Below the pieces are notes generated by a model. The model saw only the letters and a program-made list of their open reading frames with translations. It did not search any database and was not told where the DNA came from. A program made the translations under genes and the position numbers. From Candidatus Eiseniibacteriota bacterium (GTDB lineage: Bacteria; Orphanbacterota; Orphanbacteria; Orphanbacterales; Orphanbacteraceae), in NCBI GenBank assembly GCA_029262235.1, contig JAJCZU010000008.1, forward strand, positions 321,621 through 385,620: a stretch of 64,000 nucleotides of DNA. Direction: 5' to 3'. Positions 1-64,000 of this stretch are shown here, one piece after another. Every line of letters begins with the position of its first letter. Within the stretch, counting starts at the first letter, position 1.

Positions 1-33
1 GCGAAAGACCGCGCATCGCGCCGGTCGCTTTGA
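1..33 (+). CDS. C-terminal end of an upstream gene, possibly topoisomerase VI subunit B (partial)
   Basis: The first frame is open from base 1 and stops with TGA at 31-33, leaving only ten residues (AKDRASRRSL). Nothing in so short a tail identifies the product. Because topoisomerase VI subunit genes are normally paired as top6B then top6A, and top6A starts 33 bp further on, the fragment could be the end of top6B. This is inference from gene order only. Confidence 0.25.
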   Translation, partial: AKDRASRRSL

Positions 34-66
34 CGCGGGGGCCAGGCCAGACAACGAGGGTAAGAC

Positions 67-1170
67 GTGGCAACGAAAAAGAAAAACGGCAACAGCATCG
101 TCGATCAGATTCGCGACGAAGCTTCGAGCGTCGAGACGAAAGTAAACCGCGGCGCGAAGCCGGCCATGAAGTTCCCGATCCGCTCGCTTCAGAACGTCAA
201 GTACGACCCGAAAAAGGGCTTCTTCGAAATGCGCGGGCGGAAGAAAGAGCGCACGCTCACGGTCAACACCGTGAAGACGTTCGCGCAGACGCTGCGCATG
301 ATGTCGCTCTCGAAGGAACTGGTCGAAACGGACGATATCGCCACGAAGCGAGAAGCGTACTACGTTTCGAAGAACTGGGAAGAGGCGCGGTTCAAGGAGC
401 AGCCCGAGTCGGACACGGTGATGGACGACGTCGAGGCGCTGTTCGGCGTGAACCGCGAGCAGCTCGGCTTCATCCCGGAAGAGAAAGGCGGCGACGTGGC
501 CGGGCAGCTGGTCGTGATCGACAACGACCCCAGCACGGGACAACCGCTCCGTATCGACTGCACGAAGTTCGGCTCCGGCGCGTACTCGATTCCGATTTCC
601 GTGGAACAGCTCAAGTTCGAAACGAAGGCGAAGTTCATTCTCGTCATCGAAACGGCGGGGATGTTTCAACGTCTCGTGAAGCACAGCTACTGGAAAAGCG
701 CGAACTGCATTCTGATTTCGATGGGGGGCGTTCCGACGCGCGCGTGCCGGCGCTTCATCCGGCGGCTTTCAGACGACAAGCGCATTCCCGTATACGTTTT
801 CGTCGACGGCGACCCGTACGGCATTTCGAATATCTACCGCACGCTCAAAGTGGGCTCGGGAAGCGCGGCGCATCTGAACGAATTCTTCTGCGTGCCGAAA
901 GCGCGTTTTCTGGGCATCACGCCGCAGGACATCATCGACTACGAGCTTCCCACGCATCCGATGAAGGAAGTCGACATCAAGCGGGCGAAGGACGCGCTCA
1001 AGAACGATCCCTTCTTCCTGCATCATAAAGCGTGGCAGACCGCCGTGCGGCAGCTTCTCAAAATGGGCGTGCGCGCAGAACAGCAGGCGCTTGCAAAGCA
1101 CGGCCTGAACTACGTGATCGAAGAGTACCTTCCGAACAAGCTCGCGAACACTAAAGCGTTCCTGCCATAG
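67..1170 (+). CDS. top6A: DNA topoisomerase VI subunit A (Spo11-like)
   Basis: This is the DNA-cleaving subunit of a type IIB topoisomerase, which makes transient double-strand breaks through a covalent tyrosine link and works with an ATP-binding B subunit. The winged-helix (5Y-CAP) region carries the tyrosine pair Y98-Y99 in TKREAYYVSKNW. The Toprim domain shows the metal-binding acidic residues E195 (ILVIETAGMF) and D247/D249 (VFVDGDPYG). The length of 367 residues is normal for the family. The start is GTG at 67, preceded by GAGGG at a good distance. Topoisomerase VI is typical of archaea and plants but scattered among bacteria. The B subunit should lie just before base 1. The next gene follows after 2 bp. 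Confidence 0.9.
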   Translation: MATKKKNGNSIVDQIRDEASSVETKVNRGAKPAMKFPIRSLQNVKYDPKKGFFEMRGRKKERTLTVNTVKTFAQTLRMMSLSKELVETDDIATKREAYYVSKNWEEARFKEQPESDTVMDDVEALFGVNREQLGFIPEEKGGDVAGQLVVIDNDPSTGQPLRIDCTKFGSGAYSIPISVEQLKFETKAKFILVIETAGMFQRLVKHSYWKSANCILISMGGVPTRACRRFIRRLSDDKRIPVYVFVDGDPYGISNIYRTLKVGSGSAAHLNEFFCVPKARFLGITPQDIIDYELPTHPMKEVDIKRAKDALKNDPFFLHHKAWQTAVRQLLKMGVRAEQQALAKHGLNYVIEEYLPNKLANTKAFLP

Positions 1171-1172
1171 CC

Positions 1173-2384
1173 TTGCGCTCCCTCGCGGACATACGCAGCG
1201 ACTTTCCGATTCTCGCGCGCGAAATCGCGGGGCGTCCGCTCGTCTATCTCGACAACGCCTCCACGACGCAGAAGCCGGCATGCGTGATCGACGCCGTTGC
1301 CGATTACTATCGCGGGCATTGCGGGAACGTGCACCGGGGCGTGCACACTCTTTCGATCGAGTCGACGGACATGCTGGAGTCGGCGCGCGCCCGCATCGCG
1401 CGGTTCATCGGCGCGCGCGACGCTTCCGAGATCATCTTCACACGAAACACCACCGAATCCATTCATCTCGCCATGCACTCGTGGGCACGCGCGCATCTAC
1501 GCCCGGGTGATTCGGTTGTCGTCTCTGAGATGGAACACCATTCGAATCTGCTTCCGTGGCAGACGCTCGCGCGCGAACGCAACGTTACGCTTCGCTTTTT
1601 ACCAATCGGGGCGCGCGAACGTCTTGACCCGCGCGACCTCGATCGCGTCATGGACGACACGACAAAACTCGTCACGTTTACGCATGCCTCGAACTCGCTC
1701 GGCATTCTGAACCCGGCGGCGGAACTCATTCGCGCGGCGCACGACCGGGGCGCTCTCGTTCTGCTCGACGCGGCGCAGACGATCGGGCATATGCCGTTCG
1801 ACGCGCAGGAACTGGACGCCGACTTCGTGGCATTCTCGGCGCACAAGATGCACGGCCCGGCCGGCGCGGGCGCGCTCTACGGAAAGCGCGCCGTGCTCGA
1901 CACGATGGAACCGTTCATCGCGGGCGGCGGCACGATCGCGAACATCGACCGCACGGGCGCTTCGTTTCTCTCCGTGCCGCACAAGTTCGAGGCGGGAACG
2001 CCCGACACGGCGGGATTCGCAGGCTGGGCACGGGCGGTGGACTACGTCGACGAGATCGGAACGGCCCGCATTCACGAACACGCGCATGCGCTTGCCGCGC
2101 GCCTGCTGCGCGGACTTGAGTCGCGCGAGGGCGTCACGGTATACGGCCCGGGCGCGGACGAAGAACGCACGGGCGTCGTTTCGTTCAACGTGGCGAATCG
2201 ATCATCGGAGGATGTGGGACGGGCGCTCGACGCGCGGGGAATCGCCGTACGCGCGGGCGACCACTGCACGGCGCTGCTGCTGCGCGCGCTCGGCCTCGGC
2301 GCGACGGTCCGCGCTTCGTTCGCGATCTATAATACGGAAGAGGAAGTCGATGCTCTGCTGGAAGGCGTGAACGCGCTGCTTTGA
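1173..2384 (+). CDS. sufS: Cysteine desulfurase, SufS-like
   Basis: This PLP enzyme removes sulfur from cysteine as a persulfide for iron-sulfur cluster assembly. The N-terminus matches the family (IRSDFPIL, then VYLDNASTTQKP). The PLP lysine is K225 in SAHKMHGP, and the persulfide-carrying cysteine is C365 in RAGDHC, followed by the usual small C-terminal domain. The 403-residue length is typical. The start is a TTG two bases after the top6A stop without a clear ribosome binding site; a later start would cut into the conserved N-terminus, so the TTG is preferred. No other suf gene (sufB, C, D, U or E) is adjacent, so the enzyme is encoded apart from the rest of its pathway here. Confidence 0.9.
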   Translation: MRSLADIRSDFPILAREIAGRPLVYLDNASTTQKPACVIDAVADYYRGHCGNVHRGVHTLSIESTDMLESARARIARFIGARDASEIIFTRNTTESIHLAMHSWARAHLRPGDSVVVSEMEHHSNLLPWQTLARERNVTLRFLPIGARERLDPRDLDRVMDDTTKLVTFTHASNSLGILNPAAELIRAAHDRGALVLLDAAQTIGHMPFDAQELDADFVAFSAHKMHGPAGAGALYGKRAVLDTMEPFIAGGGTIANIDRTGASFLSVPHKFEAGTPDTAGFAGWARAVDYVDEIGTARIHEHAHALAARLLRGLESREGVTVYGPGADEERTGVVSFNVANRSSEDVGRALDARGIAVRAGDHCTALLLRALGLGATVRASFAIYNTEEEVDALLEGVNALL

Positions 2385-2397
2385 CGAAACGCGCTCG

Positions 2398-3336
2398 CTA
2401 CGTGGCGAGCTGCACGTCTACATGAAATCCGAGGATGTCGCACTCCGAGAACGAGCGGACCAGGCGATCGAGAATCGCGTCCGAAGAGTACGTCTCCCCC
2501 GCCACGAGAAACGCCTGCCCCATACGAAACGGGGGAAGCGCATCCGAAGTCACGGTTTCGACCATTTTCGTCCGCACGCGCGAAAGGAACGACTCGAACC
2601 CGCGGCGGTTCGTGCCCGTCATGACGGCAACGAGTTCGGTTTCCGACCAGGCAACGAGGATATCGTCTCTGCGGAAATTGGCGCGCATGGTTTCCACGGC
2701 TGCGGTCGCCGCCTCGTTGTTCAGAGCGATCCCCTCTTCGAGCCCCATGAACTTGACCATGAGCGCCACGCAGTCGACGCCGAAAGTACCGGCACGCTCC
2801 AGCGACGCGACCAGGCGGTCCTGGACTTCGCCCTTCAACCGGAAATCATCGTCGACCGCATGAAAGACGCCGGCCTCGGAGTGTCCGTCTTCGTCCGATC
2901 GCGAATCCGTTCCCATCGCGCCACGAAACGCGATGAAGGTCGGACGTTCACGACCCGCCCCGCCGGCGATGAGCCCCTCGATCGCTTCCTGCATGTGCGA
3001 ATGATTGTGACCATAGACGATGATCTCGTCGACGCCGGCCTGCTTGCACCGCGCCTGATCTTTCGCGCGCATTTTCTCGGGGGCGATGAGCAGTACGGGG
3101 TTCTGGAAACCGCTGCGCTTCAGCGTAGCGCACACTTCGAGCGAGGAGACGTCGTTCACGTCGAATTCGATGATGAGTACAGCCGGGGGATTCTGCAGAA
3201 CGGTGGCGATCGCCTCGATCGGCGAAGTGCTGATCGTGACCTGGCACGAATCGTCGAGTTCGCCGAGGAAATCGAGCGGAAAGTTCTTATACGTCAGATA
3301 GAAAACGCTGTGTTTGTCGCCCGATGATCGTTCCAA
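2398..3336 (-). CDS. Response-regulator-like protein with degenerate GGDEF domain
   Basis: The N-terminal ~120 residues have the alternating hydrophobic-strand pattern of a receiver domain (AVLIIEFD, PVLLIAPEK, AGVDEIIVYG). The C-terminal half looks like a GGDEF-type domain whose signature has decayed: where active cyclases have GGDEF the sequence reads SETELVAVMTG, so cyclic-di-GMP synthesis is unlikely. A sensing or scaffold role is inferred. I place the start at TTG 3336 because GAGGGGG lies seven bases before it; an in-frame GTG at 3384 has no such site. It is convergent with sufS. Alternative: an unrelated PleD-like regulator. Confidence 0.55.
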   Translation of the reverse strand: MERSSGDKHSVFYLTYKNFPLDFLGELDDSCQVTISTSPIEAIATVLQNPPAVLIIEFDVNDVSSLEVCATLKRSGFQNPVLLIAPEKMRAKDQARCKQAGVDEIIVYGHNHSHMQEAIEGLIAGGAGRERPTFIAFRGAMGTDSRSDEDGHSEAGVFHAVDDDFRLKGEVQDRLVASLERAGTFGVDCVALMVKFMGLEEGIALNNEAATAAVETMRANFRRDDILVAWSETELVAVMTGTNRRGFESFLSRVRTKMVETVTSDALPPFRMGQAFLVAGETYSSDAILDRLVRSFSECDILGFHVDVQLAT

Positions 3337-3486
3337 TCCGATTCCCCCTCTGATGAATCGCCCCGGTTGCAGGGCATGCCGCACTCATTGTTACTATCGG
3401 CCTGACCGGGCACGACAGAAGAGGCGTACGGAATTCCGCTCACTGCGGAAATCTGTGCGGGGAATTGATTGCCCTCCGTGGGACAA

Positions 3487-3900
3487 TCAGGCGGTTGCCT
3501 TCTGATTCGCCTTCTGATTCATGCGGCACACGCCTTCGAACGTCACGTTGTCCTGGATGATGAGCGACGGCGCCTTGATTTCGCCGATCATCGTGCACCC
3601 TTCCATGAGTTCGATCTTGCCGCGCGCTTCGGCGTTTCCTTCGAGACGGCCGTGCACGACGATGCGCTGCGCGATCACGTTCGCGTTTACTTTGCCTTCG
3701 CGTCCGACCATGAGCGTGCCGCTCACGTGAATGTCGCCCTGATACGTGCCGTCGACCTGCATGTTCGACTGGCAGTTGAGCTTGCCGGAAAACGTTGTGT
3801 CGCCGGCGAGTACCGACGTGCCGCTTCCGGCGGAGGGGCGGGCTTCCGGAGCGGAGGGCGCCCCGGGCGTTGCGGTCTTCGTGTCTTTGTTGCCGAACAT
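3487..3900 (-). CDS. Bactofilin (DUF583 polymer-forming protein)
   Basis: Bactofilins are small cytoskeletal proteins that self-assemble into filaments through a right-handed beta-helix and often recruit cell-wall enzymes. The 137-residue protein has a short polar, alanine/proline-rich N-terminus, then the repetitive beta-helix core with regularly spaced glycines and hydrophobic residues (FSGKLNCQSNMQVDGTYQGD, then ALIVGREG-like and IVVHGRLEGNAEA turns), and a short polar tail. GAGG precedes the ATG at 3900. It lies directly downstream of an M23 peptidase on the same strand, a classic pairing in cell-shape loci. Confidence 0.9.
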   Translation of the reverse strand: MFGNKDTKTATPGAPSAPEARPSAGSGTSVLAGDTTFSGKLNCQSNMQVDGTYQGDIHVSGTLMVGREGKVNANVIAQRIVVHGRLEGNAEARGKIELMEGCTMIGEIKAPSLIIQDNVTFEGVCRMNQKANQKATA

Positions 3901-3925
3901 GACTACCTCTCTATCTAATTACATC

Positions 3926-4819
3926 CTACAAGTTGCGCCCCGGCGACAGCAGGTACACCGGATCGATTGCGTATCCGTCTTTTCGTATTTCGAAGTGGAG
4001 ATGGGGGGCCGTGGAGATTCCGGTATTGCCCAGGAAGGCGATCGGATCTCCGAGGCTGACTTTGTCCCCCTCCTGCACCACGAGCTTCGCGTTATGACAA
4101 TAAATCGAATGCAGCCCGTCGCCGTGGTCCAGCACGACTACCCAGCCGTACGTGTCGTTCCAGCCGGCGGCGGAAACGCTGCCCCCGCGCGGCGCCTCGA
4201 TCAGCGTATTGCGCGGTGCCGCGATATCGAGCCCGGAGTGAATCCCGCCCGACTCGCGCTCTTCGCCGAACTCGGACGACACGAACCCTTCGGCGGGCCA
4301 GCGCCACTTCTCATGATACTTGTCGAGATCTTTCTCCAGCTTCTTGAGCTGCTCCGCATCCGGCATGATCGCTTCGGACAGCACGAGCCGCGGAGCGTCC
4401 GCGGGAAGCCCTTCCGCGCCGTTTACGCCCGCATCAGCCGCTTCCGCCGTCACGGAGGGCGCCTCCGGGAGCCCGATCAGACTTCGCACGCGCCGATCCA
4501 TCTCGCGCAGCTCCACGACTTCGGCCTCGAGCCCCTGATAGTGCGTCTCACGGGCTTCCAGCTCCGCCACACGGCCCTGCAGGCTCTGCCAGTTCCGCAC
4601 GCGATGCATGAGCCCGCCGTATGTCACGATCATGAATGCCACTCCCATGAGCAGAATGACGAGTGCCCCGATCAGAATCACGAGCGTCCGGCGGTCGACC
4701 TGCAGCTGGTACGACTTACTGCCGTCAGACGGCGCGATGATCAGAGAATAGCGCTTGTTCGACACGTTGTGCGGCTCCCGATCCGGAATGGCGGAAGGCC
4801 GATGGTAAGTCTGCGTCAT
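3926..4819 (-). CDS. Membrane-anchored M23 (LytM-like) peptidoglycan peptidase
   Basis: The protein has a cytoplasmic stretch of about 40 residues, one membrane segment (LVILIGALVILLMGVAFMIV), a coiled-coil region, and a C-terminal M23 metallopeptidase domain with zinc motifs HSGLD and HLHFEIR. All expected histidines are present, so it should be an active endopeptidase cutting peptide cross-links in peptidoglycan. The bactofilin gene follows it, which suggests that the bactofilin filament positions this enzyme. The start is ATG 4819; an in-frame TTG 12 bases upstream is possible, and neither has a strong ribosome site. Confidence 0.88.
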   Translation of the reverse strand: MTQTYHRPSAIPDREPHNVSNKRYSLIIAPSDGSKSYQLQVDRRTLVILIGALVILLMGVAFMIVTYGGLMHRVRNWQSLQGRVAELEARETHYQGLEAEVVELREMDRRVRSLIGLPEAPSVTAEAADAGVNGAEGLPADAPRLVLSEAIMPDAEQLKKLEKDLDKYHEKWRWPAEGFVSSEFGEERESGGIHSGLDIAAPRNTLIEAPRGGSVSAAGWNDTYGWVVVLDHGDGLHSIYCHNAKLVVQEGDKVSLGDPIAFLGNTGISTAPHLHFEIRKDGYAIDPVYLLSPGRNL

Positions 4820-4954
4820 GAAATTCGTCAATCGGGAATTCGGAGGTCATCGTAGAGGCGATGCTGAAGTGGATACGAGAGAGCGGGGCCGAACGTCCAG
4901 GGAAAAGGGTGCTACCGTTTGCGATTGAGTTCCCCAAATAACCGGACTTTCGGA

Positions 4955-5162
4955 CCCCGCGATCTCAGCAACTGTCTTTTGGAGAGTCCATCCTCCTTTC
5001 GAACCATAGCCTGCCTGCTCTGTCGGACCGCGGGTTATGGGAGCTCCCACACAACCCATTTCCCGCGGTCCCCTGATTTAGGAGGGCTAGTGAGACCGAA
5101 GTCTCGGTCCCTGTGTATTGCGAGGAACGTGCCAAAACGCAAAACTTTGCTATCTCGCGGCA
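4955..5162 (+). ncRNA. Candidate 6S-like regulatory RNA
   Basis: The stretch can fold into one long interrupted hairpin of about 205 nt. A closing stem pairs 4957-4962 and 4968-4971 with 5155-5160 and 5147-5150. An inner helix pairs CCTCCT (4992-4997) with AGGAGG (5080-5085). An apical perfect 10-bp helix pairs 5025-5034 with 5062-5071. A small hairpin, GAGACCGAAGTCTC (5092-5105), sits on the 3' side of the central open region. Size, a large central bubble and a small 3' side hairpin are the traits of 6S RNA, which binds RNA polymerase holoenzyme. Strand is chosen from the position of that small hairpin. No covariance test was possible. Confidence 0.4.
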
Positions 5163-5725
5163 TGACCTCATAACTGTTTGTTTTAAAACATCTTATGATA
5201 TTCGCATTTTGCCCGATTCTCTTGTTCTGTCCACAAAAGTGTACCGATTTGGAGACACCTTGGATCTTAGCGGTGCTCTTTTCGGGGCGCGGGTGATCGT
5301 CATCGGGCTCGGAACAAGAGGACGATTCCGAACGAATGGCGCGGAATTTCGTTCGATATCGTCCGGCGGGGGCCGGGTTCGAGGGACCGCCGGGGTTCGG
5401 ATTGAGTGCGGGGCAAAAACAGCGAACGGGCCGACGCGGCGAACAGGGAGCCGCGGCGACGTTTCCGACACGACCCGTGCCGGGCGGGCTTCGGGCACCC
5501 GCATCTGGTACGCCGCTTGCAATGTCGGGAACCTTGAAGGGGGTTGCCGACTGTATTCGTCAGCGCGTCTCATGATTTGCAAATGGGGAAGCGAATCGCG
5601 AGGCGGTCTGTCGGCCGAATCCGGAACGAGCACTCGAGGCGACAGGCACTCCCTTCATTCTAAAATGTGCGGAGCATGAAATTTTCATGTAAGTTGTAAT
5701 TGAGTCTGAAAACTGAATACGAAAT

Positions 5726-5842
5726 GGGCCGGAAGAGTCCTCCACAATTCCCAAATACTTCGGGAAGTTCGGCAATTCAGGGAGGGGACGCTCGTCGTCT
5801 TCTCCTCCTTCACTATCTCCAAACTCTTCCGGCCCTTTTTTT
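5726..5842 (+). terminator. Terminator-like structured leader just before the 5862 gene
   Basis: A perfect 12-bp inverted repeat, GGGCCGGAAGAG at 5726-5737 and CTCTTCCGGCCC at 5824-5835, is followed at once by seven T residues. The 86-nt interior has further pairing potential (GTCCTCC with GGAGGGGAC, TTCCC with GGGAA). The T-run ends 19 bases before the start codon at 5862, so the element acts either as the end of a small RNA or as an attenuator for the downstream gene. Confidence 0.55.
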
Positions 5843-5861
5843 GTGTGCTATTCTGGCTCTC

Positions 5862-6965
5862 ATGAAACGTTTGCCGCTGTTTCTCATCTGCGCGATTCTC
5901 GCGATGACACCCACGATCCCGACTGCAGACCAGGCCCATGCGAACGAGTTCGATCCACCGGTCGCGAAAGTCGAAGATGATCCCGCGCGCGCGTTCGACT
6001 TCTGGCTCGGCGAATGGAGCGTGAATCTGCGCGTGAAGCAGGAAGACCAGACGTGGGCCGACGAACGAACGGCAACCGCGAAGATCTACTCCGTGCTCGG
6101 CGGACGCGCGATTCTCGAACTGTGGGACGAAAACGCCCCCGGCAACGCGATCCGCGGGTTCAGCCTGCGCTACTACGACGAAGCCGCCGCCGAATGGAAG
6201 CTGTATCTGAACTGGCCCGGCCGTAACCGATCGGGTATCAGCGGGCTGTCAGGCACGTTTCGCCACGGGCGCGGCGAGTTCTTCTCCGAATACGCGATCG
6301 ACGACACGACGACCATGCTCTCGCGCTACACGTTCAGCGATATCACCGACAACTCGCTGCGCTGGGACGACGCGTTCTCGAAGGACGGCGGCAGAACCTG
6401 GACGAACAACTGGATCATGGAGTTCACGCGGACGGCCGACAGCGCGTCGTGGCCGGAACCGGGCGAGCCGGCGCACACGTATCATGACGGCGGGCGGTGC
6501 GATCTGCCGGAGTTCGAGTTAGTGAAAAAGCTCGGCGGTGAGTGGGAAGGATCGAACGCGGGGGATGTCGGGATCTGCTACGGGATCGATCGGGCTTACA
6601 ACATCCTGGACGGATGTGCTTCGATCCTGCTCCTTGATTATCACGAGGAACCGACCCACGTTCCGGAATTCGCGTTTTTCAGTTACAACACCTACGCGAA
6701 GGCATATGAACTCGCGGTGCTGACAGGAAAGCCGGGCGAACAGTTCCAGAGCTGTTTCGGCGAGGTCGAAGACAGTGTTCTTGTTTTTCGCGCGCCGAAA
6801 AGTGCGCCGGCGGAGCGCCGGTATACGATGCAGCTGACCGATACCATACTGAAAATGAGTCGCAGGGATCTCGTGGGTTCATCGCAGGAAAACGATCCCG
6901 AGTGGACCCACGTCTATAAGGCGAACCTGAAGCGGAAAGAGCCTGTGTCCGATCCTGACGACTAG
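5862..6965 (+). CDS. Exported protein with two calycin-like (DUF1579-type) domains
   Basis: A signal peptide (MKRLPLFLICAILAM... ending near AHA) is followed by FDFWLGEWSVNL, the FDFWxGxW motif of DUF1579-like calycin domains, with strand-rich sequence to about residue 200. A second, related opening (LVKKLGGEWEGSN) begins near residue 225, so the protein seems to be two barrel domains in tandem. Such barrels often bind hydrophobic ligands, but no ligand can be inferred. The ATG has no visible Shine-Dalgarno sequence, and a terminator-like hairpin lies just upstream. It is convergent with ileS. Confidence 0.7.
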   Translation: MKRLPLFLICAILAMTPTIPTADQAHANEFDPPVAKVEDDPARAFDFWLGEWSVNLRVKQEDQTWADERTATAKIYSVLGGRAILELWDENAPGNAIRGFSLRYYDEAAAEWKLYLNWPGRNRSGISGLSGTFRHGRGEFFSEYAIDDTTTMLSRYTFSDITDNSLRWDDAFSKDGGRTWTNNWIMEFTRTADSASWPEPGEPAHTYHDGGRCDLPEFELVKKLGGEWEGSNAGDVGICYGIDRAYNILDGCASILLLDYHEEPTHVPEFAFFSYNTYAKAYELAVLTGKPGEQFQSCFGEVEDSVLVFRAPKSAPAERRYTMQLTDTILKMSRRDLVGSSQENDPEWTHVYKANLKRKEPVSDPDD

Positions 6966-6968
6966 CCC

Positions 6969-9900
6969 TTACGGTTTCTGTATCGCGATCCCGACTTCGT
7001 TCTCGCCGACTTTGAGCTGCTGCCTGTGCTCACTGCCGTTGCCGTCACCCGGTTCGAGCGACAGCGCGAGCGTCTCCTGCTTGATATAGTCCGCGAAATT
7101 CGTGACGGCCTCACCGGCATCGCCTGCCGCTTCGTACCGAATGTGAATCTGGTCCGAGATCTCGAACCCGGCGTCCTTCCGCATGTTGTTGATCGTGCGG
7201 ACGATGTCGCGCGCGAAGCCTTCCTGAAGCAGCGCGGGCGTCAGCTCGATATCGACGGCAACCGTTACGCCGCCGGCGCTCGCCACCGCGTCGCTCCCCT
7301 TCGACTCCGTCTGCAGCAGCACGTCGGCCGGGTCGACTTCGTGCTTCTCGCCGTCGACCTCGACCACGAGATTCTCGCCCGCCTGAATCGACGCCGCGGC
7401 CGCAACAGGGTCAAGCGCGGAGAGCGCCTTGCGTACTTTCGGGAACTCCTTGCCGAACTTCGGGCCGAGCGTGCGGCTGTTCGGCAGCAGCTTGTAACTG
7501 ACGAGCGCGCTGAGTTCCGTCACGACCTCGAACTCTTTCACGTTCAGCTCCTCGATGATCACGCCGCCGAGCTCCTGCAGATCGCGCTGCGCTTTTTCGC
7601 TCGCGACGTTGACGCGCGCGATCGCGAGCGGCTGGCGGATCTTCATGTCGACCGAGCTCCGCGCCGCGCGGCCGAGGCCGGCCACCGTAATCGCGAGCCG
7701 CATCTTGTCGAGCAGGTCGCGGTCGAGCGTTTTCGCATCGGCGTCAGGGTAAAGGCAGTGGTGCACGCTTTCGGGCGCGTTCTGGTCGAAGCCGCGCACG
7801 AGATTCTGGTAGATTTTCTCGCTGATGAACGGCACGAACGGCGCGAGCAGCTTCGAGAATGTAACGAGCGCGTCGTACAGAGCGCCGTAGGCGGCCTTCT
7901 TGTCGGCGTCGGCTTCGCTCCTCCAGAAACGCCGGCGCGAACGGCGCACGTACCAGTTCGAGAGGTCGTCGAGCATCGATTCGAGCGCGAGCGTCGCGCG
8001 CTCGGGATCGCTCACTTCGAGGGCGCCCCGCACTTCGACCGTCGTTTCGTCGAGGCGTTCGTGAATCCAGCTGTCGAGCTGCGCGTTCCCGCCGTTCGGC
8101 GATGTCGCCCGCGCTTCACCAGGCGTCCAGCCGTCGATCCGGGCGTACGTCACGAAGAACGAGTACACGTTCCAGAGCGGAATGATGAACTGCCGGCGCG
8201 TTTCGTCGCCGATCGCGTAACCGAAGCGCACGTTCTTCTCCGGCTTGCTGCCCGCGTAGAGCCAGCGCATCGTATCGGCCCCCATCTTGTCGGCCGCGTC
8301 GTCGAACCAGATCGCGTTCCCCCACGACTTGTGCATCTCGCGCCCGTCTTCGGCGATCAGCGTCGAGTAACCAAAGAGCGACTTGAACGGCGCGCGATCC
8401 GTCAGCACGGTCGACTGCGCGAGGAGCGAATAGAACCAGTTCCGAAACTGCCCGGGAAAACTTTCGCTGACCCAGTCGGCCGGGAACCACTTCTCCCAGT
8501 ATTCGCGGTCGGTGTTGTACTGAAGCGTCGAGAACGGCACGATGCCCGCGTCGAGCCACGGGTTCCCCACGTCTTCGATGCGCGTCCCGATCAGGCCGGT
8601 TTCGGGGTGCTTGATTTTCACATTGTCGATGTACGGACGGTGCGGCGTGTGGCCCTCGAACTCGTCCCATCCTTCCACCGCAAGCTCCTTGAGCTCTTCG
8701 CGCGAGCCGACAACCCAGAACGAATCGTCTTCGAACTGCCAGATCGGGAGCGCGAGCCCCCAGAACCGCTTCTTCGAAATCATCCAGTCGCCCATGTTGC
8801 CGAGCCAGTCCATTTCGCGGTCGCGGCCCCATCCCGGGTACCATGCGACATCATCGACGATTTTTTTGATGCGGTCGCGCCAGTCCATGTTGATGTACCA
8901 CTCGTCCACGATGCGAAAGACGAGTTCTTCGCCGCTCCGCCAGCAGTGCGGATAGACGTGCGGGTACTCTTCGACGTGGAGCAGGAAGCCCTTCTCTTTC
9001 AGGTTGTCGAGGATCTTCGTCGTCGTTTCGGGATCGGTCGCGTCGAGGCCGGTCAGCCAGTCGAACCCGGGAAGATACTTCGCCTCTTCGTCGAGAGGCG
9101 CGATCATCATGAGCCCGATCTTCTTGCCGATCTGGTGATCGATCTCGCCGCATCCGGGCGCCATGTGCACGATGCCGGTCCCTTCGCCGGCAACGACCAC
9201 CGCTTCGCCCATCGAGTCGCGCCCGCCGTCGATCACGCGGTGCGAGTTTGCGGACGTCACGCCCTTCTCTTTCGCGGCCTCGTCCGTGAACGGGTAGCCG
9301 CCCGGTTCGTTCTGCGCAGGCAGTTCGTCGAACGGGCCTTCGTACTCCCACCCCACGAGTTCCGCGCCCTTCATCGTGCCCAGCACTTCGTAGCCGCCGC
9401 GCTCTTTGAAGATCTGGTGAATCGTCTTCAGCTTCGGCACGCCGTCGACCCACTGCTTCTTCTCTTTGAACTGCTTGTCGAGGCGCGCGAAGTTCAGGTT
9501 CTCGTTCGCGAAGTAGTAAATCGCGCCGTCGGCCGCCTGCAGCTTCACGTATTCGAGGTCGGCGTTCACGCCCGCGGCCACGTTCGAAGTCAGCGTCCAC
9601 GGCGTGGTCGTCCAGACGAGCAGGAATTCGTTCTCGCGCCCTTTTAATGGAAAGCGAACGAAGACCGAGCGGTGTGCCACGAGCTTGCGCCCGTCGATGA
9701 TCTCCATCTGCGAATAGCTCGTGCCCTGTTTGCCCGACCACGGCACGACGTCGTTGCCGCGATAGATCTTGCCGTCTTCGAACAGCTTCTTCAGCATCGA
9801 CCAGATCGTATAGTTGTTTTCGTCGCTGAACGTGAAATAGCTGCCGCCCCACTCCGGCGAGCCGAGCTGGCCGACGACCTGCTCGACCGTGCCTTCGATC

Positions 9901-10424
9901 GTGCCGTTCGCCGTCGTGACTTTCGTCTGCTGCGACGGATCCTCTTCCATCAGGTCGTGCAGGCGGCGCAGTTCGTCCGTGTCGTTCCAGTCCATCCAGT
10001 AGCCGAGCCGGATGCTCTGCTCTGTCTGCACGGCCGCGTATTTCAGGACGCGCATCTTGCAGAGCTTGATGAACTCTTCGAGCCCGTGCTCTTCGATGTC
10101 GCGCTTCGTTTCGAAGCCGAGTTCTTTCTCGACGTTCACTTCGACCCAGAGACCCTGGCAGTCGAAGCCGTTCTGCCAGCGCAGGTTCTTGCCGAGCATC
10201 GCGTGATACCGGCAGAAGAGATCCTTGTACGTGCGACCCCACGCGTGATGCACACCCATCGGATTGTTCGCCGTAATCGGCCCGTCGATGAAGCTCCAGA
10301 TCTTGTCCGAGTCCGCGCGCAGTGTGCGCAGCTTTTCGAACGAGTCGTTTTCCTTCCAGAACGCGAGGATCTCTTTCTCCATCGCGATAAAGTCGATATT
10401 GCTGGGCACTTCCCTGAACGACAT
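6969..10424 (-). CDS. ileS: Isoleucyl-tRNA synthetase
   Basis: This class I synthetase charges tRNA-Ile and carries the editing domain (WTTTPWTLTSN, near residue 270) and a C-terminal anticodon-binding region; 1151 residues is the long form. The catalytic signatures are variants: the HIGH position reads HHAW (about residue 59, in PMGVHHAWGRTYKD), and the KMSKS position reads MHKSW (about residue 697, in GREMHKSWGN). These belong to a recognisable IleRS subgroup rather than being damage. AAGGG precedes the ATG. An insertion around residues 160-205 separates parts of the catalytic domain. hisS lies 64 bp upstream on the same strand, so the two may be co-transcribed. Confidence 0.95.
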   Translation of the reverse strand: MSFREVPSNIDFIAMEKEILAFWKENDSFEKLRTLRADSDKIWSFIDGPITANNPMGVHHAWGRTYKDLFCRYHAMLGKNLRWQNGFDCQGLWVEVNVEKELGFETKRDIEEHGLEEFIKLCKMRVLKYAAVQTEQSIRLGYWMDWNDTDELRRLHDLMEEDPSQQTKVTTANGTIEGTVEQVVGQLGSPEWGGSYFTFSDENNYTIWSMLKKLFEDGKIYRGNDVVPWSGKQGTSYSQMEIIDGRKLVAHRSVFVRFPLKGRENEFLLVWTTTPWTLTSNVAAGVNADLEYVKLQAADGAIYYFANENLNFARLDKQFKEKKQWVDGVPKLKTIHQIFKERGGYEVLGTMKGAELVGWEYEGPFDELPAQNEPGGYPFTDEAAKEKGVTSANSHRVIDGGRDSMGEAVVVAGEGTGIVHMAPGCGEIDHQIGKKIGLMMIAPLDEEAKYLPGFDWLTGLDATDPETTTKILDNLKEKGFLLHVEEYPHVYPHCWRSGEELVFRIVDEWYINMDWRDRIKKIVDDVAWYPGWGRDREMDWLGNMGDWMISKKRFWGLALPIWQFEDDSFWVVGSREELKELAVEGWDEFEGHTPHRPYIDNVKIKHPETGLIGTRIEDVGNPWLDAGIVPFSTLQYNTDREYWEKWFPADWVSESFPGQFRNWFYSLLAQSTVLTDRAPFKSLFGYSTLIAEDGREMHKSWGNAIWFDDAADKMGADTMRWLYAGSKPEKNVRFGYAIGDETRRQFIIPLWNVYSFFVTYARIDGWTPGEARATSPNGGNAQLDSWIHERLDETTVEVRGALEVSDPERATLALESMLDDLSNWYVRRSRRRFWRSEADADKKAAYGALYDALVTFSKLLAPFVPFISEKIYQNLVRGFDQNAPESVHHCLYPDADAKTLDRDLLDKMRLAITVAGLGRAARSSVDMKIRQPLAIARVNVASEKAQRDLQELGGVIIEELNVKEFEVVTELSALVSYKLLPNSRTLGPKFGKEFPKVRKALSALDPVAAAASIQAGENLVVEVDGEKHEVDPADVLLQTESKGSDAVASAGGVTVAVDIELTPALLQEGFARDIVRTINNMRKDAGFEISDQIHIRYEAAGDAGEAVTNFADYIKQETLALSLEPGDGNGSEHRQQLKVGENEVGIAIQKP

Positions 10425-10488
10425 ATTGATCCCTTTTGGCGAGTGCGGCGCGGGCCGCTCGACCGATGCGGTCGTTCTCGCGATTGCT

Positions 10489-11817
10489 TTACGAATGCAG
10501 GACGCCGCGACACCATGCCGCGAGGTCTTCGATTTCTTTCTGTTCGCCCGACGCGAGTTCTTTCGCCTCGACCGTATTCGTTTCCGCGTTCACGAAGAGC
10601 ACGTATTCGATCCCCTTCGCGTCCGCGTACTGCATCTGCTTGCCGAGCTTCGCTTTCTTGAGCGCCACTTCGCACGCCACGCCGTGTGCGCGCACTTCGT
10701 CGGCGACGGCGTTGCACGCGGCGCGCTCGTTTTCGTCGAAGATCGCGATCAGCGCGCGCGCGGGCGATTTGCGGCCCGTTTCGACGAGCTTCTTCTGGAA
10801 CGCGAGATCCATGAGGCGCGTGAGCCCGATGGACGCGCCGACTCCCGGAAGCTTCTTGTTCGAAAACTGCGACGCGAGGTCGTCATAGCGCCCGCCCGAC
10901 GCGACCGTACCGAATTCCGGCTGGCCGTCCAGGAACGCTTCGAAGATCGTACCCGTGTAGTAGTCGAGCCCGCGCGCGAGCGAGAGGTCGACGACCAGAC
11001 GCTTGCGCGCATCCTCCGGCACGAGTTCGATCACGCGTGCGAGTTCATTCACGCCTTCGTCGAAGAGCGCGTTCGCAATGCCCATCGCCCGCAGGCTCGC
11101 GAGCGCTTCTGTCGGCGCCGCGCGCAGCGTCGTCGTTTCGAGAATGCGGTCGGCCATGGCGTCGTCGATTTCGTCCGCCGCGCGAAACACATCGCGCACG
11201 CCGCTCTCGCCGATCTTGTCGAGCTTGTCGATCGTCGCGATCGCGGCCGCACGTGCGGCGGGCTCGAGCCCGAAGCTCTCGTAGAGCCCCTGCAGAATCT
11301 TGCGATTGTTGACGCGAATCCCGTGCAGACCGAGTGCGAGCGCCTCGAGTGCGCGGTCGAGCACCGTCAGGACCTCGGCGTCGGCAGCGAGCGGCAGCAC
11401 GTCGCGCGCAATGATGTCGATATCGAGCTGATAGAACTCGCGGAACCGCCCCTTCTGCGGGCGTTCACCGCGCCAGACCTTCTGCAGCTGGTAACGCTTG
11501 AACGGAAACACGAGATCGTTCAGATTCTGGGCCACGTAACGCGCAAGCGGCACCGTGAGGTCGAAGTGGAGCGCGAGAGAATCGTCCTTCTCGTCGCTCT
11601 CGCCCGGACCGGCCGCGGCCCGCTTCAGCGCGTAGATCTCCTTCTCCTCGCCCCCCTTGGCGGCCAGCGTTGAATAGAGCTCGACCGCCGGCGTCTCGAT
11701 CGGGGCGAAACCGAAGCTCTCGTAGACCGCCCGCACACGCCCGATCAGGGCCTCTTCGACGATCTTCTGCTCCGGCAGCCACTCGGGGAAGCCCGATATG
11801 TTCCGTACTTTGGCCAT
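10489..11817 (-). CDS. hisS: Histidyl-tRNA synthetase
   Basis: This class II synthetase attaches histidine to tRNA-His. Motif 2 is seen in GRFREFYQLDID, the histidine-A motif in LARGLDYYTGTIFEAF, followed by GGRYDDL, and a C-terminal anticodon-binding domain. The length is 442 residues. The start is ATG 11817 (MAKVRN) or the in-frame ATG six bases upstream at 11823; the frame stays open far upstream but that stretch is low-complexity and not coding-like. It precedes ileS on the same strand. Confidence 0.93.
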   Translation of the reverse strand: MAKVRNISGFPEWLPEQKIVEEALIGRVRAVYESFGFAPIETPAVELYSTLAAKGGEEKEIYALKRAAAGPGESDEKDDSLALHFDLTVPLARYVAQNLNDLVFPFKRYQLQKVWRGERPQKGRFREFYQLDIDIIARDVLPLAADAEVLTVLDRALEALALGLHGIRVNNRKILQGLYESFGLEPAARAAAIATIDKLDKIGESGVRDVFRAADEIDDAMADRILETTTLRAAPTEALASLRAMGIANALFDEGVNELARVIELVPEDARKRLVVDLSLARGLDYYTGTIFEAFLDGQPEFGTVASGGRYDDLASQFSNKKLPGVGASIGLTRLMDLAFQKKLVETGRKSPARALIAIFDENERAACNAVADEVRAHGVACEVALKKAKLGKQMQYADAKGIEYVLFVNAETNTVEAKELASGEQKEIEDLAAWCRGVLHS

Positions 11818-11823
11818 CCGCAT

Positions 11824-12185
11824 ATAGTAGCGAAAAAGGGGTGGGGGATCGAGTGGCGCGCGAGATGGCGCGAGGAGGGTGGTGCGGGTCCTGTCGCGCT
11901 CGGGGGGAGGCTGAGAGAGCCGATCGGTCCCCTCCGCCCCTCGTCCTGGCGCACGGCCAATGGGCCTCGGGGCTTCGGGGACGACCGGACTCCCTCGCAC
12001 TTCCCGCGCGTCGTGCCCGCACACACAACCTCGACGCTTGAGAGGGGAGGAAAGGGGAGGAGAGAAGAAGAGAAGAAGGGAGAAGAGAAGAAGCGGAGAC
12101 GAGCGGGGATTGGGGCTCCGGCTGCGATCGGACTTCCTCGCGTCCCCGGAGCCACCCTGCGCCCGACTCTCGGCAGGCACTCCTG
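11824..12185. other. Intergenic region with a 65-base polypurine tract
   Basis: No gene is visible. From about 12040 to 12108 the + strand is almost purely A and G (repeats of GAGAAGAA and GGGGAGGA). Flanking sequence is G+C-rich. The transcript of the upstream minus-strand array would carry the pyrimidine strand. Similar purine runs occur in the repeat region at 59.66-59.72 kb. Confidence 0.6.
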
Positions 12186-12746
12186 CTATCGAAAGAGCTG
12201 CTTGAGGGATCCCCAGCTCGATCCCTCGGTTTGCGTTGGACCTGCACAAAGGGATATCGGAACCGAGCCCTGGAAGTTACCGGAGTTGAATGAAATATCA
12301 GTCCAGTTCGATTCGAGCTCATCAACTGCTACCAGACACTCGCACTCCTGAATCACGTACCAGACTGTTGCGTAGTGAACAGGAGGTTCGATCAGAGGTT
12401 CGCAAAAGGAGAAGCCGGCTGCACCCAGCGTGAGGCAATCGCCGGAGATCTCGGGGGGCAGGGGAGTCCAGCCGATTCGGTACAAGACGGTGTCGACAAC
12501 CGCACAAGAAGCGCACAGCACGACCTGCGCCGAGCAAAAGAATTCCGGATGGTGAAGGTAAACGTCGACTCGCACCGTGTCCGCCGGTGATCCGCCGATT
12601 ACATCCGGCCCATTCCCGAGTACGCCGTCCGCATCGAGCTCGACGAAAGTTTGTGCTGGAAGGTTCGGCGGAATTGCAAGCGTGATAAGGAGTGAAAGAA
12701 ACATAGCGAAAGTACTCATGGACCACTGCCGACGTGTCTCTCTCAT
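12186..12746 (-). CDS. Secreted SSW-tail protein, array member 5 (divergent)
   Basis: This is the last gene of a five-gene array. A signal peptide is followed by FVELDADGVLGNGPD, the array's N-terminal aspartate-rich motif, and a beta-rich body containing several cysteines. The protein ends in TQTEGSSWGSLKQLFR, the shared C-terminal tail. It is the most divergent member in the body, and its tail is not overlapped by another start codon, yet the tail is kept. The start at 12746 overlaps the stop of the preceding gene by 4 bp (ATGA). Function is unknown. Confidence 0.75.
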   Translation of the reverse strand: MRETRRQWSMSTFAMFLSLLITLAIPPNLPAQTFVELDADGVLGNGPDVIGGSPADTVRVDVYLHHPEFFCSAQVVLCASCAVVDTVLYRIGWTPLPPEISGDCLTLGAAGFSFCEPLIEPPVHYATVWYVIQECECLVAVDELESNWTDISFNSGNFQGSVPISLCAGPTQTEGSSWGSLKQLFR

Positions 12747-13276
12747 CGAAACAGTTCCTTCACCAGCGACCAGGAGGACTCTTCGGTCGCGGTCGTCGGG
12801 CCGAACCGCGCGGGGATGTTGTTCGTGAATAGTCCGGTCTCGAAATCATAGCTAAACCAAAATGTCGGTTCCGAAATGACGACCCTTCCCGGTCCCGGAC
12901 CGTGATAGAGAAAGCGGGCGCTTCCATGCAGGAGAGGTGGAAGGTACACGACAAAATCGAAAGTGACGGAAAGGACGTACCATCCTCCATCGCCGAGGTC
13001 TTCGATCGGTTGGTTCGTCCAGAGGAGTTTGTAGGCATAGGAAAGAAGCGACGCGTTGATCCCGCGTATCACGAATCCCACGGCATGATATCCCGTCAAA
13101 GGGACAGCCGGCATGACCCATGCATCCACCTGGATCGTATCCCCGATCTGTGCGATCTGATGATCGGGCCCGTTCCCGAGCGTGCCGTCGAGATCGAGTT
13201 CGATATAGGGACCAGCGGCCCCGGCTGCTTCGAAAGACAGTGTGAGGGCGAGCAGCGCGGGCAGGCACGCTTTCAT
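12743..13276 (-). CDS. Secreted SSW-tail protein, array member 4
   Basis: A signal peptide ends near residue 20 (AGAAG). The mature protein opens with YIELDLDGTLGNGPDH, then IGDTIQVDAWV, a run of predicted beta strands, a GPGPGRV turn and TNNIPARFGP, and ends in TATEESSWSLVKELFR. The alternating hydrophobic strands after GDTxxVD resemble an immunoglobulin/cohesin-like sandwich, and DLDG-GNGPD resembles a calcium-binding loop; both are inferences. It overlaps its neighbours by 4 bp on each side, and AAGGA inside its own tail codons serves the next start. Confidence 0.75.
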   Translation of the reverse strand: MKACLPALLALTLSFEAAGAAGPYIELDLDGTLGNGPDHQIAQIGDTIQVDAWVMPAVPLTGYHAVGFVIRGINASLLSYAYKLLWTNQPIEDLGDGGWYVLSVTFDFVVYLPPLLHGSARFLYHGPGPGRVVISEPTFWFSYDFETGLFTNNIPARFGPTTATEESSWSLVKELFR

Positions 13277-13818
13277 CGGAACAGCTCCTTCACCTTTGAC
13301 CAGGAGGAGGATTCGGTCGCGGTCGACGGGCCGAATGTGGCGTCGATGTTGTTCGTGAAGTGGCCGGTCTCGAAGTTCTGATTCAAGTAGGTCGTGGGTT
13401 CCTCTATGGTGATGCGGCCCGTGCCGGAGCCCTGATACAAGTACTCACCCGAGCCGAAGAGGTACGGGGGTTGGGACCAGGCAAAGCAGAAAACGGTCGC
13501 CTCGAAATACCAGCGCCCGTCCCCGAGATCCACTCCGGGCGTGTGCGTAAAGCAATAGCCCTGATAATATGACCAAGACGTAAGTGCTGCGTTGATTCCC
13601 GAGAGCGTCAATCCATAGTGTCCGATCAAGACTCCCGGCGCTGCCGCCAAACCCCAGACATCTACACTCAACGTGTCACCGATATCCGCAATCAGATGAT
13701 CGGGCCCGTTCCCGAGCGTGCCGTCGAGATCGAGTTCGATATAGAGCTCTTGGGCGGGAGCTACGTTTGCACCCAACCCGAGCGCGAGGAGAAGTGACAG
13801 CCAGACCATCCCTTTCAT
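13273..13818 (-). CDS. Secreted SSW-tail protein, array member 3
   Basis: This 181-residue paralogue has a clear signal peptide (ending in ANVAPAQ), the YIELDLDGTLGNGPDH opening, an IGDTLSVDVW segment, the GSGTGRI turn, the FETGHFTNNID segment and the tail STATESSSWSKVKELFR. It has a cysteine pair in the middle not shared by members 1 and 4. Translational coupling is shown by ATGA overlaps at both ends. Confidence 0.75.
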   Translation of the reverse strand: MKGMVWLSLLLALGLGANVAPAQELYIELDLDGTLGNGPDHLIADIGDTLSVDVWGLAAAPGVLIGHYGLTLSGINAALTSWSYYQGYCFTHTPGVDLGDGRWYFEATVFCFAWSQPPYLFGSGEYLYQGSGTGRITIEEPTTYLNQNFETGHFTNNIDATFGPSTATESSSWSKVKELFR

Positions 13819-14357
13819 CGGAACAGACCCTTCACCTGCGACCAGGACGACGATTCGGTCGTCGTCGTCGGGCCGAAGGTTGCGCCTATGTTGTTCGTGA
13901 AGGTTCCAGACAGGAAGTCATGGTCGAGCCATGTCAGCGGCTCGACTACGTTCAGTCGGCCATTCCCCGGGCCCGTGTACTGATAGGACGCGATGCCGTG
14001 GAGCCACGGTGGTGAAAAAGTAATGAAGCAAAACACTGTGGCAGTGAAAGTCCATATATTGGGGGCGGATGGCTCCCATGATGTCGTGTAACAGGTCGCT
14101 GGGATGTAGCTCAAGAAGTCTGCGTGTTTGGAATGGATCGAGAATCGGGCCTGAGCCAAAGGGCTGCACGCCGGGTCATGCGTAACCCAGCACCAGACCT
14201 CGACCGTATCTCCAACCTGGGCGAGACCGTGATCGGGACCGTCTCCGAAGGTCTGATTCAGATCGAGCTCGATGGCGTGCCCTCCGTCAGCCCAAACGAC
14301 TGATCCGGAAGCGAGCATCATCGAGACCCAAAAAGTCGTGGCGTACAACATTCTCAT
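13815..14357 (-). CDS. Secreted SSW-tail protein, array member 2
   Basis: This 180-residue paralogue has a signal peptide ending near VVWA, an altered opening motif (IELDLNQTFGDGPDH), VGDTVEVWCWV, the GPGNGRLN turn, TFTNNIGATFGP and the tail TTTESSSWSQVKGLFR. It carries several cysteines in the first half. The altered aspartate loop with the same spacing suggests that the loop is under functional constraint but tolerant. It overlaps both neighbours by 4 bp. Confidence 0.75.
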   Translation of the reverse strand: MRMLYATTFWVSMMLASGSVVWADGGHAIELDLNQTFGDGPDHGLAQVGDTVEVWCWVTHDPACSPLAQARFSIHSKHADFLSYIPATCYTTSWEPSAPNIWTFTATVFCFITFSPPWLHGIASYQYTGPGNGRLNVVEPLTWLDHDFLSGTFTNNIGATFGPTTTTESSSWSQVKGLFR

Positions 14358-14890
14358 CGGAACAGCTCCTTCACTTGCGACCAGGAGGACGACTCGGTCG
14401 CGGTCGTCGGGCCGAAACGCGCAGGGATGTTGTTCGTGAACTGGCCGGTCTGGAAGTAGTCATCCAGGTACTCTGTCGGTTCTTCCACGCGAACTCGTCC
14501 CGGGCCCGGACCGTGGTAGAGGTACTCGGCTCGTCCGAACAAGTAAGGCGGCACATATCCTATGAAACTGAAGGTGGTCGCCTCCACATACCAGCGCTCG
14601 TCACCCATGTCGACTGCAGGAGGCGCTGTCCACCCTAGCAGGTGGGTCCAAGATTCCAACGAGGCATTGATCCCGCGCAGGGCGAAACCGACGTGGAAGT
14701 AAAACAACAACGGAACCGCTGGCATGACCCATGCGTCGATCAGCAGCGTATCCCCAATCTGCGCGATTTCGTGATCGGGCCCGTTCCCGAGCGTGCCGTC
14801 GAGATCGAGTTCGATGTAGGGACCTTGCGCCCATGATTGCGCCGGGATCAGAAGCAGCGTCGTGATCAGGATAGTGAGTGGCCGGTTCAT
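14354..14890 (-). CDS. Secreted SSW-tail protein, array member 1 (first gene)
   Basis: This is the promoter-proximal member, 178 residues, with signal peptide (ending SWAQ), YIELDLDGTLGNGPDH, IGDTLLIDAWV, GPGPGRV, FTNNIPARFGP and the tail TATESSSWSQVKELFR. It has its own Shine-Dalgarno sequence (GGAGG, 5 bases before ATG). Members 1 and 4 are close in sequence, which indicates duplication within the array. The divergent gene at 15049 shares the upstream region. Function is unknown; export to the periplasm or cell surface is clear. Confidence 0.75.
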   Translation of the reverse strand: MNRPLTILITTLLLIPAQSWAQGPYIELDLDGTLGNGPDHEIAQIGDTLLIDAWVMPAVPLLFYFHVGFALRGINASLESWTHLLGWTAPPAVDMGDERWYVEATTFSFIGYVPPYLFGRAEYLYHGPGPGRVRVEEPTEYLDDYFQTGQFTNNIPARFGPTTATESSSWSQVKELFR

Positions 14891-15048
14891 GCAAACCTCC
14901 GTGCGGGTCCGCAGCAGTCAGTGGTATTCGGACACTTTCAGTATAGCACCGCTTTCGAGAGACGATGCGAGCAAGCACCGGATCTGGCCACCGGATGTTC
15001 CGAGGGCGTGTATACTGACGGCATCGAATCAGCCGATCGGAGATGCCA
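14891..15048. promoter_or_regulatory. Divergent intergenic region between the SSW-tail array and the methyltransferase
   Basis: This 158-bp gap lies between two divergently transcribed units and must hold promoters for both. It is locally more A+T-rich (for example TTTCAGTATAGC near 14938-14948). I cannot assign a specific -10/-35 pair with confidence. Confidence 0.35.
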
Positions 15049-15855
15049 ATGACGAGCAGAACTCAGCTTATTCACGCGGGACTGTGCCTTTGCGGCGCGG
15101 CCCTGGTCACACTTACGATTGTCGTGGACGTGCGGGCGCAGGCACCGCAGGGCGGAACCGAGCCCGGGCACGCATCGCAGCACACCCAGCACACCGACCA
15201 CACCCAGCACGCCGACAACGGCAAGGACAGCAAGCACTCGCACGAAAACATGAACGCGAAGTTCCTGCAGCCCGATATCGACGTGCAGGCATGGGCGGAG
15301 CGCTGGGAAGGTGAGAGCCGCGAGGTGTTCCGGGAGCGACTGGCGATCCTCGAGGCGCTGGCGATCGAGCCGGGCATGCGGGTCGCGGATGTGGGCGCGG
15401 GGACGGGGCTGTTCACGGGCCTGTTTTCGCAGGCGGTCGGGGACGGCGGCCACGTGTACGCGGTCGACATCTCGCCGGGCTTCATCACGCATATCCGGGA
15501 CAAGGCGGACTCGCTCGGCTTCGAAAACGTGACGGCGGTCCTTTCGCGATTTACGTCGGCCACGCTGGCGCCGGCGTCGGTTGACCTTGTGTTTCTCTGC
15601 GACACCTATCATCATTTCGACGATCACGCGGCCATGCTCGCGTCGATCCACAGGGCGCTCGATACGGGCGGCCGGATGGCGGTCATCGACTTCAAACGGG
15701 TCGAGGGCGAATCGAAAGAGTGGATCATGGAGCACACGCGCGCGGGGCAGGAAACGTTCGTAAGCGAGATCGAAGCCGCGGGGTTCGAACTTCTGGGCGA
15801 AGTGACGATGCCGGGCTTCGAAGAGAACTATTTCGTCCAGTTCGAGAAAAGGTAG
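15049..15855 (+). CDS. Exported class I SAM-dependent methyltransferase with His-rich linker
   Basis: The start ATG at 15049 is chosen because GGAG stands six bases before it; an ATG at 15043 would overlap that site. A hydrophobic signal sequence (about residues 9-30, ending VRAQA) is followed by a linker of about 35 residues rich in histidine (HTQHTDHTQHAD, DSKHSHEN), then a standard methyltransferase fold with the SAM-binding motif VADVGAGTGLF and the acidic strand end VYAVDIS. SAM is cytosolic, so an apparently exported methyltransferase is puzzling. Such signal-bearing enzymes are seen in some Gram-negatives; the substrate is unknown. Confidence 0.75.
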   Translation: MTSRTQLIHAGLCLCGAALVTLTIVVDVRAQAPQGGTEPGHASQHTQHTDHTQHADNGKDSKHSHENMNAKFLQPDIDVQAWAERWEGESREVFRERLAILEALAIEPGMRVADVGAGTGLFTGLFSQAVGDGGHVYAVDISPGFITHIRDKADSLGFENVTAVLSRFTSATLAPASVDLVFLCDTYHHFDDHAAMLASIHRALDTGGRMAVIDFKRVEGESKEWIMEHTRAGQETFVSEIEAAGFELLGEVTMPGFEENYFVQFEKR

Positions 15856-15865
15856 CACCGAACCG

Positions 15866-17233
15866 ATGAACACGCCCGCAACACCCGAGATCCCGATCCG
15901 CTCGCTTTCTGAAGAGATCGCGGCGGGCGATGGCCTGCGCTGCAAGGCGTGTATCGAGGGGGCGGACCGGCTGGACGCGGTGCGTGAACTTACGCGCCTG
16001 ACGGATGACGAGCGCGAGAAGCTGCTCGCGCTGCTCACCCCCGAGGACGCGGCCGAGGTCATCGAGCAGATCCCGGACGTCCAGGCGATCGACGCGATGG
16101 AGGGGCTCGAACCGGAGACGGCCGCGCGCATTCTCGAGGAATTCCCGAGCGACGAGCAGGCCGACATGCTCAACGAGCTCGACCGGGAAGACGCCGAAGC
16201 GATCCTCGACGAGCTCACGCCCGAGGACGCGGCGAGCATCCGCAATCTTTCCGCGTACGACGAGTCGGTCGCGGGCGGGTTGATGGCGACGGAGTACCTG
16301 TCGTTCGCGAAGCATATGACCGTGGCTGACGTGCTGCGCGATCTCGAAGAAAACGCGGCGCATTACGAACGCTTCAACATTCAGTATTCGTACGTGGTCG
16401 AACACGACGACACGCTCGTCGGCGTGCTTCGCATGCGAAGCCTGCTGCTCGCGCGCCGCGCCAAAACGCTCGAGGAACTCATGATCCCCGGGCCGGTCAA
16501 AGTGCACGATCTGATGCCTATGGACCAGCTGGTGGCGCTGTTCCGCGACAACTCGTACATCGGGCTCCCGGTCGTGGACAGCGCGGACCGCCTCGTGGGC
16601 GTCATCGAACGCTCGGACATCGAGCATGCGCTTCGCGAAGACGCGGACGAGCAGTACCGCGCGTCGCAGGGGATCGTCGGCGGGGAGGAAATCCGCACGA
16701 TGCCGCTCCGGACGCGCTCGACGCGGCGCCTCGCCTGGCTCAGCATCAACATCGTGCTGAACATTCTCGCGGCCAGCGTCATCGCGTTTCACCAGGACAC
16801 ATTGCAGGCGGTCATCGCCCTCGCCGTATTTCTCCCGATCATCTCCGACATGAGCGGCTGCTCGGGCAACCAGGCGGTCGCGGTCAGCATGCGTGAATTG
16901 ACACTCGGCGTCGCGCGCCCGCGCGATCTCGCGCGCGTGCTCGGCAAAGAAGCCAGCGTCGGCGTCATCAACGGCATCGTGCTGGGACTCTTGATCGGAC
17001 TCGTGGCCTATTTATGGAAAGGGAACGCGTTCCTGGGCGTCGTCGTCGGCGGCGCGCTGGCCGTGAACACGATCCTCGCCGTTTCGATCGGCGGGGCCGT
17101 TCCCCTGATCCTGAAAGGCTTCAAACTCGACCCCGCACTCGCATCCGGCCCGATCCTGACGACGATCACGGACATGTGCGGCTTCTTCCTCGTACTCACA
17201 TTCGCGTCGATGTTCCTGGCGCGCCTGATCTGA
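15866..17233 (+). CDS. mgtE: MgtE-type magnesium transporter
   Basis: The gated Mg2+ channel has the expected order: an N-terminal superhelical domain of acidic LTPEDAAEVIEQ-type repeats (about residues 45-135), two CBS domains (about 140-265), a plug helix and five membrane helices (about 280-455). The pore signature is FLPIISDMSGCSGNQAVAVSMR-like, including the GNQ of the family consensus; DxxG residues are in place. At 455 residues it is full length. Its stop overlaps the start of the next gene (TGATG), so it is probably co-transcribed with it. Confidence 0.93.
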   Translation: MNTPATPEIPIRSLSEEIAAGDGLRCKACIEGADRLDAVRELTRLTDDEREKLLALLTPEDAAEVIEQIPDVQAIDAMEGLEPETAARILEEFPSDEQADMLNELDREDAEAILDELTPEDAASIRNLSAYDESVAGGLMATEYLSFAKHMTVADVLRDLEENAAHYERFNIQYSYVVEHDDTLVGVLRMRSLLLARRAKTLEELMIPGPVKVHDLMPMDQLVALFRDNSYIGLPVVDSADRLVGVIERSDIEHALREDADEQYRASQGIVGGEEIRTMPLRTRSTRRLAWLSINIVLNILAASVIAFHQDTLQAVIALAVFLPIISDMSGCSGNQAVAVSMRELTLGVARPRDLARVLGKEASVGVINGIVLGLLIGLVAYLWKGNAFLGVVVGGALAVNTILAVSIGGAVPLILKGFKLDPALASGPILTTITDMCGFFLVLTFASMFLARLI

Positions 17234-18030
17234 TGAATTCATCGCCCGCCAGCACTCCATCGCCCGTTCGTATTGCCATGTGGTCGGGACCGCGCAATAT
17301 TTCGACGGCCATGATGCGGTCGTGGGGATCGCGCGCGGATACGTTCGTCTGTGACGAGCCGTTCTACGCGCACTACCTGAAGAAGACGGGCAAGGATCAC
17401 CCCGGGCGCGACGAAATCATCGCGCAGCATGAAACGGACTACGCGAAGGTCGTGGCCCTGCTCACGGGGCCCGTTCCCGGCGAACGCGCGATTTTCTATC
17501 AGAAGCATATGGCGCATCACATTCTGCCCGGCGATAACATCGGCTGGATCGACAGCGTGCGGAATGCGTTTCTGATTCGCGATCCACATGAGATGCTGAC
17601 GTCGCTCGCGAAAGTGATCCCCGCGCCGTCGCTCGAAGATACCGGACTGCCCCAGCAGGTACGGCTACTTGGGCTGCTTGCGGGCAGCGGTGGCGACAAG
17701 GCCGGGGACGGAAACGAGGGTCGTGAACCGGGCCGTGCCACACCGCCCATTCTCGATGCGCGCGACGTGCTCGAAAAGCCGTGGCCGTGCCTGCGCGCTC
17801 TCTGCGAACGGCTCGAGGTTCCGCCGAACACTTCGATGCTGTCGTGGGACTCGGGCCCGCGCGAAACGGACGGCGCCTGGGCGAAGCACTGGTATCATGC
17901 CGTCGAGCGCTCGAGCGAGTTCGCTCAATACAAGCCGAAGCACGAGCCGATTCCGGAGGAGCTCGAGCCTTTGTACGAAGAGTGCCGCCCGCTCTATGAG
18001 CAGCTGTTCGAAAAACGACTCCGAGTGTGA
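17233..18030 (+). CDS. Sulfotransferase-like protein next to a class IV aminotransferase
   Basis: The N-terminal MWSGPRNISTAMMRSW is a P-loop-like PAPS 5'-phosphosulfate-binding motif of the sulfotransferase fold, and IRDPHEMLTSLAK is the 3'-phosphate-binding region (RDP). A short glycine-rich low-complexity insertion lies near residues 150-172. The ATG overlaps the mgtE stop, and the aminotransferase starts 5 bp after it. Proteins combining these two activities are known as neighbours or fusions in several bacteria, so a joint role is likely, but the substrate cannot be told. Confidence 0.7.
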   Translation: MNSSPASTPSPVRIAMWSGPRNISTAMMRSWGSRADTFVCDEPFYAHYLKKTGKDHPGRDEIIAQHETDYAKVVALLTGPVPGERAIFYQKHMAHHILPGDNIGWIDSVRNAFLIRDPHEMLTSLAKVIPAPSLEDTGLPQQVRLLGLLAGSGGDKAGDGNEGREPGRATPPILDARDVLEKPWPCLRALCERLEVPPNTSMLSWDSGPRETDGAWAKHWYHAVERSSEFAQYKPKHEPIPEELEPLYEECRPLYEQLFEKRLRV

Positions 18031-18034
18031 TTTC

Positions 18035-18934
18035 ATGAAGCAGTCATTCGACGAAAAGAACCGCGATCTGATCGTAAACGTGAACGGCAAACTGACGCAC
18101 CGCGACGAGGCGCGCGTGAGCCCGTTCGACAGCGTGGTTCAGGGCGGGGACGCGGTCTGGGAAGGGCTGCGGCTCTACGACGGGCGCATCTTCCGGCTCG
18201 AAGATCATCTGGGCCGCCTGCGGTCGTCCGCGAAGGCGCTCGCGTTCGACACCGTTCCATCGAACGAAACGATCATCGCCGAAATCAAGCGCACGCTCGA
18301 AGCGAACAAGATGCGCAGCGGCGTCCACATTCGCCTTACGCTGACGCGCGGCGAGAAGATCACGTCGGGGATGGACCCGCGGCTGAACCAGGCAGGGCCG
18401 ACGCTGATCGTGCTGGCCGAGCACAAAACGCCGGTCTACTCGAAGAAGGGGCTCACGCTCGTCACGAGTTCGGTGCGGCGCTTCCCCCCCGACTGCATGG
18501 ACCCGAAGATTCACCATAACAACCTGATTCAGTCGATTCTCGCGAAGATCGAAGCGAACGTGGCCGGCGCCGACGACGCGCTCATGCTGGGCAAGGACGG
18601 CTTTGTCGCCGAGACGAACGCCACGCACGTCTTTCTCGTGCACGGTGGCCGCGTGCTGACGCCGCACACGCGCGCCTGCCCCGAGGGGATCACGCGCGAC
18701 TCCGTGCTCAGGCTCTGCGTCGAGAACGACATCCCGCACGAAGTCGAAGATCTCTCGCTGACCGACGTCTATCGCGCCGACGAAATGTTCTGCACGGGAA
18801 CGATGGGCGAACTGGCGGGGATCACGACGGTCGACGGCCGCACGATCGGCGACGGCGCGATCGGGCGCATGACGCAGCATCTGAGCGGGCTCTATCAGGA
18901 GCTTACGGCGAGCGAAGGATACGAGATCGTCTAA
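18035..18934 (+). CDS. Class IV (branched-chain type) aminotransferase
   Basis: This is a fold-type IV PLP enzyme of 299 residues. The N-terminal substrate loop (VSPFDSVVQGGDAVWEGLRLYDG) and the PLP lysine in DPKIHHNNLIQ are present, as are FVAETNATHVFLV and MFCTGTMGELAGI near the C-terminus, which bind the cofactor phosphate. BCAT, D-amino acid aminotransferase and aminodeoxychorismate lyase share this fold; EGLRLYDG favours a branched-chain-type transaminase, but I would not fix the substrate. It follows the sulfotransferase-like gene by 5 bp. Confidence 0.85.
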   Translation: MKQSFDEKNRDLIVNVNGKLTHRDEARVSPFDSVVQGGDAVWEGLRLYDGRIFRLEDHLGRLRSSAKALAFDTVPSNETIIAEIKRTLEANKMRSGVHIRLTLTRGEKITSGMDPRLNQAGPTLIVLAEHKTPVYSKKGLTLVTSSVRRFPPDCMDPKIHHNNLIQSILAKIEANVAGADDALMLGKDGFVAETNATHVFLVHGGRVLTPHTRACPEGITRDSVLRLCVENDIPHEVEDLSLTDVYRADEMFCTGTMGELAGITTVDGRTIGDGAIGRMTQHLSGLYQELTASEGYEIV

Positions 18935-18973
18935 GTGTTCCCGTCCATGCTGTTCTTCTCCAGGTGTTCTCGC

Positions 18974-19354
18974 CTAGCTTCCCGCAGATACGAATGTGCT
19001 GATAAGTATGATGGCCGCGCCGAGAGTCGCCGGCACGAGAAGCAGGATCACCGCAAGATCGCGGTCTTCGTTCGGCTCGCCACGCCCATTCCCCTCCACC
19101 GAGTAGGCTTCCACTTCGGCAATCGGCACGGTCTTCGGCCCGTCCTTCACGAACAGAACGAGCTGCTTTTCGCCGACCTTCAGAAGCGTCCCCGAGATCC
19201 ATGTGCCGTCCGTCGTATGAATCACGACCTTCTCGCCGACGTCCTGGTCCCAGGCGGCCGGGTCACTGATAGGGCGGTTAATTGTGGACGCGCATCCTGC
19301 ATATTGTGTGAAGAGCAGGGCGGCGATGAGGAGCATCGTGAGCGAGCGCATCAC
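18974..19354 (-). CDS. Tandem Sm-like lipoprotein, member 8
   Basis: This is the last gene of an eight-gene paralogous array. A signal peptide with lipobox QYAGC (Cys near residue 21) is followed by a short linker and an Sm/SH3-like barrel (GEKVVIHTTDGTWISGTLLK, then QLVLFVKDGPKTVPIAEVEA), and a C-terminal membrane helix (LAVILLLVPATLGAAIILI). The residue after Cys is Ala, so by the E. coli rule it would go to the outer membrane; the extra helix makes this uncertain. Function is unknown. Confidence 0.7.
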   Translation of the reverse strand: MMRSLTMLLIAALLFTQYAGCASTINRPISDPAAWDQDVGEKVVIHTTDGTWISGTLLKVGEKQLVLFVKDGPKTVPIAEVEAYSVEGNGRGEPNEDRDLAVILLLVPATLGAAIILISTFVSAGS

Positions 19355-19372
19355 ATCATCTCCCCTTCATGA

Positions 19373-19750
19373 TCATTCCGAGAGAGCCAGGTACGCTATC
19401 AAGTAGCCGATTCCGGCATACACGGCGACCGCGACAACGGCAAACGCCCCGCCACTGAACAGCAACGTGCGTTTCACGCTGATCGGTCCTTCGATCGTGA
19501 GCTGCTCGATGTTTTGCATCATGACCATCTTCTCGTCGCGATCCTCGACCACAACAACATGGTCCTCGCCCACCTCGGCAAGCCTCCCTTCCACCCACTG
19601 TCCATCCGTGGTGTAGATGATGACATGCTCGTCGATGCTCTCTGTAAGCGCAACGGGATCGACGAGCTCGACGTTCCTGTTGCTCGCGCATCCCGCGAAC
19701 TGCATTGCGAACAGCACGACGACAAGGAATGTGGAAATGGCACTCCTCAT
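19373..19750 (-). CDS. Tandem Sm-like lipoprotein, member 7
   Basis: I choose ATG 19750 because it gives a normal lipoprotein signal (MRSAISTFLVVVLFAMQFAGC) and is preceded by GAAGGG. An ATG at 19786 overlaps the stop of member 6 and also has a purine-rich site, so coupled translation from there is possible. The barrel segment is DEHVIIYTTDGQWVEGRLAE with VVVVEDRDEKMVMMQNIEQ, and the C-terminal helix is LLFSGGAFAVVAVAVYAGI. It is closest to member 8. Confidence 0.65.
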   Translation of the reverse strand: MRSAISTFLVVVLFAMQFAGCASNRNVELVDPVALTESIDEHVIIYTTDGQWVEGRLAEVGEDHVVVVEDRDEKMVMMQNIEQLTIEGPISVKRTLLFSGGAFAVVAVAVYAGIGYLIAYLALSE

Positions 19751-19778
19751 TCGGGCAGCCCTTCTCCCGATGCCAGGA

Positions 19779-20069
19779 TCATTCATGGTTCCTCTTCGAT
19801 TGGTCGTTCGCACTTCCAAGCACAAGGACGTCGACTACTTCGGCCACAGGAATCAGGATGAGCACGCCTCTTCGACCCAGCACGAGTCCGGTTTCGTCAC
19901 AGCTGACAAGTTCGCCGGAATAGCGGGCGCCGGATCGCGCCGCCACTTTCACGTTTCTACCGATATCGGCCTCAAGTTCCTCCAGGGCGGAAAACTCGCG
20001 CAACTGCATGTGAGCACAGGCGAACAGGAGGAGGGGGATCAGCAGCATCAATCGCAACAATCTTCTCAC
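19779..20069 (-). CDS. Tandem Sm-like lipoprotein, member 6 (short, no C-terminal helix)
   Basis: At 96 residues this is the shortest copy. The lipobox is LLFAC, and the barrel segment (GRNVKVAARSGARYSGELVS, then GVLILIPVAEVVDVLVLG) is complete, but the protein stops soon after with SANDQSKRNHE and lacks the C-terminal membrane helix that all other members carry. No frameshift that would restore a helix is evident downstream, so it appears to be a natural short variant. Confidence 0.65.
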   Translation of the reverse strand: MRRLLRLMLLIPLLLFACAHMQLREFSALEELEADIGRNVKVAARSGARYSGELVSCDETGLVLGRRGVLILIPVAEVVDVLVLGSANDQSKRNHE

Positions 20070-20081
20070 GACGCCTCTCGA

Positions 20082-20468
20082 TTACTGGAGCAGATAGATC
20101 AGACCGGTCCCGAGGACCAGGGCGGCGGCGGCGACTCCCACGAACAGAATCATGGCCAAATCACGGGCGACCTCTGCGTCGCTGACTGGTTCGCGGACCT
20201 CCATCTTGTTGACTTCACTCCGGTCGATAATAATCATCACTTCGCCCTGTCTCAGGCGAATCTCCACATCATCGAACTGAACGAGTTTCCCGAGATAGCG
20301 ATCGCGATCGTTTGTGACTACATGCAGGTCGTGCCCGATATCCGCTTCGGTCAGATCGGTACCGCCAGACGGGGCACGAGGGCTCGTGGTCGCGCATCCG
20401 TGAAACGGTACGAAGAGAATCGCGAGTATCAGAATCAGCGAAACGGAATGGGGGCGGATACGATTCAT
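20082..20468 (-). CDS. Tandem Sm-like lipoprotein, member 5
   Basis: The start is taken at ATG 20468 (MNRIRPHS), which gives a typical signal with lipobox PFHGC; an in-frame ATG at 20498 would add ten polar residues. The barrel reads GHDLHVVTNDRDRYLGKLVQ with EIRLRQGEVMIIIDRSEVNK. The C-terminal helix is MILFVGVAAAALVLGTGLIYLL, ending at the stop. Confidence 0.65.
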   Translation of the reverse strand: MNRIRPHSVSLILILAILFVPFHGCATTSPRAPSGGTDLTEADIGHDLHVVTNDRDRYLGKLVQFDDVEIRLRQGEVMIIIDRSEVNKMEVREPVSDAEVARDLAMILFVGVAAAALVLGTGLIYLLQ

Positions 20469-20545
20469 CACATGATGATACTCTATTTGTTTGAACACTC
20501 ATCAATAGAGTAGGGGGAGCTGCCGAGCCATAACGGTCCGAGCGC

Positions 20546-20914
20546 TCAGCTGAGCCCACTGAACCCCGAAGCAATACTCACAAGCGCAACGAGCAGCCAG
20601 ACAAACAGTGAGATCGTGATCCCGGCAAACACAGTCTGCTCCTTATCGATCCCGCCGTGGACGGCGATCTGATGGATCGTGTCGAGGGGGATGATCGTCC
20701 GCACGCCTTCGCGGTCCAGCGTGATCTCGGTTTCGCCGATTTCGACGAGCGTTCCCTGCACGTACTCGCGACTCTTCGTGTATACGACGACGTGCTCGCC
20801 GATGTCTTCTTTCCACGCCGCCCGGTTATCGAGCTCGCGGACGAGCATGCGCGAACAGCCGGAGCCGTGCGTCAACAGCAGCGACATGGTGAGGAGCAGA
20901 GTGATAGCGCGCAC
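20546..20914 (-). CDS. Tandem Sm-like lipoprotein, member 4
   Basis: This 122-residue protein has lipobox HGSGC near residue 20, the barrel GEHVVVYTKSREYVQGTLVE with EITLDREGVRTIIPLDTIHQ, and a C-terminal helix VFAGITISLFVWLLVALVSI. A purine-rich ribosome site (GGAGGGGG) stands before the ATG. It shares the 'W..DIGEHV' lead-in with members 7 and 8, which suggests that these three arose by later duplications. Confidence 0.68.
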   Translation of the reverse strand: MRAITLLLTMSLLLTHGSGCSRMLVRELDNRAAWKEDIGEHVVVYTKSREYVQGTLVEIGETEITLDREGVRTIIPLDTIHQIAVHGGIDKEQTVFAGITISLFVWLLVALVSIASGFSGLS

Positions 20915-20939
20915 GGATCCCCCTCCTTCGAACCGGGCA

Positions 20940-21320
20940 TCAAGAGGAGCTATCGAATGTCCGATGGATCATCGACAGGAGAAGCGCGATGGCCACCCCT
21001 GCGCCCAGCGCGACATAGAAGACGACCGTAAAGACCATGCGGGACGTCCCCGGCGGCTCCTCCACGACCAGTTCCTTGAGCTCTGCGACATGCACGATGC
21101 GATTGCTCTGCCCCTCCTGCAGAACAATCGTGCGTTCATCCCAGCGCACGAGATACCCCTCCACACGACTGCCGTCATGAAGCACGGCGACAATATGCCG
21201 CTGCACATCCGTCTGCAGAAGCTCGACCGGCGGACCGGCTGGGCGTCGATGTGGCCCCGCGCACCCCGCGAATTGAACCCATACCAGAGTGAGCGCGACC
21301 AGAAGGGAAATCAATCTCAT
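20940..21320 (-). CDS. Tandem Sm-like lipoprotein, member 3
   Basis: The signal peptide ends in lipobox QFAGC. The barrel region is RHIVAVLHDGSRVEGYLVRW with TIVLQEGQSNRIVHVAELKE, followed by a C-terminal helix FTVVFYVALGAGVAIALLL and a short serine-rich end. It has the same architecture and length (126 residues) as the other members. No catalytic residues are conserved between copies, so binding or structural work is more likely than enzymatic activity. Confidence 0.68.
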   Translation of the reverse strand: MRLISLLVALTLVWVQFAGCAGPHRRPAGPPVELLQTDVQRHIVAVLHDGSRVEGYLVRWDERTIVLQEGQSNRIVHVAELKELVVEEPPGTSRMVFTVVFYVALGAGVAIALLLSMIHRTFDSSS

Positions 21321-21376
21321 TCCGAAATCCTTACGCTCGAGTCCCGCAGAATACTCCGAGCTCGAAGCACCGTGCG

Positions 21377-21766
21377 CTAGTCAGCAGGGTAGGACACGTG
21401 AAACGTCGAAAGTACGATCATCAAGAGAACAATCACGGCCGGGACAATCACGTTACCGCTTCTCCTGTCACTCCCGTCGTCGATCAGCGTCACTTCCGCA
21501 AGCCTTTCGATTGGTACGACATACCGCACTCCATTCTGCTCCAGGACGAGTATTTTGTCGTTCCATTCCTGAAGAGTGCCCTCGAAGCGGTCCCCTGCAT
21601 CGGTTGACACCTGAACGGTGGAGCCGACACGTTGCCGGATATCGAGCATATCCACGGGGTTCGTATGAACCACGGTCGAACAACCCGTTGATTGCGTGAC
21701 GAGCAACAGCAGCATCAGTATCCGCACGGTTGTTGTGATCGGCCTCCGCGCGGTTGCTGCCATCAT
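21377..21766 (-). CDS. Tandem Sm-like lipoprotein, member 2
   Basis: This protein has a longer positively charged N-terminus before the hydrophobic stretch and lipobox QSTGC. The barrel is GSTVQVSTDAGDRFEGTLQE with LVLEQNGVRYVVPIERLAEV, then a C-terminal helix VIVPAVIVLLMIVLSTF. Its start overlaps the stop of member 1 by 4 bp (ATGA), showing coupled translation at the head of the array. Confidence 0.68.
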   Translation of the reverse strand: MMAATARRPITTTVRILMLLLLVTQSTGCSTVVHTNPVDMLDIRQRVGSTVQVSTDAGDRFEGTLQEWNDKILVLEQNGVRYVVPIERLAEVTLIDDGSDRRSGNVIVPAVIVLLMIVLSTFHVSYPAD

Positions 21767-22152
21767 GACGTCAATCCCGCCCAGACCCCCGCAAGCACGA
21801 AGACGAACCCGAGGACCAGGCGAAATGGGGAACTCCGGTGCAGATCAGGCTCGGTCGACACGTAGATCGCCAAGACCTGGTCGCGGGGCACCAGAATCGT
21901 AACTCCGTGCCTCTCCAGGTGTATCCGTTCGTCATCGAAAGTGACCAGATTGCCCCAGACCTTCGTTTCTCGAGTCATGAAGATCGTCATATGCGTTCCG
22001 GTCTCAGCCTCATCGATCGCGATCGGATCACGGGGCCCTGCGGCGCGCCCGGAAGCGCAACTGGAAAGCTGTGTGAGAATCAATAGAGTAGTCAGGAATG
22101 CGTGGGGAATGCGAGGCCGTGCCGACGGGAGTGTCCGCCTGCGGAACATCAT
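21763..22152 (-). CDS. Tandem Sm-like lipoprotein, member 1 (first in array)
   Basis: The lipobox region is LTQLSSC. The barrel is GTHMTIFMTRETKVWGNLVT with IHLERHGVTILVPRDQVLAI, followed by the C-terminal helix FRLVLGFVFVLAGVWAGL. The ATG overlaps the ispF stop by one base (TAATG), so the array is probably translated on the ispF transcript; a second ATG follows directly. AGGGGG lies just upstream. Confidence 0.68.
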   Translation of the reverse strand: MMFRRRTLPSARPRIPHAFLTTLLILTQLSSCASGRAAGPRDPIAIDEAETGTHMTIFMTRETKVWGNLVTFDDERIHLERHGVTILVPRDQVLAIYVSTEPDLHRSSPFRLVLGFVFVLAGVWAGLTS

Positions 22153-22637
22153 TACCCCCTCTGCAGGAGCGCCACCGCGTGCACTTCGATTCCTTCGCCG
22201 CGGCCGGCGGGGCCCATGTGCTCGCTTGTTTTGCCCTTCACGGAGATCGCGTCGACGTCGACGCCGAGTACTTCCGCGATACGCGTGCGCATGGGGTCGA
22301 CGTAAGGGCGCAGTTTGGGTTCTTCGGCAATCACGGTCACGTCGACGTTTACGGGCTCGTATCCGCGGGCGCGGACGAGCAGCACGGCTTCGATGAGCAG
22401 CGAGTCACTCGCCACGTTCCTGAAGCGTTCGTCGGTGTCGGGGAAATGGGCGCCGATATCGCCGAGCGCGGCGGCGCCGAGGAGTGCGTCGATGATCGCG
22501 TGCAGTACGGCGTCGGCGTCGGAATGTCCGTCGAGCCCCTTCGCATGCGGAATCGTGATGCCGCCCAGAACGAGCGGGCGGCCTGCTTTGAACCGGTGCG
22601 AGTCGTAACCGAACCCGACGCGAAATTCGCTTCTCAT
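22152..22637 (-). CDS. ispF: 2-C-methyl-D-erythritol 2,4-cyclodiphosphate synthase
   Basis: IspF forms the cyclic diphosphate in the non-mevalonate (MEP) isoprenoid pathway. The family signatures are present: the opening FRVGFGYDSHRF with the zinc-binding Asp-x-His, LVLGGITIPHAKGLDGHSDADV-like (here HSDADAVLHAIIDALLGAA), and the C-terminal EHMGPAGRGEGIEVHAVALL. The length of 161 residues is standard. ispD lies 69 bp upstream on the same strand, so the two consecutive genes serve the same pathway. Confidence 0.96.
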   Translation of the reverse strand: MRSEFRVGFGYDSHRFKAGRPLVLGGITIPHAKGLDGHSDADAVLHAIIDALLGAAALGDIGAHFPDTDERFRNVASDSLLIEAVLLVRARGYEPVNVDVTVIAEEPKLRPYVDPMRTRIAEVLGVDVDAISVKGKTSEHMGPAGRGEGIEVHAVALLQRG

Positions 22638-22706
22638 CGTAGTCTCCCGATTGTCATTCCGGCTGCGGACTTCCGCCGTGTCTTCCTGAGGAACCCGATA
22701 CGCGGC

Positions 22707-23447
22707 TCATCGTCGCTCTTTCAGAATCCACTCCGCAAGCTCAAAATCTTCAGGGGTCGTAATCTTGATGTTCCAGCGGTCGGCTTCGATCACGGAGACT
22801 ACGTACCCGAGCCGCTCCACGAGCGACGCTTCGTCGGTGCCGACAAAGTTTTCCCCCTCCGCACGCATGTAGGCTTCGCGAAAGAGTCCGATCTGGAACG
22901 CCTGCGGAGTCTGGGCGAGCCGCACGCGGTCGCGGTCGAGGGTTTCGACAATGCCGCCTCCCTCGCCGAGCGACTTCACGGTTTCCACGGGCCGCGAGCA
23001 GACGATCGCGGCGCCGTCGCGTTCCGCGGCGCGCACGACTTCGATAATCTCGCGCGCCGTCACGAACGGGCGCACGCCGTCATGCACGAGCACAACGCGA
23101 TGGCTGCCGATGCCCGCGACGGAGGTACCCGCATCGCCGGCATCGTCCCCGACCCCGTCGCCCAGCTCGCTCACGGCATCGAGCCCGCTTTTCACCGAGT
23201 GAAAGCGCTCTTCCCCGCCGGCCACACACACGAGTTCGGGAATCCCGGGACTCCATCCCTCGACGCGTGCGCGCTCTTCGTCGGATACGGCAACGATAAT
23301 GTGTTCGAATACGTTCGCATCGCGGAGCGCCGACAGCGTACGCAGCAGGATCGGCACGCCGCCCACTTCGCGAAACTGCTTCGGTTCGCCGCCGCCCATA
23401 CGCCGGCCGCTGCCGGCTGCGGGGACGATGGCGACGGGGCGGTTCAT
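22707..23447 (-). CDS. ispD: 2-C-methyl-D-erythritol 4-phosphate cytidylyltransferase
   Basis: IspD makes CDP-methylerythritol from MEP and CTP. The N-terminal nucleotide loop AIVPAAGSGRRMGG, the VAGGEERFHSVKSGL segment, VLVHDGVRPFV and the C-terminal TTPEDFELAEWIL are typical. An extra acidic/glycine-rich stretch (DGVGDDAGDAGTSVAGIG, about residues 115-132) lies where most family members have a tight loop before VLVHDG. At 246 residues it is slightly long for that reason. Eleven bp separate it from the MCE gene upstream. Confidence 0.95.
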   Translation of the reverse strand: MNRPVAIVPAAGSGRRMGGGEPKQFREVGGVPILLRTLSALRDANVFEHIIVAVSDEERARVEGWSPGIPELVCVAGGEERFHSVKSGLDAVSELGDGVGDDAGDAGTSVAGIGSHRVVLVHDGVRPFVTAREIIEVVRAAERDGAAIVCSRPVETVKSLGEGGGIVETLDRDRVRLAQTPQAFQIGLFREAYMRAEGENFVGTDEASLVERLGYVVSVIEADRWNIKITTPEDFELAEWILKERR

Positions 23448-23457
23448 CGTGAGTCAG

Positions 23458-24351
23458 CTAAAAGAGGGAGATCGAGACGTACCGCTTCGGATTCTTGCGG
23501 AAGTCGTCGATCAGTGTGTTGGTGTTGTTGATCGTGGCCATGAGCTCGTTGTAGAGCTCGTCGTCCTTCGTGATCTTTCCGAGCGTGCCCTTGCCCGCCT
23601 GCACGTCAGCCAGAATGAGCTGCAGGTCAGTCGTCGTTCCTTCGAGCTTCGTAATCAGCCCGTCGAGACGCTTCGAGGTCGCGGCCAGCGTCATGATCGT
23701 CTCGTCGATTTCGCCTTCGCGCTTCGTGACCACGCGCTCGAGGCTCGCGGACGTATTGCGCGCGCTCTTGAGGCTCGCCTGCAGGTCGCCGCGGCTCTGG
23801 CCCAGGATCTCGTCGACCTCGTTGCTGATCTCGTTCAGGTTGGCCACGGCCCCTTCGAGCGGCTTTGAGATCTGCTCTTCCTTGATCAGCACCTTGAGCT
23901 GCTCCACAATCTCCTGCACGCTCTCGAGAAGCGGCGCCGTCTGCGACATCATCTGGTTCAGTCCGGCCGCGAACACGCCGTCGTGGATCTTTCCCTCTTC
24001 GAGCTTGCCGACTTTGCCGGGCTGAATGCCGACACCCATTTCGCCCATGAGGCCGAAGCTTTCGATCGCGAACGAAGCGTCTTCGTGGAGAAGAATGCCG
24101 CGTTCGACCTCGACCCTCACGAGCACTTCGCCGTCAAGCAGTTCCATGTCGGTGACCTTGCCCTTCTTGACACCCGAAACCCGCACGATGTCACCCACGA
24201 TCAGGCCGCCCACTTCGGAGAACTTCACGTCGAGTTTCAGATTGGACGAGCCGCTCATCGACTGCGTCATGAAGATGATTCCGCCGATCAATACGAAGAA
24301 CGACAGGAGTACGGTGATCCCGACCCGCAATTCGACATTTCCCTGGGACAT
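23458..24351 (-). CDS. MCE/MlaD-type lipid transporter substrate-binding subunit
   Basis: This protein is the membrane-anchored periplasmic part of an MCE (Mla-like) phospholipid transport system. A single N-terminal membrane helix (VGITVLLSFFVLIGGIIFM) is followed by the MCE domain (LKLDVKFSEVGGLIVGDIVR, GVKKGKVTDM), then a long helical, coiled-coil-like tail. GGGAGG precedes the ATG. The ATPase gene is directly upstream and the permease two genes further, completing an MlaFED-like unit without mlaB or mlaC in view. Confidence 0.9.
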   Translation of the reverse strand: MSQGNVELRVGITVLLSFFVLIGGIIFMTQSMSGSSNLKLDVKFSEVGGLIVGDIVRVSGVKKGKVTDMELLDGEVLVRVEVERGILLHEDASFAIESFGLMGEMGVGIQPGKVGKLEEGKIHDGVFAAGLNQMMSQTAPLLESVQEIVEQLKVLIKEEQISKPLEGAVANLNEISNEVDEILGQSRGDLQASLKSARNTSASLERVVTKREGEIDETIMTLAATSKRLDGLITKLEGTTTDLQLILADVQAGKGTLGKITKDDELYNELMATINNTNTLIDDFRKNPKRYVSISLF

Positions 24352-24363
24352 CGTGCCTCCCGT

Positions 24364-25128
24364 TTACGCGGCCGTGACAGGCCCTTCCGCGGTTCCATGA
24401 ATAAACTGTTTTACGTACGGATTGTCCGTCGTCTGCACTTCGTGCACGGACCCTTCGTAGATGATCTGCCCTTTGTGAAGCATCGCGATCCGGTCGGCGA
24501 TCTTGTACGCGCTCACCATGTCGTGCGTGACCGTGATCGAGGTCGCGTGGAAACGCTTCTGCAGCGAGCGGATCAGATTGTTGATGACGTCCGCGGTGAT
24601 CGGGTCGAGCCCCGTGGTCGGCTCGTCATACAGAATGATTTCGGGGTCCATCGCGATCGTGCGCGCGAGCGCCACTCGCTTCCGCATGCCGCCCGATAGC
24701 TCCGAAGGACGTTTGTGGACCGCGTCGGCGAGACCGACGAGATCGAGCTGCACGAGCGCCGTTTTGTGAAGCTCGGCGCGAGACAGGTTGAAGTGCTCCT
24801 TCAGCCCGATCGCCACGTTTTCCCCGACCGTCATCGAATCGAAGAGTGCCGAATTTTGAAACAGCATACCAAACTTCTTCCGGACCTCGTAGAGCGAAGA
24901 GCGGTTCATGTGCGCGATATCGACGCCGTTTACGTGAACCGAGCCCGCATCCGGCTCGTGCAGGCCGATCAGATGGCGCAGCAGCACGCTCTTCCCGCAG
25001 CCCGAAGGGCCGATGATGACGAGCGACTCTCCCTTATAGATATCGAGGTCGACGCCGCGCAGCACACGCTGCCTGCCGAACGACTTTTCGACGCCGCGCA
25101 CGGAAAGCGCGATTTCACGTTCGCTCAT
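24364..25128 (-). CDS. ABC transporter ATPase, MlaF-like
   Basis: The 254-residue ATPase has Walker A (GPSGCGKS), Q-loop region (FGMLFQNSALFDSMTVGEN), the signature LSGGM and Walker B (IILYDEPTTGLDP), all typical of the MlaF group, whose 'GxLFQxxALFDSMTV' segment is diagnostic. It powers lipid movement with the MlaE-like permease and the MCE subunit. The ATG at 25128 overlaps the stop of the protease gene upstream by 4 bp (ATGA). Confidence 0.92.
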   Translation of the reverse strand: MSEREIALSVRGVEKSFGRQRVLRGVDLDIYKGESLVIIGPSGCGKSVLLRHLIGLHEPDAGSVHVNGVDIAHMNRSSLYEVRKKFGMLFQNSALFDSMTVGENVAIGLKEHFNLSRAELHKTALVQLDLVGLADAVHKRPSELSGGMRKRVALARTIAMDPEIILYDEPTTGLDPITADVINNLIRSLQKRFHATSITVTHDMVSAYKIADRIAMLHKGQIIYEGSVHEVQTTDNPYVKQFIHGTAEGPVTAA

Positions 25129-25892
25129 GGAAGCTCCACCCCGCTGGCGCGCACGAAACCCGCAATCGGGTCGATCGGGAGCGCGAGCCCGATCCCCGCG
25201 CTGACGGCGAGTTCCTGCGGAAGCTGCTGAATGGCGCCGAGCACGTCTTCGTCGTGCAGCACCATGCCGGCCGTGCGAATGTGCGATTTCATCATGCCGA
25301 CCACCGTGCCCGTACTCGGATCGAACACCGGGCTTCCGCTCGTTCCGATCGCGACCGTGCAGTCGATCTGCAGCATGCGAAGCCGCGGACCGCGCGGCAC
25401 CACGCGCCACTTGCGGAGCGCCGAAACGTATCCGGTGGTAAGCGAGGGCGCGAGCTCCGCTTCCACCGTGTAGCCGAGCGGGTATCCCACGAACGCGAGA
25501 AAGCTCCCCATGCGCAGGCCGCCGGATTCGCCGAGCCGTACGGGCTTCATGCCGGTGTAATCGATCTTGAGGATCGCGGTGTCGATCACGGGGTTCCGCG
25601 CGACGATTTCCGCGGGCAGATTGCGCTCGCGTCCGTCGACCGGGAACGCCACGGTTACGCTTTTCCGATTCGCGATCACGTGATCGCACGTCAGGATATG
25701 GCCGAGCGTGTCGATCGCGAACCCCGTGCCGTAGCTCGCGAAATCGCGGTCGGCTTCCTGGTACCAGATCAGCACGACCGACTGCGCGATCTCTTCCGCG
25801 ATATCGGACATGTCCGTGTAGGCGGACGCGGCGGCCGGGATCGTAAGCAGCGCCAGTGCGAGCCCTTTCATCCGGAGTTTCATCGCGATCAT
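25125..25892 (-). CDS. Exported trypsin-like serine protease inside the MCE operon
   Basis: This 255-residue protein has a signal peptide (ending in AAASA) and a chymotrypsin-fold domain. The catalytic triad is visible as H in ILTCDHVIA, D in NPVIDTAILKID and S in AIGTSGSPVFD; no PDZ domain follows. It is reached by a 4-bp ATGA overlap from the permease gene and overlaps the ATPase gene in the same way, so it is a fixed part of the operon. A protease placed between MlaE-like and MlaF-like genes is not standard; it may process or guard a transport component. Confidence 0.85.
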   Translation of the reverse strand: MIAMKLRMKGLALALLTIPAAASAYTDMSDIAEEIAQSVVLIWYQEADRDFASYGTGFAIDTLGHILTCDHVIANRKSVTVAFPVDGRERNLPAEIVARNPVIDTAILKIDYTGMKPVRLGESGGLRMGSFLAFVGYPLGYTVEAELAPSLTTGYVSALRKWRVVPRGPRLRMLQIDCTVAIGTSGSPVFDPSTGTVVGMMKSHIRTAGMVLHDEDVLGAIQQLPQELAVSAGIGLALPIDPIAGFVRASGVELP

Positions 25893-26677
25893 TCCGCGAA
25901 GAGCCAGCTGAAAAGGAACTCGGCGAGAATGTAGTCGGAGATCAGGATCAGCAGGCACGACGAAACGACAGCGCGCGTCGCGGAGCGTCCGACGCCTTCG
26001 GCGCCCCCGCTCGTCTGGAGCCCGTAGTAGCAGCCCATGAGCGCGATGATCGCTCCGAAGACGAGCGACTTGATCATGCCGCTCCAGACGTCGCTCATTT
26101 CGAAGAAGAAGCGAAGCCCTTCGATGTAGGTGCCAGTGGACATGCCGATCGAGCCGACGGCGGCGAGAAGTCCGCCGAAGATGGCGAGCGCGTTCGCGAA
26201 AATGGTAACGACGGGGATCATGACGGCGCCGGCGATGAACCGCGGCAGCACGAGGTAGCGGATGGAGTCGATCGCGAGCGCTTCGAGCGCGTCGATCTGC
26301 TCGGTGACTTTCATCGTGCCGAGTTCGGCCGCGATCGAGGCGCCCACGCGCCCGCCGACGACGAGTCCGGTGAGTACGGGGCCGAGTTCGATCAGCACGG
26401 ACCGTCCGACTACCGAGCCGACGAACTTGTCGGGGATCCATCCCTGAAACTGGTACGCGGCCTGCACGGCCGCAACGCCGCCGGTAAAGAACGAGGTCAC
26501 GACTACGAGCGGAAGCGATCCCACGCCCATTTCGTTCATCTGTACGAGCGTGAGCCGCAGCGTCTTGTGCAGCTTCGGCAGCGTGCGGATCATGCGGCCG
26601 ACGAGAATCGTCAGCTCGCCGAGCTCCGCCACGGCCCCCATGGCCTCCGCTCCGATCGCCTGAATTCGAGTCCGCAC
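25889..26677 (-). CDS. ABC transporter permease, MlaE-like
   Basis: The MlaE-family permease motifs are present: MNEMGVGSLPLVVVTSFFTG, ELGPVLTGLVVGGRVGASIAAELGTMKVTEQIDALE-type coupling region, and five to six membrane helices over 262 residues. It forms the inner-membrane channel of the MCE lipid transporter. The start is GTG 26677, two bases after the dnaB stop. It is the first gene of the transporter block reading on the minus strand. Confidence 0.92.
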   Translation of the reverse strand: MRTRIQAIGAEAMGAVAELGELTILVGRMIRTLPKLHKTLRLTLVQMNEMGVGSLPLVVVTSFFTGGVAAVQAAYQFQGWIPDKFVGSVVGRSVLIELGPVLTGLVVGGRVGASIAAELGTMKVTEQIDALEALAIDSIRYLVLPRFIAGAVMIPVVTIFANALAIFGGLLAAVGSIGMSTGTYIEGLRFFFEMSDVWSGMIKSLVFGAIIALMGCYYGLQTSGGAEGVGRSATRAVVSSCLLILISDYILAEFLFSWLFAE

Positions 26678-26679
26678 CC

Positions 26680-28113
26680 TTACTCCCCGATGTATTCCGT
26701 GTCCGAATCCGCGTCGAAGTCGTCCGCGATCTGATTCCCGACCATGTCGCCGGGATGGAAGTCCGCGAACCGCGTCTCGGACTTGATGAACGACAGGTTC
26801 ACGGTGCCGAGAGGACCGTTACGCTGCTTGCCGATAATGATTTCGGCCTTCCCTTCGACGCTCGGATCATTCTTCTTATACATCTCTTCACGGTACACGA
26901 AAAGCACGACATCCGCATCCTGCTCGATCGCGCCCGATTCACGAAGGTCAGAAAGCATCGGCCGCTTCGATTCGGCGCGGTTTTCGACCGCACGGGAGAG
27001 CTGCGAGAGCGCGATCACGGGGATCCGCAGCTCCTTCGCGAGCGCCTTCAGCGAGCGCGAAATATGCGAGATTTCCTGCTGGCGGTTTTCCTGGCCGCCT
27101 CCGTGGGCGAGCTGCAGATAGTCGACCACGAGAACCGCGAGCCCGTGCTCGGCCTGGAGCCGGCGGGCTTTCGCGCGCATTTCGAGCACGTTCAGGTTCG
27201 CGCTGTCGTCGATGAAGATCGGGGCGCTCGCGATGCGATTGGAAGCGTCAATCAGATCCTTCCACTTGTTCTTCGGCACGAATCCGTTGCGAAGGGCGTG
27301 CGAATCCGCCCGCGCTTCGGAACAGAGCAGACGATGCACGAGCTGCTCCTTCGACATTTCCAGGCTGAAGAAGCCGACCTGTTTGTTCTGATGCACGGCG
27401 ATATTCGCCGTGACGTTCAGCGCGAACGCCGTCTTCCCCATCGACGGCCGGCCGGCGATGATCAGAAGGTCGCCCCCCTGCAGGCCGGACAGCTTCGTGT
27501 CGAGATCGCGAAATCCGGACGAGAGGCCGAGCGCGCCGGTGCCGCCCTTGTGCAGCTCCTGCACCTGCTTGAAGACTTCTTTGACGACGGGGCGGACGCG
27601 AAAGAAGCCCTGCGACAGCCGCTGCTCCGAGATCTCGAAGATCGACTGTTCCGCGCCGTCGAGAAGCACTTCCACTTCGTCGGAATCGTCGTAGCTCTTC
27701 TGCACGATTTCCGTGCCTGTGCGAATGAGTCGGCGCCGGATCCATTTCTCTTTCACGAGGTTCGCGTGATACGTGACGTGCGCGGCTGTCGCCACCTGGT
27801 CCATCAGCGATGCGAGATAGAAGCGCCCGCCTGCCTTCTCCAGGCTGCCGAGATGCTCCATCTCCGCGGAAAGCGTGATGACGTCGATCACTTCGCTTTT
27901 TTCGTACAGGTTCAGCATCGCCGCGTAGATCAGGCGATGCGCGTCACGATAGAACGCTTCCGCCGGGATCAGCTCGATCACACGCGCGATCGAATCCCCT
28001 TCCACGAGAACGGCGCCGAGGACCGACGTCTCCGCATCGAGAGCCTGGGGAGGCACACGATCGAACGACTGCGATCTCCCGCCTGTTCCGGGTCTTCCTT
28101 GCTGGGTAGCCAT
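26680..28113 (-). CDS. dnaB: Replicative DNA helicase DnaB
   Basis: This ring-shaped hexameric helicase unwinds DNA at the replication fork. The N-terminal primase-interacting domain (about residues 20-150) is followed by the RecA-like core with Walker A (AGRPSMGKTAFALN), Walker B (LAVLVVDYLQLA) and the sensor region (VIALSQLSRAVENR). The last residues are acidic. At 477 residues it is a standard length with no intein. It lies between the UDG gene and the MlaE-like gene on the same strand. Confidence 0.96.
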   Translation of the reverse strand: MATQQGRPGTGGRSQSFDRVPPQALDAETSVLGAVLVEGDSIARVIELIPAEAFYRDAHRLIYAAMLNLYEKSEVIDVITLSAEMEHLGSLEKAGGRFYLASLMDQVATAAHVTYHANLVKEKWIRRRLIRTGTEIVQKSYDDSDEVEVLLDGAEQSIFEISEQRLSQGFFRVRPVVKEVFKQVQELHKGGTGALGLSSGFRDLDTKLSGLQGGDLLIIAGRPSMGKTAFALNVTANIAVHQNKQVGFFSLEMSKEQLVHRLLCSEARADSHALRNGFVPKNKWKDLIDASNRIASAPIFIDDSANLNVLEMRAKARRLQAEHGLAVLVVDYLQLAHGGGQENRQQEISHISRSLKALAKELRIPVIALSQLSRAVENRAESKRPMLSDLRESGAIEQDADVVLFVYREEMYKKNDPSVEGKAEIIIGKQRNGPLGTVNLSFIKSETRFADFHPGDMVGNQIADDFDADSDTEYIGE

Positions 28114-28119
28114 GGTTCG

Positions 28120-28863
28120 CTAATTCTCCACGAGTTCTTTGTAGGCATCGCGCAGCATCTGAAAATCGTTCCACACCGGTCGTTTGTACGACTCGTTCCG
28201 CAGGCAGGCGGAAGGGTGATACGTGCAGATGAGCCTCTTGCCGTGCCAGTCGAACCATCGCCCGCGCAGCCGCCCGATCCCCTCGGTTTTGTCGAGGAGC
28301 GTTTGAGCGGCGAAGCGGCCGAGGGCACAAATGAGTTGCGGCTGGATCGCGTCGATCTGCTGCAGCAGAAACGGATTGCATGTGGTGACTTCGTCAGGCT
28401 GCGGATCGCGGTTCCCGGGCGGACGGCACTTCACGATATTCGTGATGTAAACGTCCTCCCGCCTGATGTCCGCAGCGGCGAAGATCTTGTCGAGAAGCTG
28501 GCCCGCACGCCCGACGAACGGTTCGCCTATGCGATCCTCGTCCGCGCCCGGCGCCTCGCCGATGAACATGAGCTTCGCGTTCGGATTGCCGACGCCGAAC
28601 ACGAGGTTCGTGCGCTGCCCGTGAAGGCCGCAGCGCGTGCACTCCCCGAGATCTTCTCGCACCGTCGTGAGGTTGCCTCCCGCCGGTGCGGCCGGCCGGG
28701 TCGCCGCCGGCGCCGGCGGCGCCGATACTGCACTCACGGGCTTCGTCGCGATCCCCTTGCCGATCCCCCGGAAGCCGGGCAGAATCGGATCCGGATAACG
28801 GAACTCCTTCTGCTGTCTCAGAAAGCGATAGACTTCGTTCCGAATGTCCTCGGACCGGCTCAT
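28120..28863 (-). CDS. Family 4 uracil-DNA glycosylase (iron-sulfur type)
   Basis: This enzyme removes uracil from DNA at the start of base-excision repair. The family 4 motif [24 protein letters not shown] is broken here only in naming: GEAPG-E/A and FVGRAG are seen, with the four-cysteine iron-sulfur ligands beginning CTRCGL and continuing near [15 protein letters not shown] and TCNPFL. CTYHPSA near the C-terminus is the third motif. An N-terminal extension of about 60 residues, rich in Ala/Pro, precedes the domain. It lies between coaBC and dnaB. Confidence 0.92.
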
Positions 28864-28872
28864 GCGAAGCTC

Positions 28873-30108
28873 CTACTTTCCGGCGAGCAGACGATTGACT
28901 TGATCGATGATTTTTCGGGCGATTTCTGATTTGGCAGCAAGCGGAATCTCTTCGCGCGTTCCGTTCGCGCCGAGGATCACGGCTTCTGTCGCATCCTGAT
29001 CGATGCCGCCGCCGTTCACGTGCGGGCGATTGACGACGATCAGGTCGAGCCCCTTTTTCTCGAGCTTGGCACGGCCGTGCTTCTCGATGTCGTCCGTTTC
29101 GAGCGCAAACCCTACGAGCACTTCGATCCCGTTCCGTTTCGATCCGATCGAAGCGAGAATGTCCTCGGTGGGTTCGAGATCGAGCGTGATCGGGCCCTTG
29201 CGTTTCTGCTTCGATTCGCTCGTTTTGCTCGGGCGGAAGTCGCCGACTGCTGCCGCCATGATCACGATGTCACTCTTCGCTGCTTCCCTGCGCACGGCTT
29301 CGGCCATTGCAGAAACCGAACGCGCTTCGATCGCACGAATTCCTTCGGGCAGCGCAACGGACAGGGCACCGTGCACCATCGTCACTTCGGCGCCGCGACG
29401 GGCCGCCTCGCGCGCGATCGCGCACCCCATCCTGCCCGACGATCGGTTCGTCAGTATACGAACAGGGTCAATCGCCTCCTCCGTCCGGCCCGCCGTGACG
29501 AGTACGCGCTTTCCCGCAAGGTCGCCCCCTTCGCGGCCGAGCTGCTCGATCACGAACGCAACCTGCGTTTCCGGTTCCGCGACACGCCCCACGCCTTCGT
29601 AGCCGCAGGCCAGATCGCCCGACTCGGGCGGCACCACGAGAACGCCGTCCGCGCGAAGCGTGCGCAGGTTCCGCTGCGTCGACTCGTGGAGCCACATGAA
29701 CTTGTTCATCGCCGGGGCGACGGCAACCGGACAGGTCGCCGCAAGATAAGAAGTCGTAAGAAGGTCGTCAGCAATGCCCGCGGCCATCTTCGCCATCACG
29801 TTCGCCGTGGCCGGCGTCACGAGAAAGAAGTCGGCACTCTGGGCCATGTCGATATGGATCGGCCTGGTCTCGGGACCAAACGCTTCGGCGGGTCTGAAAT
29901 CGCGGTCGCTTTCCCAGAGGTCGGCGGCCACGCGCCTCCCCGTGATCGCCTCGAAAAGCTCAGGGCGAACCATCTGCGTGGCGGATCGGGTCATGATCGC
30001 CTGACAGTTCGCCCCTTCCGTCGTCAGCTGACGGATCACTTCGAGGGACTTGTAGATGGCCACGCCACCCGTGATCCCGAGGAGGATGTTCTTCCCCTTA
30101 ATCCGCAC
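28873..30108 (-). CDS. coaBC: Bifunctional phosphopantothenoylcysteine decarboxylase / phosphopantothenate-cysteine ligase
   Basis: CoaBC performs two consecutive steps of coenzyme A synthesis. The flavin-binding decarboxylase half has LLGITGGVAIYKS, the catalytic histidine in RPIHIDMAQSADF, and APAMNKFMW; the ligase half opens with KRVLVTAGRTEEAIDPVR and includes NRSSGRMG. I place the start at GTG 30108, which has AGGAG just upstream and overlaps the end of rpoZ; the frame stays open for ten more arginine-rich codons that are unlikely to be translated. Confidence 0.94.
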   Translation of the reverse strand: MRIKGKNILLGITGGVAIYKSLEVIRQLTTEGANCQAIMTRSATQMVRPELFEAITGRRVAADLWESDRDFRPAEAFGPETRPIHIDMAQSADFFLVTPATANVMAKMAAGIADDLLTTSYLAATCPVAVAPAMNKFMWLHESTQRNLRTLRADGVLVVPPESGDLACGYEGVGRVAEPETQVAFVIEQLGREGGDLAGKRVLVTAGRTEEAIDPVRILTNRSSGRMGCAIAREAARRGAEVTMVHGALSVALPEGIRAIEARSVSAMAEAVRREAAKSDIVIMAAAVGDFRPSKTSESKQKRKGPITLDLEPTEDILASIGSKRNGIEVLVGFALETDDIEKHGRAKLEKKGLDLIVVNRPHVNGGGIDQDATEAVILGANGTREEIPLAAKSEIARKIIDQVNRLLAGK

Positions 30109-30343
30109 TCTTCTCCTCTTCCGGTGCATCGGCCACATCTTTCCGCGGAGCGACTTCCCAGTTGACCTTGCCTTCCACGATGTGGCGCATGGCCTTCGTC
30201 GTCACTTTTTCCGTTTCATCCGCAGCGCCACCGAGCGCGTTCATGACCGCGTTGATTCTGCGGGCTTCCCGCGCCGTCGCGACAACGCGCGCATACGGAT
30301 CTTCCATCTGACGCAGAGTGATCTCCAGTGGTTCATCCTTCAT
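30098..30343 (-). CDS. rpoZ: RNA polymerase omega subunit
   Basis: This 81-residue protein matches the omega pattern: RVVATAREARRINA corresponds to the conserved 'R..LV..A.RRARQL' segment, then an acidic, lysine-rich tail. Omega helps assemble the beta' subunit. The position between gmk and coaBC is the conserved gmk-rpoZ-coaBC order found in many bacteria, which supports the call despite the short length. It overlaps coaBC by about 11 bp. Confidence 0.85.
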   Translation of the reverse strand: MKDEPLEITLRQMEDPYARVVATAREARRINAVMNALGGAADETEKVTTKAMRHIVEGKVNWEVAPRKDVADAPEEEKSAD

Positions 30344-30352
30344 TCGGACCTC

Positions 30353-30958
30353 CTATTCGAGAGCTTCGGAGAGCTCCACGCGCGATGCGCGGCTCTCTTC
30401 GATATCGAGAATCGTAATGACACGCTGAATCGAATCCTCGAGGGATTCATTTACAACTATATAGTCGAACTCGAACATACGCTTGAGTTCTGTGATCGCA
30501 TTTTTGAGCCGCTTCTGAATCGCGGCTTCGTCGTCGGTCTTCCGCCCGCGGAGCCGCTGCTCGAGCACCGCAAGCGAAGGGGGCACGATGAAGACCGCGA
30601 GCGCCTCGGGAAACGCGTTCCGGATCTGCTCACTCCCCTGCACGTCGATGTCGAGCAGGACGGTCTTCTTCTCGGCGACGGCGTTCTCGATCTCCGACTT
30701 CGGCGTCCCTTTGTAGTCGCCGTGAACCAGCGCCCACTCGGCATACCGGCCGTCTTCGATCCGCTCGCGGAACACGGCCTCCGTCAGAAAATTGTAATCG
30801 ACGCCGTCCACTTCGCCGTCGCGTATCGGGCGCGACGTATCCGAAACTGAAAACGTGCAGAGCGGCATCCTGTCGATCAGGCCGCGCGCGATACTCGACT
30901 TTCCGGCGCCCGAAGGACCGGCGAGAACGAACGGAAAACGTCGCTTCAAACGGACCAT
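30353..30958 (-). CDS. gmk: Guanylate kinase
   Basis: The enzyme phosphorylates GMP to GDP. The P-loop is FVLAGPSGAGKSS, followed by the GMP-binding VSDTSRPIRDGEVDGVDYNFL segment and VLLDIDVQGSEQIR; the C-terminal lid carries the arginine-rich LEQRLRGRKTDDE. The length of 201 residues is typical. It sits directly between yicC and rpoZ. Confidence 0.96.
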   Translation of the reverse strand: MVRLKRRFPFVLAGPSGAGKSSIARGLIDRMPLCTFSVSDTSRPIRDGEVDGVDYNFLTEAVFRERIEDGRYAEWALVHGDYKGTPKSEIENAVAEKKTVLLDIDVQGSEQIRNAFPEALAVFIVPPSLAVLEQRLRGRKTDDEAAIQKRLKNAITELKRMFEFDYIVVNESLEDSIQRVITILDIEESRASRVELSEALE

Positions 30959-30967
30959 GCGCTGCCC

Positions 30968-31846
30968 CTACTCGATGTTCTGCACCTGCTCGCGCATTTT
31001 CTCGACCTCTTCCTTCATCGTCACGACTTCCTTGGCGATTTTCCCGTCGTTCGATTTCGAACCGATCGTGTTCACCTCGCGCAGCAGTTCCTGAAGCAGG
31101 AAATTGAGCCGGCGTCCCGCCGGTTCGTCGCCGCGGATCGCCTGGTGGAACTGATCGAGGTGCGAGCGCGCGCGCACGATCTCTTCCGTCGTATCGAGCC
31201 GCTCCGCCAGAATCACGATTTCGTGGGCGAGACGGTCATCGCGGATCTTGCCGTCTTCCATCGCCTCGCTGAGCCGCTTCTTCAGGTCGCGGCGCGCCTC
31301 GCGCACGCGGACCGGAGCTCGCTTTTCGACCTTGGCCAGCGCCTTTTCGATCATAGTAAGCCGCTTTCTGAGATCGACGATGAGCTGCTTTCCCTCGCGG
31401 CGGCGCATCTGTGATACTCCGCGCAGAGCGCGTTCGATCCCCTTCTCCACGGCGGGCCACACCATTTTCTCCGTGACGTGCGACTCGCGGCGCACGAGGA
31501 TATCGGGCATCTGGAGTAAGGTGTTGATATCGAGTTCGCCCGCCAGGCCGTGTTTCTTCTGGAGATCGCGGGCGGCGCGGACGTAGTGCTTCGCACGGGT
31601 TTCGTCGACGCTGATCGCGTTCTGCGAGCCGTTTCCCTGCACTTCGATCGTAATCGAAGCGCGCCCGCGCGCAATCGAGGCGCCGAGCGTGTCCCGGATC
31701 TTCGACTCGGCCGGCCCCAGAACGGACGGAATTCGGAGTGCGGCTTCGAAAAAGCGGTGATTCACCGTTCGGATTTCGACAATAATGGTCTGCCCGGCCA
31801 CGCGTGTTTCCGCGCGGCCGAAGCCAGTCATGCTGACGATGGCCAT
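30968..31846 (-). CDS. yicC: YicC family endoribonuclease-like protein
   Basis: The protein opens with SMTGFGRAE, the hallmark of the YicC family, and ends with the conserved C-terminal DUF1732 segment (GRRLNFLLQELLREVNTIGSKSND). YicC proteins act on RNA; E. coli YicC is linked to small-RNA turnover. The ATG at 31846 has GGAG eight bases upstream; an in-frame ATG 30 bases earlier lacks one. It heads the yicC-gmk-rpoZ-coaBC cluster and is divergent from rqcH. Confidence 0.93.
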   Translation of the reverse strand: MAIVSMTGFGRAETRVAGQTIIVEIRTVNHRFFEAALRIPSVLGPAESKIRDTLGASIARGRASITIEVQGNGSQNAISVDETRAKHYVRAARDLQKKHGLAGELDINTLLQMPDILVRRESHVTEKMVWPAVEKGIERALRGVSQMRRREGKQLIVDLRKRLTMIEKALAKVEKRAPVRVREARRDLKKRLSEAMEDGKIRDDRLAHEIVILAERLDTTEEIVRARSHLDQFHQAIRGDEPAGRRLNFLLQELLREVNTIGSKSNDGKIAKEVVTMKEEVEKMREQVQNIE

Positions 31847-31897
31847 TGGTTCTGCTCCGATCCCGAGAAGGGCCACTAATCATAACGGAGAACGCGC

Positions 31898-33619
31898 ATG
31901 GATGCCACGACGCTTTTCGTACTGACACCGATTGTTGCCGCGCGCGCCGCCGGAAAACAGGCTCGCTATGTCGTTGGTGAGAAAGGGATTACGAATGAGC
32001 CCGTTTTCCAGATCCGTATGGAGGACGGCGGCGGGACGATTCTGATCTCGCTCCGCACGCACCTTCCCGCGCTTCTCGGTTTCGAGGATGGAAAAGCGCC
32101 GCACGGCGAGAAAAGCCCGCTTGCGGAGAGGCTCGGCGAATGGGTTCGTGAGCGGACGCTCGAGCGCGTCGCAATGGAGACGGTCGATCGGGTCGTGACC
32201 CTGCAATGGAGCGGCGGCCTCGTGACCCGCATCGAGTTCATGGGGCGGACGCCGCGGATCGTGATCGCGGACGAAAAGGGCGTCCGGGACGTGATCGCCG
32301 GCGACGGCACGAACGCCCGGGCCTGGACCGGACTTGTCGAAGGGGAACCGATGCCCGCCGTCCCCGGGGCGGAGAAACCGGATCTCGTCGCCTGGCCGCC
32401 CGAAGAGTGGGAGAGCGCGCGCGAGGGTGCCCGGAGCGTCCCCCGGTGGTGGCTGGACGACGTGGCGCATGCGGCGGGCGCGGACGACTCGAACACTGCG
32501 GGCGGCGGGAGCCGCGGCGCCGATCGCTGGCGTGAAATGGCCACCGCGCTCACGGCCGCGCGCGAGGCGGGCGGCCCCGGGTGGATCACGGGCGAAGCGG
32601 ATCGCGCGGAACTGCGCGTGGTGGCCCCCGGGCGCGGCGATGCGGAAGTCGCCCCTCAGACCGAATCGGGCAGCGCCCCCCGCCGTTACGATTCCGTAAC
32701 GGAAGCGGCGGCAGTCTGGTACGCCGAGCGGAGCGTGTCCGCGCGTCTGGGTGCCCGGCGCAGCGAGCTTCTCGGACGTGTGAAGCGGGAAGCAAAGAAA
32801 CTGGGGCGTGCCGTCAAGAACCTCGAAGGTGATCTCGAGCGCGCGCACGGATTTCCGCTTCTGCGCAAAGAGGCCGAGATCCTTTCGATTCACTTTCACA
32901 CGATCGAGAAGGGCGCGCGCGAAGTGACGCTCCCCGACCCGTACGGCGGCGACGCGGTCACGATCAGGCTCGACCCGGCGAAGTCCGCGCGCGAGAACAT
33001 CGACCGGCGCTTCAAGAAGGCGGCGAAGGGCGAGCGGGCGGTGCCCGCGATCGAAGAGCGCCTCGAAACGTTTCGCCGGAAGCTTGCACCGCTCACGGAG
33101 ATCGCCGAACATGCGGAGAGGGCGAAGGACGAAGCGACGATCGACGATCTCGCCGCGCAGGCCGAGCAGCACCTGCCGAGGCCGCGCCCGGAGCCGGAAT
33201 GGAGGAAGCGCATCAAGAGTTCGAAGGATCAGAAAGCGACGAGCGGCGCGCGCCCGCGCGAATACACCGTAACAGGCGGTTACACCGTGCTCGTCGGCCG
33301 CGACAACAAAGAGAACGACCGCCTGACGTTCAAGATCGCGGGCCAGCGCGACTTCTGGTTTCACGTGAGCCAGTCGCCCGGGTCGCATGTCGTCTTGTTG
33401 CGCGACCCGAAAGACGACCCGCCGAAGGAGGCCCTTCTCGAAGCTGCCGCCATTGCGGCCTGGCATTCAAAAGCGCGGAACGCTTCGAAAGTGCCGGTCA
33501 ATTACACCGAGCGCCGTTTCGTGCGCAAGCCGCGCGGCGCCCCGCCCGGACTCGTGACGATTCAGCGGGAAAAGACGTTGTTCGTGGAGCCGAAGCTGCC
33601 GGAGCAGGAAAAGCAGTAG
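31898..33619 (+). CDS. rqcH: NFACT-domain protein, RqcH-like ribosome rescue factor
   Basis: RqcH/NFACT proteins bind stalled 50S subunits and add C-terminal alanine tails to the trapped peptide. The 573-residue protein has an NFACT-N-like region, a helical coiled-coil middle (about 290-440), and a C-terminal NFACT-R domain with the clear signature DFWFHVSQSPGSHVVL. A low-complexity Gly/Ala/Asp stretch interrupts the first third. GGAG lies seven bases before the ATG. Its divergent position next to yicC and gmk recalls the order in other bacteria. The N-terminal region is more divergent than the C-terminal domain. Confidence 0.85.
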   Translation: MDATTLFVLTPIVAARAAGKQARYVVGEKGITNEPVFQIRMEDGGGTILISLRTHLPALLGFEDGKAPHGEKSPLAERLGEWVRERTLERVAMETVDRVVTLQWSGGLVTRIEFMGRTPRIVIADEKGVRDVIAGDGTNARAWTGLVEGEPMPAVPGAEKPDLVAWPPEEWESAREGARSVPRWWLDDVAHAAGADDSNTAGGGSRGADRWREMATALTAAREAGGPGWITGEADRAELRVVAPGRGDAEVAPQTESGSAPRRYDSVTEAAAVWYAERSVSARLGARRSELLGRVKREAKKLGRAVKNLEGDLERAHGFPLLRKEAEILSIHFHTIEKGAREVTLPDPYGGDAVTIRLDPAKSARENIDRRFKKAAKGERAVPAIEERLETFRRKLAPLTEIAEHAERAKDEATIDDLAAQAEQHLPRPRPEPEWRKRIKSSKDQKATSGARPREYTVTGGYTVLVGRDNKENDRLTFKIAGQRDFWFHVSQSPGSHVVLLRDPKDDPPKEALLEAAAIAAWHSKARNASKVPVNYTERRFVRKPRGAPPGLVTIQREKTLFVEPKLPEQEKQ

Positions 33620-33690
33620 CGAAGGCACGGAGGCGCGAAGTCGCGAAGTCGCGCAGGACCGCACGTCGAATCATGAGCCGCAGTACCGAC

Positions 33691-34428
33691 TCACCGAAAC
33701 AGTGATTTGATGTCCGACCAGGATGACGCCTCTGTTGCGGTCGGCACTTCCTGACTCCAGAACGTCACAACGAGCAGGTTGGTCGGGCCGAGCGCGTCCG
33801 AGAACGGAACGGGGGGACAGTAGACAGTACCCTGGTCTGTGTTCCCGTAGCGAACGCTGCTCCCCGTCCCCACGCCCACACCGGCGCATGCTGGCCCTCC
33901 CGCCGCGTTGGCGATGTTGTCGTCAGTCGCCGCGTAAGGGAGTGTTCCCAGGGTCCATGTCGCTGTCACCGCAACATCCGGAGAGCTCACGCTCCCGAGC
34001 GACGGGATGAAATTCCAGCGCTCAACCGGATCGTAGGGCGCGGAAGTTCCGATCGAAGCCCCGGTCAGACACCCCTGCCCGTCAACATTGTACAGATCAT
34101 AGTAAACACCGAAGAAATTGCGAGACGGGGTAGTGTAGCGCCAGTACCAGAAGCCGCCATCCATGGTCCACGTATCGCCGTTCTGCATGCCGCAGTCTTC
34201 CGCCAGATCGTAAACGACTCCGATCTGGTCTCCCCGATTGAAACCGCCGAACAGCCATGCCCAGCCACTGCACGCGTTGTAGTAGACGATCGTGCACGCG
34301 GCGGTCGCTGCTCCGCCGCTCAGAGTCGGAGAGGCGATGTGGTCCCGCGTGGCAATCGGTTCGGAGGCCACCGCAATGGGGGACAGAGTCATCAAGAATA
34401 GTGTGGCGGCGAAAAGTACTGCTTTCAT
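33691..34428 (-). CDS. Secreted SSW-tail protein of the CSGW family, member 3
   Basis: A signal peptide (ending AVAS) is followed by the family motif ACTIVYYNACSGWAW near residue 42, QIGVVYDLAEDC, a beta-rich body with paired cysteines, AAGGPACAGVGVGTGSS, CPPVPFSDALGPTNLLV and the C-terminal tail TATEASSWSDIKSLFR. The body has no resemblance to the five-gene array at 12.2-14.9 kb, but the tail is the same. GGGAG precedes the ATG. It is the most divergent of the three adjacent paralogues. Function is unknown; a cell-surface or extracellular role is inferred. Confidence 0.75.
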   Translation of the reverse strand: MKAVLFAATLFLMTLSPIAVASEPIATRDHIASPTLSGGAATAACTIVYYNACSGWAWLFGGFNRGDQIGVVYDLAEDCGMQNGDTWTMDGGFWYWRYTTPSRNFFGVYYDLYNVDGQGCLTGASIGTSAPYDPVERWNFIPSLGSVSSPDVAVTATWTLGTLPYAATDDNIANAAGGPACAGVGVGTGSSVRYGNTDQGTVYCPPVPFSDALGPTNLLVVTFWSQEVPTATEASSWSDIKSLFR

Positions 34429-34456
34429 CTGCGCTACTCCCTGGTGATTGCCCGGC

Positions 34457-35230
34457 CTATTGAAACAGCCGCTTCAGTTCGCTCCAGGACGAAGATTCCG
34501 TCGCTCCCTGCGGGCCCGCGACGCCCGTTGCCGTCGGGCAGTTCCAGACCGATCGCACGAGCAGGTTAACGGGACCGAGGCCGTCCGCAAGAACTTCGGG
34601 CGGGCATATCCCGGGGCCGCCCGGCGTGTCGCGGAACCGGAAACTCGTGCCGTTCCCGACGCCGACACCATCACATGCCGGGCCGCCGGCTGCGTTCCTC
34701 ACATTGTCGTCCGTAATCGGCTTCACGATAATGCCGAGCGCAGTCGCGACGAGCGCAATCCGGCTTTCGGTCGTAGATCCCAGTCCCGGCAGCGCGTTCC
34801 AGCCGTTCATGGGAACGACCGCGGTCGCTCCCGACCCGGTGACGAGACAGTCATTCTCGTCGACCGTGAACAGTGAGTAGCTCACGTTCGGAAACATGCC
34901 GTAGGCGCCCCCCGTCGCGTACCAGTACCAGTAATTGGCGATGTTTTCGCATTCGTGTTCTTCCCCGCCCGTACATTCACTCGCCAGGTCGTATACGACA
35001 CCGATCTTGTTCCCGATGCCCATTGTGGGAAGCATTCGCATCCAGCCGCTGCACAGATTGTAATAGATGATGGTGCACGCGCCCGCCGCGCCGCCGGGCA
35101 CAGCGCCGATGTCGTCATAGCGCGCGGATACGGGTTCCTCGATCGGCTCGGCGAATCCGAAGCCGGCGCCCGCGGCGACTGCCATCGCGAGCAGAAGAGA
35201 GACTCGAAAGAGATACGAATGATCATTCAT
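34457..35230 (-). CDS. Secreted SSW-tail protein of the CSGW family, member 2
   Basis: The start is ATG 35230, with GGAG seven bases upstream. A signal peptide ends near GFGFA. The family motif is ACTIIYYNLCSGWMR, followed by KIGVVYDLASEC and a cysteine pair around EHEC, AAGGPACDGVGVGNGTS and the tail GATESSSWSELKRLFQ. The last 129 bp of its coding sequence are identical to those of the neighbouring member 1, while the preceding region differs clearly, pointing to gene conversion or a very recent partial duplication. Confidence 0.75.
   Translation of the reverse strand: MNDHSYLFRVSLLLAMAVAAGAGFGFAEPIEEPVSARYDDIGAVPGGAAGACTIIYYNLCSGWMRMLPTMGIGNKIGVVYDLASECTGGEEHECENIANYWYWYATGGAYGMFPNVSYSLFTVDENDCLVTGSGATAVVPMNGWNALPGLGSTTESRIALVATALGIIVKPITDDNVRNAAGGPACDGVGVGNGTSFRFRDTPGGPGICPPEVLADGLGPVNLLVRSVWNCPTATGVAGPQGATESSSWSELKRLFQ
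34459..34587. repeat. 129-bp perfect direct repeat, copy 1 (3' end of CSGW member 2)
   Basis: The stretch is identical base for base to 35249-35377, 790 bp away in the same orientation. It covers the C-terminal ~43 codons including the SSW tail but not the stop codon or the more N-terminal body. Confidence 0.9.
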
Positions 35231-35246
35231 CACTTCACTCCGCAAA

Positions 35247-36011
35247 TTATTGAAACAGCCGCTTCAGTTCGCTCCAGGACGAAGATTCCGTCGCTCCCTG
35301 CGGGCCCGCGACGCCCGTTGCCGTCGGGCAGTTCCAGACCGATCGCACGAGCAGGTTAACGGGACCGAGGCCGTCCGTGTACGGAATCGGCGGGCAGTTC
35401 GCGGGATTGCCGAACCCTCCGGGCCTGAACTCGTAGCTGGTACCGTTCCCGACTCCGACGCCGGCACATGCCGGTCCACCGGCGACGTTCTTCTCGTTGA
35501 AGTCCGTAACGGGGTAAACACGATTCACGGTGCCGCCGCTGAGCGCGGTCGCGACGAGCGCTATCCGGTCTGCCGTGGTTGAACCGGCTCCGGAAATGAC
35601 GTTCCACCCCTGCATCGCGTGAATTGTCTGGTCTCCGGGTTCGGGAGTACCAGTGAGGCAATCGTTCTCGTCCACGTTCCAGAGCGCGATTCGTATATTC
35701 GGGGATCCGTAACCGTTGACACTGGCCTTCCAGAACCAGTAGTTCGCTACGTTCGTACACTCATGGCCGCTCTCCCCGGTGCACTCCGCCGCAAGATCGT
35801 AAACGACGCCGAGCCTCTGCCCCCCGGACACTTCAGGGTAGGTTCGCATCCAGCCGCTGCACAGGTTGTAATAGATGATGGTGCACGCGCCCGCCGCGCC
35901 GCCCGTCATCGCGCCGATTTCGTTGTAACGCTCGACGGCAGGTTCAGTGATTGCGCCGGCATGGAGAGGTACCGAGAGGAGCAGCAACGGCAGGAGAAGA
36001 AGGCGTGTCAT
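35247..36011 (-). CDS. Secreted SSW-tail protein of the CSGW family, member 1
   Basis: I take ATG 36011 (MTRLLLLPLLLL) because it gives a clean signal peptide; the open frame continues 16 codons upstream. The mature part shows ACTIIYYNLCSGWMR, RLGVVYDLAAEC, EHECTNVANYWFW, ACAGVGVGNGTS, CPPIPYTDGLGPVNLLV and the tail GATESSSWSELKRLFQ. The cysteines are conserved among the three paralogues and probably form disulfides outside the cytoplasm. It is the first gene of the trio. Confidence 0.75.
   Translation of the reverse strand: MTRLLLLPLLLLSVPLHAGAITEPAVERYNEIGAMTGGAAGACTIIYYNLCSGWMRTYPEVSGGQRLGVVYDLAAECTGESGHECTNVANYWFWKASVNGYGSPNIRIALWNVDENDCLTGTPEPGDQTIHAMQGWNVISGAGSTTADRIALVATALSGGTVNRVYPVTDFNEKNVAGGPACAGVGVGNGTSYEFRPGGFGNPANCPPIPYTDGLGPVNLLVRSVWNCPTATGVAGPQGATESSSWSELKRLFQ
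35249..35377. repeat. 129-bp perfect direct repeat, copy 2 (3' end of CSGW member 1)
   Basis: This is the partner of 34459-34587. Identity breaks off sharply after CCGTCCG at the inner edge. A second, shorter near-identical block exists around the CSGW motif (about 35041-35096 against 35847-35902). Confidence 0.9.
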
Positions 36012-36214
36012 TGCAGGCTTGAAACCAGATGACGGCGTGGCACTGGAAGCTCGGAGCATCGGGGGCCCTCACAATCTGCGCGTCCCCATGGGTGGAATCG
36101 CTCTAAGGGTGGATACCTATTATACGCCCCCCCGGAAGAAGTGTCGAGGGTCGGGCACGCGCGGCTCCCGGGAACTGTGTAGTTGAATATTGAATCATTG
36201 AGAGCGCAGGCGCG

Positions 36215-37798
36215 CTACCGTGTGATCACGAGCGAGCGCGTCTCGGTCCAGCTTCCCTGCTCGACGCGCAGGAAGTACTTGCCCGCCCCCACCTTCTCTC
36301 CGGAGTCGGCGCGGCCGTGCCAGGTAACGGCATGCTCCCCCTGCGGGTACATACCATCGACGAGCCTCGCGACGCGCCGCCCACGGATGTCATACACGTC
36401 GGCGCGCACGGGCTCGTTTCCTTCCGCCCGAAATCGAATGGAAGTGCCGAGCGCAAACGGGTTGGGAGCCGTGCGAAGGCGCGTCAGATCCGACGGCAGC
36501 CAGTTCATGTCCCACACTTCGTCGCCTGTTTCGTGAATTTCGTATTCATACGCGCGGAGCGAATCCTGCTCTTCGTCGAAGTCGCCGTTCATGACAACAA
36601 GCACGACATGTTCGAACCGCGCCCAGTCGTGAAGCGTGGCGGAACCGGAGCCGTTCTGCAGCACGAAATCGCGCACTTCGTAGCTGCCGGTGCTCGTGGT
36701 TCCGGCAAGCATGACGCGGCGGTTCCCGTCGAGCGCGGCGTCCCCTCGAAACACGATCTTCAGATGCGCACGCGTCGCCGGCCCGTGAAACTTGACGTAG
36801 TTCGCGGCAAGGCGCTCCGCAACCTGATCTTCGGCAATCGCGAACGGGCCGGACTCTCCCTTGCGATGCTGTTTCTGAAACCAGATGAGCGGAAGATCGT
36901 CCGCGCGCGCATAGTGGCGCCCCACATTGCGCGGGCCCGTGAACAGATTGTATTCGGTAAACAGGTAGAAGGCGTCTTCGAGCGTGAATCCGTTCTCATT
37001 CAATAGGGCACGCAACACATCCTCGGACTCCGCCTCGTCCGCACATTGCCGCTCCCAGAACAGGGGCGCGACCGGAAACCCGAGCAGTTCGTCGAGGAAA
37101 TACCACCAGATGGCGCGCCCGTACTGAAATCGATCCCCGTCGCTGAAATCACCGGGCGCGAGCAGGTAACGGTACGGTTCGTTGAAATGGCCCTGTATAC
37201 CCCAGCTCGTAAAGAGATCCGGATGAGCCACGATCTCGGACCAGCGCGCGGTCGACTCGAACATCAGGCTGCCGCCCGAGGCGAACCGGTTCCTCGCGTA
37301 CTGGAATCCGTGAAACACTTCGTGCGCCGTGATGAGCCGTATCACGGTGCCCTTCGGGCTCAGCTTGCTGTCGATCGCGATCCGAGGCACGGCGGAGTGC
37401 GGACATTCCCCATGATACTCGAGCGCCCCCGCCAGGCCGCCGATTCCCGGCGGCGCGTTCCACGGGGTCACGGGAATCTTTCCGAACGCCGGGTCCGTCG
37501 AATCGCTGAAAGCCGGGGGGGCGAGCATGCCGAGGCCGTCCCTGAACGCGCGATGCGCCTGCTCCAGCAGCGACGCCAGCGAGTCCAGGTACTCGTCCCC
37601 CGAAACGGCATGCTCCCCTTCCGTCAGGTAAGCGATGACGAAATGCTCGGTGTGACGGTAGGAGACATGGTCGTCCTTCGCGAAGAGAAGATCGACCGCG
37701 GGGGGCAGGGCCGTCGCGCAGGCGCGCGGCGCAGACCATTCCATGGCCGCCGCTTCAGCGGGATTCATCAGCGCCTGATCAGCTGGATCGATCCACAT
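36215..37798 (-). CDS. HEXXH putative metallopeptidase with FlgD-like C-terminal sorting domain
   Basis: The middle of this 527-residue protein has ITAHEVFHGFQYA, a HEXXH zinc motif in a helix as in zincin metallopeptidases, with a following ESTARWSE segment that could give the third ligand. The last ~85 residues (TAPNPFALGTSIRF, VYDIRGRRVARL, WHGRADSGEKVGAGKYFLRV) are the FlgD-type/T9SS-A-like domain common at the ends of exported proteins in these phyla. Oddly, no signal peptide is visible: the frame begins with MWIDPADQALMNPAEAA, and only 68 bp separate it from ychF. A frameshift or mis-set start is possible. Confidence 0.7.
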   Translation of the reverse strand: MWIDPADQALMNPAEAAAMEWSAPRACATALPPAVDLLFAKDDHVSYRHTEHFVIAYLTEGEHAVSGDEYLDSLASLLEQAHRAFRDGLGMLAPPAFSDSTDPAFGKIPVTPWNAPPGIGGLAGALEYHGECPHSAVPRIAIDSKLSPKGTVIRLITAHEVFHGFQYARNRFASGGSLMFESTARWSEIVAHPDLFTSWGIQGHFNEPYRYLLAPGDFSDGDRFQYGRAIWWYFLDELLGFPVAPLFWERQCADEAESEDVLRALLNENGFTLEDAFYLFTEYNLFTGPRNVGRHYARADDLPLIWFQKQHRKGESGPFAIAEDQVAERLAANYVKFHGPATRAHLKIVFRGDAALDGNRRVMLAGTTSTGSYEVRDFVLQNGSGSATLHDWARFEHVVLVVMNGDFDEEQDSLRAYEYEIHETGDEVWDMNWLPSDLTRLRTAPNPFALGTSIRFRAEGNEPVRADVYDIRGRRVARLVDGMYPQGEHAVTWHGRADSGEKVGAGKYFLRVEQGSWTETRSLVITR

Positions 37799-37866
37799 GA
37801 CGGGTTCCCCTTATCAACACCCGTTCAGTATACTGCAGGGCAACACCACTCGCAGGAGGCATCCTT

Positions 37867-38937
37867 TTGAAAGTCGGGCTCATGGGCCTTCCCAGCTCCG
37901 GGAAGACCACGCTTTTCAATCTATTGACGGGGCAGACGGCCGACACCACGCCGTTCGCTTCCGGTAAGAAAGAAATCAACCTCGGTTCCGTGATGGTTCC
38001 CGATGGGCGGCTCGACCGTCTGATCGAACTCAATCAGCCGAAGAAGATCACGCACACGGAGATTTCGTTCGTCGACCTCGCGGGCCTTCCGAACAGCGAC
38101 GATCGCAAGGGAATCGACGACATGATCCCGCATCTGCGCGACGCCGACGCGCTCACGCTCGTCGTGCGCGATTTCGAGAACGCGTCGGCGCCTGCGGCGC
38201 TCGGCAAAGTGAACTGCGTCTCGGAACTGAACACGCTGAAGTCCGACCTGATGTTCGCCGATCTCAACACGGCCGAGAAGCGGCTCGAGCGACTCGAGCG
38301 CGAGAAGCGAAGCGGCGACAAGGACAAGATTCGCGAGTACGAGATTTTCGAGAAGGCGAAAGAGATGCTCGAGAACGAGCAGTTTCTGTCTGAAATGAAG
38401 CTCGACCCGCACGACGAAAAGCTGATCGTCGGATACGGACTGCTCACGAAGAAACGCTACGTGGTGCTGCATAATTTCGGCGAAGGTCGTGACGAAGTGC
38501 CCGCGGAGCTTGTGAAAGAGGCCGCGTCGATGGGCGCGCCGCTCGTTTCGATGAACGCGCTGCTCGAACACGAAGTCATGGAGATCCCCGAAGAAGAGCG
38601 CGCGGAGTATTGCGAGTCGCTCGGCATCGCCGGGGACGCGCGCGACAAGTTCGTGCGCGCTGCGTACGACGCGCTGAACCTGATCTCGTTCTTCACCGCC
38701 GGCCCGAAAGAAGTGCGCGCGTGGACCGTGGAGCGCGGCGCGACCGCCCAGCGCGCGGCAGGCAAGATCCACTCGGACATGGAGCGCGGGTTCATACGCG
38801 CCGAGGTCATTCCGTTCGACGTGATGAGCGAGTTCAAGACCGAGAAGGCCGTTAAAGAGGCGGGCAAGATGACCCTCGAAGGCAGATCGTACATCGTGAA
38901 CGACGGCGACGTGCTCGTGATCCGCTTCAGCGCGTGA
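37867..38937 (+). CDS. ychF: Redox-regulated ATPase YchF (Ola1 family)
   Basis: YchF is a universally conserved P-loop ATPase of the Obg group that associates with ribosomes. The P-loop GLPSSGKTTLFNLLTG, the switch region and DLAGL, the coiled-coil middle, and a C-terminal TGS domain (ERGFIRAEVI, YIVNDGDVLVIRFSA) are all in place. The length is 356 residues. The start is TTG at 37867, supported by a perfect AGGAGG seven bases upstream. It is divergent from the HEXXH gene. Confidence 0.95.
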   Translation: MKVGLMGLPSSGKTTLFNLLTGQTADTTPFASGKKEINLGSVMVPDGRLDRLIELNQPKKITHTEISFVDLAGLPNSDDRKGIDDMIPHLRDADALTLVVRDFENASAPAALGKVNCVSELNTLKSDLMFADLNTAEKRLERLEREKRSGDKDKIREYEIFEKAKEMLENEQFLSEMKLDPHDEKLIVGYGLLTKKRYVVLHNFGEGRDEVPAELVKEAASMGAPLVSMNALLEHEVMEIPEEERAEYCESLGIAGDARDKFVRAAYDALNLISFFTAGPKEVRAWTVERGATAQRAAGKIHSDMERGFIRAEVIPFDVMSEFKTEKAVKEAGKMTLEGRSYIVNDGDVLVIRFSA

Positions 38938-38999
38938 TCCTGCCGATCCCTTGACATGGATACTTTCTCTCCACATAGTTGCAGGAGGAGATCATCGCG

Positions 39000-39078
39000 A
39001 TGTCGATCTGGAACTGCACGTCGACGACCGCGATCGAGCAGAGCAGACTGGACTGATCTGAAGCAGCTCTTTCAATAG
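39000..39078 (+). pseudogene. Decayed fragment of a CSGW/SSW-tail gene 3' end
   Basis: Reading from 39000 gives MSIWNCTSTTAIEQSR, then a shift of one base at about 39048 gives WTDLKQLFQ and the stop TAG at 39076-39078. This follows the end of CSGW members 1 and 2 (SVWNCPTAT... ATESSSWSELKRLFQ) closely, with one frameshift and a shortened linker. No upstream body of the gene is recognisable in the 60 bp back to ychF, so it is a remnant. It lies on the opposite strand to the intact copies. Confidence 0.7.
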
Positions 39079-39115
39079 GGATCACGCAGTCACACATCGA
39101 GAGGCCGCTTCCGAC

Positions 39116-40759
39116 CTACTTCCCCTTCACCACGAACTGCCCCCGGATCGTGTCCGTCTCGCCGGTCTTGAGATCGGTCGCTTCGATGATGAGCGTATAG
39201 CGATCGTTCGGGAGAGTCATGGTGTCGAGTGAGATGTGGCGGCTTGCGGTGGGCCCGACGGTTTCGTTCTCGAACGTCTGTGATGTCCCCGGCTCGAGCG
39301 TCCCTTCGTTATTCCCGCCGAAGAAGCTCGTGAAGCGCTGTACTTTCGTCCCGAACAGGCTGTACTTCACTTCGTAGTTACCGCGTCCCTTGCTGTTCTG
39401 CGCGAGATTGTAGAGCTCGAAGTAGACGGTGACGTCTTCGCCGGGCGCGTAGATGCGGACGGGCCGCGGCACGATGCGATACTGCCCGCGCAGGAACGCG
39501 CCGCCGGCGCGGTTGTCGCGCGTCACGGAGCTTGCGAACACGAGGTCGCTCACGGCGAATCGCCCCGAGGCGAAGTAGCGGGCTTCGACTGCGGTCTTCA
39601 GGATGCCGTGGTTTTGCGTGCGGACATCGATAAAGCGCATTGCGAGCGTGTAGCCGCCGGGATCTACTGAAAGCGATTCGGCGGTTACCATCCAGCCGCC
39701 CGACGGTGCGAGCGGATCCTGGCGATGTTCGAGGTTCGCGACTTTCGTTACGACCTCTTCAAACTCCGGCGTTTTGAGTGACACGCGGCGCTGCAGCTTC
39801 GCGACTTTGAACGTGCTTTCATCCGGCTCGAACGCCACGTCGGTCAACGGCACGAGAAATCCGAGCAGCAGATCGGTCTTGCCGTTCGCGCCCGCGAGCG
39901 ACGCCACGTCGAAGATGAATCCGAATTCCTTCGCGCCTTCGTAATCGTACACGTTGATCGTGGGCGTCTCCCCGAATCGGTGCAGGCCCGTCTCGCTCAT
40001 CTGGCGCGCCTGCGTCGGATCGATCTCGAGATCATTCGCTTCGACGAACATTTCGAAGCGGTCTTCGAGTTCCGCGAGCAGCTGGTCGGACTCCTTCGCG
40101 AAGTCCGACATGCCACCGTCTACTTTGCCGATGCCCGAATACTTCCGGTCGGGGTCGAGGATCACGTGATAGATCCCCTGCATGTCGACGTCCTGCAGCC
40201 AGACCAGCATGTCCTTGTACATCCAGAGCTCTTTCGCGCCGATCACGCCTTCGTGCACGGCAACGTAGCCCGGGAACGTTTCGATGCGGAGAGGTTCGCC
40301 GAAGCGAATGAAAAAGTGCGCGCGGTCGTCCCACGCGAAGCGCCCCTTGCGATCCTTGAACCGTTGGATCGCCTTCTGCACGCGGCGCATATGTTCGACT
40401 TCGGCCTGATTCTCGAGTGTGGTAGGCGTGGGATCGTGTTCGGCCCAGTAGCGGCGCTGAAACGCGAGGCGGTCGTGCGGCGCCGTGGCGTCGTACGCCT
40501 TCTTGCCGACATCGTCCAGAATGACGCGGAAGAAGCGGTCCTCGTCGGGCCGCGGGAGAATGATTTCGTCCTGGGCGCGCGGTACGTCTTCGGCGATCGC
40601 CGCCTCGGGAACAGCGGGCGCTTCGGGCGCAGCAGCAGCGCCGGCAGCGCCGACACTGAGCGAATCTTCGGCGCGCGCGGCTCCCGCAGCCACCAGCAGC
40701 GCCAGCGCAATCAGCTCAGCAATAATCCAGGTTTTGATCCAGCGATCGGAACGGCCCAC
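39116..40759 (-). CDS. GWxTD domain-containing exported protein
   Basis: A signal peptide (ending in ARA) and an Ala/Pro-rich stretch precede a domain whose pattern (FQRRYWAEHDPTPTTLENQ, then GRFAWDDRAHFFIRFGEPLRIE) corresponds to the GWxTD module, with the eponymous Gly-Trp position altered. The C-terminal half is beta-rich with Ig-like features. GWxTD proteins are found in Gemmatimonadota, Acidobacteriota and related groups; their function is not established. The start is GTG 40759 with GGAGGTGA before it. It follows the outer-membrane protein gene by 56 bp. Confidence 0.75.
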   Translation of the reverse strand: MGRSDRWIKTWIIAELIALALLVAAGAARAEDSLSVGAAGAAAAPEAPAVPEAAIAEDVPRAQDEIILPRPDEDRFFRVILDDVGKKAYDATAPHDRLAFQRRYWAEHDPTPTTLENQAEVEHMRRVQKAIQRFKDRKGRFAWDDRAHFFIRFGEPLRIETFPGYVAVHEGVIGAKELWMYKDMLVWLQDVDMQGIYHVILDPDRKYSGIGKVDGGMSDFAKESDQLLAELEDRFEMFVEANDLEIDPTQARQMSETGLHRFGETPTINVYDYEGAKEFGFIFDVASLAGANGKTDLLLGFLVPLTDVAFEPDESTFKVAKLQRRVSLKTPEFEEVVTKVANLEHRQDPLAPSGGWMVTAESLSVDPGGYTLAMRFIDVRTQNHGILKTAVEARYFASGRFAVSDLVFASSVTRDNRAGGAFLRGQYRIVPRPVRIYAPGEDVTVYFELYNLAQNSKGRGNYEVKYSLFGTKVQRFTSFFGGNNEGTLEPGTSQTFENETVGPTASRHISLDTMTLPNDRYTLIIEATDLKTGETDTIRGQFVVKGK

Positions 40760-40815
40760 TCGTCACCTCCGGGAGTACCATACCAATAGTACCCCGGAAC
40801 GGGAATCGGGTGCCG

Positions 40816-43227
40816 CTAGAACCGGTAGAGATATTGCACTTTCGCGAAGACCTGACGCTCGGCGAGCTTCCATTCGGACCCGGAGCCGTTTTCGGCCGCT
40901 CGCTTCGCGGCGGTATCTGAAATTCGTGCTCCGTTGCCCTTCCCGCGATCCGCCCCGTGCTCCGCCCCGTTCTTCGCCTGCGCGATCTCGTCGTAGTAGT
41001 TGAAACGGTTCCCGGCGCCGATATAGAACACCGTGAACGGATTCAGCTTGTATGTGAGCAGCGGCTCGAAGTCGAAGCGCTCTCTGAAATCGTTGTACTG
41101 CGTCACGAGACGCAGGAACCACTCGCGATTGAAGTTGTACGTGATTCTCGTGCGTAGAAGGTAGCCTTCAAACAGCGTATTCCCGGTGGCACGGCTTTCC
41201 ATCTTCGAGTATTCCCATTCGATGGGTTCGATGAACAGACGCGAGAGTGGTTTGAAGTCGAACTCGACGCCGTAGCTTTGCACATCGCCCATTTCCGGTG
41301 CGTCGAAGTCGCGGTAGATCTGCTTCCCGAAGTTCACGTTCCCTTCGATGCTGAACATCTCGGAAGGCCGTGTCATTGCCCAGAAGTTCCAGGTGTTGAT
41401 TTCGTCGAAGATGATCCCGCCGAAACGTTCGCGGCTGATCAGGTTCTGGACGTTCACTTCAGTCTGCCCGCGGAATCTCGCCCAGATCTGGGGCCGCACC
41501 CATTCGTCCTTGAACGTGCCGGTCTGATTCCAGATGCGGCCCACGGCAATGTTCGGCTGCCACTCGAGGAGCAGCTTGCCGTTCGGCTGACTCGAGTAGC
41601 CGTTCCACCAGTTCACCGAATGGTAATCGTTCCCGGTCGTGAAACCGTTGTCGGTTCGGAACGTCGGGCTGTAGCCCCAGTAGTCGAAGTCGGAGTTGTA
41701 ATGGCGCGCGGATCGTTCGAGGCTCGCGTAAATTCCGTGCCCCCAGAAGTTCTCGCCGTCAAACGCGGCCGTGTGATCCGTATCGCCCATCATCTCGTCG
41801 TTGAAGTCGGACGAAAGCGCCGTATCGTTCGGCTCTTCCGTATGGCTCGCGGCGAACTGCAGTTCGAGCCTGTAGTTATTCTTGAAGCGTAGAAGTGCGT
41901 CGGCGCTCAGTACCGTTCCCGCGCCATTGCCGCCGGTCACGCGCCGGTCGGTCACGAGCAGGCCGACGGCCGACTCCTCGCGCAGGTTCGTCTTCATGCG
42001 CACGATGTTCGTATAGCTCTCGCCGAGCAGAAGCAGCTCGCTCCGCTCTTCGAACGGAATGATGAGCGGCGAAGCGTCATCGTGCCCGAAAAGATAGACG
42101 ACAGACGTGTTGCCGAACTCGCCGAGCAGCTTCCCTGCCACGTCGGGATTGTTGATCGAGCGTGTGTACACGGCGCTGATCCACGTATTGAAGAGATCGC
42201 TTCCCTCCTGGAAGAACGGGCGGCGCTCCTCGAAAAAGAGCGCGAATGTGCGGTTCACGTCGATCTGGCCCGCGTCGGACTCCACCTGGCTGAAGTCGGG
42301 GTTGATCGCGAGTTCGGCCGAACTGTTCGAAGTGAGCGCGTAGCGCAGATTGAGCGACGCTTCACCCTTCGGGTCGTCATTGTTGAAGTTCGAACGCGGA
42401 TCGTCCCGATCTTCGAGCTCGCCGACCTGCGTGCCGATCACGCTGGCGATGACATCGAGGTTCTTACCGGTCTGCACGCCCTCGATCCCCGTGAGATAGC
42501 CGAACTGGCACATGAGGCACGGGTTGTCGCGGCTCACCGCGGCCCATGAGTAACGATTGCGGTTGTCGCGCTGGCGGTCGCGCCAGAAATTGATGCGCCA
42601 CGTGTGCTCTTCGCGATTCGGAAAGCGGAGCGACGCGAACGGAATCGCGATCTCCACCTGGTAGCCGGTTTCGGTCACGCGCCCGATCGACTCCCATATG
42701 ATGTCGAACGATCCGTCTTCCCCGCCCGTGCCTTCCATCCGCAGGTCGCCCTGGATGCCGAGCGGATTCACGAACAACTCGTACCCCCATGACGATTCGC
42801 CGTATGTGTCGAGCATGATCCCGAAGTAGTCGTCCCGATAGATATTGTCGCGGTCACGAAGCGAAACGCGCACTTCGTCCGGGTTGTCGTAGGCGATCAG
42901 CGCGACGTAAAGATTCTGCTGGTCGTACGTCACCCACGCTTCGGAACGGACCGGCGGCTTCGCGAGATCGCCGGGACTCGTTTCAACGAAATGGTCCGCG
43001 ATCGCCGCGTCCTTCCAGCCCGCGTCATCGAGATTGCCGTCAATCTGAATGGGGCCGGTCGTGCGCGCAATGACGAGAGTCGGCTCGAAGTTGGCCTTGT
43101 ACGGCTCTTCGGCCTGCGCGGAGAGTGCCTGGGTCAGGATCAGGGTCAGGGCAAGGGCGAGAGTCGGGGCGAAGGTCGGGAACGAGATGAGTCCCGCCGC
43201 TCCTCCCGGGAGCACGCGTCGTATCAT
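40816..43227 (-). CDS. Outer-membrane protein with CBM9-like and DUF5916-type domains
   Basis: After a signal peptide (ending SAQA) comes a CBM9-like segment (IQIDGNLDDAGWKDAAIADHF, VTYDQQNLYVALIAYD, FDIIWESIGRVTETGYQVEIAIPFASLRF), then about 550 residues with the alternating pattern of a large beta-barrel, ending in an aromatic residue (KVQYLYRF), the usual C-terminal signal for outer-membrane insertion. DUF5916 proteins have this architecture. A carbohydrate-linked surface role is plausible but unproven. A C-terminal loop rich in Glu/Gly/Lys (about 765-785) is low-complexity. Confidence 0.8.
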   Translation of the reverse strand: MIRRVLPGGAAGLISFPTFAPTLALALTLILTQALSAQAEEPYKANFEPTLVIARTTGPIQIDGNLDDAGWKDAAIADHFVETSPGDLAKPPVRSEAWVTYDQQNLYVALIAYDNPDEVRVSLRDRDNIYRDDYFGIMLDTYGESSWGYELFVNPLGIQGDLRMEGTGGEDGSFDIIWESIGRVTETGYQVEIAIPFASLRFPNREEHTWRINFWRDRQRDNRNRYSWAAVSRDNPCLMCQFGYLTGIEGVQTGKNLDVIASVIGTQVGELEDRDDPRSNFNNDDPKGEASLNLRYALTSNSSAELAINPDFSQVESDAGQIDVNRTFALFFEERRPFFQEGSDLFNTWISAVYTRSINNPDVAGKLLGEFGNTSVVYLFGHDDASPLIIPFEERSELLLLGESYTNIVRMKTNLREESAVGLLVTDRRVTGGNGAGTVLSADALLRFKNNYRLELQFAASHTEEPNDTALSSDFNDEMMGDTDHTAAFDGENFWGHGIYASLERSARHYNSDFDYWGYSPTFRTDNGFTTGNDYHSVNWWNGYSSQPNGKLLLEWQPNIAVGRIWNQTGTFKDEWVRPQIWARFRGQTEVNVQNLISRERFGGIIFDEINTWNFWAMTRPSEMFSIEGNVNFGKQIYRDFDAPEMGDVQSYGVEFDFKPLSRLFIEPIEWEYSKMESRATGNTLFEGYLLRTRITYNFNREWFLRLVTQYNDFRERFDFEPLLTYKLNPFTVFYIGAGNRFNYYDEIAQAKNGAEHGADRGKGNGARISDTAAKRAAENGSGSEWKLAERQVFAKVQYLYRF

Positions 43228-43335
43228 GGGTTGCCTCGTATCGATCGGGTCCGTGGTGGCTGCTGATACAGGATAGACGAACGAGGCGGGCGGACTGATT
43301 GAAAAAAGTGCGGAAAATCGTCGGTCGGCTGGTTT

Positions 43336-43575
43336 TCAGCGTACGAAGAACCAGTAGTAGACGGCCGCTCCGAGCACCACGAGCAGGATGATCTGCTTGA
43401 AGAGCGCGACCGTCGTCCGGACGAGCAGCACGATGCTGAGAAGAGCCCCCGCGGCGTAGATTCCGCGCATTTTCCAGACCGCGGTCCCGGTCTGCCCCGC
43501 CTCGAGCGTGTTCATGAGGCCGTAAGCGCAGTACGCGAGGGCGGCGGCGAGAGCGAGCAGAATCGCGAGCTTCAT
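43336..43575 (-). CDS. Small membrane protein, two to three helices
   Basis: This 79-residue protein has hydrophobic stretches at about residues 3-20 (LAILLALAAALAYCAYGL), 40-57 (AAGALLSIVLLVRTTVAL) and 60-76 (QIILLVVLGAAVYYWFF). It matches no family I recognise. It starts 4 bp after the stop of the DinB-like gene, so it is probably co-expressed with it. Confidence 0.6.
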   Translation of the reverse strand: MKLAILLALAAALAYCAYGLMNTLEAGQTGTAVWKMRGIYAAGALLSIVLLVRTTVALFKQIILLVVLGAAVYYWFFVR

Positions 43576-43579
43576 CCCG

Positions 43580-44062
43580 CTACTTCCCCATCAGATTGCG
43601 AAGCTGAAACGTGTGGCGGATCGGGTGCATGACGGCGTGTTCGAGCATCGCGTCGATACAGTAGACCGGGCCCCAGGCGGCCTCGAACTCGAGCTCGAAA
43701 GACTCGCCGGGGAGATCGACAAGCGGCGTTCGCCATTTCGCGAGACTCGCGTCGAGAAACGCATCGGCCTCGCTTTCGCAGTTTTCGAGCGTGGGCAGTT
43801 CACCGAATCCGGGCTCGGGCAGTTCGAGCGCCTTGCAGATCCATCCCATGTAATAGATCGTGCCGTTCAGAAGATGCAGAAGCAGGCTTTCGAGTGATTC
43901 GTAATCGGGATCGTCCGTTGCGGGCAGCTTGACGTTCTGCGCCTTCGCTTCGCGCCATGTAGCGAGAAACTCGCGCATGTGATGTTCATGCAGCGCGATC
44001 AGCGCGCGTGCGCCGGCGTATTCGTGGGCGGGAATCGCATCGGGAATCGTCATCTCATCCAT
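43580..44062 (-). CDS. DinB-like four-helix protein
   Basis: The 160-residue, mostly helical protein has the spaced histidines of the DinB/YfiT fold (LLLHLLNG near residue 66 and EHAVMHPIRH near 144-153), which usually bind a divalent metal. Members act as thiol-dependent transferases or have unknown functions. The GNAT gene ends 8 bp upstream on the same strand. Confidence 0.7.
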   Translation of the reverse strand: MDEMTIPDAIPAHEYAGARALIALHEHHMREFLATWREAKAQNVKLPATDDPDYESLESLLLHLLNGTIYYMGWICKALELPEPGFGELPTLENCESEADAFLDASLAKWRTPLVDLPGESFELEFEAAWGPVYCIDAMLEHAVMHPIRHTFQLRNLMGK

Positions 44063-44070
44063 CTCCCGGG

Positions 44071-44484
44071 TTACAGGGTTCGCCCGGGCGGCAGAACCCA
44101 GGCACTGTCATGGCGATCAAAGCCGACATGCCCGTAATAGTCGCGCGCGGCGGGCGCCGCGAGCAGAATGATCGTGCACTTCGGGCCGCCCGCGCACTGC
44201 GTAAGACGCATGAGCTCACGGCCGATGCCATGCTTCTGATAGTCGCGGTCGACCGCGAGATCGGACAGGTAGCACGCATAGTGAAAGTCGGTCACCGAGC
44301 GCGAAACACCAACGAGCCTGTCGCCGTCCCAGGCGGTCACCATCAGATTGCCATGCTCCACCATGCCCGCAAGACACGCCGGGTCATCCACGGGACGCCG
44401 CTCCGAAAGCGTGGAGCGCACGAGAATGTCGCGAAACTGCGCGGGCGTGATTCTCTCGTCTGTCGCGTAGCGAATCGCGCTCAT
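44071..44484 (-). CDS. GNAT family N-acetyltransferase
   Basis: The acetyl-CoA-binding motif is seen in LSDLAVDRDYQKHGIGRELM (Q/RxxGxG/A pattern), and the last strand-helix unit is YYGHVGFDRHDSAW, as in small GNAT enzymes. The length is 137 residues. The ATG shares its first base with the stop of the beta-barrel gene (TGATG), so it is translationally coupled to it. The substrate is unknown. Confidence 0.85.
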   Translation of the reverse strand: MSAIRYATDERITPAQFRDILVRSTLSERRPVDDPACLAGMVEHGNLMVTAWDGDRLVGVSRSVTDFHYACYLSDLAVDRDYQKHGIGRELMRLTQCAGGPKCTIILLAAPAARDYYGHVGFDRHDSAWVLPPGRTL

Positions 44485-46058
44485 CAAAAAGAACTCCGCA
44501 GCTTCACCTCGACCCCTTCGAACGCGGGCTCGAAGCGACATACGCCGCCGACGCACACGAAACCTGCCTGGCGCTTTCCGCCGGCCACCGTGAACGAGTG
44601 GTTCTGATTGATGCGGTAATCGACCTGCGTCATGAGGAAGTCGTCCTGCTGCGGGCGCGAAGGATCGACCGACGTCGCATGCTCGGCCGTCATCGAGATG
44701 ATGACGTCGTTGTTCACCGACCATTCGACGAGCGCGAAGTGGCTGCGCTCGATGCGTTCGAGCGGGCTCACGAACACGTCGCGCTCCTGAAACTGATATT
44801 CGCCGCGCAACGCCCACCCTTTACCGGCGGGATAGTATTCGATGTCGAGTACCGGCGTGTGTGTCTGGATGCCGCGCTTCTCGTCACGCTGATAATCGTA
44901 CACGGCGGCCACGGTCACTTCGTCGTTCACTTCGTGCCGTACTTCGCCGTACCACTCGTTGAACGCGACATCGTGATGAAAGAGATCCTCGTCGATCTTC
45001 GCCGTCTCGCTCCGGTTCAACGTGACCGTGGTTCCATAGCGCGGCGTTGCGACCGCTTCGATCTGAAATCCCTTCTCGTCGTCGGGGTCGATCTGATGCG
45101 GATTACGCGAAACGAGCGAGTACGAATTCTCGCGCGTCAGCGAAGGCGGATTATTGATGTCGCTGCCCGGGTCGGACATGCTCGTGAAGCGAAAGTGATC
45201 GTACCGTTTGTACTCGGCCGAAAATGTCAGGAAGTCGACCGGAAACATCGAGAGTGCGATGTAGTGGCCGACGCCCTTCGTGGGCATCGTGCCGAGCAGC
45301 GCGATGACGTCCTCGCGGTCGAGCCGGTTGATGCGGGCATATTCGCCGTAGAGGTCGAACAGCGGATGTGCGATCGAGCCGCGCCCGGCGTACGCTTCCT
45401 CTTCGAGACGGAAGCGTTCGCCGAGTTCGTTCGAAAGGCTCTGCAGCACGTAACTGCCGCCCAGAACCACGTTCGCCGAGCCGATCGACGGCACGCGATA
45501 TTCGAGATCGGTGCCGCGCAAAACGTCTTCGCGCTCGGCGCTTCTCGTGGGGCCCGTGTTCCGCATGCGGCCCGAAAACGCCTTGCCCCGGAACCCGCCC
45601 GCTTCGCCGCGAAAGAGCGCGCCGTCGACGTTGTTGTCGACGCGGATGTCGCGCTCTTCGTAGGAACGGAACAACAGTCCCCGCCCGAAGATTTCGTAAA
45701 AGTTCCCGACGTGGATTCTCGAACGGCCGAAGTCGAACGCCGCGTAGCGCTGCACCACGCCCTCGCGCAGCGAGTCGCCGCGCAGTTCGTGCGGCTGGAA
45801 CGCCTCGTACCGAAAACCGAGCAGCAGATCGTCGAAGCGAAGGTCGACATCGAGCCAGTCCTCGAAGATCTCCTTCGGCTGATCGCGATCGTTTTCGCTT
45901 TGTGTGTTGAGTGAGTACTCCGCCTGATTCTCGGCGTGAAACGTGATCCGCTCGACCGCATGCGCGGCGCCGGGGATAGCCAGCGCCGCGAGCAGGACGA
46001 GAGCACCAGGGGAGCATGTGAAAAGCGAGGGGCGGTAATGCTGCCGTGCGGGGATCAG
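44484..46058 (-). CDS. Outer-membrane beta-barrel protein (DUF6029-like), probable CTG start
   Basis: The mature protein (after a signal sequence ALVLLAALAIPGAAHA) is a chain of amphipathic strands of about 480 residues with typical barrel ends, finishing in LRSSF. It resembles DUF6029-type outer-membrane proteins (family name from memory). No ATG, GTG or TTG lies in frame near the signal peptide; the only well-placed site is AGGAGG at seven bases before CTG 46058, which overlaps the tlpA stop. I therefore take CTG as the start; the open frame continues far upstream through tlpA but antisense-like in composition. Confidence 0.65.
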   Translation of the reverse strand: MIPARQHYRPSLFTCSPGALVLLAALAIPGAAHAVERITFHAENQAEYSLNTQSENDRDQPKEIFEDWLDVDLRFDDLLLGFRYEAFQPHELRGDSLREGVVQRYAAFDFGRSRIHVGNFYEIFGRGLLFRSYEERDIRVDNNVDGALFRGEAGGFRGKAFSGRMRNTGPTRSAEREDVLRGTDLEYRVPSIGSANVVLGGSYVLQSLSNELGERFRLEEEAYAGRGSIAHPLFDLYGEYARINRLDREDVIALLGTMPTKGVGHYIALSMFPVDFLTFSAEYKRYDHFRFTSMSDPGSDINNPPSLTRENSYSLVSRNPHQIDPDDEKGFQIEAVATPRYGTTVTLNRSETAKIDEDLFHHDVAFNEWYGEVRHEVNDEVTVAAVYDYQRDEKRGIQTHTPVLDIEYYPAGKGWALRGEYQFQERDVFVSPLERIERSHFALVEWSVNNDVIISMTAEHATSVDPSRPQQDDFLMTQVDYRINQNHSFTVAGGKRQAGFVCVGGVCRFEPAFEGVEVKLRSSF

Positions 46059-46642
46059 TTCATCCCCTCCTCGTGATCGGCATCCGTTTTCGTTTCGGCT
46101 TCCGGGGCGGCGGCGGGCATCAGCTTCGCCACTTCGCCGTGCAGACGTTGCTCGAGTTCGGTCGAGTAGCCGAGCTGCGCATACGCGATCTTGCGATCCT
46201 GGCCGATCAGGTACACCTTCGGAATCTGGCTGAATCGATACAGGCGCTGCAGCGAACGGTTCGGGTCCATGAGCACTTCGAACTCGTACCCCTTGCTCTT
46301 CACGTACGGCTTCACTTTCGCCGTGGAACGCGGCGAGTCCGTATTGATCGTGAGTACGGTAAAGCCGCGATCCTTGAATTCCGTGTGCAGTTTGTTGGTG
46401 CCGGGCAGCGCGCGAAGACACGGCTTGCACCAGAGCGCCCAGAAGTCGAGCAGCACCGGGCCGCTCTCGAGCGCTTCGTAGAGGCTCACCTCTTCACCCG
46501 CGAGATTGACGAGCGTGAAATCCGGCGCGTCGCGTCCGATCTCGGCGGCGACCTGCGGCTGCGCGAACGCCATGCCTGGCGCGATCGCCGACGCGGCCAT
46601 GATAAGGAGAGCGAGCGTCAGTGTCTTCTTCCCAATATGCAA
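46055..46642 (-). CDS. TlpA-like extracytoplasmic thioredoxin
   Basis: A signal peptide (ending AFAQ) and a redoxin domain with the active-site motif WCKPC (about residue 73, in DFWALWCKPCLRALPG) and cis-proline region QIPKVYLIG are present. Such proteins reduce disulfides in the periplasm. The C-terminus is acidic with histidine (DADHEEGMN). The start is a TTG with GGGAG upstream. It is part of the 44-50.5 kb redox/outer-membrane operon. Confidence 0.9.
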   Translation of the reverse strand: MHIGKKTLTLALLIMAASAIAPGMAFAQPQVAAEIGRDAPDFTLVNLAGEEVSLYEALESGPVLLDFWALWCKPCLRALPGTNKLHTEFKDRGFTVLTINTDSPRSTAKVKPYVKSKGYEFEVLMDPNRSLQRLYRFSQIPKVYLIGQDRKIAYAQLGYSTELEQRLHGEVAKLMPAAAPEAETKTDADHEEGMN

Positions 46643-46668
46643 TGGTCTGTTCTCCCAGGGGCTGTTGG

Positions 46669-48639
46669 CTATCGAACCAGCATCATCTTGCGTGTTTCGG
46701 ACGAGCGATCGGCCACGATGCGCGCGAAGTAAACTCCGCTCGTGACAGAGCGCCCGCTGTCATTTTCTCCATCCCAGACGACCGTGTGCACGCCCGGGCC
46801 GGTTTCGCCGTGAACGAGCGTGCGAACGGCCCGCCCCGCGGCATCGTAAATCACGAGCGAAACGAGCTGGCGCGAGCGCAGCTCGAACCGGATCGTCGTT
46901 GTCGGATTGAACGGGTTCGGGCTGTTCGGCCCGAGCGTAACGAACGAAGGGTCGGTCGGAATCGCGACCGGACGATCTTTCGACACGACCGTGAACGTGC
47001 CGAGCGCGCCACTCGAAGCCGTGTACTCGTTCCGCGATTCGTCAAAGTAAGTCGTAAGTTCCGTATTGTCGCGCGCGATCACCGCGTTCACCACTTCCGA
47101 ACCGCCAGAAGCGTGAAAAGTCACATGCGCGCCTTCGTGCGTGAATGACCGGTCGGGAAGCACGGTGTAGGCGGCGTTGTCAGCGTCATCCGTGCGCAAC
47201 CCTTCGCCGCCATGCGCTTCTTCGCCCAGAACGAGCAGGTACTCGCCGTCATCGAACAGGCCGGCGTCGACCCCGATCGTAAAGTGGCCGTCGGCGCTCG
47301 ATGCGGCAAACGACTGCGCGCCCGCCTTCGACGCCGTGAAGCTCCGCATGACGTCACCGCCGTTGCCCGCCACGTCTTTCGCAAATGCGTTGAGATCCAC
47401 CGTGCCGGGCGTCGCAAGATCATGGCGAGCGTGCCAGATCCCGGCTTCGGCGTCGAGCAGCGCAAGGGTGACAGGGTCGCCGTTCACGGTCAGCGTCACT
47501 GACTCCGGTTCGACGCCGTCCGCGCTCCCGACGTAAAGATCGAGGTTCGACGTAAAGAACGGATGTTGCAGAACGCCGACCGAAAGCTGCGGCGCCGTCA
47601 TATCTCCGAAGAACGCGAACGCGCGGTCCACGATCTCGTCCATGGCGTCACTCTCGTTGATAGAGGCGAAGTCGAACGGCAGATAGATCATGCGCTCCAT
47701 GCCGTCCGCGCGACGAACGCCCGCTGTGGCCCCGCTGGCCCATTTCAGGAACGCTTTCCCCGCGATCGTCGGCGCGATGCGATCGGAGGCGGCGTCATCC
47801 ACGGTGAACGCAAGTCCACGTCCGAGCCCGTCGCCGACAATACCGGCTACGTCGCTTTCCGCGTTCGATGTGCTCACGTACGCGGCGCCGAGATCGTCGG
47901 CGAAGAATTCGCACGCGTCCTGGCTGTAATGCGCGCTCGAGGGATCGCAGAGCCCGTGCGCCAGGTTCGACCCTGAGATCAGCAAACTGCCGCCGTCGCC
48001 GAGATACTGCGCGATCGAAGCGCGGTTCCCTTCCGTCAGGGGATCTTCCTTTTGCCCCGCCATCCAGAAGACCGTTTCGAAAGTGGTCATGTCGTCGAAC
48101 TGCGGTCCGGCGCCGAACACCTTCCAGATCCCGTACGTCTTGCCGAACGGGAGGCGCGAAACGATCTCACTTGCGGCCGTTCCGTCACCCTGGTCGACCA
48201 CGAGCACGTCAAGGCCGTCCGTGATGCCGAGATACTTCTGCACGAATGGTTCGCCGACAACCTGCCCGTTCGTATCACGCTGCGTGATGTTGTACGTAAC
48301 GAGCCCGAATCCCTCGCCCGTGATCGCGTTGATCCACGTCGAAAGCGTATCGGTTTCGCCGGGACTCCAGTTCTGCTCGGCGCTGCTTACGAAATCCGCG
48401 AGGCAGAAAATGCCGAAACAGATCGACGACGTCCATCCGTCCGGAATCTCCTCCACACGATCGACACGCATTTTGATCGTCTGATCGGAAGTGTTCGTGA
48501 CGAGCGTCTTCACTTTGATCTGCTCGCCGACCTTCCCCACGCGAACCGGGTTCAGCGGCGTCACCGTGAAGTCCTGGGCGGCCGCAAAGACCGGCAAAGC
48601 GAGCACTGCGGTGATCAGAGCGAGTCGAATGCGTTTCAT
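46669..48639 (-). CDS. Exported multidomain protein with FlgD-like sorting domain
   Basis: After a signal peptide (ending FAAAQ) the first ~110 residues look like an Ig-like domain with a cysteine pair (SSICFGIFCLADF), followed by a flavodoxin-like or ThuA-like segment (LDVLVVDQGDG, GDGGSLLISGSNLA), a Gly/Asp-rich beta region and a classic C-terminal domain (NSPNPFNPTTTIRF, VIYDAAGRAVRTL, WDGENDSGRSVTSGVYFARI). AGGAG lies before the ATG. It sits between the PEGA lipoprotein and tlpA, and such secreted proteins are often partners of extracytoplasmic thioredoxins. Confidence 0.75.
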   Translation of the reverse strand: MKRIRLALITAVLALPVFAAAQDFTVTPLNPVRVGKVGEQIKVKTLVTNTSDQTIKMRVDRVEEIPDGWTSSICFGIFCLADFVSSAEQNWSPGETDTLSTWINAITGEGFGLVTYNITQRDTNGQVVGEPFVQKYLGITDGLDVLVVDQGDGTAASEIVSRLPFGKTYGIWKVFGAGPQFDDMTTFETVFWMAGQKEDPLTEGNRASIAQYLGDGGSLLISGSNLAHGLCDPSSAHYSQDACEFFADDLGAAYVSTSNAESDVAGIVGDGLGRGLAFTVDDAASDRIAPTIAGKAFLKWASGATAGVRRADGMERMIYLPFDFASINESDAMDEIVDRAFAFFGDMTAPQLSVGVLQHPFFTSNLDLYVGSADGVEPESVTLTVNGDPVTLALLDAEAGIWHARHDLATPGTVDLNAFAKDVAGNGGDVMRSFTASKAGAQSFAASSADGHFTIGVDAGLFDDGEYLLVLGEEAHGGEGLRTDDADNAAYTVLPDRSFTHEGAHVTFHASGGSEVVNAVIARDNTELTTYFDESRNEYTASSGALGTFTVVSKDRPVAIPTDPSFVTLGPNSPNPFNPTTTIRFELRSRQLVSLVIYDAAGRAVRTLVHGETGPGVHTVVWDGENDSGRSVTSGVYFARIVADRSSETRKMMLVR

Positions 48640-48662
48640 GCTGCTCTCCTCGAGCGGGAGTT

Positions 48663-49901
48663 TTAACGTGTGGTCGCTGCCTGATAAACGGTGAACGCCG
48701 TCCCCGACTGCACGAACGCCACCGCGTGCAGGTTCCCGGCGACCCAGTCGTCGAGCGGAATGTTCCCGTCCACTGCCGGGTCGGCAATCGCAAGAGCGTA
48801 ACGGAACGTCTGCATCTCGCCGACAGCGAGATCGAGAAGGAGACCGTTGGTATCGGGGAAGAACTGCTTCACGATGTCGTCGAAGTGATCGATGCCGTTC
48901 GGCGCATCGTAGTCGATCGCCGTCTCGATCGCGACGACGACCAGGCGTTCCTCGCCCGCGATATCCGCCGTCTTGCGCACGCTGCCTGCGATGATCAGCG
49001 AGTCGCCGACCGCCGAGGCCACCACCGCGATCTGGTAGGGGGGCGTGGCCGCGGCACGCGCCTGCACGTCGCTCACCATCGCCGCCTTGTTGTCGACGTC
49101 ATCGAACCGCGCGCCATCGAACCGGAACTGCGGCAGCGCGATCACGCTGTAGACGTCACGCCGGTCGTCGTTCTGCTCCTGATTGTCGAGCCAGAAGGGA
49201 TCGCCGAACGTGGGAAAGTTGAGGTGGACACCGATTGTCGAAACGGTCGCGGCATCGAGATCGGCGATCGCCGCCTCGAGCGCCAGCTCGGCGGGCAAAC
49301 ACGGCGTGCAGCCGTAATTCGAATAGTGCTCGATCAACACTCGCTTCGCACTCGGTTCTTCCACCAGCGTGAACGAAGCTTCGGACGTCGAGTCGAGGGC
49401 CACGGTAACGCTCTGCATCGCGCGCGCGTATCCCGCATGCACGACATCCACCTGATACGTACCGGGCGCGATGTCCGTGATGTCCGCCGGCGTGAACTGC
49501 CCGGTCACTTTTCCGTCGACCAGAATCGCCGCACCGGCAATATCGCTTTCGACGTGAATCTTTCCCGCTTCGAGAAGAAGCAGGCTGAACGAGGCCGTGA
49601 CCGTTTTACCCGCAACAACCGTAACGTCGATCAGTTCCGGTGTCACGGAGTAGCCGTCGAGCGAGACACGAACCGTATAGATTCCGGGATCGAGATTGCT
49701 CAGTTTCGCGTCGGTCGTTTCCCCGCGCGCCACACCGTTCAGCGTGATGGCCGCGCCGTCGACGTTCGTGTCCACCTGGATCGAGCCCTTCGTCGGCGGA
49801 TCGGGATCCGTGCTCGACCCGCCGCAACTCCAGACGGCGAGCGAAAGCACGACCAGAAGAACGGGCAACAGAAAGTGCTGAGTGGTAGACCGGCTTTTCA
49901 T
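48663..49901 (-). CDS. Lipoprotein with two PEGA domains and an Omp28-like thioredoxin domain
   Basis: Lipobox VWSC (Cys near residue 26) is followed by two PEGA repeats (GSIQVDTNVDGAAITLNGVA..., GKIHVESDIAGAAILVDGKV..., about residues 38-185), which often bind cell-wall or surface structures. The C-terminal ~220 residues begin VLIEHYSNYGCTPCLP, a thioredoxin-fold opening with CTPC, as in Omp28-related proteins. It is directly followed by the FlgD-sorted protein. Its ATG abuts the stop of the upstream lipoprotein gene. Surface-exposed thiol chemistry is the most likely role. Confidence 0.8.
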   Translation of the reverse strand: MKSRSTTQHFLLPVLLVVLSLAVWSCGGSSTDPDPPTKGSIQVDTNVDGAAITLNGVARGETTDAKLSNLDPGIYTVRVSLDGYSVTPELIDVTVVAGKTVTASFSLLLLEAGKIHVESDIAGAAILVDGKVTGQFTPADITDIAPGTYQVDVVHAGYARAMQSVTVALDSTSEASFTLVEEPSAKRVLIEHYSNYGCTPCLPAELALEAAIADLDAATVSTIGVHLNFPTFGDPFWLDNQEQNDDRRDVYSVIALPQFRFDGARFDDVDNKAAMVSDVQARAAATPPYQIAVVASAVGDSLIIAGSVRKTADIAGEERLVVVAIETAIDYDAPNGIDHFDDIVKQFFPDTNGLLLDLAVGEMQTFRYALAIADPAVDGNIPLDDWVAGNLHAVAFVQSGTAFTVYQAATTR

Positions 49902-50534
49902 TTAGTGATTGTGCCCTTCGTGCGTCTTTGCCGCGATCGCTTTGTTGATTCCGTTGTGCGGATACGACTCCTCCCGGGGTACGAGGAACCAGTTCACGCC
50001 ACCCGCAGCGACTGCTTTGGCCACATCGTCCCGGTCGCCGTGGATGATCGCACGGTTGAATCGGGCGAACGTCTTCTTGCCCGCGAGGGCGCCCGCCGCG
50101 TCGAGCGACTCCATCTGGGCGTAGGTGTAGAGAACACTGTCGTTCCCCATCAGGCCGAACATGGTTTCTTCGACCGCGAACGCGTTGATCTCTTTGATCT
50201 TCCGGCCAAGCGTCGTCTTGTCGAACTGCACTTCTTCGTCTTCCATGTTGACCATGCGCATGACTTCGGACGGCAGCGCTTCCGACGTGCCCGGCGCGTG
50301 CTTGCTGATCGCCACGTCACCGGTCTGCGTCACGCGGGGGGCCTCACCGCTTCCGGCCACGGTCTTACCGATCGCGGGCGTGTGATCCTCATCCGTCGCG
50401 GGGGCCTTTTCGGCATTCTTCGCGGTTGTCTGTGCGCCCTCTTCGGACTTCGAGCCGCAGCCGAACGCGAAAAGACCGGCACAAAGAACGAGAGTGGCCA
50501 TGAGAACAAATCGAGGGTGTCGCATCGTATCCAT
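49902..50534 (-). CDS. Lipoprotein of unknown function with His-rich end
   Basis: Lipobox FAFGC near residue 26 is followed by a disordered Lys/Glu/Ala stretch and a small domain that I do not recognise (residues ~90-200; EINAFAVEETMFGLMGNDSV, KTFARFNRAIIHGDRDDVAK), ending with HEGHNH, a possible metal-binding end. AGGAG is six bases before the ATG. It heads the redox operon with no gap to the next gene. Confidence 0.6.
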   Translation of the reverse strand: MDTMRHPRFVLMATLVLCAGLFAFGCGSKSEEGAQTTAKNAEKAPATDEDHTPAIGKTVAGSGEAPRVTQTGDVAISKHAPGTSEALPSEVMRMVNMEDEEVQFDKTTLGRKIKEINAFAVEETMFGLMGNDSVLYTYAQMESLDAAGALAGKKTFARFNRAIIHGDRDDVAKAVAAGGVNWFLVPREESYPHNGINKAIAAKTHEGHNH

Positions 50535-50602
50535 ATCAATCTCCTGATCGGTTGGGTTGCTTCAAGATCGGCTTCTTATTGTAGCGGGATCGAGCGGGGG
50601 TG

Positions 50603-51787
50603 TCACGCGGGGTCGGAGGTGCCCGGAAGCGCGCCCAGAACGGCGCGATAGTGGCCCTGCTCTTCGGCCCAGCGGTAGCGGCCGTAGACGGCGCGCCCCC
50701 GTTCGAGCGTTTTCCGTACGGAATCGGGCGCCTGCGCGGCCTTTCGGATGGCTTCCGCCAGGCCGTCGACACTCTCAGGCTCGAAAAAGAGCAGGTCTTC
50801 TTCCCCGAAATAGTCCGAAATGCCGGGCGTCCGGGCCACGAGAACCGGGCGCCCCATGCGCAGATACTCGAAGATGCGTGTAGGTAAGTTACGCTCTGTA
50901 AACACGTTAAGACGATTCGGAATGACGCCGAGGTCGCACTTCCTGATGTGCTCGGGGATCTCTTCGATCGGCCGCTGTCCATGAAACGTCACGCGGTCCG
51001 AGACGCCGAGCTCCGTAGCCAGGCGTTTGCAGTCGTCCTCGGCGTCGCCCCCGCCGCAGATCGTGAGGTCGAGCCCGGGCATCTCTTCGCGAAGCGCCGC
51101 CACGGCCCGGATCGCGAAATCGAGCCCGCTCCTGTGAACGACCGTGCCGTGATAAATGAGATGAAACGCGTCGCCTGCGGGCCCGGTCCACGGCTCTTCC
51201 TCGGGAAAAATCGACTCGGCGGGCGAGTTCAGCACGATCTCGATCTTTTGACGCGGTACGCCCCGTTCGACGAGACGGTCGCGAAAGGCGATCGATGTCG
51301 TAATGATGAGATCCGCCGCGGCGAGCGAAATCGCCTCCACGAAACAGAGCACGCGAAGCGCCTTCGACCCCTCTTTCAGTTCATACTTCGCCGCGTACAC
51401 CTCAGGGACGAGATCGTGCAGGTCGAGAACGATCTTCGCGCCGCGAAGACGCGGGATGAGGCCGCAGAACACGAGAACGTCCGGCATGTTATGCGCCTGA
51501 AAGACGTCGTAGCGATTCTGAAAGGCGAGCCACGACGTCATGAAAAGCGAGGCGACGAAAAAGAGGCCGTACTCGAGCAGGTAGCGCACGATGCCGCCGC
51601 GTTTGCGCTGAATCGGAAGCCGGAAATAGCGCACGCCGTTCACGGTTTCCCGCGCACTCTCGCCGTCATTCCGCAGGCAGATGACGTCGACCTTCGTCCC
51701 GGTCGCCGTCAGCGCCTCCGCCTCCCGCCTGACGCGCGGGTCGTCGGGGCAGTAGGAGTGGACGACCATGCAGACGGAAGCGATCAT
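50603..51787 (-). CDS. Glycosyltransferase family 4 protein
   Basis: This GT-B fold enzyme of 394 residues has an N-terminal domain with VCMVVHSYCPDDPRVRREAEAL, and a C-terminal nucleotide-sugar domain with LIYHGTVVHRSGLDFAIRAV and an ExxxxxE-like motif (RIFEYLRMGRPVLVA). A hydrophobic stretch around residues 70-88 probably lies against the membrane. The ATG overlaps the stop of the carbamoyltransferase gene by one base (TAATG), so the two genes act together, presumably in surface or secondary polysaccharide synthesis. Confidence 0.88.
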   Translation of the reverse strand: MIASVCMVVHSYCPDDPRVRREAEALTATGTKVDVICLRNDGESARETVNGVRYFRLPIQRKRGGIVRYLLEYGLFFVASLFMTSWLAFQNRYDVFQAHNMPDVLVFCGLIPRLRGAKIVLDLHDLVPEVYAAKYELKEGSKALRVLCFVEAISLAAADLIITTSIAFRDRLVERGVPRQKIEIVLNSPAESIFPEEEPWTGPAGDAFHLIYHGTVVHRSGLDFAIRAVAALREEMPGLDLTICGGGDAEDDCKRLATELGVSDRVTFHGQRPIEEIPEHIRKCDLGVIPNRLNVFTERNLPTRIFEYLRMGRPVLVARTPGISDYFGEEDLLFFEPESVDGLAEAIRKAAQAPDSVRKTLERGRAVYGRYRWAEEQGHYRAVLGALPGTSDPA

Positions 51788-53520
51788 TACTTCGTGTGTT
51801 TTTGTTTACGTATCAGGTAGTGACCGACGGCCAGATTTTCGAGCCCCGATTTCTCGAGAACGTCAATCGCGTCGGCAGCGGAGCCGACGATCGGGAAGCC
51901 GTGCAGGTTGAAGGACGTGTTCAGTACGACGGCGCGTCCGGTCTTCTCCGCAAAGCGTGAGATGACCTTGTGGAACCCGGGGTTCTGGTCCGCGTGCACG
52001 AACTGCGGGCGCGCGGAATGATCGTACGGCTGCACGCCGGCCGGGAACTCGTTCACTTTGTCCGTCGAATCGAACGTCATGATCATATAGGGCGAATCCA
52101 TCTTCTTCGGGTTCACCACGTACTCGTCGCTCCGCTCGGCCAGCATCGCGGGCGCGAACGGCATCCAGAAGTCGCGGTTCTTGATCATGTCGTTGATGAT
52201 GCGCACCACATCGTTGCTCGTCGGATCCGCCAGGATCGAGCGGTTGCCGAGTGCGCGGGCGCCGAATTCCATGCGTCCGCACGCGCGCGCGACCACAAGA
52301 CCGTCGGCCAGCATGTCGCCGACCACCGTTTCGAGATCGTCGCCGTGGTTTTCGACCGTGTACCCTTTCGAGCGAAGGTCATCGGCCACCTTTTCGACAT
52401 CCGCGTCCAGAGTTTCGGGCCCCCAGTACACATTGCCGAACTTCTTGAATACGGGCGGCTCGCCCTTCTTCGTCATTTCATTCGCGTAGAGTTCGTATGC
52501 CGCGCCCACCGCGTTCATTTCATCGCCGCATGACGGGAACACGAACATCTCGTCGACTTCGTCCATCTCGTAGATGCTCTTGTTCGCTTTCACGTTCATG
52601 AACACGCCGCCGCCGAGCGCGATGCGCCGGATACCGGTCGCGGCGATGCAGTTGCGAACCCAGGTCGACATGTGCTCTTCCGTGAAGAGCTGCAGCCCCG
52701 CGCTCACCCAGTCGAAACGCTGGCGCTCGACGAGATCGCGGAAGAATTTGTAGCTGTAATACGTGTGCGGAACGCCGGAGGCGCGCTTCCAGCTCATCCC
52801 CTTGTCCTTGTCGAACTCGAGCAGCGGCTTGAAGCACTTGTAGCTCGTCATCATGCCGGACTCGGGGGCGTACGGCGCCATCCCCATCAGCTTGTACTCG
52901 TGCTCGTTCGGCACCATGCCGAGAACGAACGTGATCTTGGCGTAGATCGAACCGATCGAGTGCGAATCGTCGACCGTCGCGATCGGTTCGGACAGATGCC
53001 CGTTTTCGCCGATGCGGACCGATGCACAAAGGTCGTCGCCCATGCCGTCGCACGTGAGCACGAGAACCTTGCCTTCGTTCCACCAGTTCGAGCCGTAGTA
53101 GGCCGCGGCCGCGTGACACGTGTGATGGTCGAGAAAAACCGACTTGTCTTCGGGGAGACCGGCGCGCCGGATTTCCGAGAGCCGCTCTTCACGACGACGG
53201 CGGCGATAGACATCCGTGGCCGGCGTCTTCTTCACCATCTGCTTGACCGAATACGTCAGGTCCTGCGACTGCGCGTATTCCTCCATGATCTGGTCGCGCG
53301 TGCGGTGCGGCGGCATGTGCTTCGAATGCATCGCGACGAAGTCGAGGTCCGCGATGTCGGTGTTCGTGTATTCGAGAACCCAGCGCACCGACTCGTGCGG
53401 GAAACGGTTTTCGTTCTTCGTGCGGGTGAGCCGCTCTTCCTGAATCGCCGCGACGATCTCTCCATCGACGAAGAGACAGGCGGCGGCGTTATGACCATCG
53501 TGAATGCCGAGTATTTTCAT
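51787..53520 (-). CDS. NodU/CmcH-type carbamoyltransferase
   Basis: Members transfer a carbamoyl group from carbamoyl phosphate to hydroxyls of sugars or antibiotics. The N-terminal ASKHA-fold domain starts ILGIHDGHNAAACLFVDGEI and has FLDHHTCHAAAAYYGS with conserved histidines, plus LALGGGVFMNVKAN-like (here RRIALGGGVFMNVKAN). The C-terminal YrdC-like part has GRMEFGARALGNRSILADP and LNTSFNLHGFPIV. The length of 577 residues is typical. The coupled glycosyltransferase suggests carbamoylation of a sugar. Confidence 0.92.
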   Translation of the reverse strand: MKILGIHDGHNAAACLFVDGEIVAAIQEERLTRTKNENRFPHESVRWVLEYTNTDIADLDFVAMHSKHMPPHRTRDQIMEEYAQSQDLTYSVKQMVKKTPATDVYRRRRREERLSEIRRAGLPEDKSVFLDHHTCHAAAAYYGSNWWNEGKVLVLTCDGMGDDLCASVRIGENGHLSEPIATVDDSHSIGSIYAKITFVLGMVPNEHEYKLMGMAPYAPESGMMTSYKCFKPLLEFDKDKGMSWKRASGVPHTYYSYKFFRDLVERQRFDWVSAGLQLFTEEHMSTWVRNCIAATGIRRIALGGGVFMNVKANKSIYEMDEVDEMFVFPSCGDEMNAVGAAYELYANEMTKKGEPPVFKKFGNVYWGPETLDADVEKVADDLRSKGYTVENHGDDLETVVGDMLADGLVVARACGRMEFGARALGNRSILADPTSNDVVRIINDMIKNRDFWMPFAPAMLAERSDEYVVNPKKMDSPYMIMTFDSTDKVNEFPAGVQPYDHSARPQFVHADQNPGFHKVISRFAEKTGRAVVLNTSFNLHGFPIVGSAADAIDVLEKSGLENLAVGHYLIRKQKHTK

Positions 53521-53660
53521 GCGAGTACGAGCCTACCTTGTTATGGAAAAAAGCAAGGCTAAGAGTATATCGAATTGCGAAAGGGAGGACCAATCCCACT
53601 AACGAAAGATCGGCCTGATTTATCGTAACTTTAGTAGCCAGTGGAGCTTGTAGTGTTTTA

Positions 53661-55922
53661 TCAGACGCCGACCGGTTGCCAGCGCTTGAGGTCGACCGAG
53701 TTCAGGACGACCGCCACGGACGAAAGCGCCATGGCGAGTCCCGCGTAGGCCGGGGGAAGCGTGACCCCCCAGTGATTGAAGGCTCCGGCGGCCACCGGGA
53801 TCGCCACCACGTTGTAGATGAGCGCCCAGAACAGATTCTGGCGGATCTTCGCCAGCGTCGCCTTGCCGAGTTCGATGGCCGAGGCCACGTCCTCGAGACT
53901 GTTCTGCACCAGAATGATGTCGCCGGTCTCCTTCGCGATATCCGTACCTGCGCCGACCGCGATGCCGACATCCGCTTTCGCGAGCGCCGGCGCGTCGTTG
54001 ATGCCGTCGCCCACCATCGCTACGGGGCCGAAGTCCTTCTGCCCCTGCTCGACAATCGCCACCTTGCCCTCGGGCGAAACCCGCGCGTACACCTTGCCGA
54101 TCCCGACGTGCGCGGCCACGGTCTCGGCCGCCTGCTGCGAATCACCGGACACGAGCGCCGTACGAATGCCGAGGCGCTCGATGCGCGCAATCGTATCCGG
54201 CACGCCTTCGCGCGCCTCGTCACGGAGCGCGAAGAGCGCAACGGGCTCGCGGTCACGATGCAGCCAGACAACCGAATAGCCGCCGCGTTCCCAAACCGCG
54301 GCCTGCTCGTCGAAGTCGGGGTGCGGCCGATCTTCTTCCACGAGCGATTTCGCGCCGAAGGCAAACTGCGTACCCTGCAATGTGTACTTGAGGCCCTGCC
54401 CGCGCAGTTCGACGAAATCGCCCGGGTCGGCCGTAATGATCTCGCGTTCCATGGCCGCCTCCGCGACCGCTTTCGAGAGCGGATGCAGGGAACGACCCGC
54501 ACCCGCCGCCGCCCACGTGAGCGCCGTCAATTCGTCGTTCCCGTCGATGGCCATGCCCTCGAGAGTTACCTCGCCTCGCGTAATCGTGCCGGTTTTGTCG
54601 AAAAGCACGGCGCGGACGCCCGCGATCCGCTCGAGCGTGGAACCCTTGCGAAAAAGAATCCCGCGCCGGAGCCCGACGCTCGTGCCGACGAGAATCGCCG
54701 TCGGTGTCGCGAGGCCGAGCGCGCACGGGCAGGAGATGACGAGCACCGTCACGGCGCGTTCCAGCGCGAACGCGAACGTTCCCCCCGCCACGAAATACCA
54801 TACGGCAAGCGTGACGCTCGCGATCGCAACGACAACCGGCACGAAAACATTCGCGAGCCGGTCCGCCAGGCGCTGCACCGGGGCTCGATCCAGCTGCGCC
54901 TCTTCGACCATGCGGATCATGCGCGCGACGAACGTATCGCCACCGACCGCAGTCGCTTCCAGCGTAAAGCTTCCGTCGAGGGCTTCCGTCCCCGACGTGA
55001 CTTTGTCGCCCGCCTTCTTGAAAACAGGGTCTGACTCACCCGTGACCGGTGATTCGTCCACGAGGGAAGACCCCTCGACAACAATGCCGTCGACGGGGAT
55101 TCTCTCGCCGGGTCGCACCAGTATGCGGGTTCCCTTCGTCACTTCGGCGAGCGGCACGTCAATGCGCGATCCGTTTCGAATAATGGTGGCGTGATCGGGA
55201 CGCAGTCGCACGAGCGCGCGCAGCGATTCGTCGGCACGACGCTTCGCTCCTCCTTCGAGCATCTTGCCGAAGCGGATGAACAGGATCAGCATCGCCGTAG
55301 CTTCGAAATGTGTCGCCGCGCCGGGGAATCGATCCGGCAGCAGCGTTACGACCGCACTGAACGCCCAGGCGGCGGTGATGCCGAGCGCGACGAGTACGTC
55401 CATGTTGGCAGCGCGGTTTTTAAGCGCGTACCATGCGCCGCGATAAAACTTAAGACCGGAAGTAAACAAGAGAAGAGTCGTGACAATCAGCAGAAGAGGA
55501 TTCGGATTCGCTATGCCGGCCACACCGTGGTTGATCAGGAGAACGGGAAGCGTCAGCGCCGCGGTCCAGAGAAGCCAGAGCCGCTCGGAAGGTCCGGACG
55601 ACTCCCCCTCTTCGTCGTCGAGGGATGCCCCGAATCCGGCGCTCTCGACTGCGGCCACGAGATCTTTCGGCTGCGTCCTCGACGCATCGTAACGAACCCC
55701 GGCCGCCGAGGAGGCCACGTTCACAACGGCTCCCACGACCCCCGGCACCTTCTCGAGCGCCTTTTCGACCGACATCGCGCATCCGGCGCACGACATTCCG
55801 GTCACCCGAAGACGCAGGCGTTCGTTGGCGTCGACCGCAGGGTCGGCCACTGAAACAGAGAGGTCGGGCGCTTCCGGGCTTACGCTGCCTTCTCTTTCCT
55901 TCGTCTGGACGCTTTCACTCAT
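53661..55922 (-). CDS. copA: Copper-translocating P-type ATPase
   Basis: This P1B ATPase exports Cu(I). One N-terminal heavy-metal-associated domain has MSCAGCAMSVEKAL; the membrane metal site is SCPCALGLATPTAI; the phosphorylation site is FDKTGTITRGE; and GDGINDAPALAKADVGIAVG forms the hinge. Eight membrane helices are expected over ~750 residues. I prefer ATG 55922 (MSESVQ); a TTG 18 bases upstream is possible. No CueR- or CsoR-type regulator or chaperone is adjacent. Confidence 0.94.
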   Translation of the reverse strand: MSESVQTKEREGSVSPEAPDLSVSVADPAVDANERLRLRVTGMSCAGCAMSVEKALEKVPGVVGAVVNVASSAAGVRYDASRTQPKDLVAAVESAGFGASLDDEEGESSGPSERLWLLWTAALTLPVLLINHGVAGIANPNPLLLIVTTLLLFTSGLKFYRGAWYALKNRAANMDVLVALGITAAWAFSAVVTLLPDRFPGAATHFEATAMLILFIRFGKMLEGGAKRRADESLRALVRLRPDHATIIRNGSRIDVPLAEVTKGTRILVRPGERIPVDGIVVEGSSLVDESPVTGESDPVFKKAGDKVTSGTEALDGSFTLEATAVGGDTFVARMIRMVEEAQLDRAPVQRLADRLANVFVPVVVAIASVTLAVWYFVAGGTFAFALERAVTVLVISCPCALGLATPTAILVGTSVGLRRGILFRKGSTLERIAGVRAVLFDKTGTITRGEVTLEGMAIDGNDELTALTWAAAGAGRSLHPLSKAVAEAAMEREIITADPGDFVELRGQGLKYTLQGTQFAFGAKSLVEEDRPHPDFDEQAAVWERGGYSVVWLHRDREPVALFALRDEAREGVPDTIARIERLGIRTALVSGDSQQAAETVAAHVGIGKVYARVSPEGKVAIVEQGQKDFGPVAMVGDGINDAPALAKADVGIAVGAGTDIAKETGDIILVQNSLEDVASAIELGKATLAKIRQNLFWALIYNVVAIPVAAGAFNHWGVTLPPAYAGLAMALSSVAVVLNSVDLKRWQPVGV

Positions 55923-55969
55923 ACGTTTCAATATCGACAAGAATCAGCGCGGGGGAAAGCAAAAAAGGG

Positions 55970-56704
55970 TCAGATGGCGCTTTCGCTGACCCGGAACAGC
56001 AGGAAGCCGTTCAAGGACTGGAGATTCTCGTCATGAAGCGCCTGCTTCGTCAGGATCATCAGGTGCCGCGTTTCGGGGAAGTAGTAGGCGGCCGCGACGT
56101 GGTAATTGAAGTAGAGGCCGCCGCCGTGGATATAGACGAGGTCGCTGCGGGCGCCCACCAGCTCCGGCCACATAATGCCGCGGAGACCGTATTCGGTCCG
56201 CCAGCGCGAGACCGTGCCGCCGCGCATCCGGTACTTGCGCCAGAGTTCGTGCACGTCCGGGTCGAATGAGGGGCCGATCAGGCCCCAGGGCATGTCGCTC
56301 GTGATCCACGTGCCGTTCGTGTGCGTCAAAGGGACCGCGTTCAGCGACTGCCGCTCCTCCCCGCCTGGTTCCGACGGGTTCTCGACGAGGTTCACATACC
56401 CGATGTTTCCGTACTCCCGGACGCCGACGGCGCGGGACTCCGGCGGAGATACTCTGAGTTCGAAGAGCGGCGACGCCTCGCACGGACCCTCGATCTTCGT
56501 CCCAATAAGATAGGAGACGTTTCCCCACTCATCGCGGCTCGCCGAGAGAAAATCGTACTGCACGTCGCAAAGATCGGCACCGACCGGCGGCGCGAACAGA
56601 CCCGCCAGCAGACACGAAACCGCAACCGCCACGATTACGGCACGCGAAAGATCAGCGTTTACTTGTCTGTTTGTCCTTCGCGTTCCCACGAAATCGGTCT
56701 GCAT
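55970..56704 (-). CDS. Exported protein of unknown function
   Basis: I start it at ATG 56704 (MQTDFVGTRRTNRQ), giving a signal-like segment (VIVAVAVSCLLAGLFAPPVGA) before the mature part DLCDVQYDF. The open frame runs further upstream, but that part contains translated tandem repeats and is not convincing. The ~200-residue mature region contains two cysteines (DLCDVQ, EGPCEAS), which may pair, and many aromatic residues. I recognise no family. Confidence 0.6.
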   Translation of the reverse strand: MQTDFVGTRRTNRQVNADLSRAVIVAVAVSCLLAGLFAPPVGADLCDVQYDFLSASRDEWGNVSYLIGTKIEGPCEASPLFELRVSPPESRAVGVREYGNIGYVNLVENPSEPGGEERQSLNAVPLTHTNGTWITSDMPWGLIGPSFDPDVHELWRKYRMRGGTVSRWRTEYGLRGIMWPELVGARSDLVYIHGGGLYFNYHVAAAYYFPETRHLMILTKQALHDENLQSLNGFLLFRVSESAI

Positions 56705-56786
56705 CACGACATTCTCCCCTCCTCTGCTGATCGGCCGGCGGGCCGGGCGCTTGAAGATGGGATTTCCACCGGCTTCCAGGGCGACG

Positions 56787-56834
56787 ACTTCGGCGCTTTC
56801 CAGCGCCGCGACTTCGGCGCTTTCCAGCGCCGCG
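56787..56834. repeat. Two perfect 24-bp tandem hairpin repeats
   Basis: The unit CGACTTCGGCGCTTTCCAGCG plus CCG is repeated twice, with a decayed third copy at about 56770-56786. Each unit contains an inverted repeat, GGCGC-TTTCCA-GCGCC. The repeats lie 22 bp upstream of the glycosyltransferase start at 56856 and between divergent genes. Confidence 0.8.
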
Positions 56835-56855
56835 GGGGCCTGACATAATGCAGCC

Positions 56856-58028
56856 ATGGAACGGGACTGGCCGGACAACGTCGTACAGATCGCGCGGATG
56901 GTGGACGCTTCGCGCGGCGGCTACTTTCGAGCTGCTTACAACCTCGCGCGCGAATTCCGGAAGCGCGGCGTAGGCGTCGTGAACCGCACACTCTACGGCG
57001 CCCCCCCGAATACCGGCGACGACCTGGGCGTATTCCGCCCCATGCCGTTCTGGGCCGCGATCACATCACGCGTATCTGCCAAGCACCTGAACCTGCTGCT
57101 CGAGATTCCCGTATTCTCGCTCGCCGCGACCTGGACCGCTCTTCGATCGCGAGACGTCGTCCTGGTTCACAACGACTCGTTCGCCGGCGACGTATTCCGC
57201 TCGCCCAGCTGCCACCGCGAAGCCGTCGACTCGAAAAAGCGAAAGGGGGAGCGCCGCTGGTGGTTCTTTCCCCTTCACCCGTTCTGGCTCTTTCGCGAGT
57301 GGTTCGTCTTCGGTCGCGGAAGGCGTCCGTTTCTCGTGGCCGTGTCGCGCGCCTGCGGGGAGGAACATCGTCGGCACTACGGACTCGATCCCGCGCGGAT
57401 CGAATGGATTCCGAACGGGGTCGATCGGACTCTCTTTCGACCGGCACCCGACCGGAACGCCCTTCGAAAAGAACTCGGGATCCCCACGGATGCGTTTGTG
57501 CTGCTTTTCGTCGGGAACGATTTCAACAACAAAGGCGTTTCGGTTCTGATTGACGGCGTGGCCGAAGCGAAGAACAGCGAAAAAGTCTGGGCAGCCATTG
57601 TCGGCGACGACGTGCGCGCACCGTACGAACGACGTGCCGCGCAGCGTGGAGTGGCGGATCGCGTGAAGTTCTTCGGACGACGGAACGACGCGGAGAAATT
57701 TTACGCCGCAAGCGACGCGTTTGTTTTGCTGTCGCACTACGAAGCGTTCGGCAACGTGGCGATGGAGTCGCTTGCCGCCGGCACACCCGTCATTTCGACG
57801 AAGGTCGGCGGCATGCTTGACTATATCGAGCACGAAAAGAACGGCCTGTTCGTCGACCGTGAAGGCGAAAGCGTGGCGCGTGCGATCGACCGCGTCGTCG
57901 AAGACGTAGCGCTCCTGACAACCATGCGCACGAACGCCCGGCCATCGACCGAGGCTTACGACTGGGGCGCGATCGCCGAGCGATACCTCGACCTGCTCGG
58001 GCGCGTCGCCAGGGAGAAACGCGCATGA
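56856..58028 (+). CDS. Glycosyltransferase family 4 protein
   Basis: This GT-B enzyme of 390 residues has the acceptor-side opening QIARMVDASRGGYFRAAYNLA, the linker VSRACGEEHRRHYGLDPARI, EWIPNGVDRTLF, and the donor-side LLFVGNDFNNKGVSVLIDGV and HYEAFGNVAMESLAAGTPVIST, where the E(x7)E motif is seen. It resembles LPS-type GT1/GT4 enzymes. The stop overlaps the murJ start by 4 bp (ATGA), so the two are coupled. Tandem hairpin repeats lie just upstream. Confidence 0.88.
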   Translation: MERDWPDNVVQIARMVDASRGGYFRAAYNLAREFRKRGVGVVNRTLYGAPPNTGDDLGVFRPMPFWAAITSRVSAKHLNLLLEIPVFSLAATWTALRSRDVVLVHNDSFAGDVFRSPSCHREAVDSKKRKGERRWWFFPLHPFWLFREWFVFGRGRRPFLVAVSRACGEEHRRHYGLDPARIEWIPNGVDRTLFRPAPDRNALRKELGIPTDAFVLLFVGNDFNNKGVSVLIDGVAEAKNSEKVWAAIVGDDVRAPYERRAAQRGVADRVKFFGRRNDAEKFYAASDAFVLLSHYEAFGNVAMESLAAGTPVISTKVGGMLDYIEHEKNGLFVDREGESVARAIDRVVEDVALLTTMRTNARPSTEAYDWGAIAERYLDLLGRVAREKRA

Positions 58029-59467
58029 CCGGCGGCATGAAACGCGGCTTCCTGATGCTCTCCGGTGGCGGCGCCGCCAGCAAAGTACTCGGGGCCGTTC
58101 GCGAAATCGCGCTCGCACAGTTCTTCGGCACAGGCGCGGTCGCCGACGCTCTCCGCGCCGCCCTTTCGCTTACCCTGAATCCGATCCACCTCTTTACGCG
58201 CGTGATCCAGGCGGGTTTCATTCCGCACTACGCGCAGGAGAAAGACGGCTCAGCCGAACGAGCCGCGCTCTATCGCGCCGTGAGCCTGCTGTTCCTGGGG
58301 ATCTCGTTGCTCATCGCCGCGACGCTCGTTCTCTTCGCGGAACCCGTCGTGCGCCTCGTGCTCCCCGGGTTCTCGGGCGAACGCTTCACGCTGACGACAC
58401 GGATGCTCCGTGTGCTCGCCGCCGGCGTCCCCTTCTATATGTATACGACCATTCTCGGGGCACTCGGCGCGGCGCAGTCGAACTACGTCATCCCGGCCAT
58501 GCGGCCCGCTGTGCAGAACGTGGCCCTGATCGTTTTCGTGGTCTGGGCCGCCCTTTCGGGCCGGCCGATCGTGGCCGCGTGGGGCTTTTCCGGCGCGTAC
58601 TGCGCGCTTGCGATCGCGGCAACCATCTACTTTCGCGGGCGCGGCCTCTTTCCGAAAGCGCAGGCACGCGGCGCTGACTTCAAGAACCCGTTCTGGATCA
58701 GCGTGCGTCCGATTCTGCTGCTTTCGTTCGTGCTCCAAACAAACATTCTCGCCGAACGCGCCGTCACTTCGCTGCTCGGCGACGGCAGCATGGCTGGACT
58801 CGACTACGCGCGATTCCTGAGCGAAACCGCGCACTTTCTGATCGCCATGCCGCTCGGCCTCATGAGCCTCTCGCTGTTTGCGCGCATGGACGAACGCACG
58901 GCCCGCGATGAAACCGATCGCCTGCTGGCTCTACTGCTGGCGCTCTTTCTCGCGCTCGCCTCCCTGCTGTTCTGGCGCGGCGATCTCATCGTGCGCATCA
59001 TTTTCTTTCGCGGCGCATTCGACGCAACATCCCTTGCCGTTACTACCAGCGCCCTTCGTGGATTCGCCGCCGGCCTCACCTTCTTCAGCGCGAGCTACCT
59101 GCTCCAGCGCATCCTGCAGGCACGGCTCGCGCATGGCCTCGTTCTTCGCGCAGAGATCCTGGGCGCCGCCGTGAACATTGCGTTCAACTTCCTCTTCTAT
59201 CGAAGCCTCGGTCTCATGGTGATCGGTCTCGGTGCCGGGGCGGGCGCTCTTGTTTCGCTCGCCCACTATGTGCCTGCGAGTCGCTCACACTTCCGGCAAA
59301 CGCGGCGCAGCCTGCCGATCGCACTTGCGCTCACAGCGGTCTACGCCTTCGGCGTCGCATGGCTTCTCCCTCGATGGGGCGCCCCGGAGTGGACGGGAGT
59401 GGCGCTGTTCGTGGTCGTGTGGGGGCCCTATCTGCTGAGCGCGCTCCGATCATTTCAAGCGAAGTAA
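58025..59467 (+). CDS. murJ: Lipid II flippase MurJ (MviN)
   Basis: MurJ moves lipid II across the inner membrane for peptidoglycan synthesis. About 14 membrane helices are predicted over 480 residues. The N-terminal SGGGAASKVLGAVREIALAQFFGTGAVADALRAAL-type segment and the internal RVIQAGFIPHYAQEKD are characteristic. Arg and Asp residues of the central cavity are present. It follows a glycosyltransferase gene with overlap. A hairpin followed by T-rich sequence lies downstream within the repeat region. Confidence 0.92.
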   Translation: MTGGMKRGFLMLSGGGAASKVLGAVREIALAQFFGTGAVADALRAALSLTLNPIHLFTRVIQAGFIPHYAQEKDGSAERAALYRAVSLLFLGISLLIAATLVLFAEPVVRLVLPGFSGERFTLTTRMLRVLAAGVPFYMYTTILGALGAAQSNYVIPAMRPAVQNVALIVFVVWAALSGRPIVAAWGFSGAYCALAIAATIYFRGRGLFPKAQARGADFKNPFWISVRPILLLSFVLQTNILAERAVTSLLGDGSMAGLDYARFLSETAHFLIAMPLGLMSLSLFARMDERTARDETDRLLALLLALFLALASLLFWRGDLIVRIIFFRGAFDATSLAVTTSALRGFAAGLTFFSASYLLQRILQARLAHGLVLRAEILGAAVNIAFNFLFYRSLGLMVIGLGAGAGALVSLAHYVPASRSHFRQTRRSLPIALALTAVYAFGVAWLLPRWGAPEWTGVALFVVVWGPYLLSALRSFQAK

Positions 59468-59487
59468 GTGATGAAGTGAACGAAGTG

Positions 59488-59526
59488 GCTCGGCTCAGAA
59501 TCAATTCTCTCGACCGCTCGACCTGG
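59488..59526 (+). repeat. Half-copy of hairpin repeat, type A
   Basis: The words CTCAGAATCAATTCTCTCG and ACCGCTCG match the left arm of the full type A copies at 59546 and 59720, and the copy then stops. It is 21 bp downstream of the murJ stop. Confidence 0.75.
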
Positions 59527-59545
59527 GGATGGTGAAGAAAAGAAG

Positions 59546-59681
59546 TCGCTCGGCTCGGAATCAATTCTCTCGACCGCTCGGCCTGGCCTAATGGCCAAGT
59601 AAAGAGGCCTCGCGGATCCGAGAACTGATTCCGCGCCGAGGCTTTCGTTTCCTTTTTAGGGCGGGAAGAGAAGAAAAGAAG
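59546..59681 (+). repeat. Hairpin repeat type A, copy 1
   Basis: The left arm GGAATCAATTCTCTCG pairs imperfectly with the right arm CGAGAACTGATTCC; the centre has CCTGGCCTAATGGCCAAG. Over 59609-59665 the segment GCCTCGCGGATC ... GATTCCGCGCCGAGGC is followed by a T-rich run, so it could also serve as the murJ transcription terminator. A purine-rich stretch follows. Confidence 0.8.
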
Positions 59682-59719
59682 GCGGAAGGCGGAAGGGAGA
59701 GAGAAGAAAGAAAAGAAGG

Positions 59720-59854
59720 CGCTCGCCTCAGAATCAATTCTCTCGACCGCTCGGCCTGGCCAAATGGCCAAGTAAAAAGGCCTCGCGGATCCGAGAACTG
59801 ATTCCGCGCCGAGGCTTTCGTTTCCTTTTTAGGGCGGGAAGAGAAGAAAAGAAG
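59720..59854 (+). repeat. Hairpin repeat type A, copy 2
   Basis: This copy is nearly identical to copy 1, from the left arm through the T-rich run and the purine tract (AGGGCGGGAAGAGAAGAAAA), with a few substitutions such as CCAAATGGCC for CCTAATGGCC. Such identity suggests recent duplication or mobility. Confidence 0.8.
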
Positions 59855-59971
59855 AGAGCGCGTGCGATTGAAGTCGCCGCTCCTGTTCTTCTCTTGATTC
59901 TTCACGTCGCGCGGCGGGAATGCCAGGCGCCACGGAAAAGAAACCATCGTAGTGCTTCGTGCGGCGCAGAT

Positions 59972-60074
59972 GGGTTCATTCCGGGGCGCGATGGGCTTCC
60001 CGGATCCCGCGAGGCTCCGTACTTGGCCATTTGGCCAGCCGAGCGGGTCGAGGGAGGCTCAAGCGCCCCGGACC
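59972..60074 (-). repeat. Hairpin repeat type B, copy 1
   Basis: Perfect 10-bp terminal inverted repeats, TCCGGGGCGC (59980-59989) and GCGCCCCGGA (60063-60072), flank a core with TTGGCCATTTGGCCAG. The core is the reverse complement of the type A core. Confidence 0.82.
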
Positions 60075-60105
60075 AAACTCTCTTCCCTTACATTGCACTA
60101 AGCGT

Positions 60106-60208
60106 GGGTTCATTCCGGGACGCGATGGGCTTCCCGGATCCCGCGAGGCTCCGTACTTGGCCATTTGGCCAGCCGAGCGGGTCGAGGGAGGCTCAAGCGC
60201 CCCGGACC
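60106..60208 (-). repeat. Hairpin repeat type B, copy 2
   Basis: It begins 134 bp after copy 1 and is almost identical; the left terminal arm has one change (TCCGGGACGC at 60114-60123). The right arm is intact at 60197-60206. Confidence 0.82.
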
Positions 60209-60241
60209 AGGTTCCTTCTTTCGTTCGCATGACAGCAAAGA

Positions 60242-60344
60242 TGGATCATTCCGGGGCGCGATGGGCTTCCCGGATCCCGCGAGGCTCCGTACTTGGCCAT
60301 TTGGCCAGCCGAGCGGGTCGAGGGAAGTCCGAGCGCCCCGGACC
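60242..60344 (-). repeat. Hairpin repeat type B, copy 3
   Basis: This copy starts 136 bp after copy 2. Both terminal arms are perfect (60250-60259 and 60333-60342). It differs from the others mainly near the right end (GGGAAGTCCGAG). The SDR stop codon is only about 10 bp further on, so this hairpin may also act in ending SDR transcription. Confidence 0.82.
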
Positions 60345-60353
60345 AGAAAATCG

Positions 60354-61127
60354 TTACGCGCGTGCTCCTGCGGTGATGTTGATCGCCGTGCCGGTGATGC
60401 CGGTGGCTTCGGTCACGAGGAACAGAGCGAGTGAGGCGACCTCTTCGGTCGTTACCGCGCGACGGAGCATGCTCTTATCTGCAAGGGCGTTCCGGATTTC
60501 ATCCACGTTCTGGCCTGTCAGCTTGCCGGTCTTGATCATCGAATCGTATAGAAGTTTCGTTTCGACGAACGCGGGGCAGATGGCGTTCACATGAATGCCG
60601 TCGCGCGCGACTTCGGATGCGAGGGAGGTCGTGAACGCGATCAGGCCGGCTTTCGACGCGGCGTAGGCGCTGTTCAGCGGGCCGGGGGAATTCGCCATGC
60701 GCGACGCGATGTTCACGATGCGCCCGTTCTTGGAAGCGGTGAGGGCGGGGAGCGCGGAGCGGCAGAACCGATACGCGCCCACAAGGTTTACGTTGATGTC
60801 GTAGAGCCATTCGGTCGGGTCCGAGAGGGCAACGGTGGATATGTACTGGGTCCCGGCGCCGTTCACTACGATGTCGATGCGGCCGAATGTTTCGAGGGTG
60901 TCCTTCACGCAGGCGTCGATTTCGGCCTGGCTCGTCACGTCGACGGGAATGGCCAGAACGCCGCTGGAAATCGGACCGAGTTCATCAGCCAGATCGGCGA
61001 TCTGCTTTTCCGTTCGTGAACAGAGAACGAGGCGCGCCCCTTCCTCTGCAAAACGCCGTGCAATTCCGGCGCCGATTCCGCGCCCGGCGCCCGTGATGAT
61101 CGCAACCTGGTTGTCGAGTATTCCCAC
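60354..61127 (-). CDS. Short-chain dehydrogenase/reductase
   Basis: This NAD(P)-dependent oxidoreductase of 257 residues has the dinucleotide motif TGAGRGIG, VVNGAG, and the catalytic Ser and YxxxK in NIASRMANSPGPLNSAYAASK. The C-terminus (EVASLALFLVTEATGITGTAINITAGA) is the usual FabG-type ending, but the substrate is open. GTG 61127 shares one base with the aminotransferase stop (TAGTG), so the two genes are coupled. Confidence 0.88.
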   Translation of the reverse strand: MGILDNQVAIITGAGRGIGAGIARRFAEEGARLVLCSRTEKQIADLADELGPISSGVLAIPVDVTSQAEIDACVKDTLETFGRIDIVVNGAGTQYISTVALSDPTEWLYDINVNLVGAYRFCRSALPALTASKNGRIVNIASRMANSPGPLNSAYAASKAGLIAFTTSLASEVARDGIHVNAICPAFVETKLLYDSMIKTGKLTGQNVDEIRNALADKSMLRRAVTTEEVASLALFLVTEATGITGTAINITAGARA

Positions 61128-62287
61128 TAGCTTAGAAACTCCTTCATGCGGCCGAGCGCCTTTTCGATATTCTCCACAGAGTTCGCGTACGAAAGCCTGA
61201 GGTACCCTTTGCCGTACTCGCCGAAGCTTTGTCCGTTGAGCACGGCCACGCCGGCCTCTTCGAGAAGCCGCGTCGCGAGTTCTTTGCTGGAGATTCCGGT
61301 CTCCTTCACATTCGGGAAAACGTAGAACGCACCGCCTGGCTTCCTGCATGTGATACCGGGGATTGCGTTCAGCCCGTTCACGATAATTTCACGCCGCTTC
61401 GCGAACTCGTCGCGCATCTTCGTCACATGGTCCTGCGGGCCGGTAATCGCCTCGATGGCCGCGTACTGACTGAAATGAGAAGTACATGAAACGCTGTTGA
61501 TGTTGAGCCGCACGACATGGTCGACGAGATGCTCGGGGAAGATGCCGTAGCCGAGGCGCCAGCCGGTCATCGAATACGACTTCGAAAGGCCGTCGAGCAG
61601 GATCGTGCGGTCCTTCATGCCATCGACCGAGAGGATCGTGTGGTGCTCGGCCCCTTCGTACAGGAAGTTGATGTAGATTTCGTCGGCGAGAACATAGGCG
61701 TCATGCTTCTTCGCGACTTCGGCGATGCGCTCGAGATCGCCCTTCTTCAGAATCCCACCTGTCGGATTGCCGGGCGTGTTCAGAATGATGAGGCGCGTCT
61801 TGTCGTTCACGAGCGAAAGGAGTTCATCGGGATCGAAACGAAAATCGTTCTCCTCGCGAAGTGGCAGCGGCACCGGTTTTCCGTTCACGAAGTTGATCAT
61901 CGACTCGTAGATCGGGAAGCCGGGGTTCGGGTAGACGACTTCGTCCCCCTCTTCGACGACCGTCAGGATCGTGTTCGTGATCACGGGCTTCGCCCCGGGG
62001 GTCACGACGACGCGCTTCGGGTCGAATGAAACGCCGCGTCGCCGTTCGACGTCATCCACGATCGCTTTGCGCAGCGACGGGATTCCGGGCGCGGGGCAGT
62101 AGCCGGTATGGCCTTCGCGCAGCGCCTTGACGGCCGCTTCCTTGATGTGATCCGCGGTCTTGAAATCGGGCTCGCCGATCTCGAGATGAATAATGTCGCG
62201 CCCTTCAGCCTCGAGCTGCTTCGCGCGCCCCAAAACTTCGAAGGCGGTCTCCGTGCCGAGACGGCCCATTCTGCTGGCTATGAACAT
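61127..62287 (-). CDS. Class I/II (fold-type I) aminotransferase
   Basis: The PLP enzyme of 386 residues resembles aspartate/alanine-type aminotransferases: IHLEIGEPDF, GHTGYCPAPGIPSLRKAI, NTPGNPTGGI, YVLADEIYINF, and the PLP lysine in LLDGLSKSYSMTGWRLGY. The start is ATG 62287, with AGAGGA upstream; the open frame extends 23 codons further without support. It is coupled to the SDR gene. Confidence 0.9.
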   Translation of the reverse strand: MFIASRMGRLGTETAFEVLGRAKQLEAEGRDIIHLEIGEPDFKTADHIKEAAVKALREGHTGYCPAPGIPSLRKAIVDDVERRRGVSFDPKRVVVTPGAKPVITNTILTVVEEGDEVVYPNPGFPIYESMINFVNGKPVPLPLREENDFRFDPDELLSLVNDKTRLIILNTPGNPTGGILKKGDLERIAEVAKKHDAYVLADEIYINFLYEGAEHHTILSVDGMKDRTILLDGLSKSYSMTGWRLGYGIFPEHLVDHVVRLNINSVSCTSHFSQYAAIEAITGPQDHVTKMRDEFAKRREIIVNGLNAIPGITCRKPGGAFYVFPNVKETGISSKELATRLLEEAGVAVLNGQSFGEYGKGYLRLSYANSVENIEKALGRMKEFLS

Positions 62288-62352
62288 CGCCGTGTCCTCT
62301 TGATTGATGCGGGAAATTTTCGTAATGCCGTGGTCGTATTCTGACAGGGCGC

Positions 62353-64000
62353 TCACGGACGGTCAAGGGGAGCCATGCGAATGGTCCGGAGCCTGTTCAG
62401 CGCGGCGGCCAGTTCGAACCGGCGGAATCGGACGAGGTCGCCGGGGCGGCGGGAGTCGAGCGCGTCGAGTCCGTGATTCTCGATCAGATCTTCGATGCGG
62501 TCCAGGAGTGCGGGAAGGTTTGCTGTGCTTCCCGCTCCTTCGCGCGCCAGAAGCGCCAGCGCGGCACCGATCGCGCGGGTCTGACCCCGTTCCACGATCT
62601 GACTGACCAGCGCGAGATCGATCGTCCCGTGACCGAACTCGATCGCCCGGCGCCCGCGGGCTCTCACGCTTTCGGCCCTTCGCCCTCTTCGCGGGTCGAG
62701 ACTGGTGAGATCGATGACGCGCGGCAGAACTTCGCCGATCGGCCCGCCTCCCTCGCGTGCACGCCCGGTCTGCATGCGGGCGGCGATGGACTGCGCCTCT
62801 TCCGTCACGTCGCGGGCCTCATACTCCCGCATCGCAATCACGCGGTCCGCCACATCGAAATAGTCGCCGCTTCCGCCCGCGACCAGGATCGACGAAACGC
62901 CGTGCTCTTCATAGAGAGCGCGCACCCGATCGACAAACGGCGTGATCGGTTCGGAGTCTTTCGCGATCAGCTCCTGCATGCGGGCGTCACGAATCATGAA
63001 GTTCGTGGCCGCCGTGTCTTCGTCGATCAGAAGCAGCTTCGCGCCCGCCTCGAGGGCTTCCATTATGTTAGCCGCCTGGGATGTCGACCCGGAGGCGTTC
63101 TCCGACGAAAACGCATGAGTCGCGCGGTTGCCGGGGAGGTTGTTGATGAACGGGCTGATATCGACCGAAGACACGGCGCGGCCGTCCTCCGCGCGGATCT
63201 TGACGGCACTCGCGATCGTCGCGACGCGGTCGCGTCCGTCACCGGGCCGGTGATTGTAGACCGCGCGCTCGAGAGCCGCGAGCAACGTGGACTTGCCGTG
63301 AAAGCCGCCCCCCACGATCAGGGTCACGCCTTCGGGTATGCCCATGCCCGTGACGGCGCCCGCGTTCGGAAGCGTGATCGTGGTCTCGAATGCCGGGGGC
63401 GAAACGAACGGAACGGCGCCCTGCTCGAGCGGACGGTCGTCGATTCCCGATCGCCGGGGAAGAACGGCCCCGTTCGCCACGAACGCCACGAGACCATACT
63501 CGGTGAGCGCCGCACGAAGCGCGTCGGCGTCCTCGTTCGTGTCAGCGGCGGTGGTAAGCGCGTCCGTGAGCGCGTGCGGTTCCGCGTGCGCTTCCGCGTG
63601 CTCCGTCATGATCAGCGCCTGTTCCACGATCGCGGGCACCTGATCGAGCAGCATTTTCGCGGCCGCGCGCCCGTTGATGCGCCGCCCGTTCGCGGGAAGT
63701 CCCACTGTAAAGCGCGCCTCGACTTCGCCCTCGCGCACCATCACGGACGTGCGCGCGATCACCGACTGCCCCGGCGCGTCGATCGCGATCGTGCCGCTCT
63801 TCCCGGACCCGAGCCCCCCGCCTCCGGCGCTTCCCGAGATACGACGCACTGCCGTCTCGAACTGCCTCGTCAAAAAAGAAGCCGTCCCGATTGCGCGCGA
63901 TTCGCCGGCATAGCTTCGCGCCGGAAGCGCCGCGATCTCTGCGGGGACGACAACGTGTACGCGGCTCGGCGCCGCAAACGGGTCGCCCTGCACATGATCC
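62353..64000 (-). CDS. Predicted ABC-class ATPase (partial, 5' end beyond the window)
   Basis: The part seen ends at 62353 and is open through base 64000. The first residues visible (DHVQGDPFAAPSRVHVVVP) are the usual early segment of the family of large P-loop proteins named 'predicted ABC-class ATPase' (PF09818), so only some tens of residues are missing. A Walker A-like loop is in VGGGFHGKSTLLAALE, the signature-like AFSSENASGSTSQAANIMEAL, and Walker B-like LLLIDEDTAATNFMIRD. Its role is not established. It is upstream of the aminotransferase on the same strand. Confidence 0.85.
   Translation of the reverse strand, partial: DHVQGDPFAAPSRVHVVVPAEIAALPARSYAGESRAIGTASFLTRQFETAVRRISGSAGGGGLGSGKSGTIAIDAPGQSVIARTSVMVREGEVEARFTVGLPANGRRINGRAAAKMLLDQVPAIVEQALIMTEHAEAHAEPHALTDALTTAADTNEDADALRAALTEYGLVAFVANGAVLPRRSGIDDRPLEQGAVPFVSPPAFETTITLPNAGAVTGMGIPEGVTLIVGGGFHGKSTLLAALERAVYNHRPGDGRDRVATIASAVKIRAEDGRAVSSVDISPFINNLPGNRATHAFSSENASGSTSQAANIMEALEAGAKLLLIDEDTAATNFMIRDARMQELIAKDSEPITPFVDRVRALYEEHGVSSILVAGGSGDYFDVADRVIAMREYEARDVTEEAQSIAARMQTGRAREGGGPIGEVLPRVIDLTSLDPRRGRRAESVRARGRRAIEFGHGTIDLALVSQIVERGQTRAIGAALALLAREGAGSTANLPALLDRIEDLIENHGLDALDSRRPGDLVRFRRFELAAALNRLRTIRMAPLDRP

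Follow-up and report, generated by a model that had tools for sequence, protein, structure and literature searches.

Overlapping gene pairs in which the stop codon of one gene and the start codon of the next share the bases ATGA have been characterized on a genomic scale. Surveys of 720 and 530 genomes determined that a Shine-Dalgarno (SD) sequence located in the end of the upstream gene is typical at overlaps (PMC6728339, PMC2784483). ATGA pairs with an intragenic SD and termination-reinitiation are typical of most prokaryote groups (Huber et al. 2019, PMC6728339), and in the gene pairs tested the dependence of reinitiation on the SD ranged from essential to none (PMC6728339). The five-gene array described here shares with those pairs co-directional ATGA overlaps and an intragenic SD that matches its own anti-SD. 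It differs in that the 3' end of the upstream gene encodes a conserved tag, repeated four times among paralogues, and in that coupling is a feature that we infer. The 2009 study (PMC2784483, citing Eyre-Walker) reports genome-wide statistics, whereas the array is a single locus with tag-constrained residues.

The five-gene array and its junctions

The array is located in a 64,000-nucleotide stretch of DNA (the window) and consists of five tandem genes in the ORF list, all on the minus strand, that run from 14890 to 12186 and have 177–186 codons each.

14354..14890, minus strand: array gene 1, 178 aa, signal peptide and cohesin-like domain, tail WSQVKELFR (ORF, alignment, model and PDB fold match)
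13815..14357, minus strand: array gene 2, 180 aa, tail WSQVKGLFR (ORF, alignment)
13273..13818, minus strand: array gene 3, 181 aa, tail WSKVKELFR (ORF, alignment)
12743..13276, minus strand: array gene 4, 177 aa, tail WSLVKELFR (ORF, alignment)
12186..12746, minus strand: array gene 5, the last, 186 aa, tail WGSLKQLFR, stop TAG (ORF, alignment)

The protein bodies of internal genes 1–4 are 36–61% identical, and gene 5 is the most diverged copy, with 32% identity to gene 1. A Pfam search of the array proteins gave no significant match and a search of the GTDB contigs with a single array protein gave no relatives; an alignment-based search found four relatives. The best PDB matches of an AlphaFold model of an array protein (moderate confidence, pLDDT 62.8) are cohesin modules (e.g. 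5lxv and 2ccl), for which Foldseek gave E values down to 1.9e-5 and a TM of about 0.5, with 10–14% identity among the top matches. The model resembles the beta-sandwich fold of the cohesin modules in 5lxv and 2ccl, which in solved cohesins is a nine-stranded jelly roll. The array proteins differ in being stand-alone, secreted and tagged, and they lack a Pfam match. The description of these proteins as cohesin-like is a lead from modelling, not proof.

Direct reading confirmed the ATGA overlaps that were originally noticed in the array, which link its genes at 4/4 junctions. Every junction reads CGATGA, in which CGA is the last Arg codon, TGA is the stop, and the next ATG is formed by the A of CGA and the following TG. 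The preceding codons are GTG AAG GAG/GGT/GAG/GAA CTG TTC/TTT (third codon given for junctions 1–4), so the core AAGG(A/G) falls within the V-K-E/G-L-F-R codons of the upstream gene, and the end of the AAGG(A/G)N hexamer is separated from the ATG by 8 nt at all four junctions. The 3' end of the genome's own 16S gene is GGATCACCTCCTTTC, which contains CCTCC, and AAGGAG is therefore a canonical SD. The sites and their predicted duplexes with the anti-SD are as follows.

14354..14371, minus strand: junction 1, AAGGAGCTGTTCCGATGA, hexamer 14371-14366, ATG 14357-14355, duplex of -9.2 kcal/mol
13815..13832, minus strand: junction 2, AAGGGTCTGTTCCGATGA, duplex of -5.0 kcal/mol
13273..13290, minus strand: junction 3, AAGGAGCTGTTCCGATGA, duplex of -9.2 kcal/mol
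12743..12760, minus strand: junction 4, AAGGAACTGTTTCGATGA, duplex of -6.1 kcal/mol

The proposal that the tail codons and the ribosome-binding site of the next gene occupy the same bases holds at 4/4 junctions for a plausible SD. The AAGG(A/G) core is likewise present at every junction, but the full AAGGAG is found at only two of the four, and the others feature AAGGAA and AAGGGT. It is very likely that the junction sites function in ribosome binding, as at most ATGA junctions. Among the other ATGA pairs in about 419 kb sampled, an SD in the upstream gene end (at or below -3.5 kcal/mol) was found in 9/12, compared with 39% of 300 ordinary gene ends; this survey used a home-made gene caller, and it leaves the fourth array junction uncounted, the last gene being just below the score cut-off.

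Tail codons with and without an overlapping start

The tail of the last gene, which is followed by no overlapping start, was originally described as keeping the same protein ending in other codons.

12186..12212, minus strand: terminal tail of gene 5, GGATCCCTCAAGCAGCTCTTTCGATAG, without an SD-like core, duplex of -0.6 kcal/mol

Gene 5 ends in CTC AAG CAG CTC TTT CGA TAG, which encodes L-K-Q-L-F-R. This ending is not the same tail respelled, as V→L and E→Q are amino-acid changes; of the four codons quoted for the comparison with the internal tails, AAG is kept and CTG/CTC is the only synonymous difference. A separation of the protein layer from the SD layer by the contrast between internal and terminal genes is not supported: the contrast is largely a matter of amino-acid change, and with one terminal gene (n=1) the two layers cannot be told apart in this way.

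A codon control was provided by tails without an overlapping start, drawn from a list of tail matches and from about 419 kb fetched around tails, which is not a random sample. AAGG is present in 31/74 of these tails in the source genome and the full AAGGAG in 10/74, and among relatives AAGG is present in 9/25 non-junction tails of the genus-mate G001 and in 12/44 of G004. The comparison of 4/4 junction tails with 31/74 non-junction tails gives p=0.037 if the copies are independent, which they are not, and pooling with G001 (6/6 vs 40/99) gives p=0.006 under the same assumption, for what is one locus family. SD strength (at or below -3.5 kcal/mol) is reached by 42% of the non-junction tails and, as above, by 39% of ordinary gene ends; the tag therefore resembles an SD to about the same degree as gene ends in general.

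Two arrays of the same protein family with non-overlapping copies extend this comparison. L073 features four copies with the tail codons AAGGAG, AAGGAA, AAGCAG, and AAACAA, and L106 in G004 features five with AAGGGC, AAGGGC, AAGAGC, AAGGGC, and AAGAGC. In both arrays the SDs sit in the intergenic gaps, and AAGG is common in internal copies although no start needs it. The codons are alike in internal and end copies.

ATGA-type tails were sought in 60 relatives, and this search returned only the array locus, its G001 orthologue, non-overlapping tails, and, in more distant genomes, two stray matches to the ATGA-ending form of the pattern. Outside the array locus there is one candidate for another overlapping tail, L107 in G004, which reads AAGAAC and lacks AAGG; its start is uncertain, with an alternative 39 nt downstream, so it serves as no more than a possible counter-example. 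An ATG overlapping the tail at C8:303370 was dropped, as its 192-codon frame is non-coding (codon score -0.14 per codon). The tandem proteins of L107 (contig C24) also feature a tail-like SSWTAVKMLFR followed by W in mid-protein, in addition to the end tail, as if loss of a stop codon had fused two tailed genes.

Copied gene ends and the origin of the array

Internal genes 1–4 share many codons over their last 30 codons. Most of this sharing is found in the FQTGQFTNNI block, which is the part farthest from the junction (39/46, about 60–90 nt upstream of the stop), and within the array identical codons can be followed to about 90 nt upstream of the SD. In mid-gene windows of the internal genes about a third of the codons are shared. 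Another set of tandem genes in the window served as a control.

33691..36059, minus strand: control set of three tandem tailed genes without overlapping starts, read from 36059 to 33691

In the two upstream copies (34457-36059) the last 128 sense bases are identical, and the rest is mostly 55–80% identical. Their tail codons are AAGCGG, and the starts that follow have SDs of their own in the gaps. The ends of these neighbouring genes were thus converted or duplicated recently. The 128 identical terminal bases, found where no start overlaps, indicate that gene ends, tag included, are copied between tandem neighbours without an SD role, and with such copying the 6/6 vs 40/99 contrast loses most of its force. 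Duplicated or converted gene ends account for the array codons better than special selection does, and they require no selection on the SD.

The array is very probably an operon of tandem duplicates in which the tag codons serve as the ribosome-binding site of the next gene and in which the shared codons are mostly the product of descent or conversion. According to this reading, five secreted cohesin-like proteins with the C-terminal tag of their lineage would have arisen by tandem duplication in one operon. Duplication with 4-nt ATGA overlaps would have brought the start codon of each copy onto the final bases of the copy before it, and the ribosome-binding site would then necessarily lie in the last codons of the previous gene. 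The K-E/G codons of the tag (AAG-GAG, AAG-GAA, AAG-GGT), which are at the right distance, would act as this site, as judged from their position and anti-SD match, and translation of each copy would probably be coupled to that of the preceding copy. The shared codons would come mostly from common descent or gene-end conversion, and additional purifying selection on AAGG is possible.

The only orthologous array that was found is in the genus-mate G001 (contig C715, L087 / L091). At this syntenic locus gene 1 is deleted, and what is left of its start runs out of frame into an orphan tail, GTGAAGGAGCTGTTCCGATG, that directly precedes the next gene with an intact AAGGAG, a spacing of 8 nt, and an ATG. 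The orphan tail has no ATG in the protein frame, and two protein positions have diverged (PTTATE to PRTATQ). It is one case, consistent with use of the tail's SD as a leader; the contig is short and the assembly is 82% complete, and the apparent deletion might therefore have arisen in assembly. The start frame of G001 gene 1 continues into the next protein, to which it adds 32 residues at the N-terminus.

In an unlikely reading, the block at the gene end would act as a mobile cassette. Copied from one neighbouring gene to another, it would bring along the tag, the ribosome-binding site, and the start junction for the next gene, so that homogenisation of the tag and operon-like coupling would spread jointly. 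The G001 orphan tail would be a cassette that survives as a pure leader.

Joint selection for two codes, in which tag and SD are both maintained and AAGGAG codons are chosen wherever a gene follows, is the sense of the original prediction and appears improbable. The observations in its favor are the presence of AAGG in all four array junctions and both G001 junctions (against 40/99 non-junction tails of both genomes), the intact AAGGAG of the G001 orphan tail, and the weaker pairing of the terminal tail with the anti-SD. The first two of these hint that selection may act on the SD layer in addition to descent. However, the copies are not independent and share codons about 90 nt beyond the SD, AAGGAG is found at just two of the four junctions and also in tails without an overlapping start (10/74), in L106 and L073 the codon mix is the same for internal and end copies, and the other candidate overlap, in L107, reads AAGAAC.

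Pure coincidence, in which AAGG is the usual K-E/K-G spelling and the SD match plays no role because ATGA reinitiation needs none, is compatible with the 31/74 non-junction tails and with reinitiation that can dispense with an SD (PMC6728339), but it appears very unlikely in view of the enrichment of upstream SDs at the genome's ATGA pairs (9/12 vs 39%), the canonical anti-SD, and the constant 8-nt spacing.

The operon of duplicates is an ordinary mechanism, and the array adds one new case of it from a protein family that is unusual. As a claim of dual coding the array adds little, as SDs in upstream genes are general at ATGA overlaps. Because the tag is found dozens of times, both where a start overlaps it and where none does, the array offers a natural case for measuring whether tag and SD constrain each other.

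The C-terminal tag

The lineage tag has the consensus TATExSSWxxVKxLFR at the C-terminus. The strict pattern W..[hydrophobic]K.xFR-stop gave 78 matches in the genome compared with 0 for the reversed pattern, so the tail is certainly not a product of chance, and the tag was found in 7/7 genomes examined of the phylum. The proteins that feature it are otherwise unrelated and include beta-helix, plastocyanin, CHRD, C-type lectin, and GEVED proteins. A hydrophobic N-terminus is present in 81% of tailed proteins and in 40% of other called genes. Pfam and NCBIfam searches of 55 tailed proteins gave no model that covers the tail and no match to a curated sorting signal; one weak protein-level hit was to floc_PepA, a PEP-CTERM protein family. 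Literature searches found no described tag like TATExSSWxxVKxLFR. Its occurrence on mostly secreted proteins makes the tag a candidate sorting or anchoring signal. A tag that lacks a family model and is attached to numerous unrelated secreted proteins in a poorly known phylum is a more valuable lead than dual coding. In the non-junction tails the stop is TAG in 52/74 and Arg is encoded by CGG/CGC; TGA and CGA are rare in tails except where the overlap needs them.
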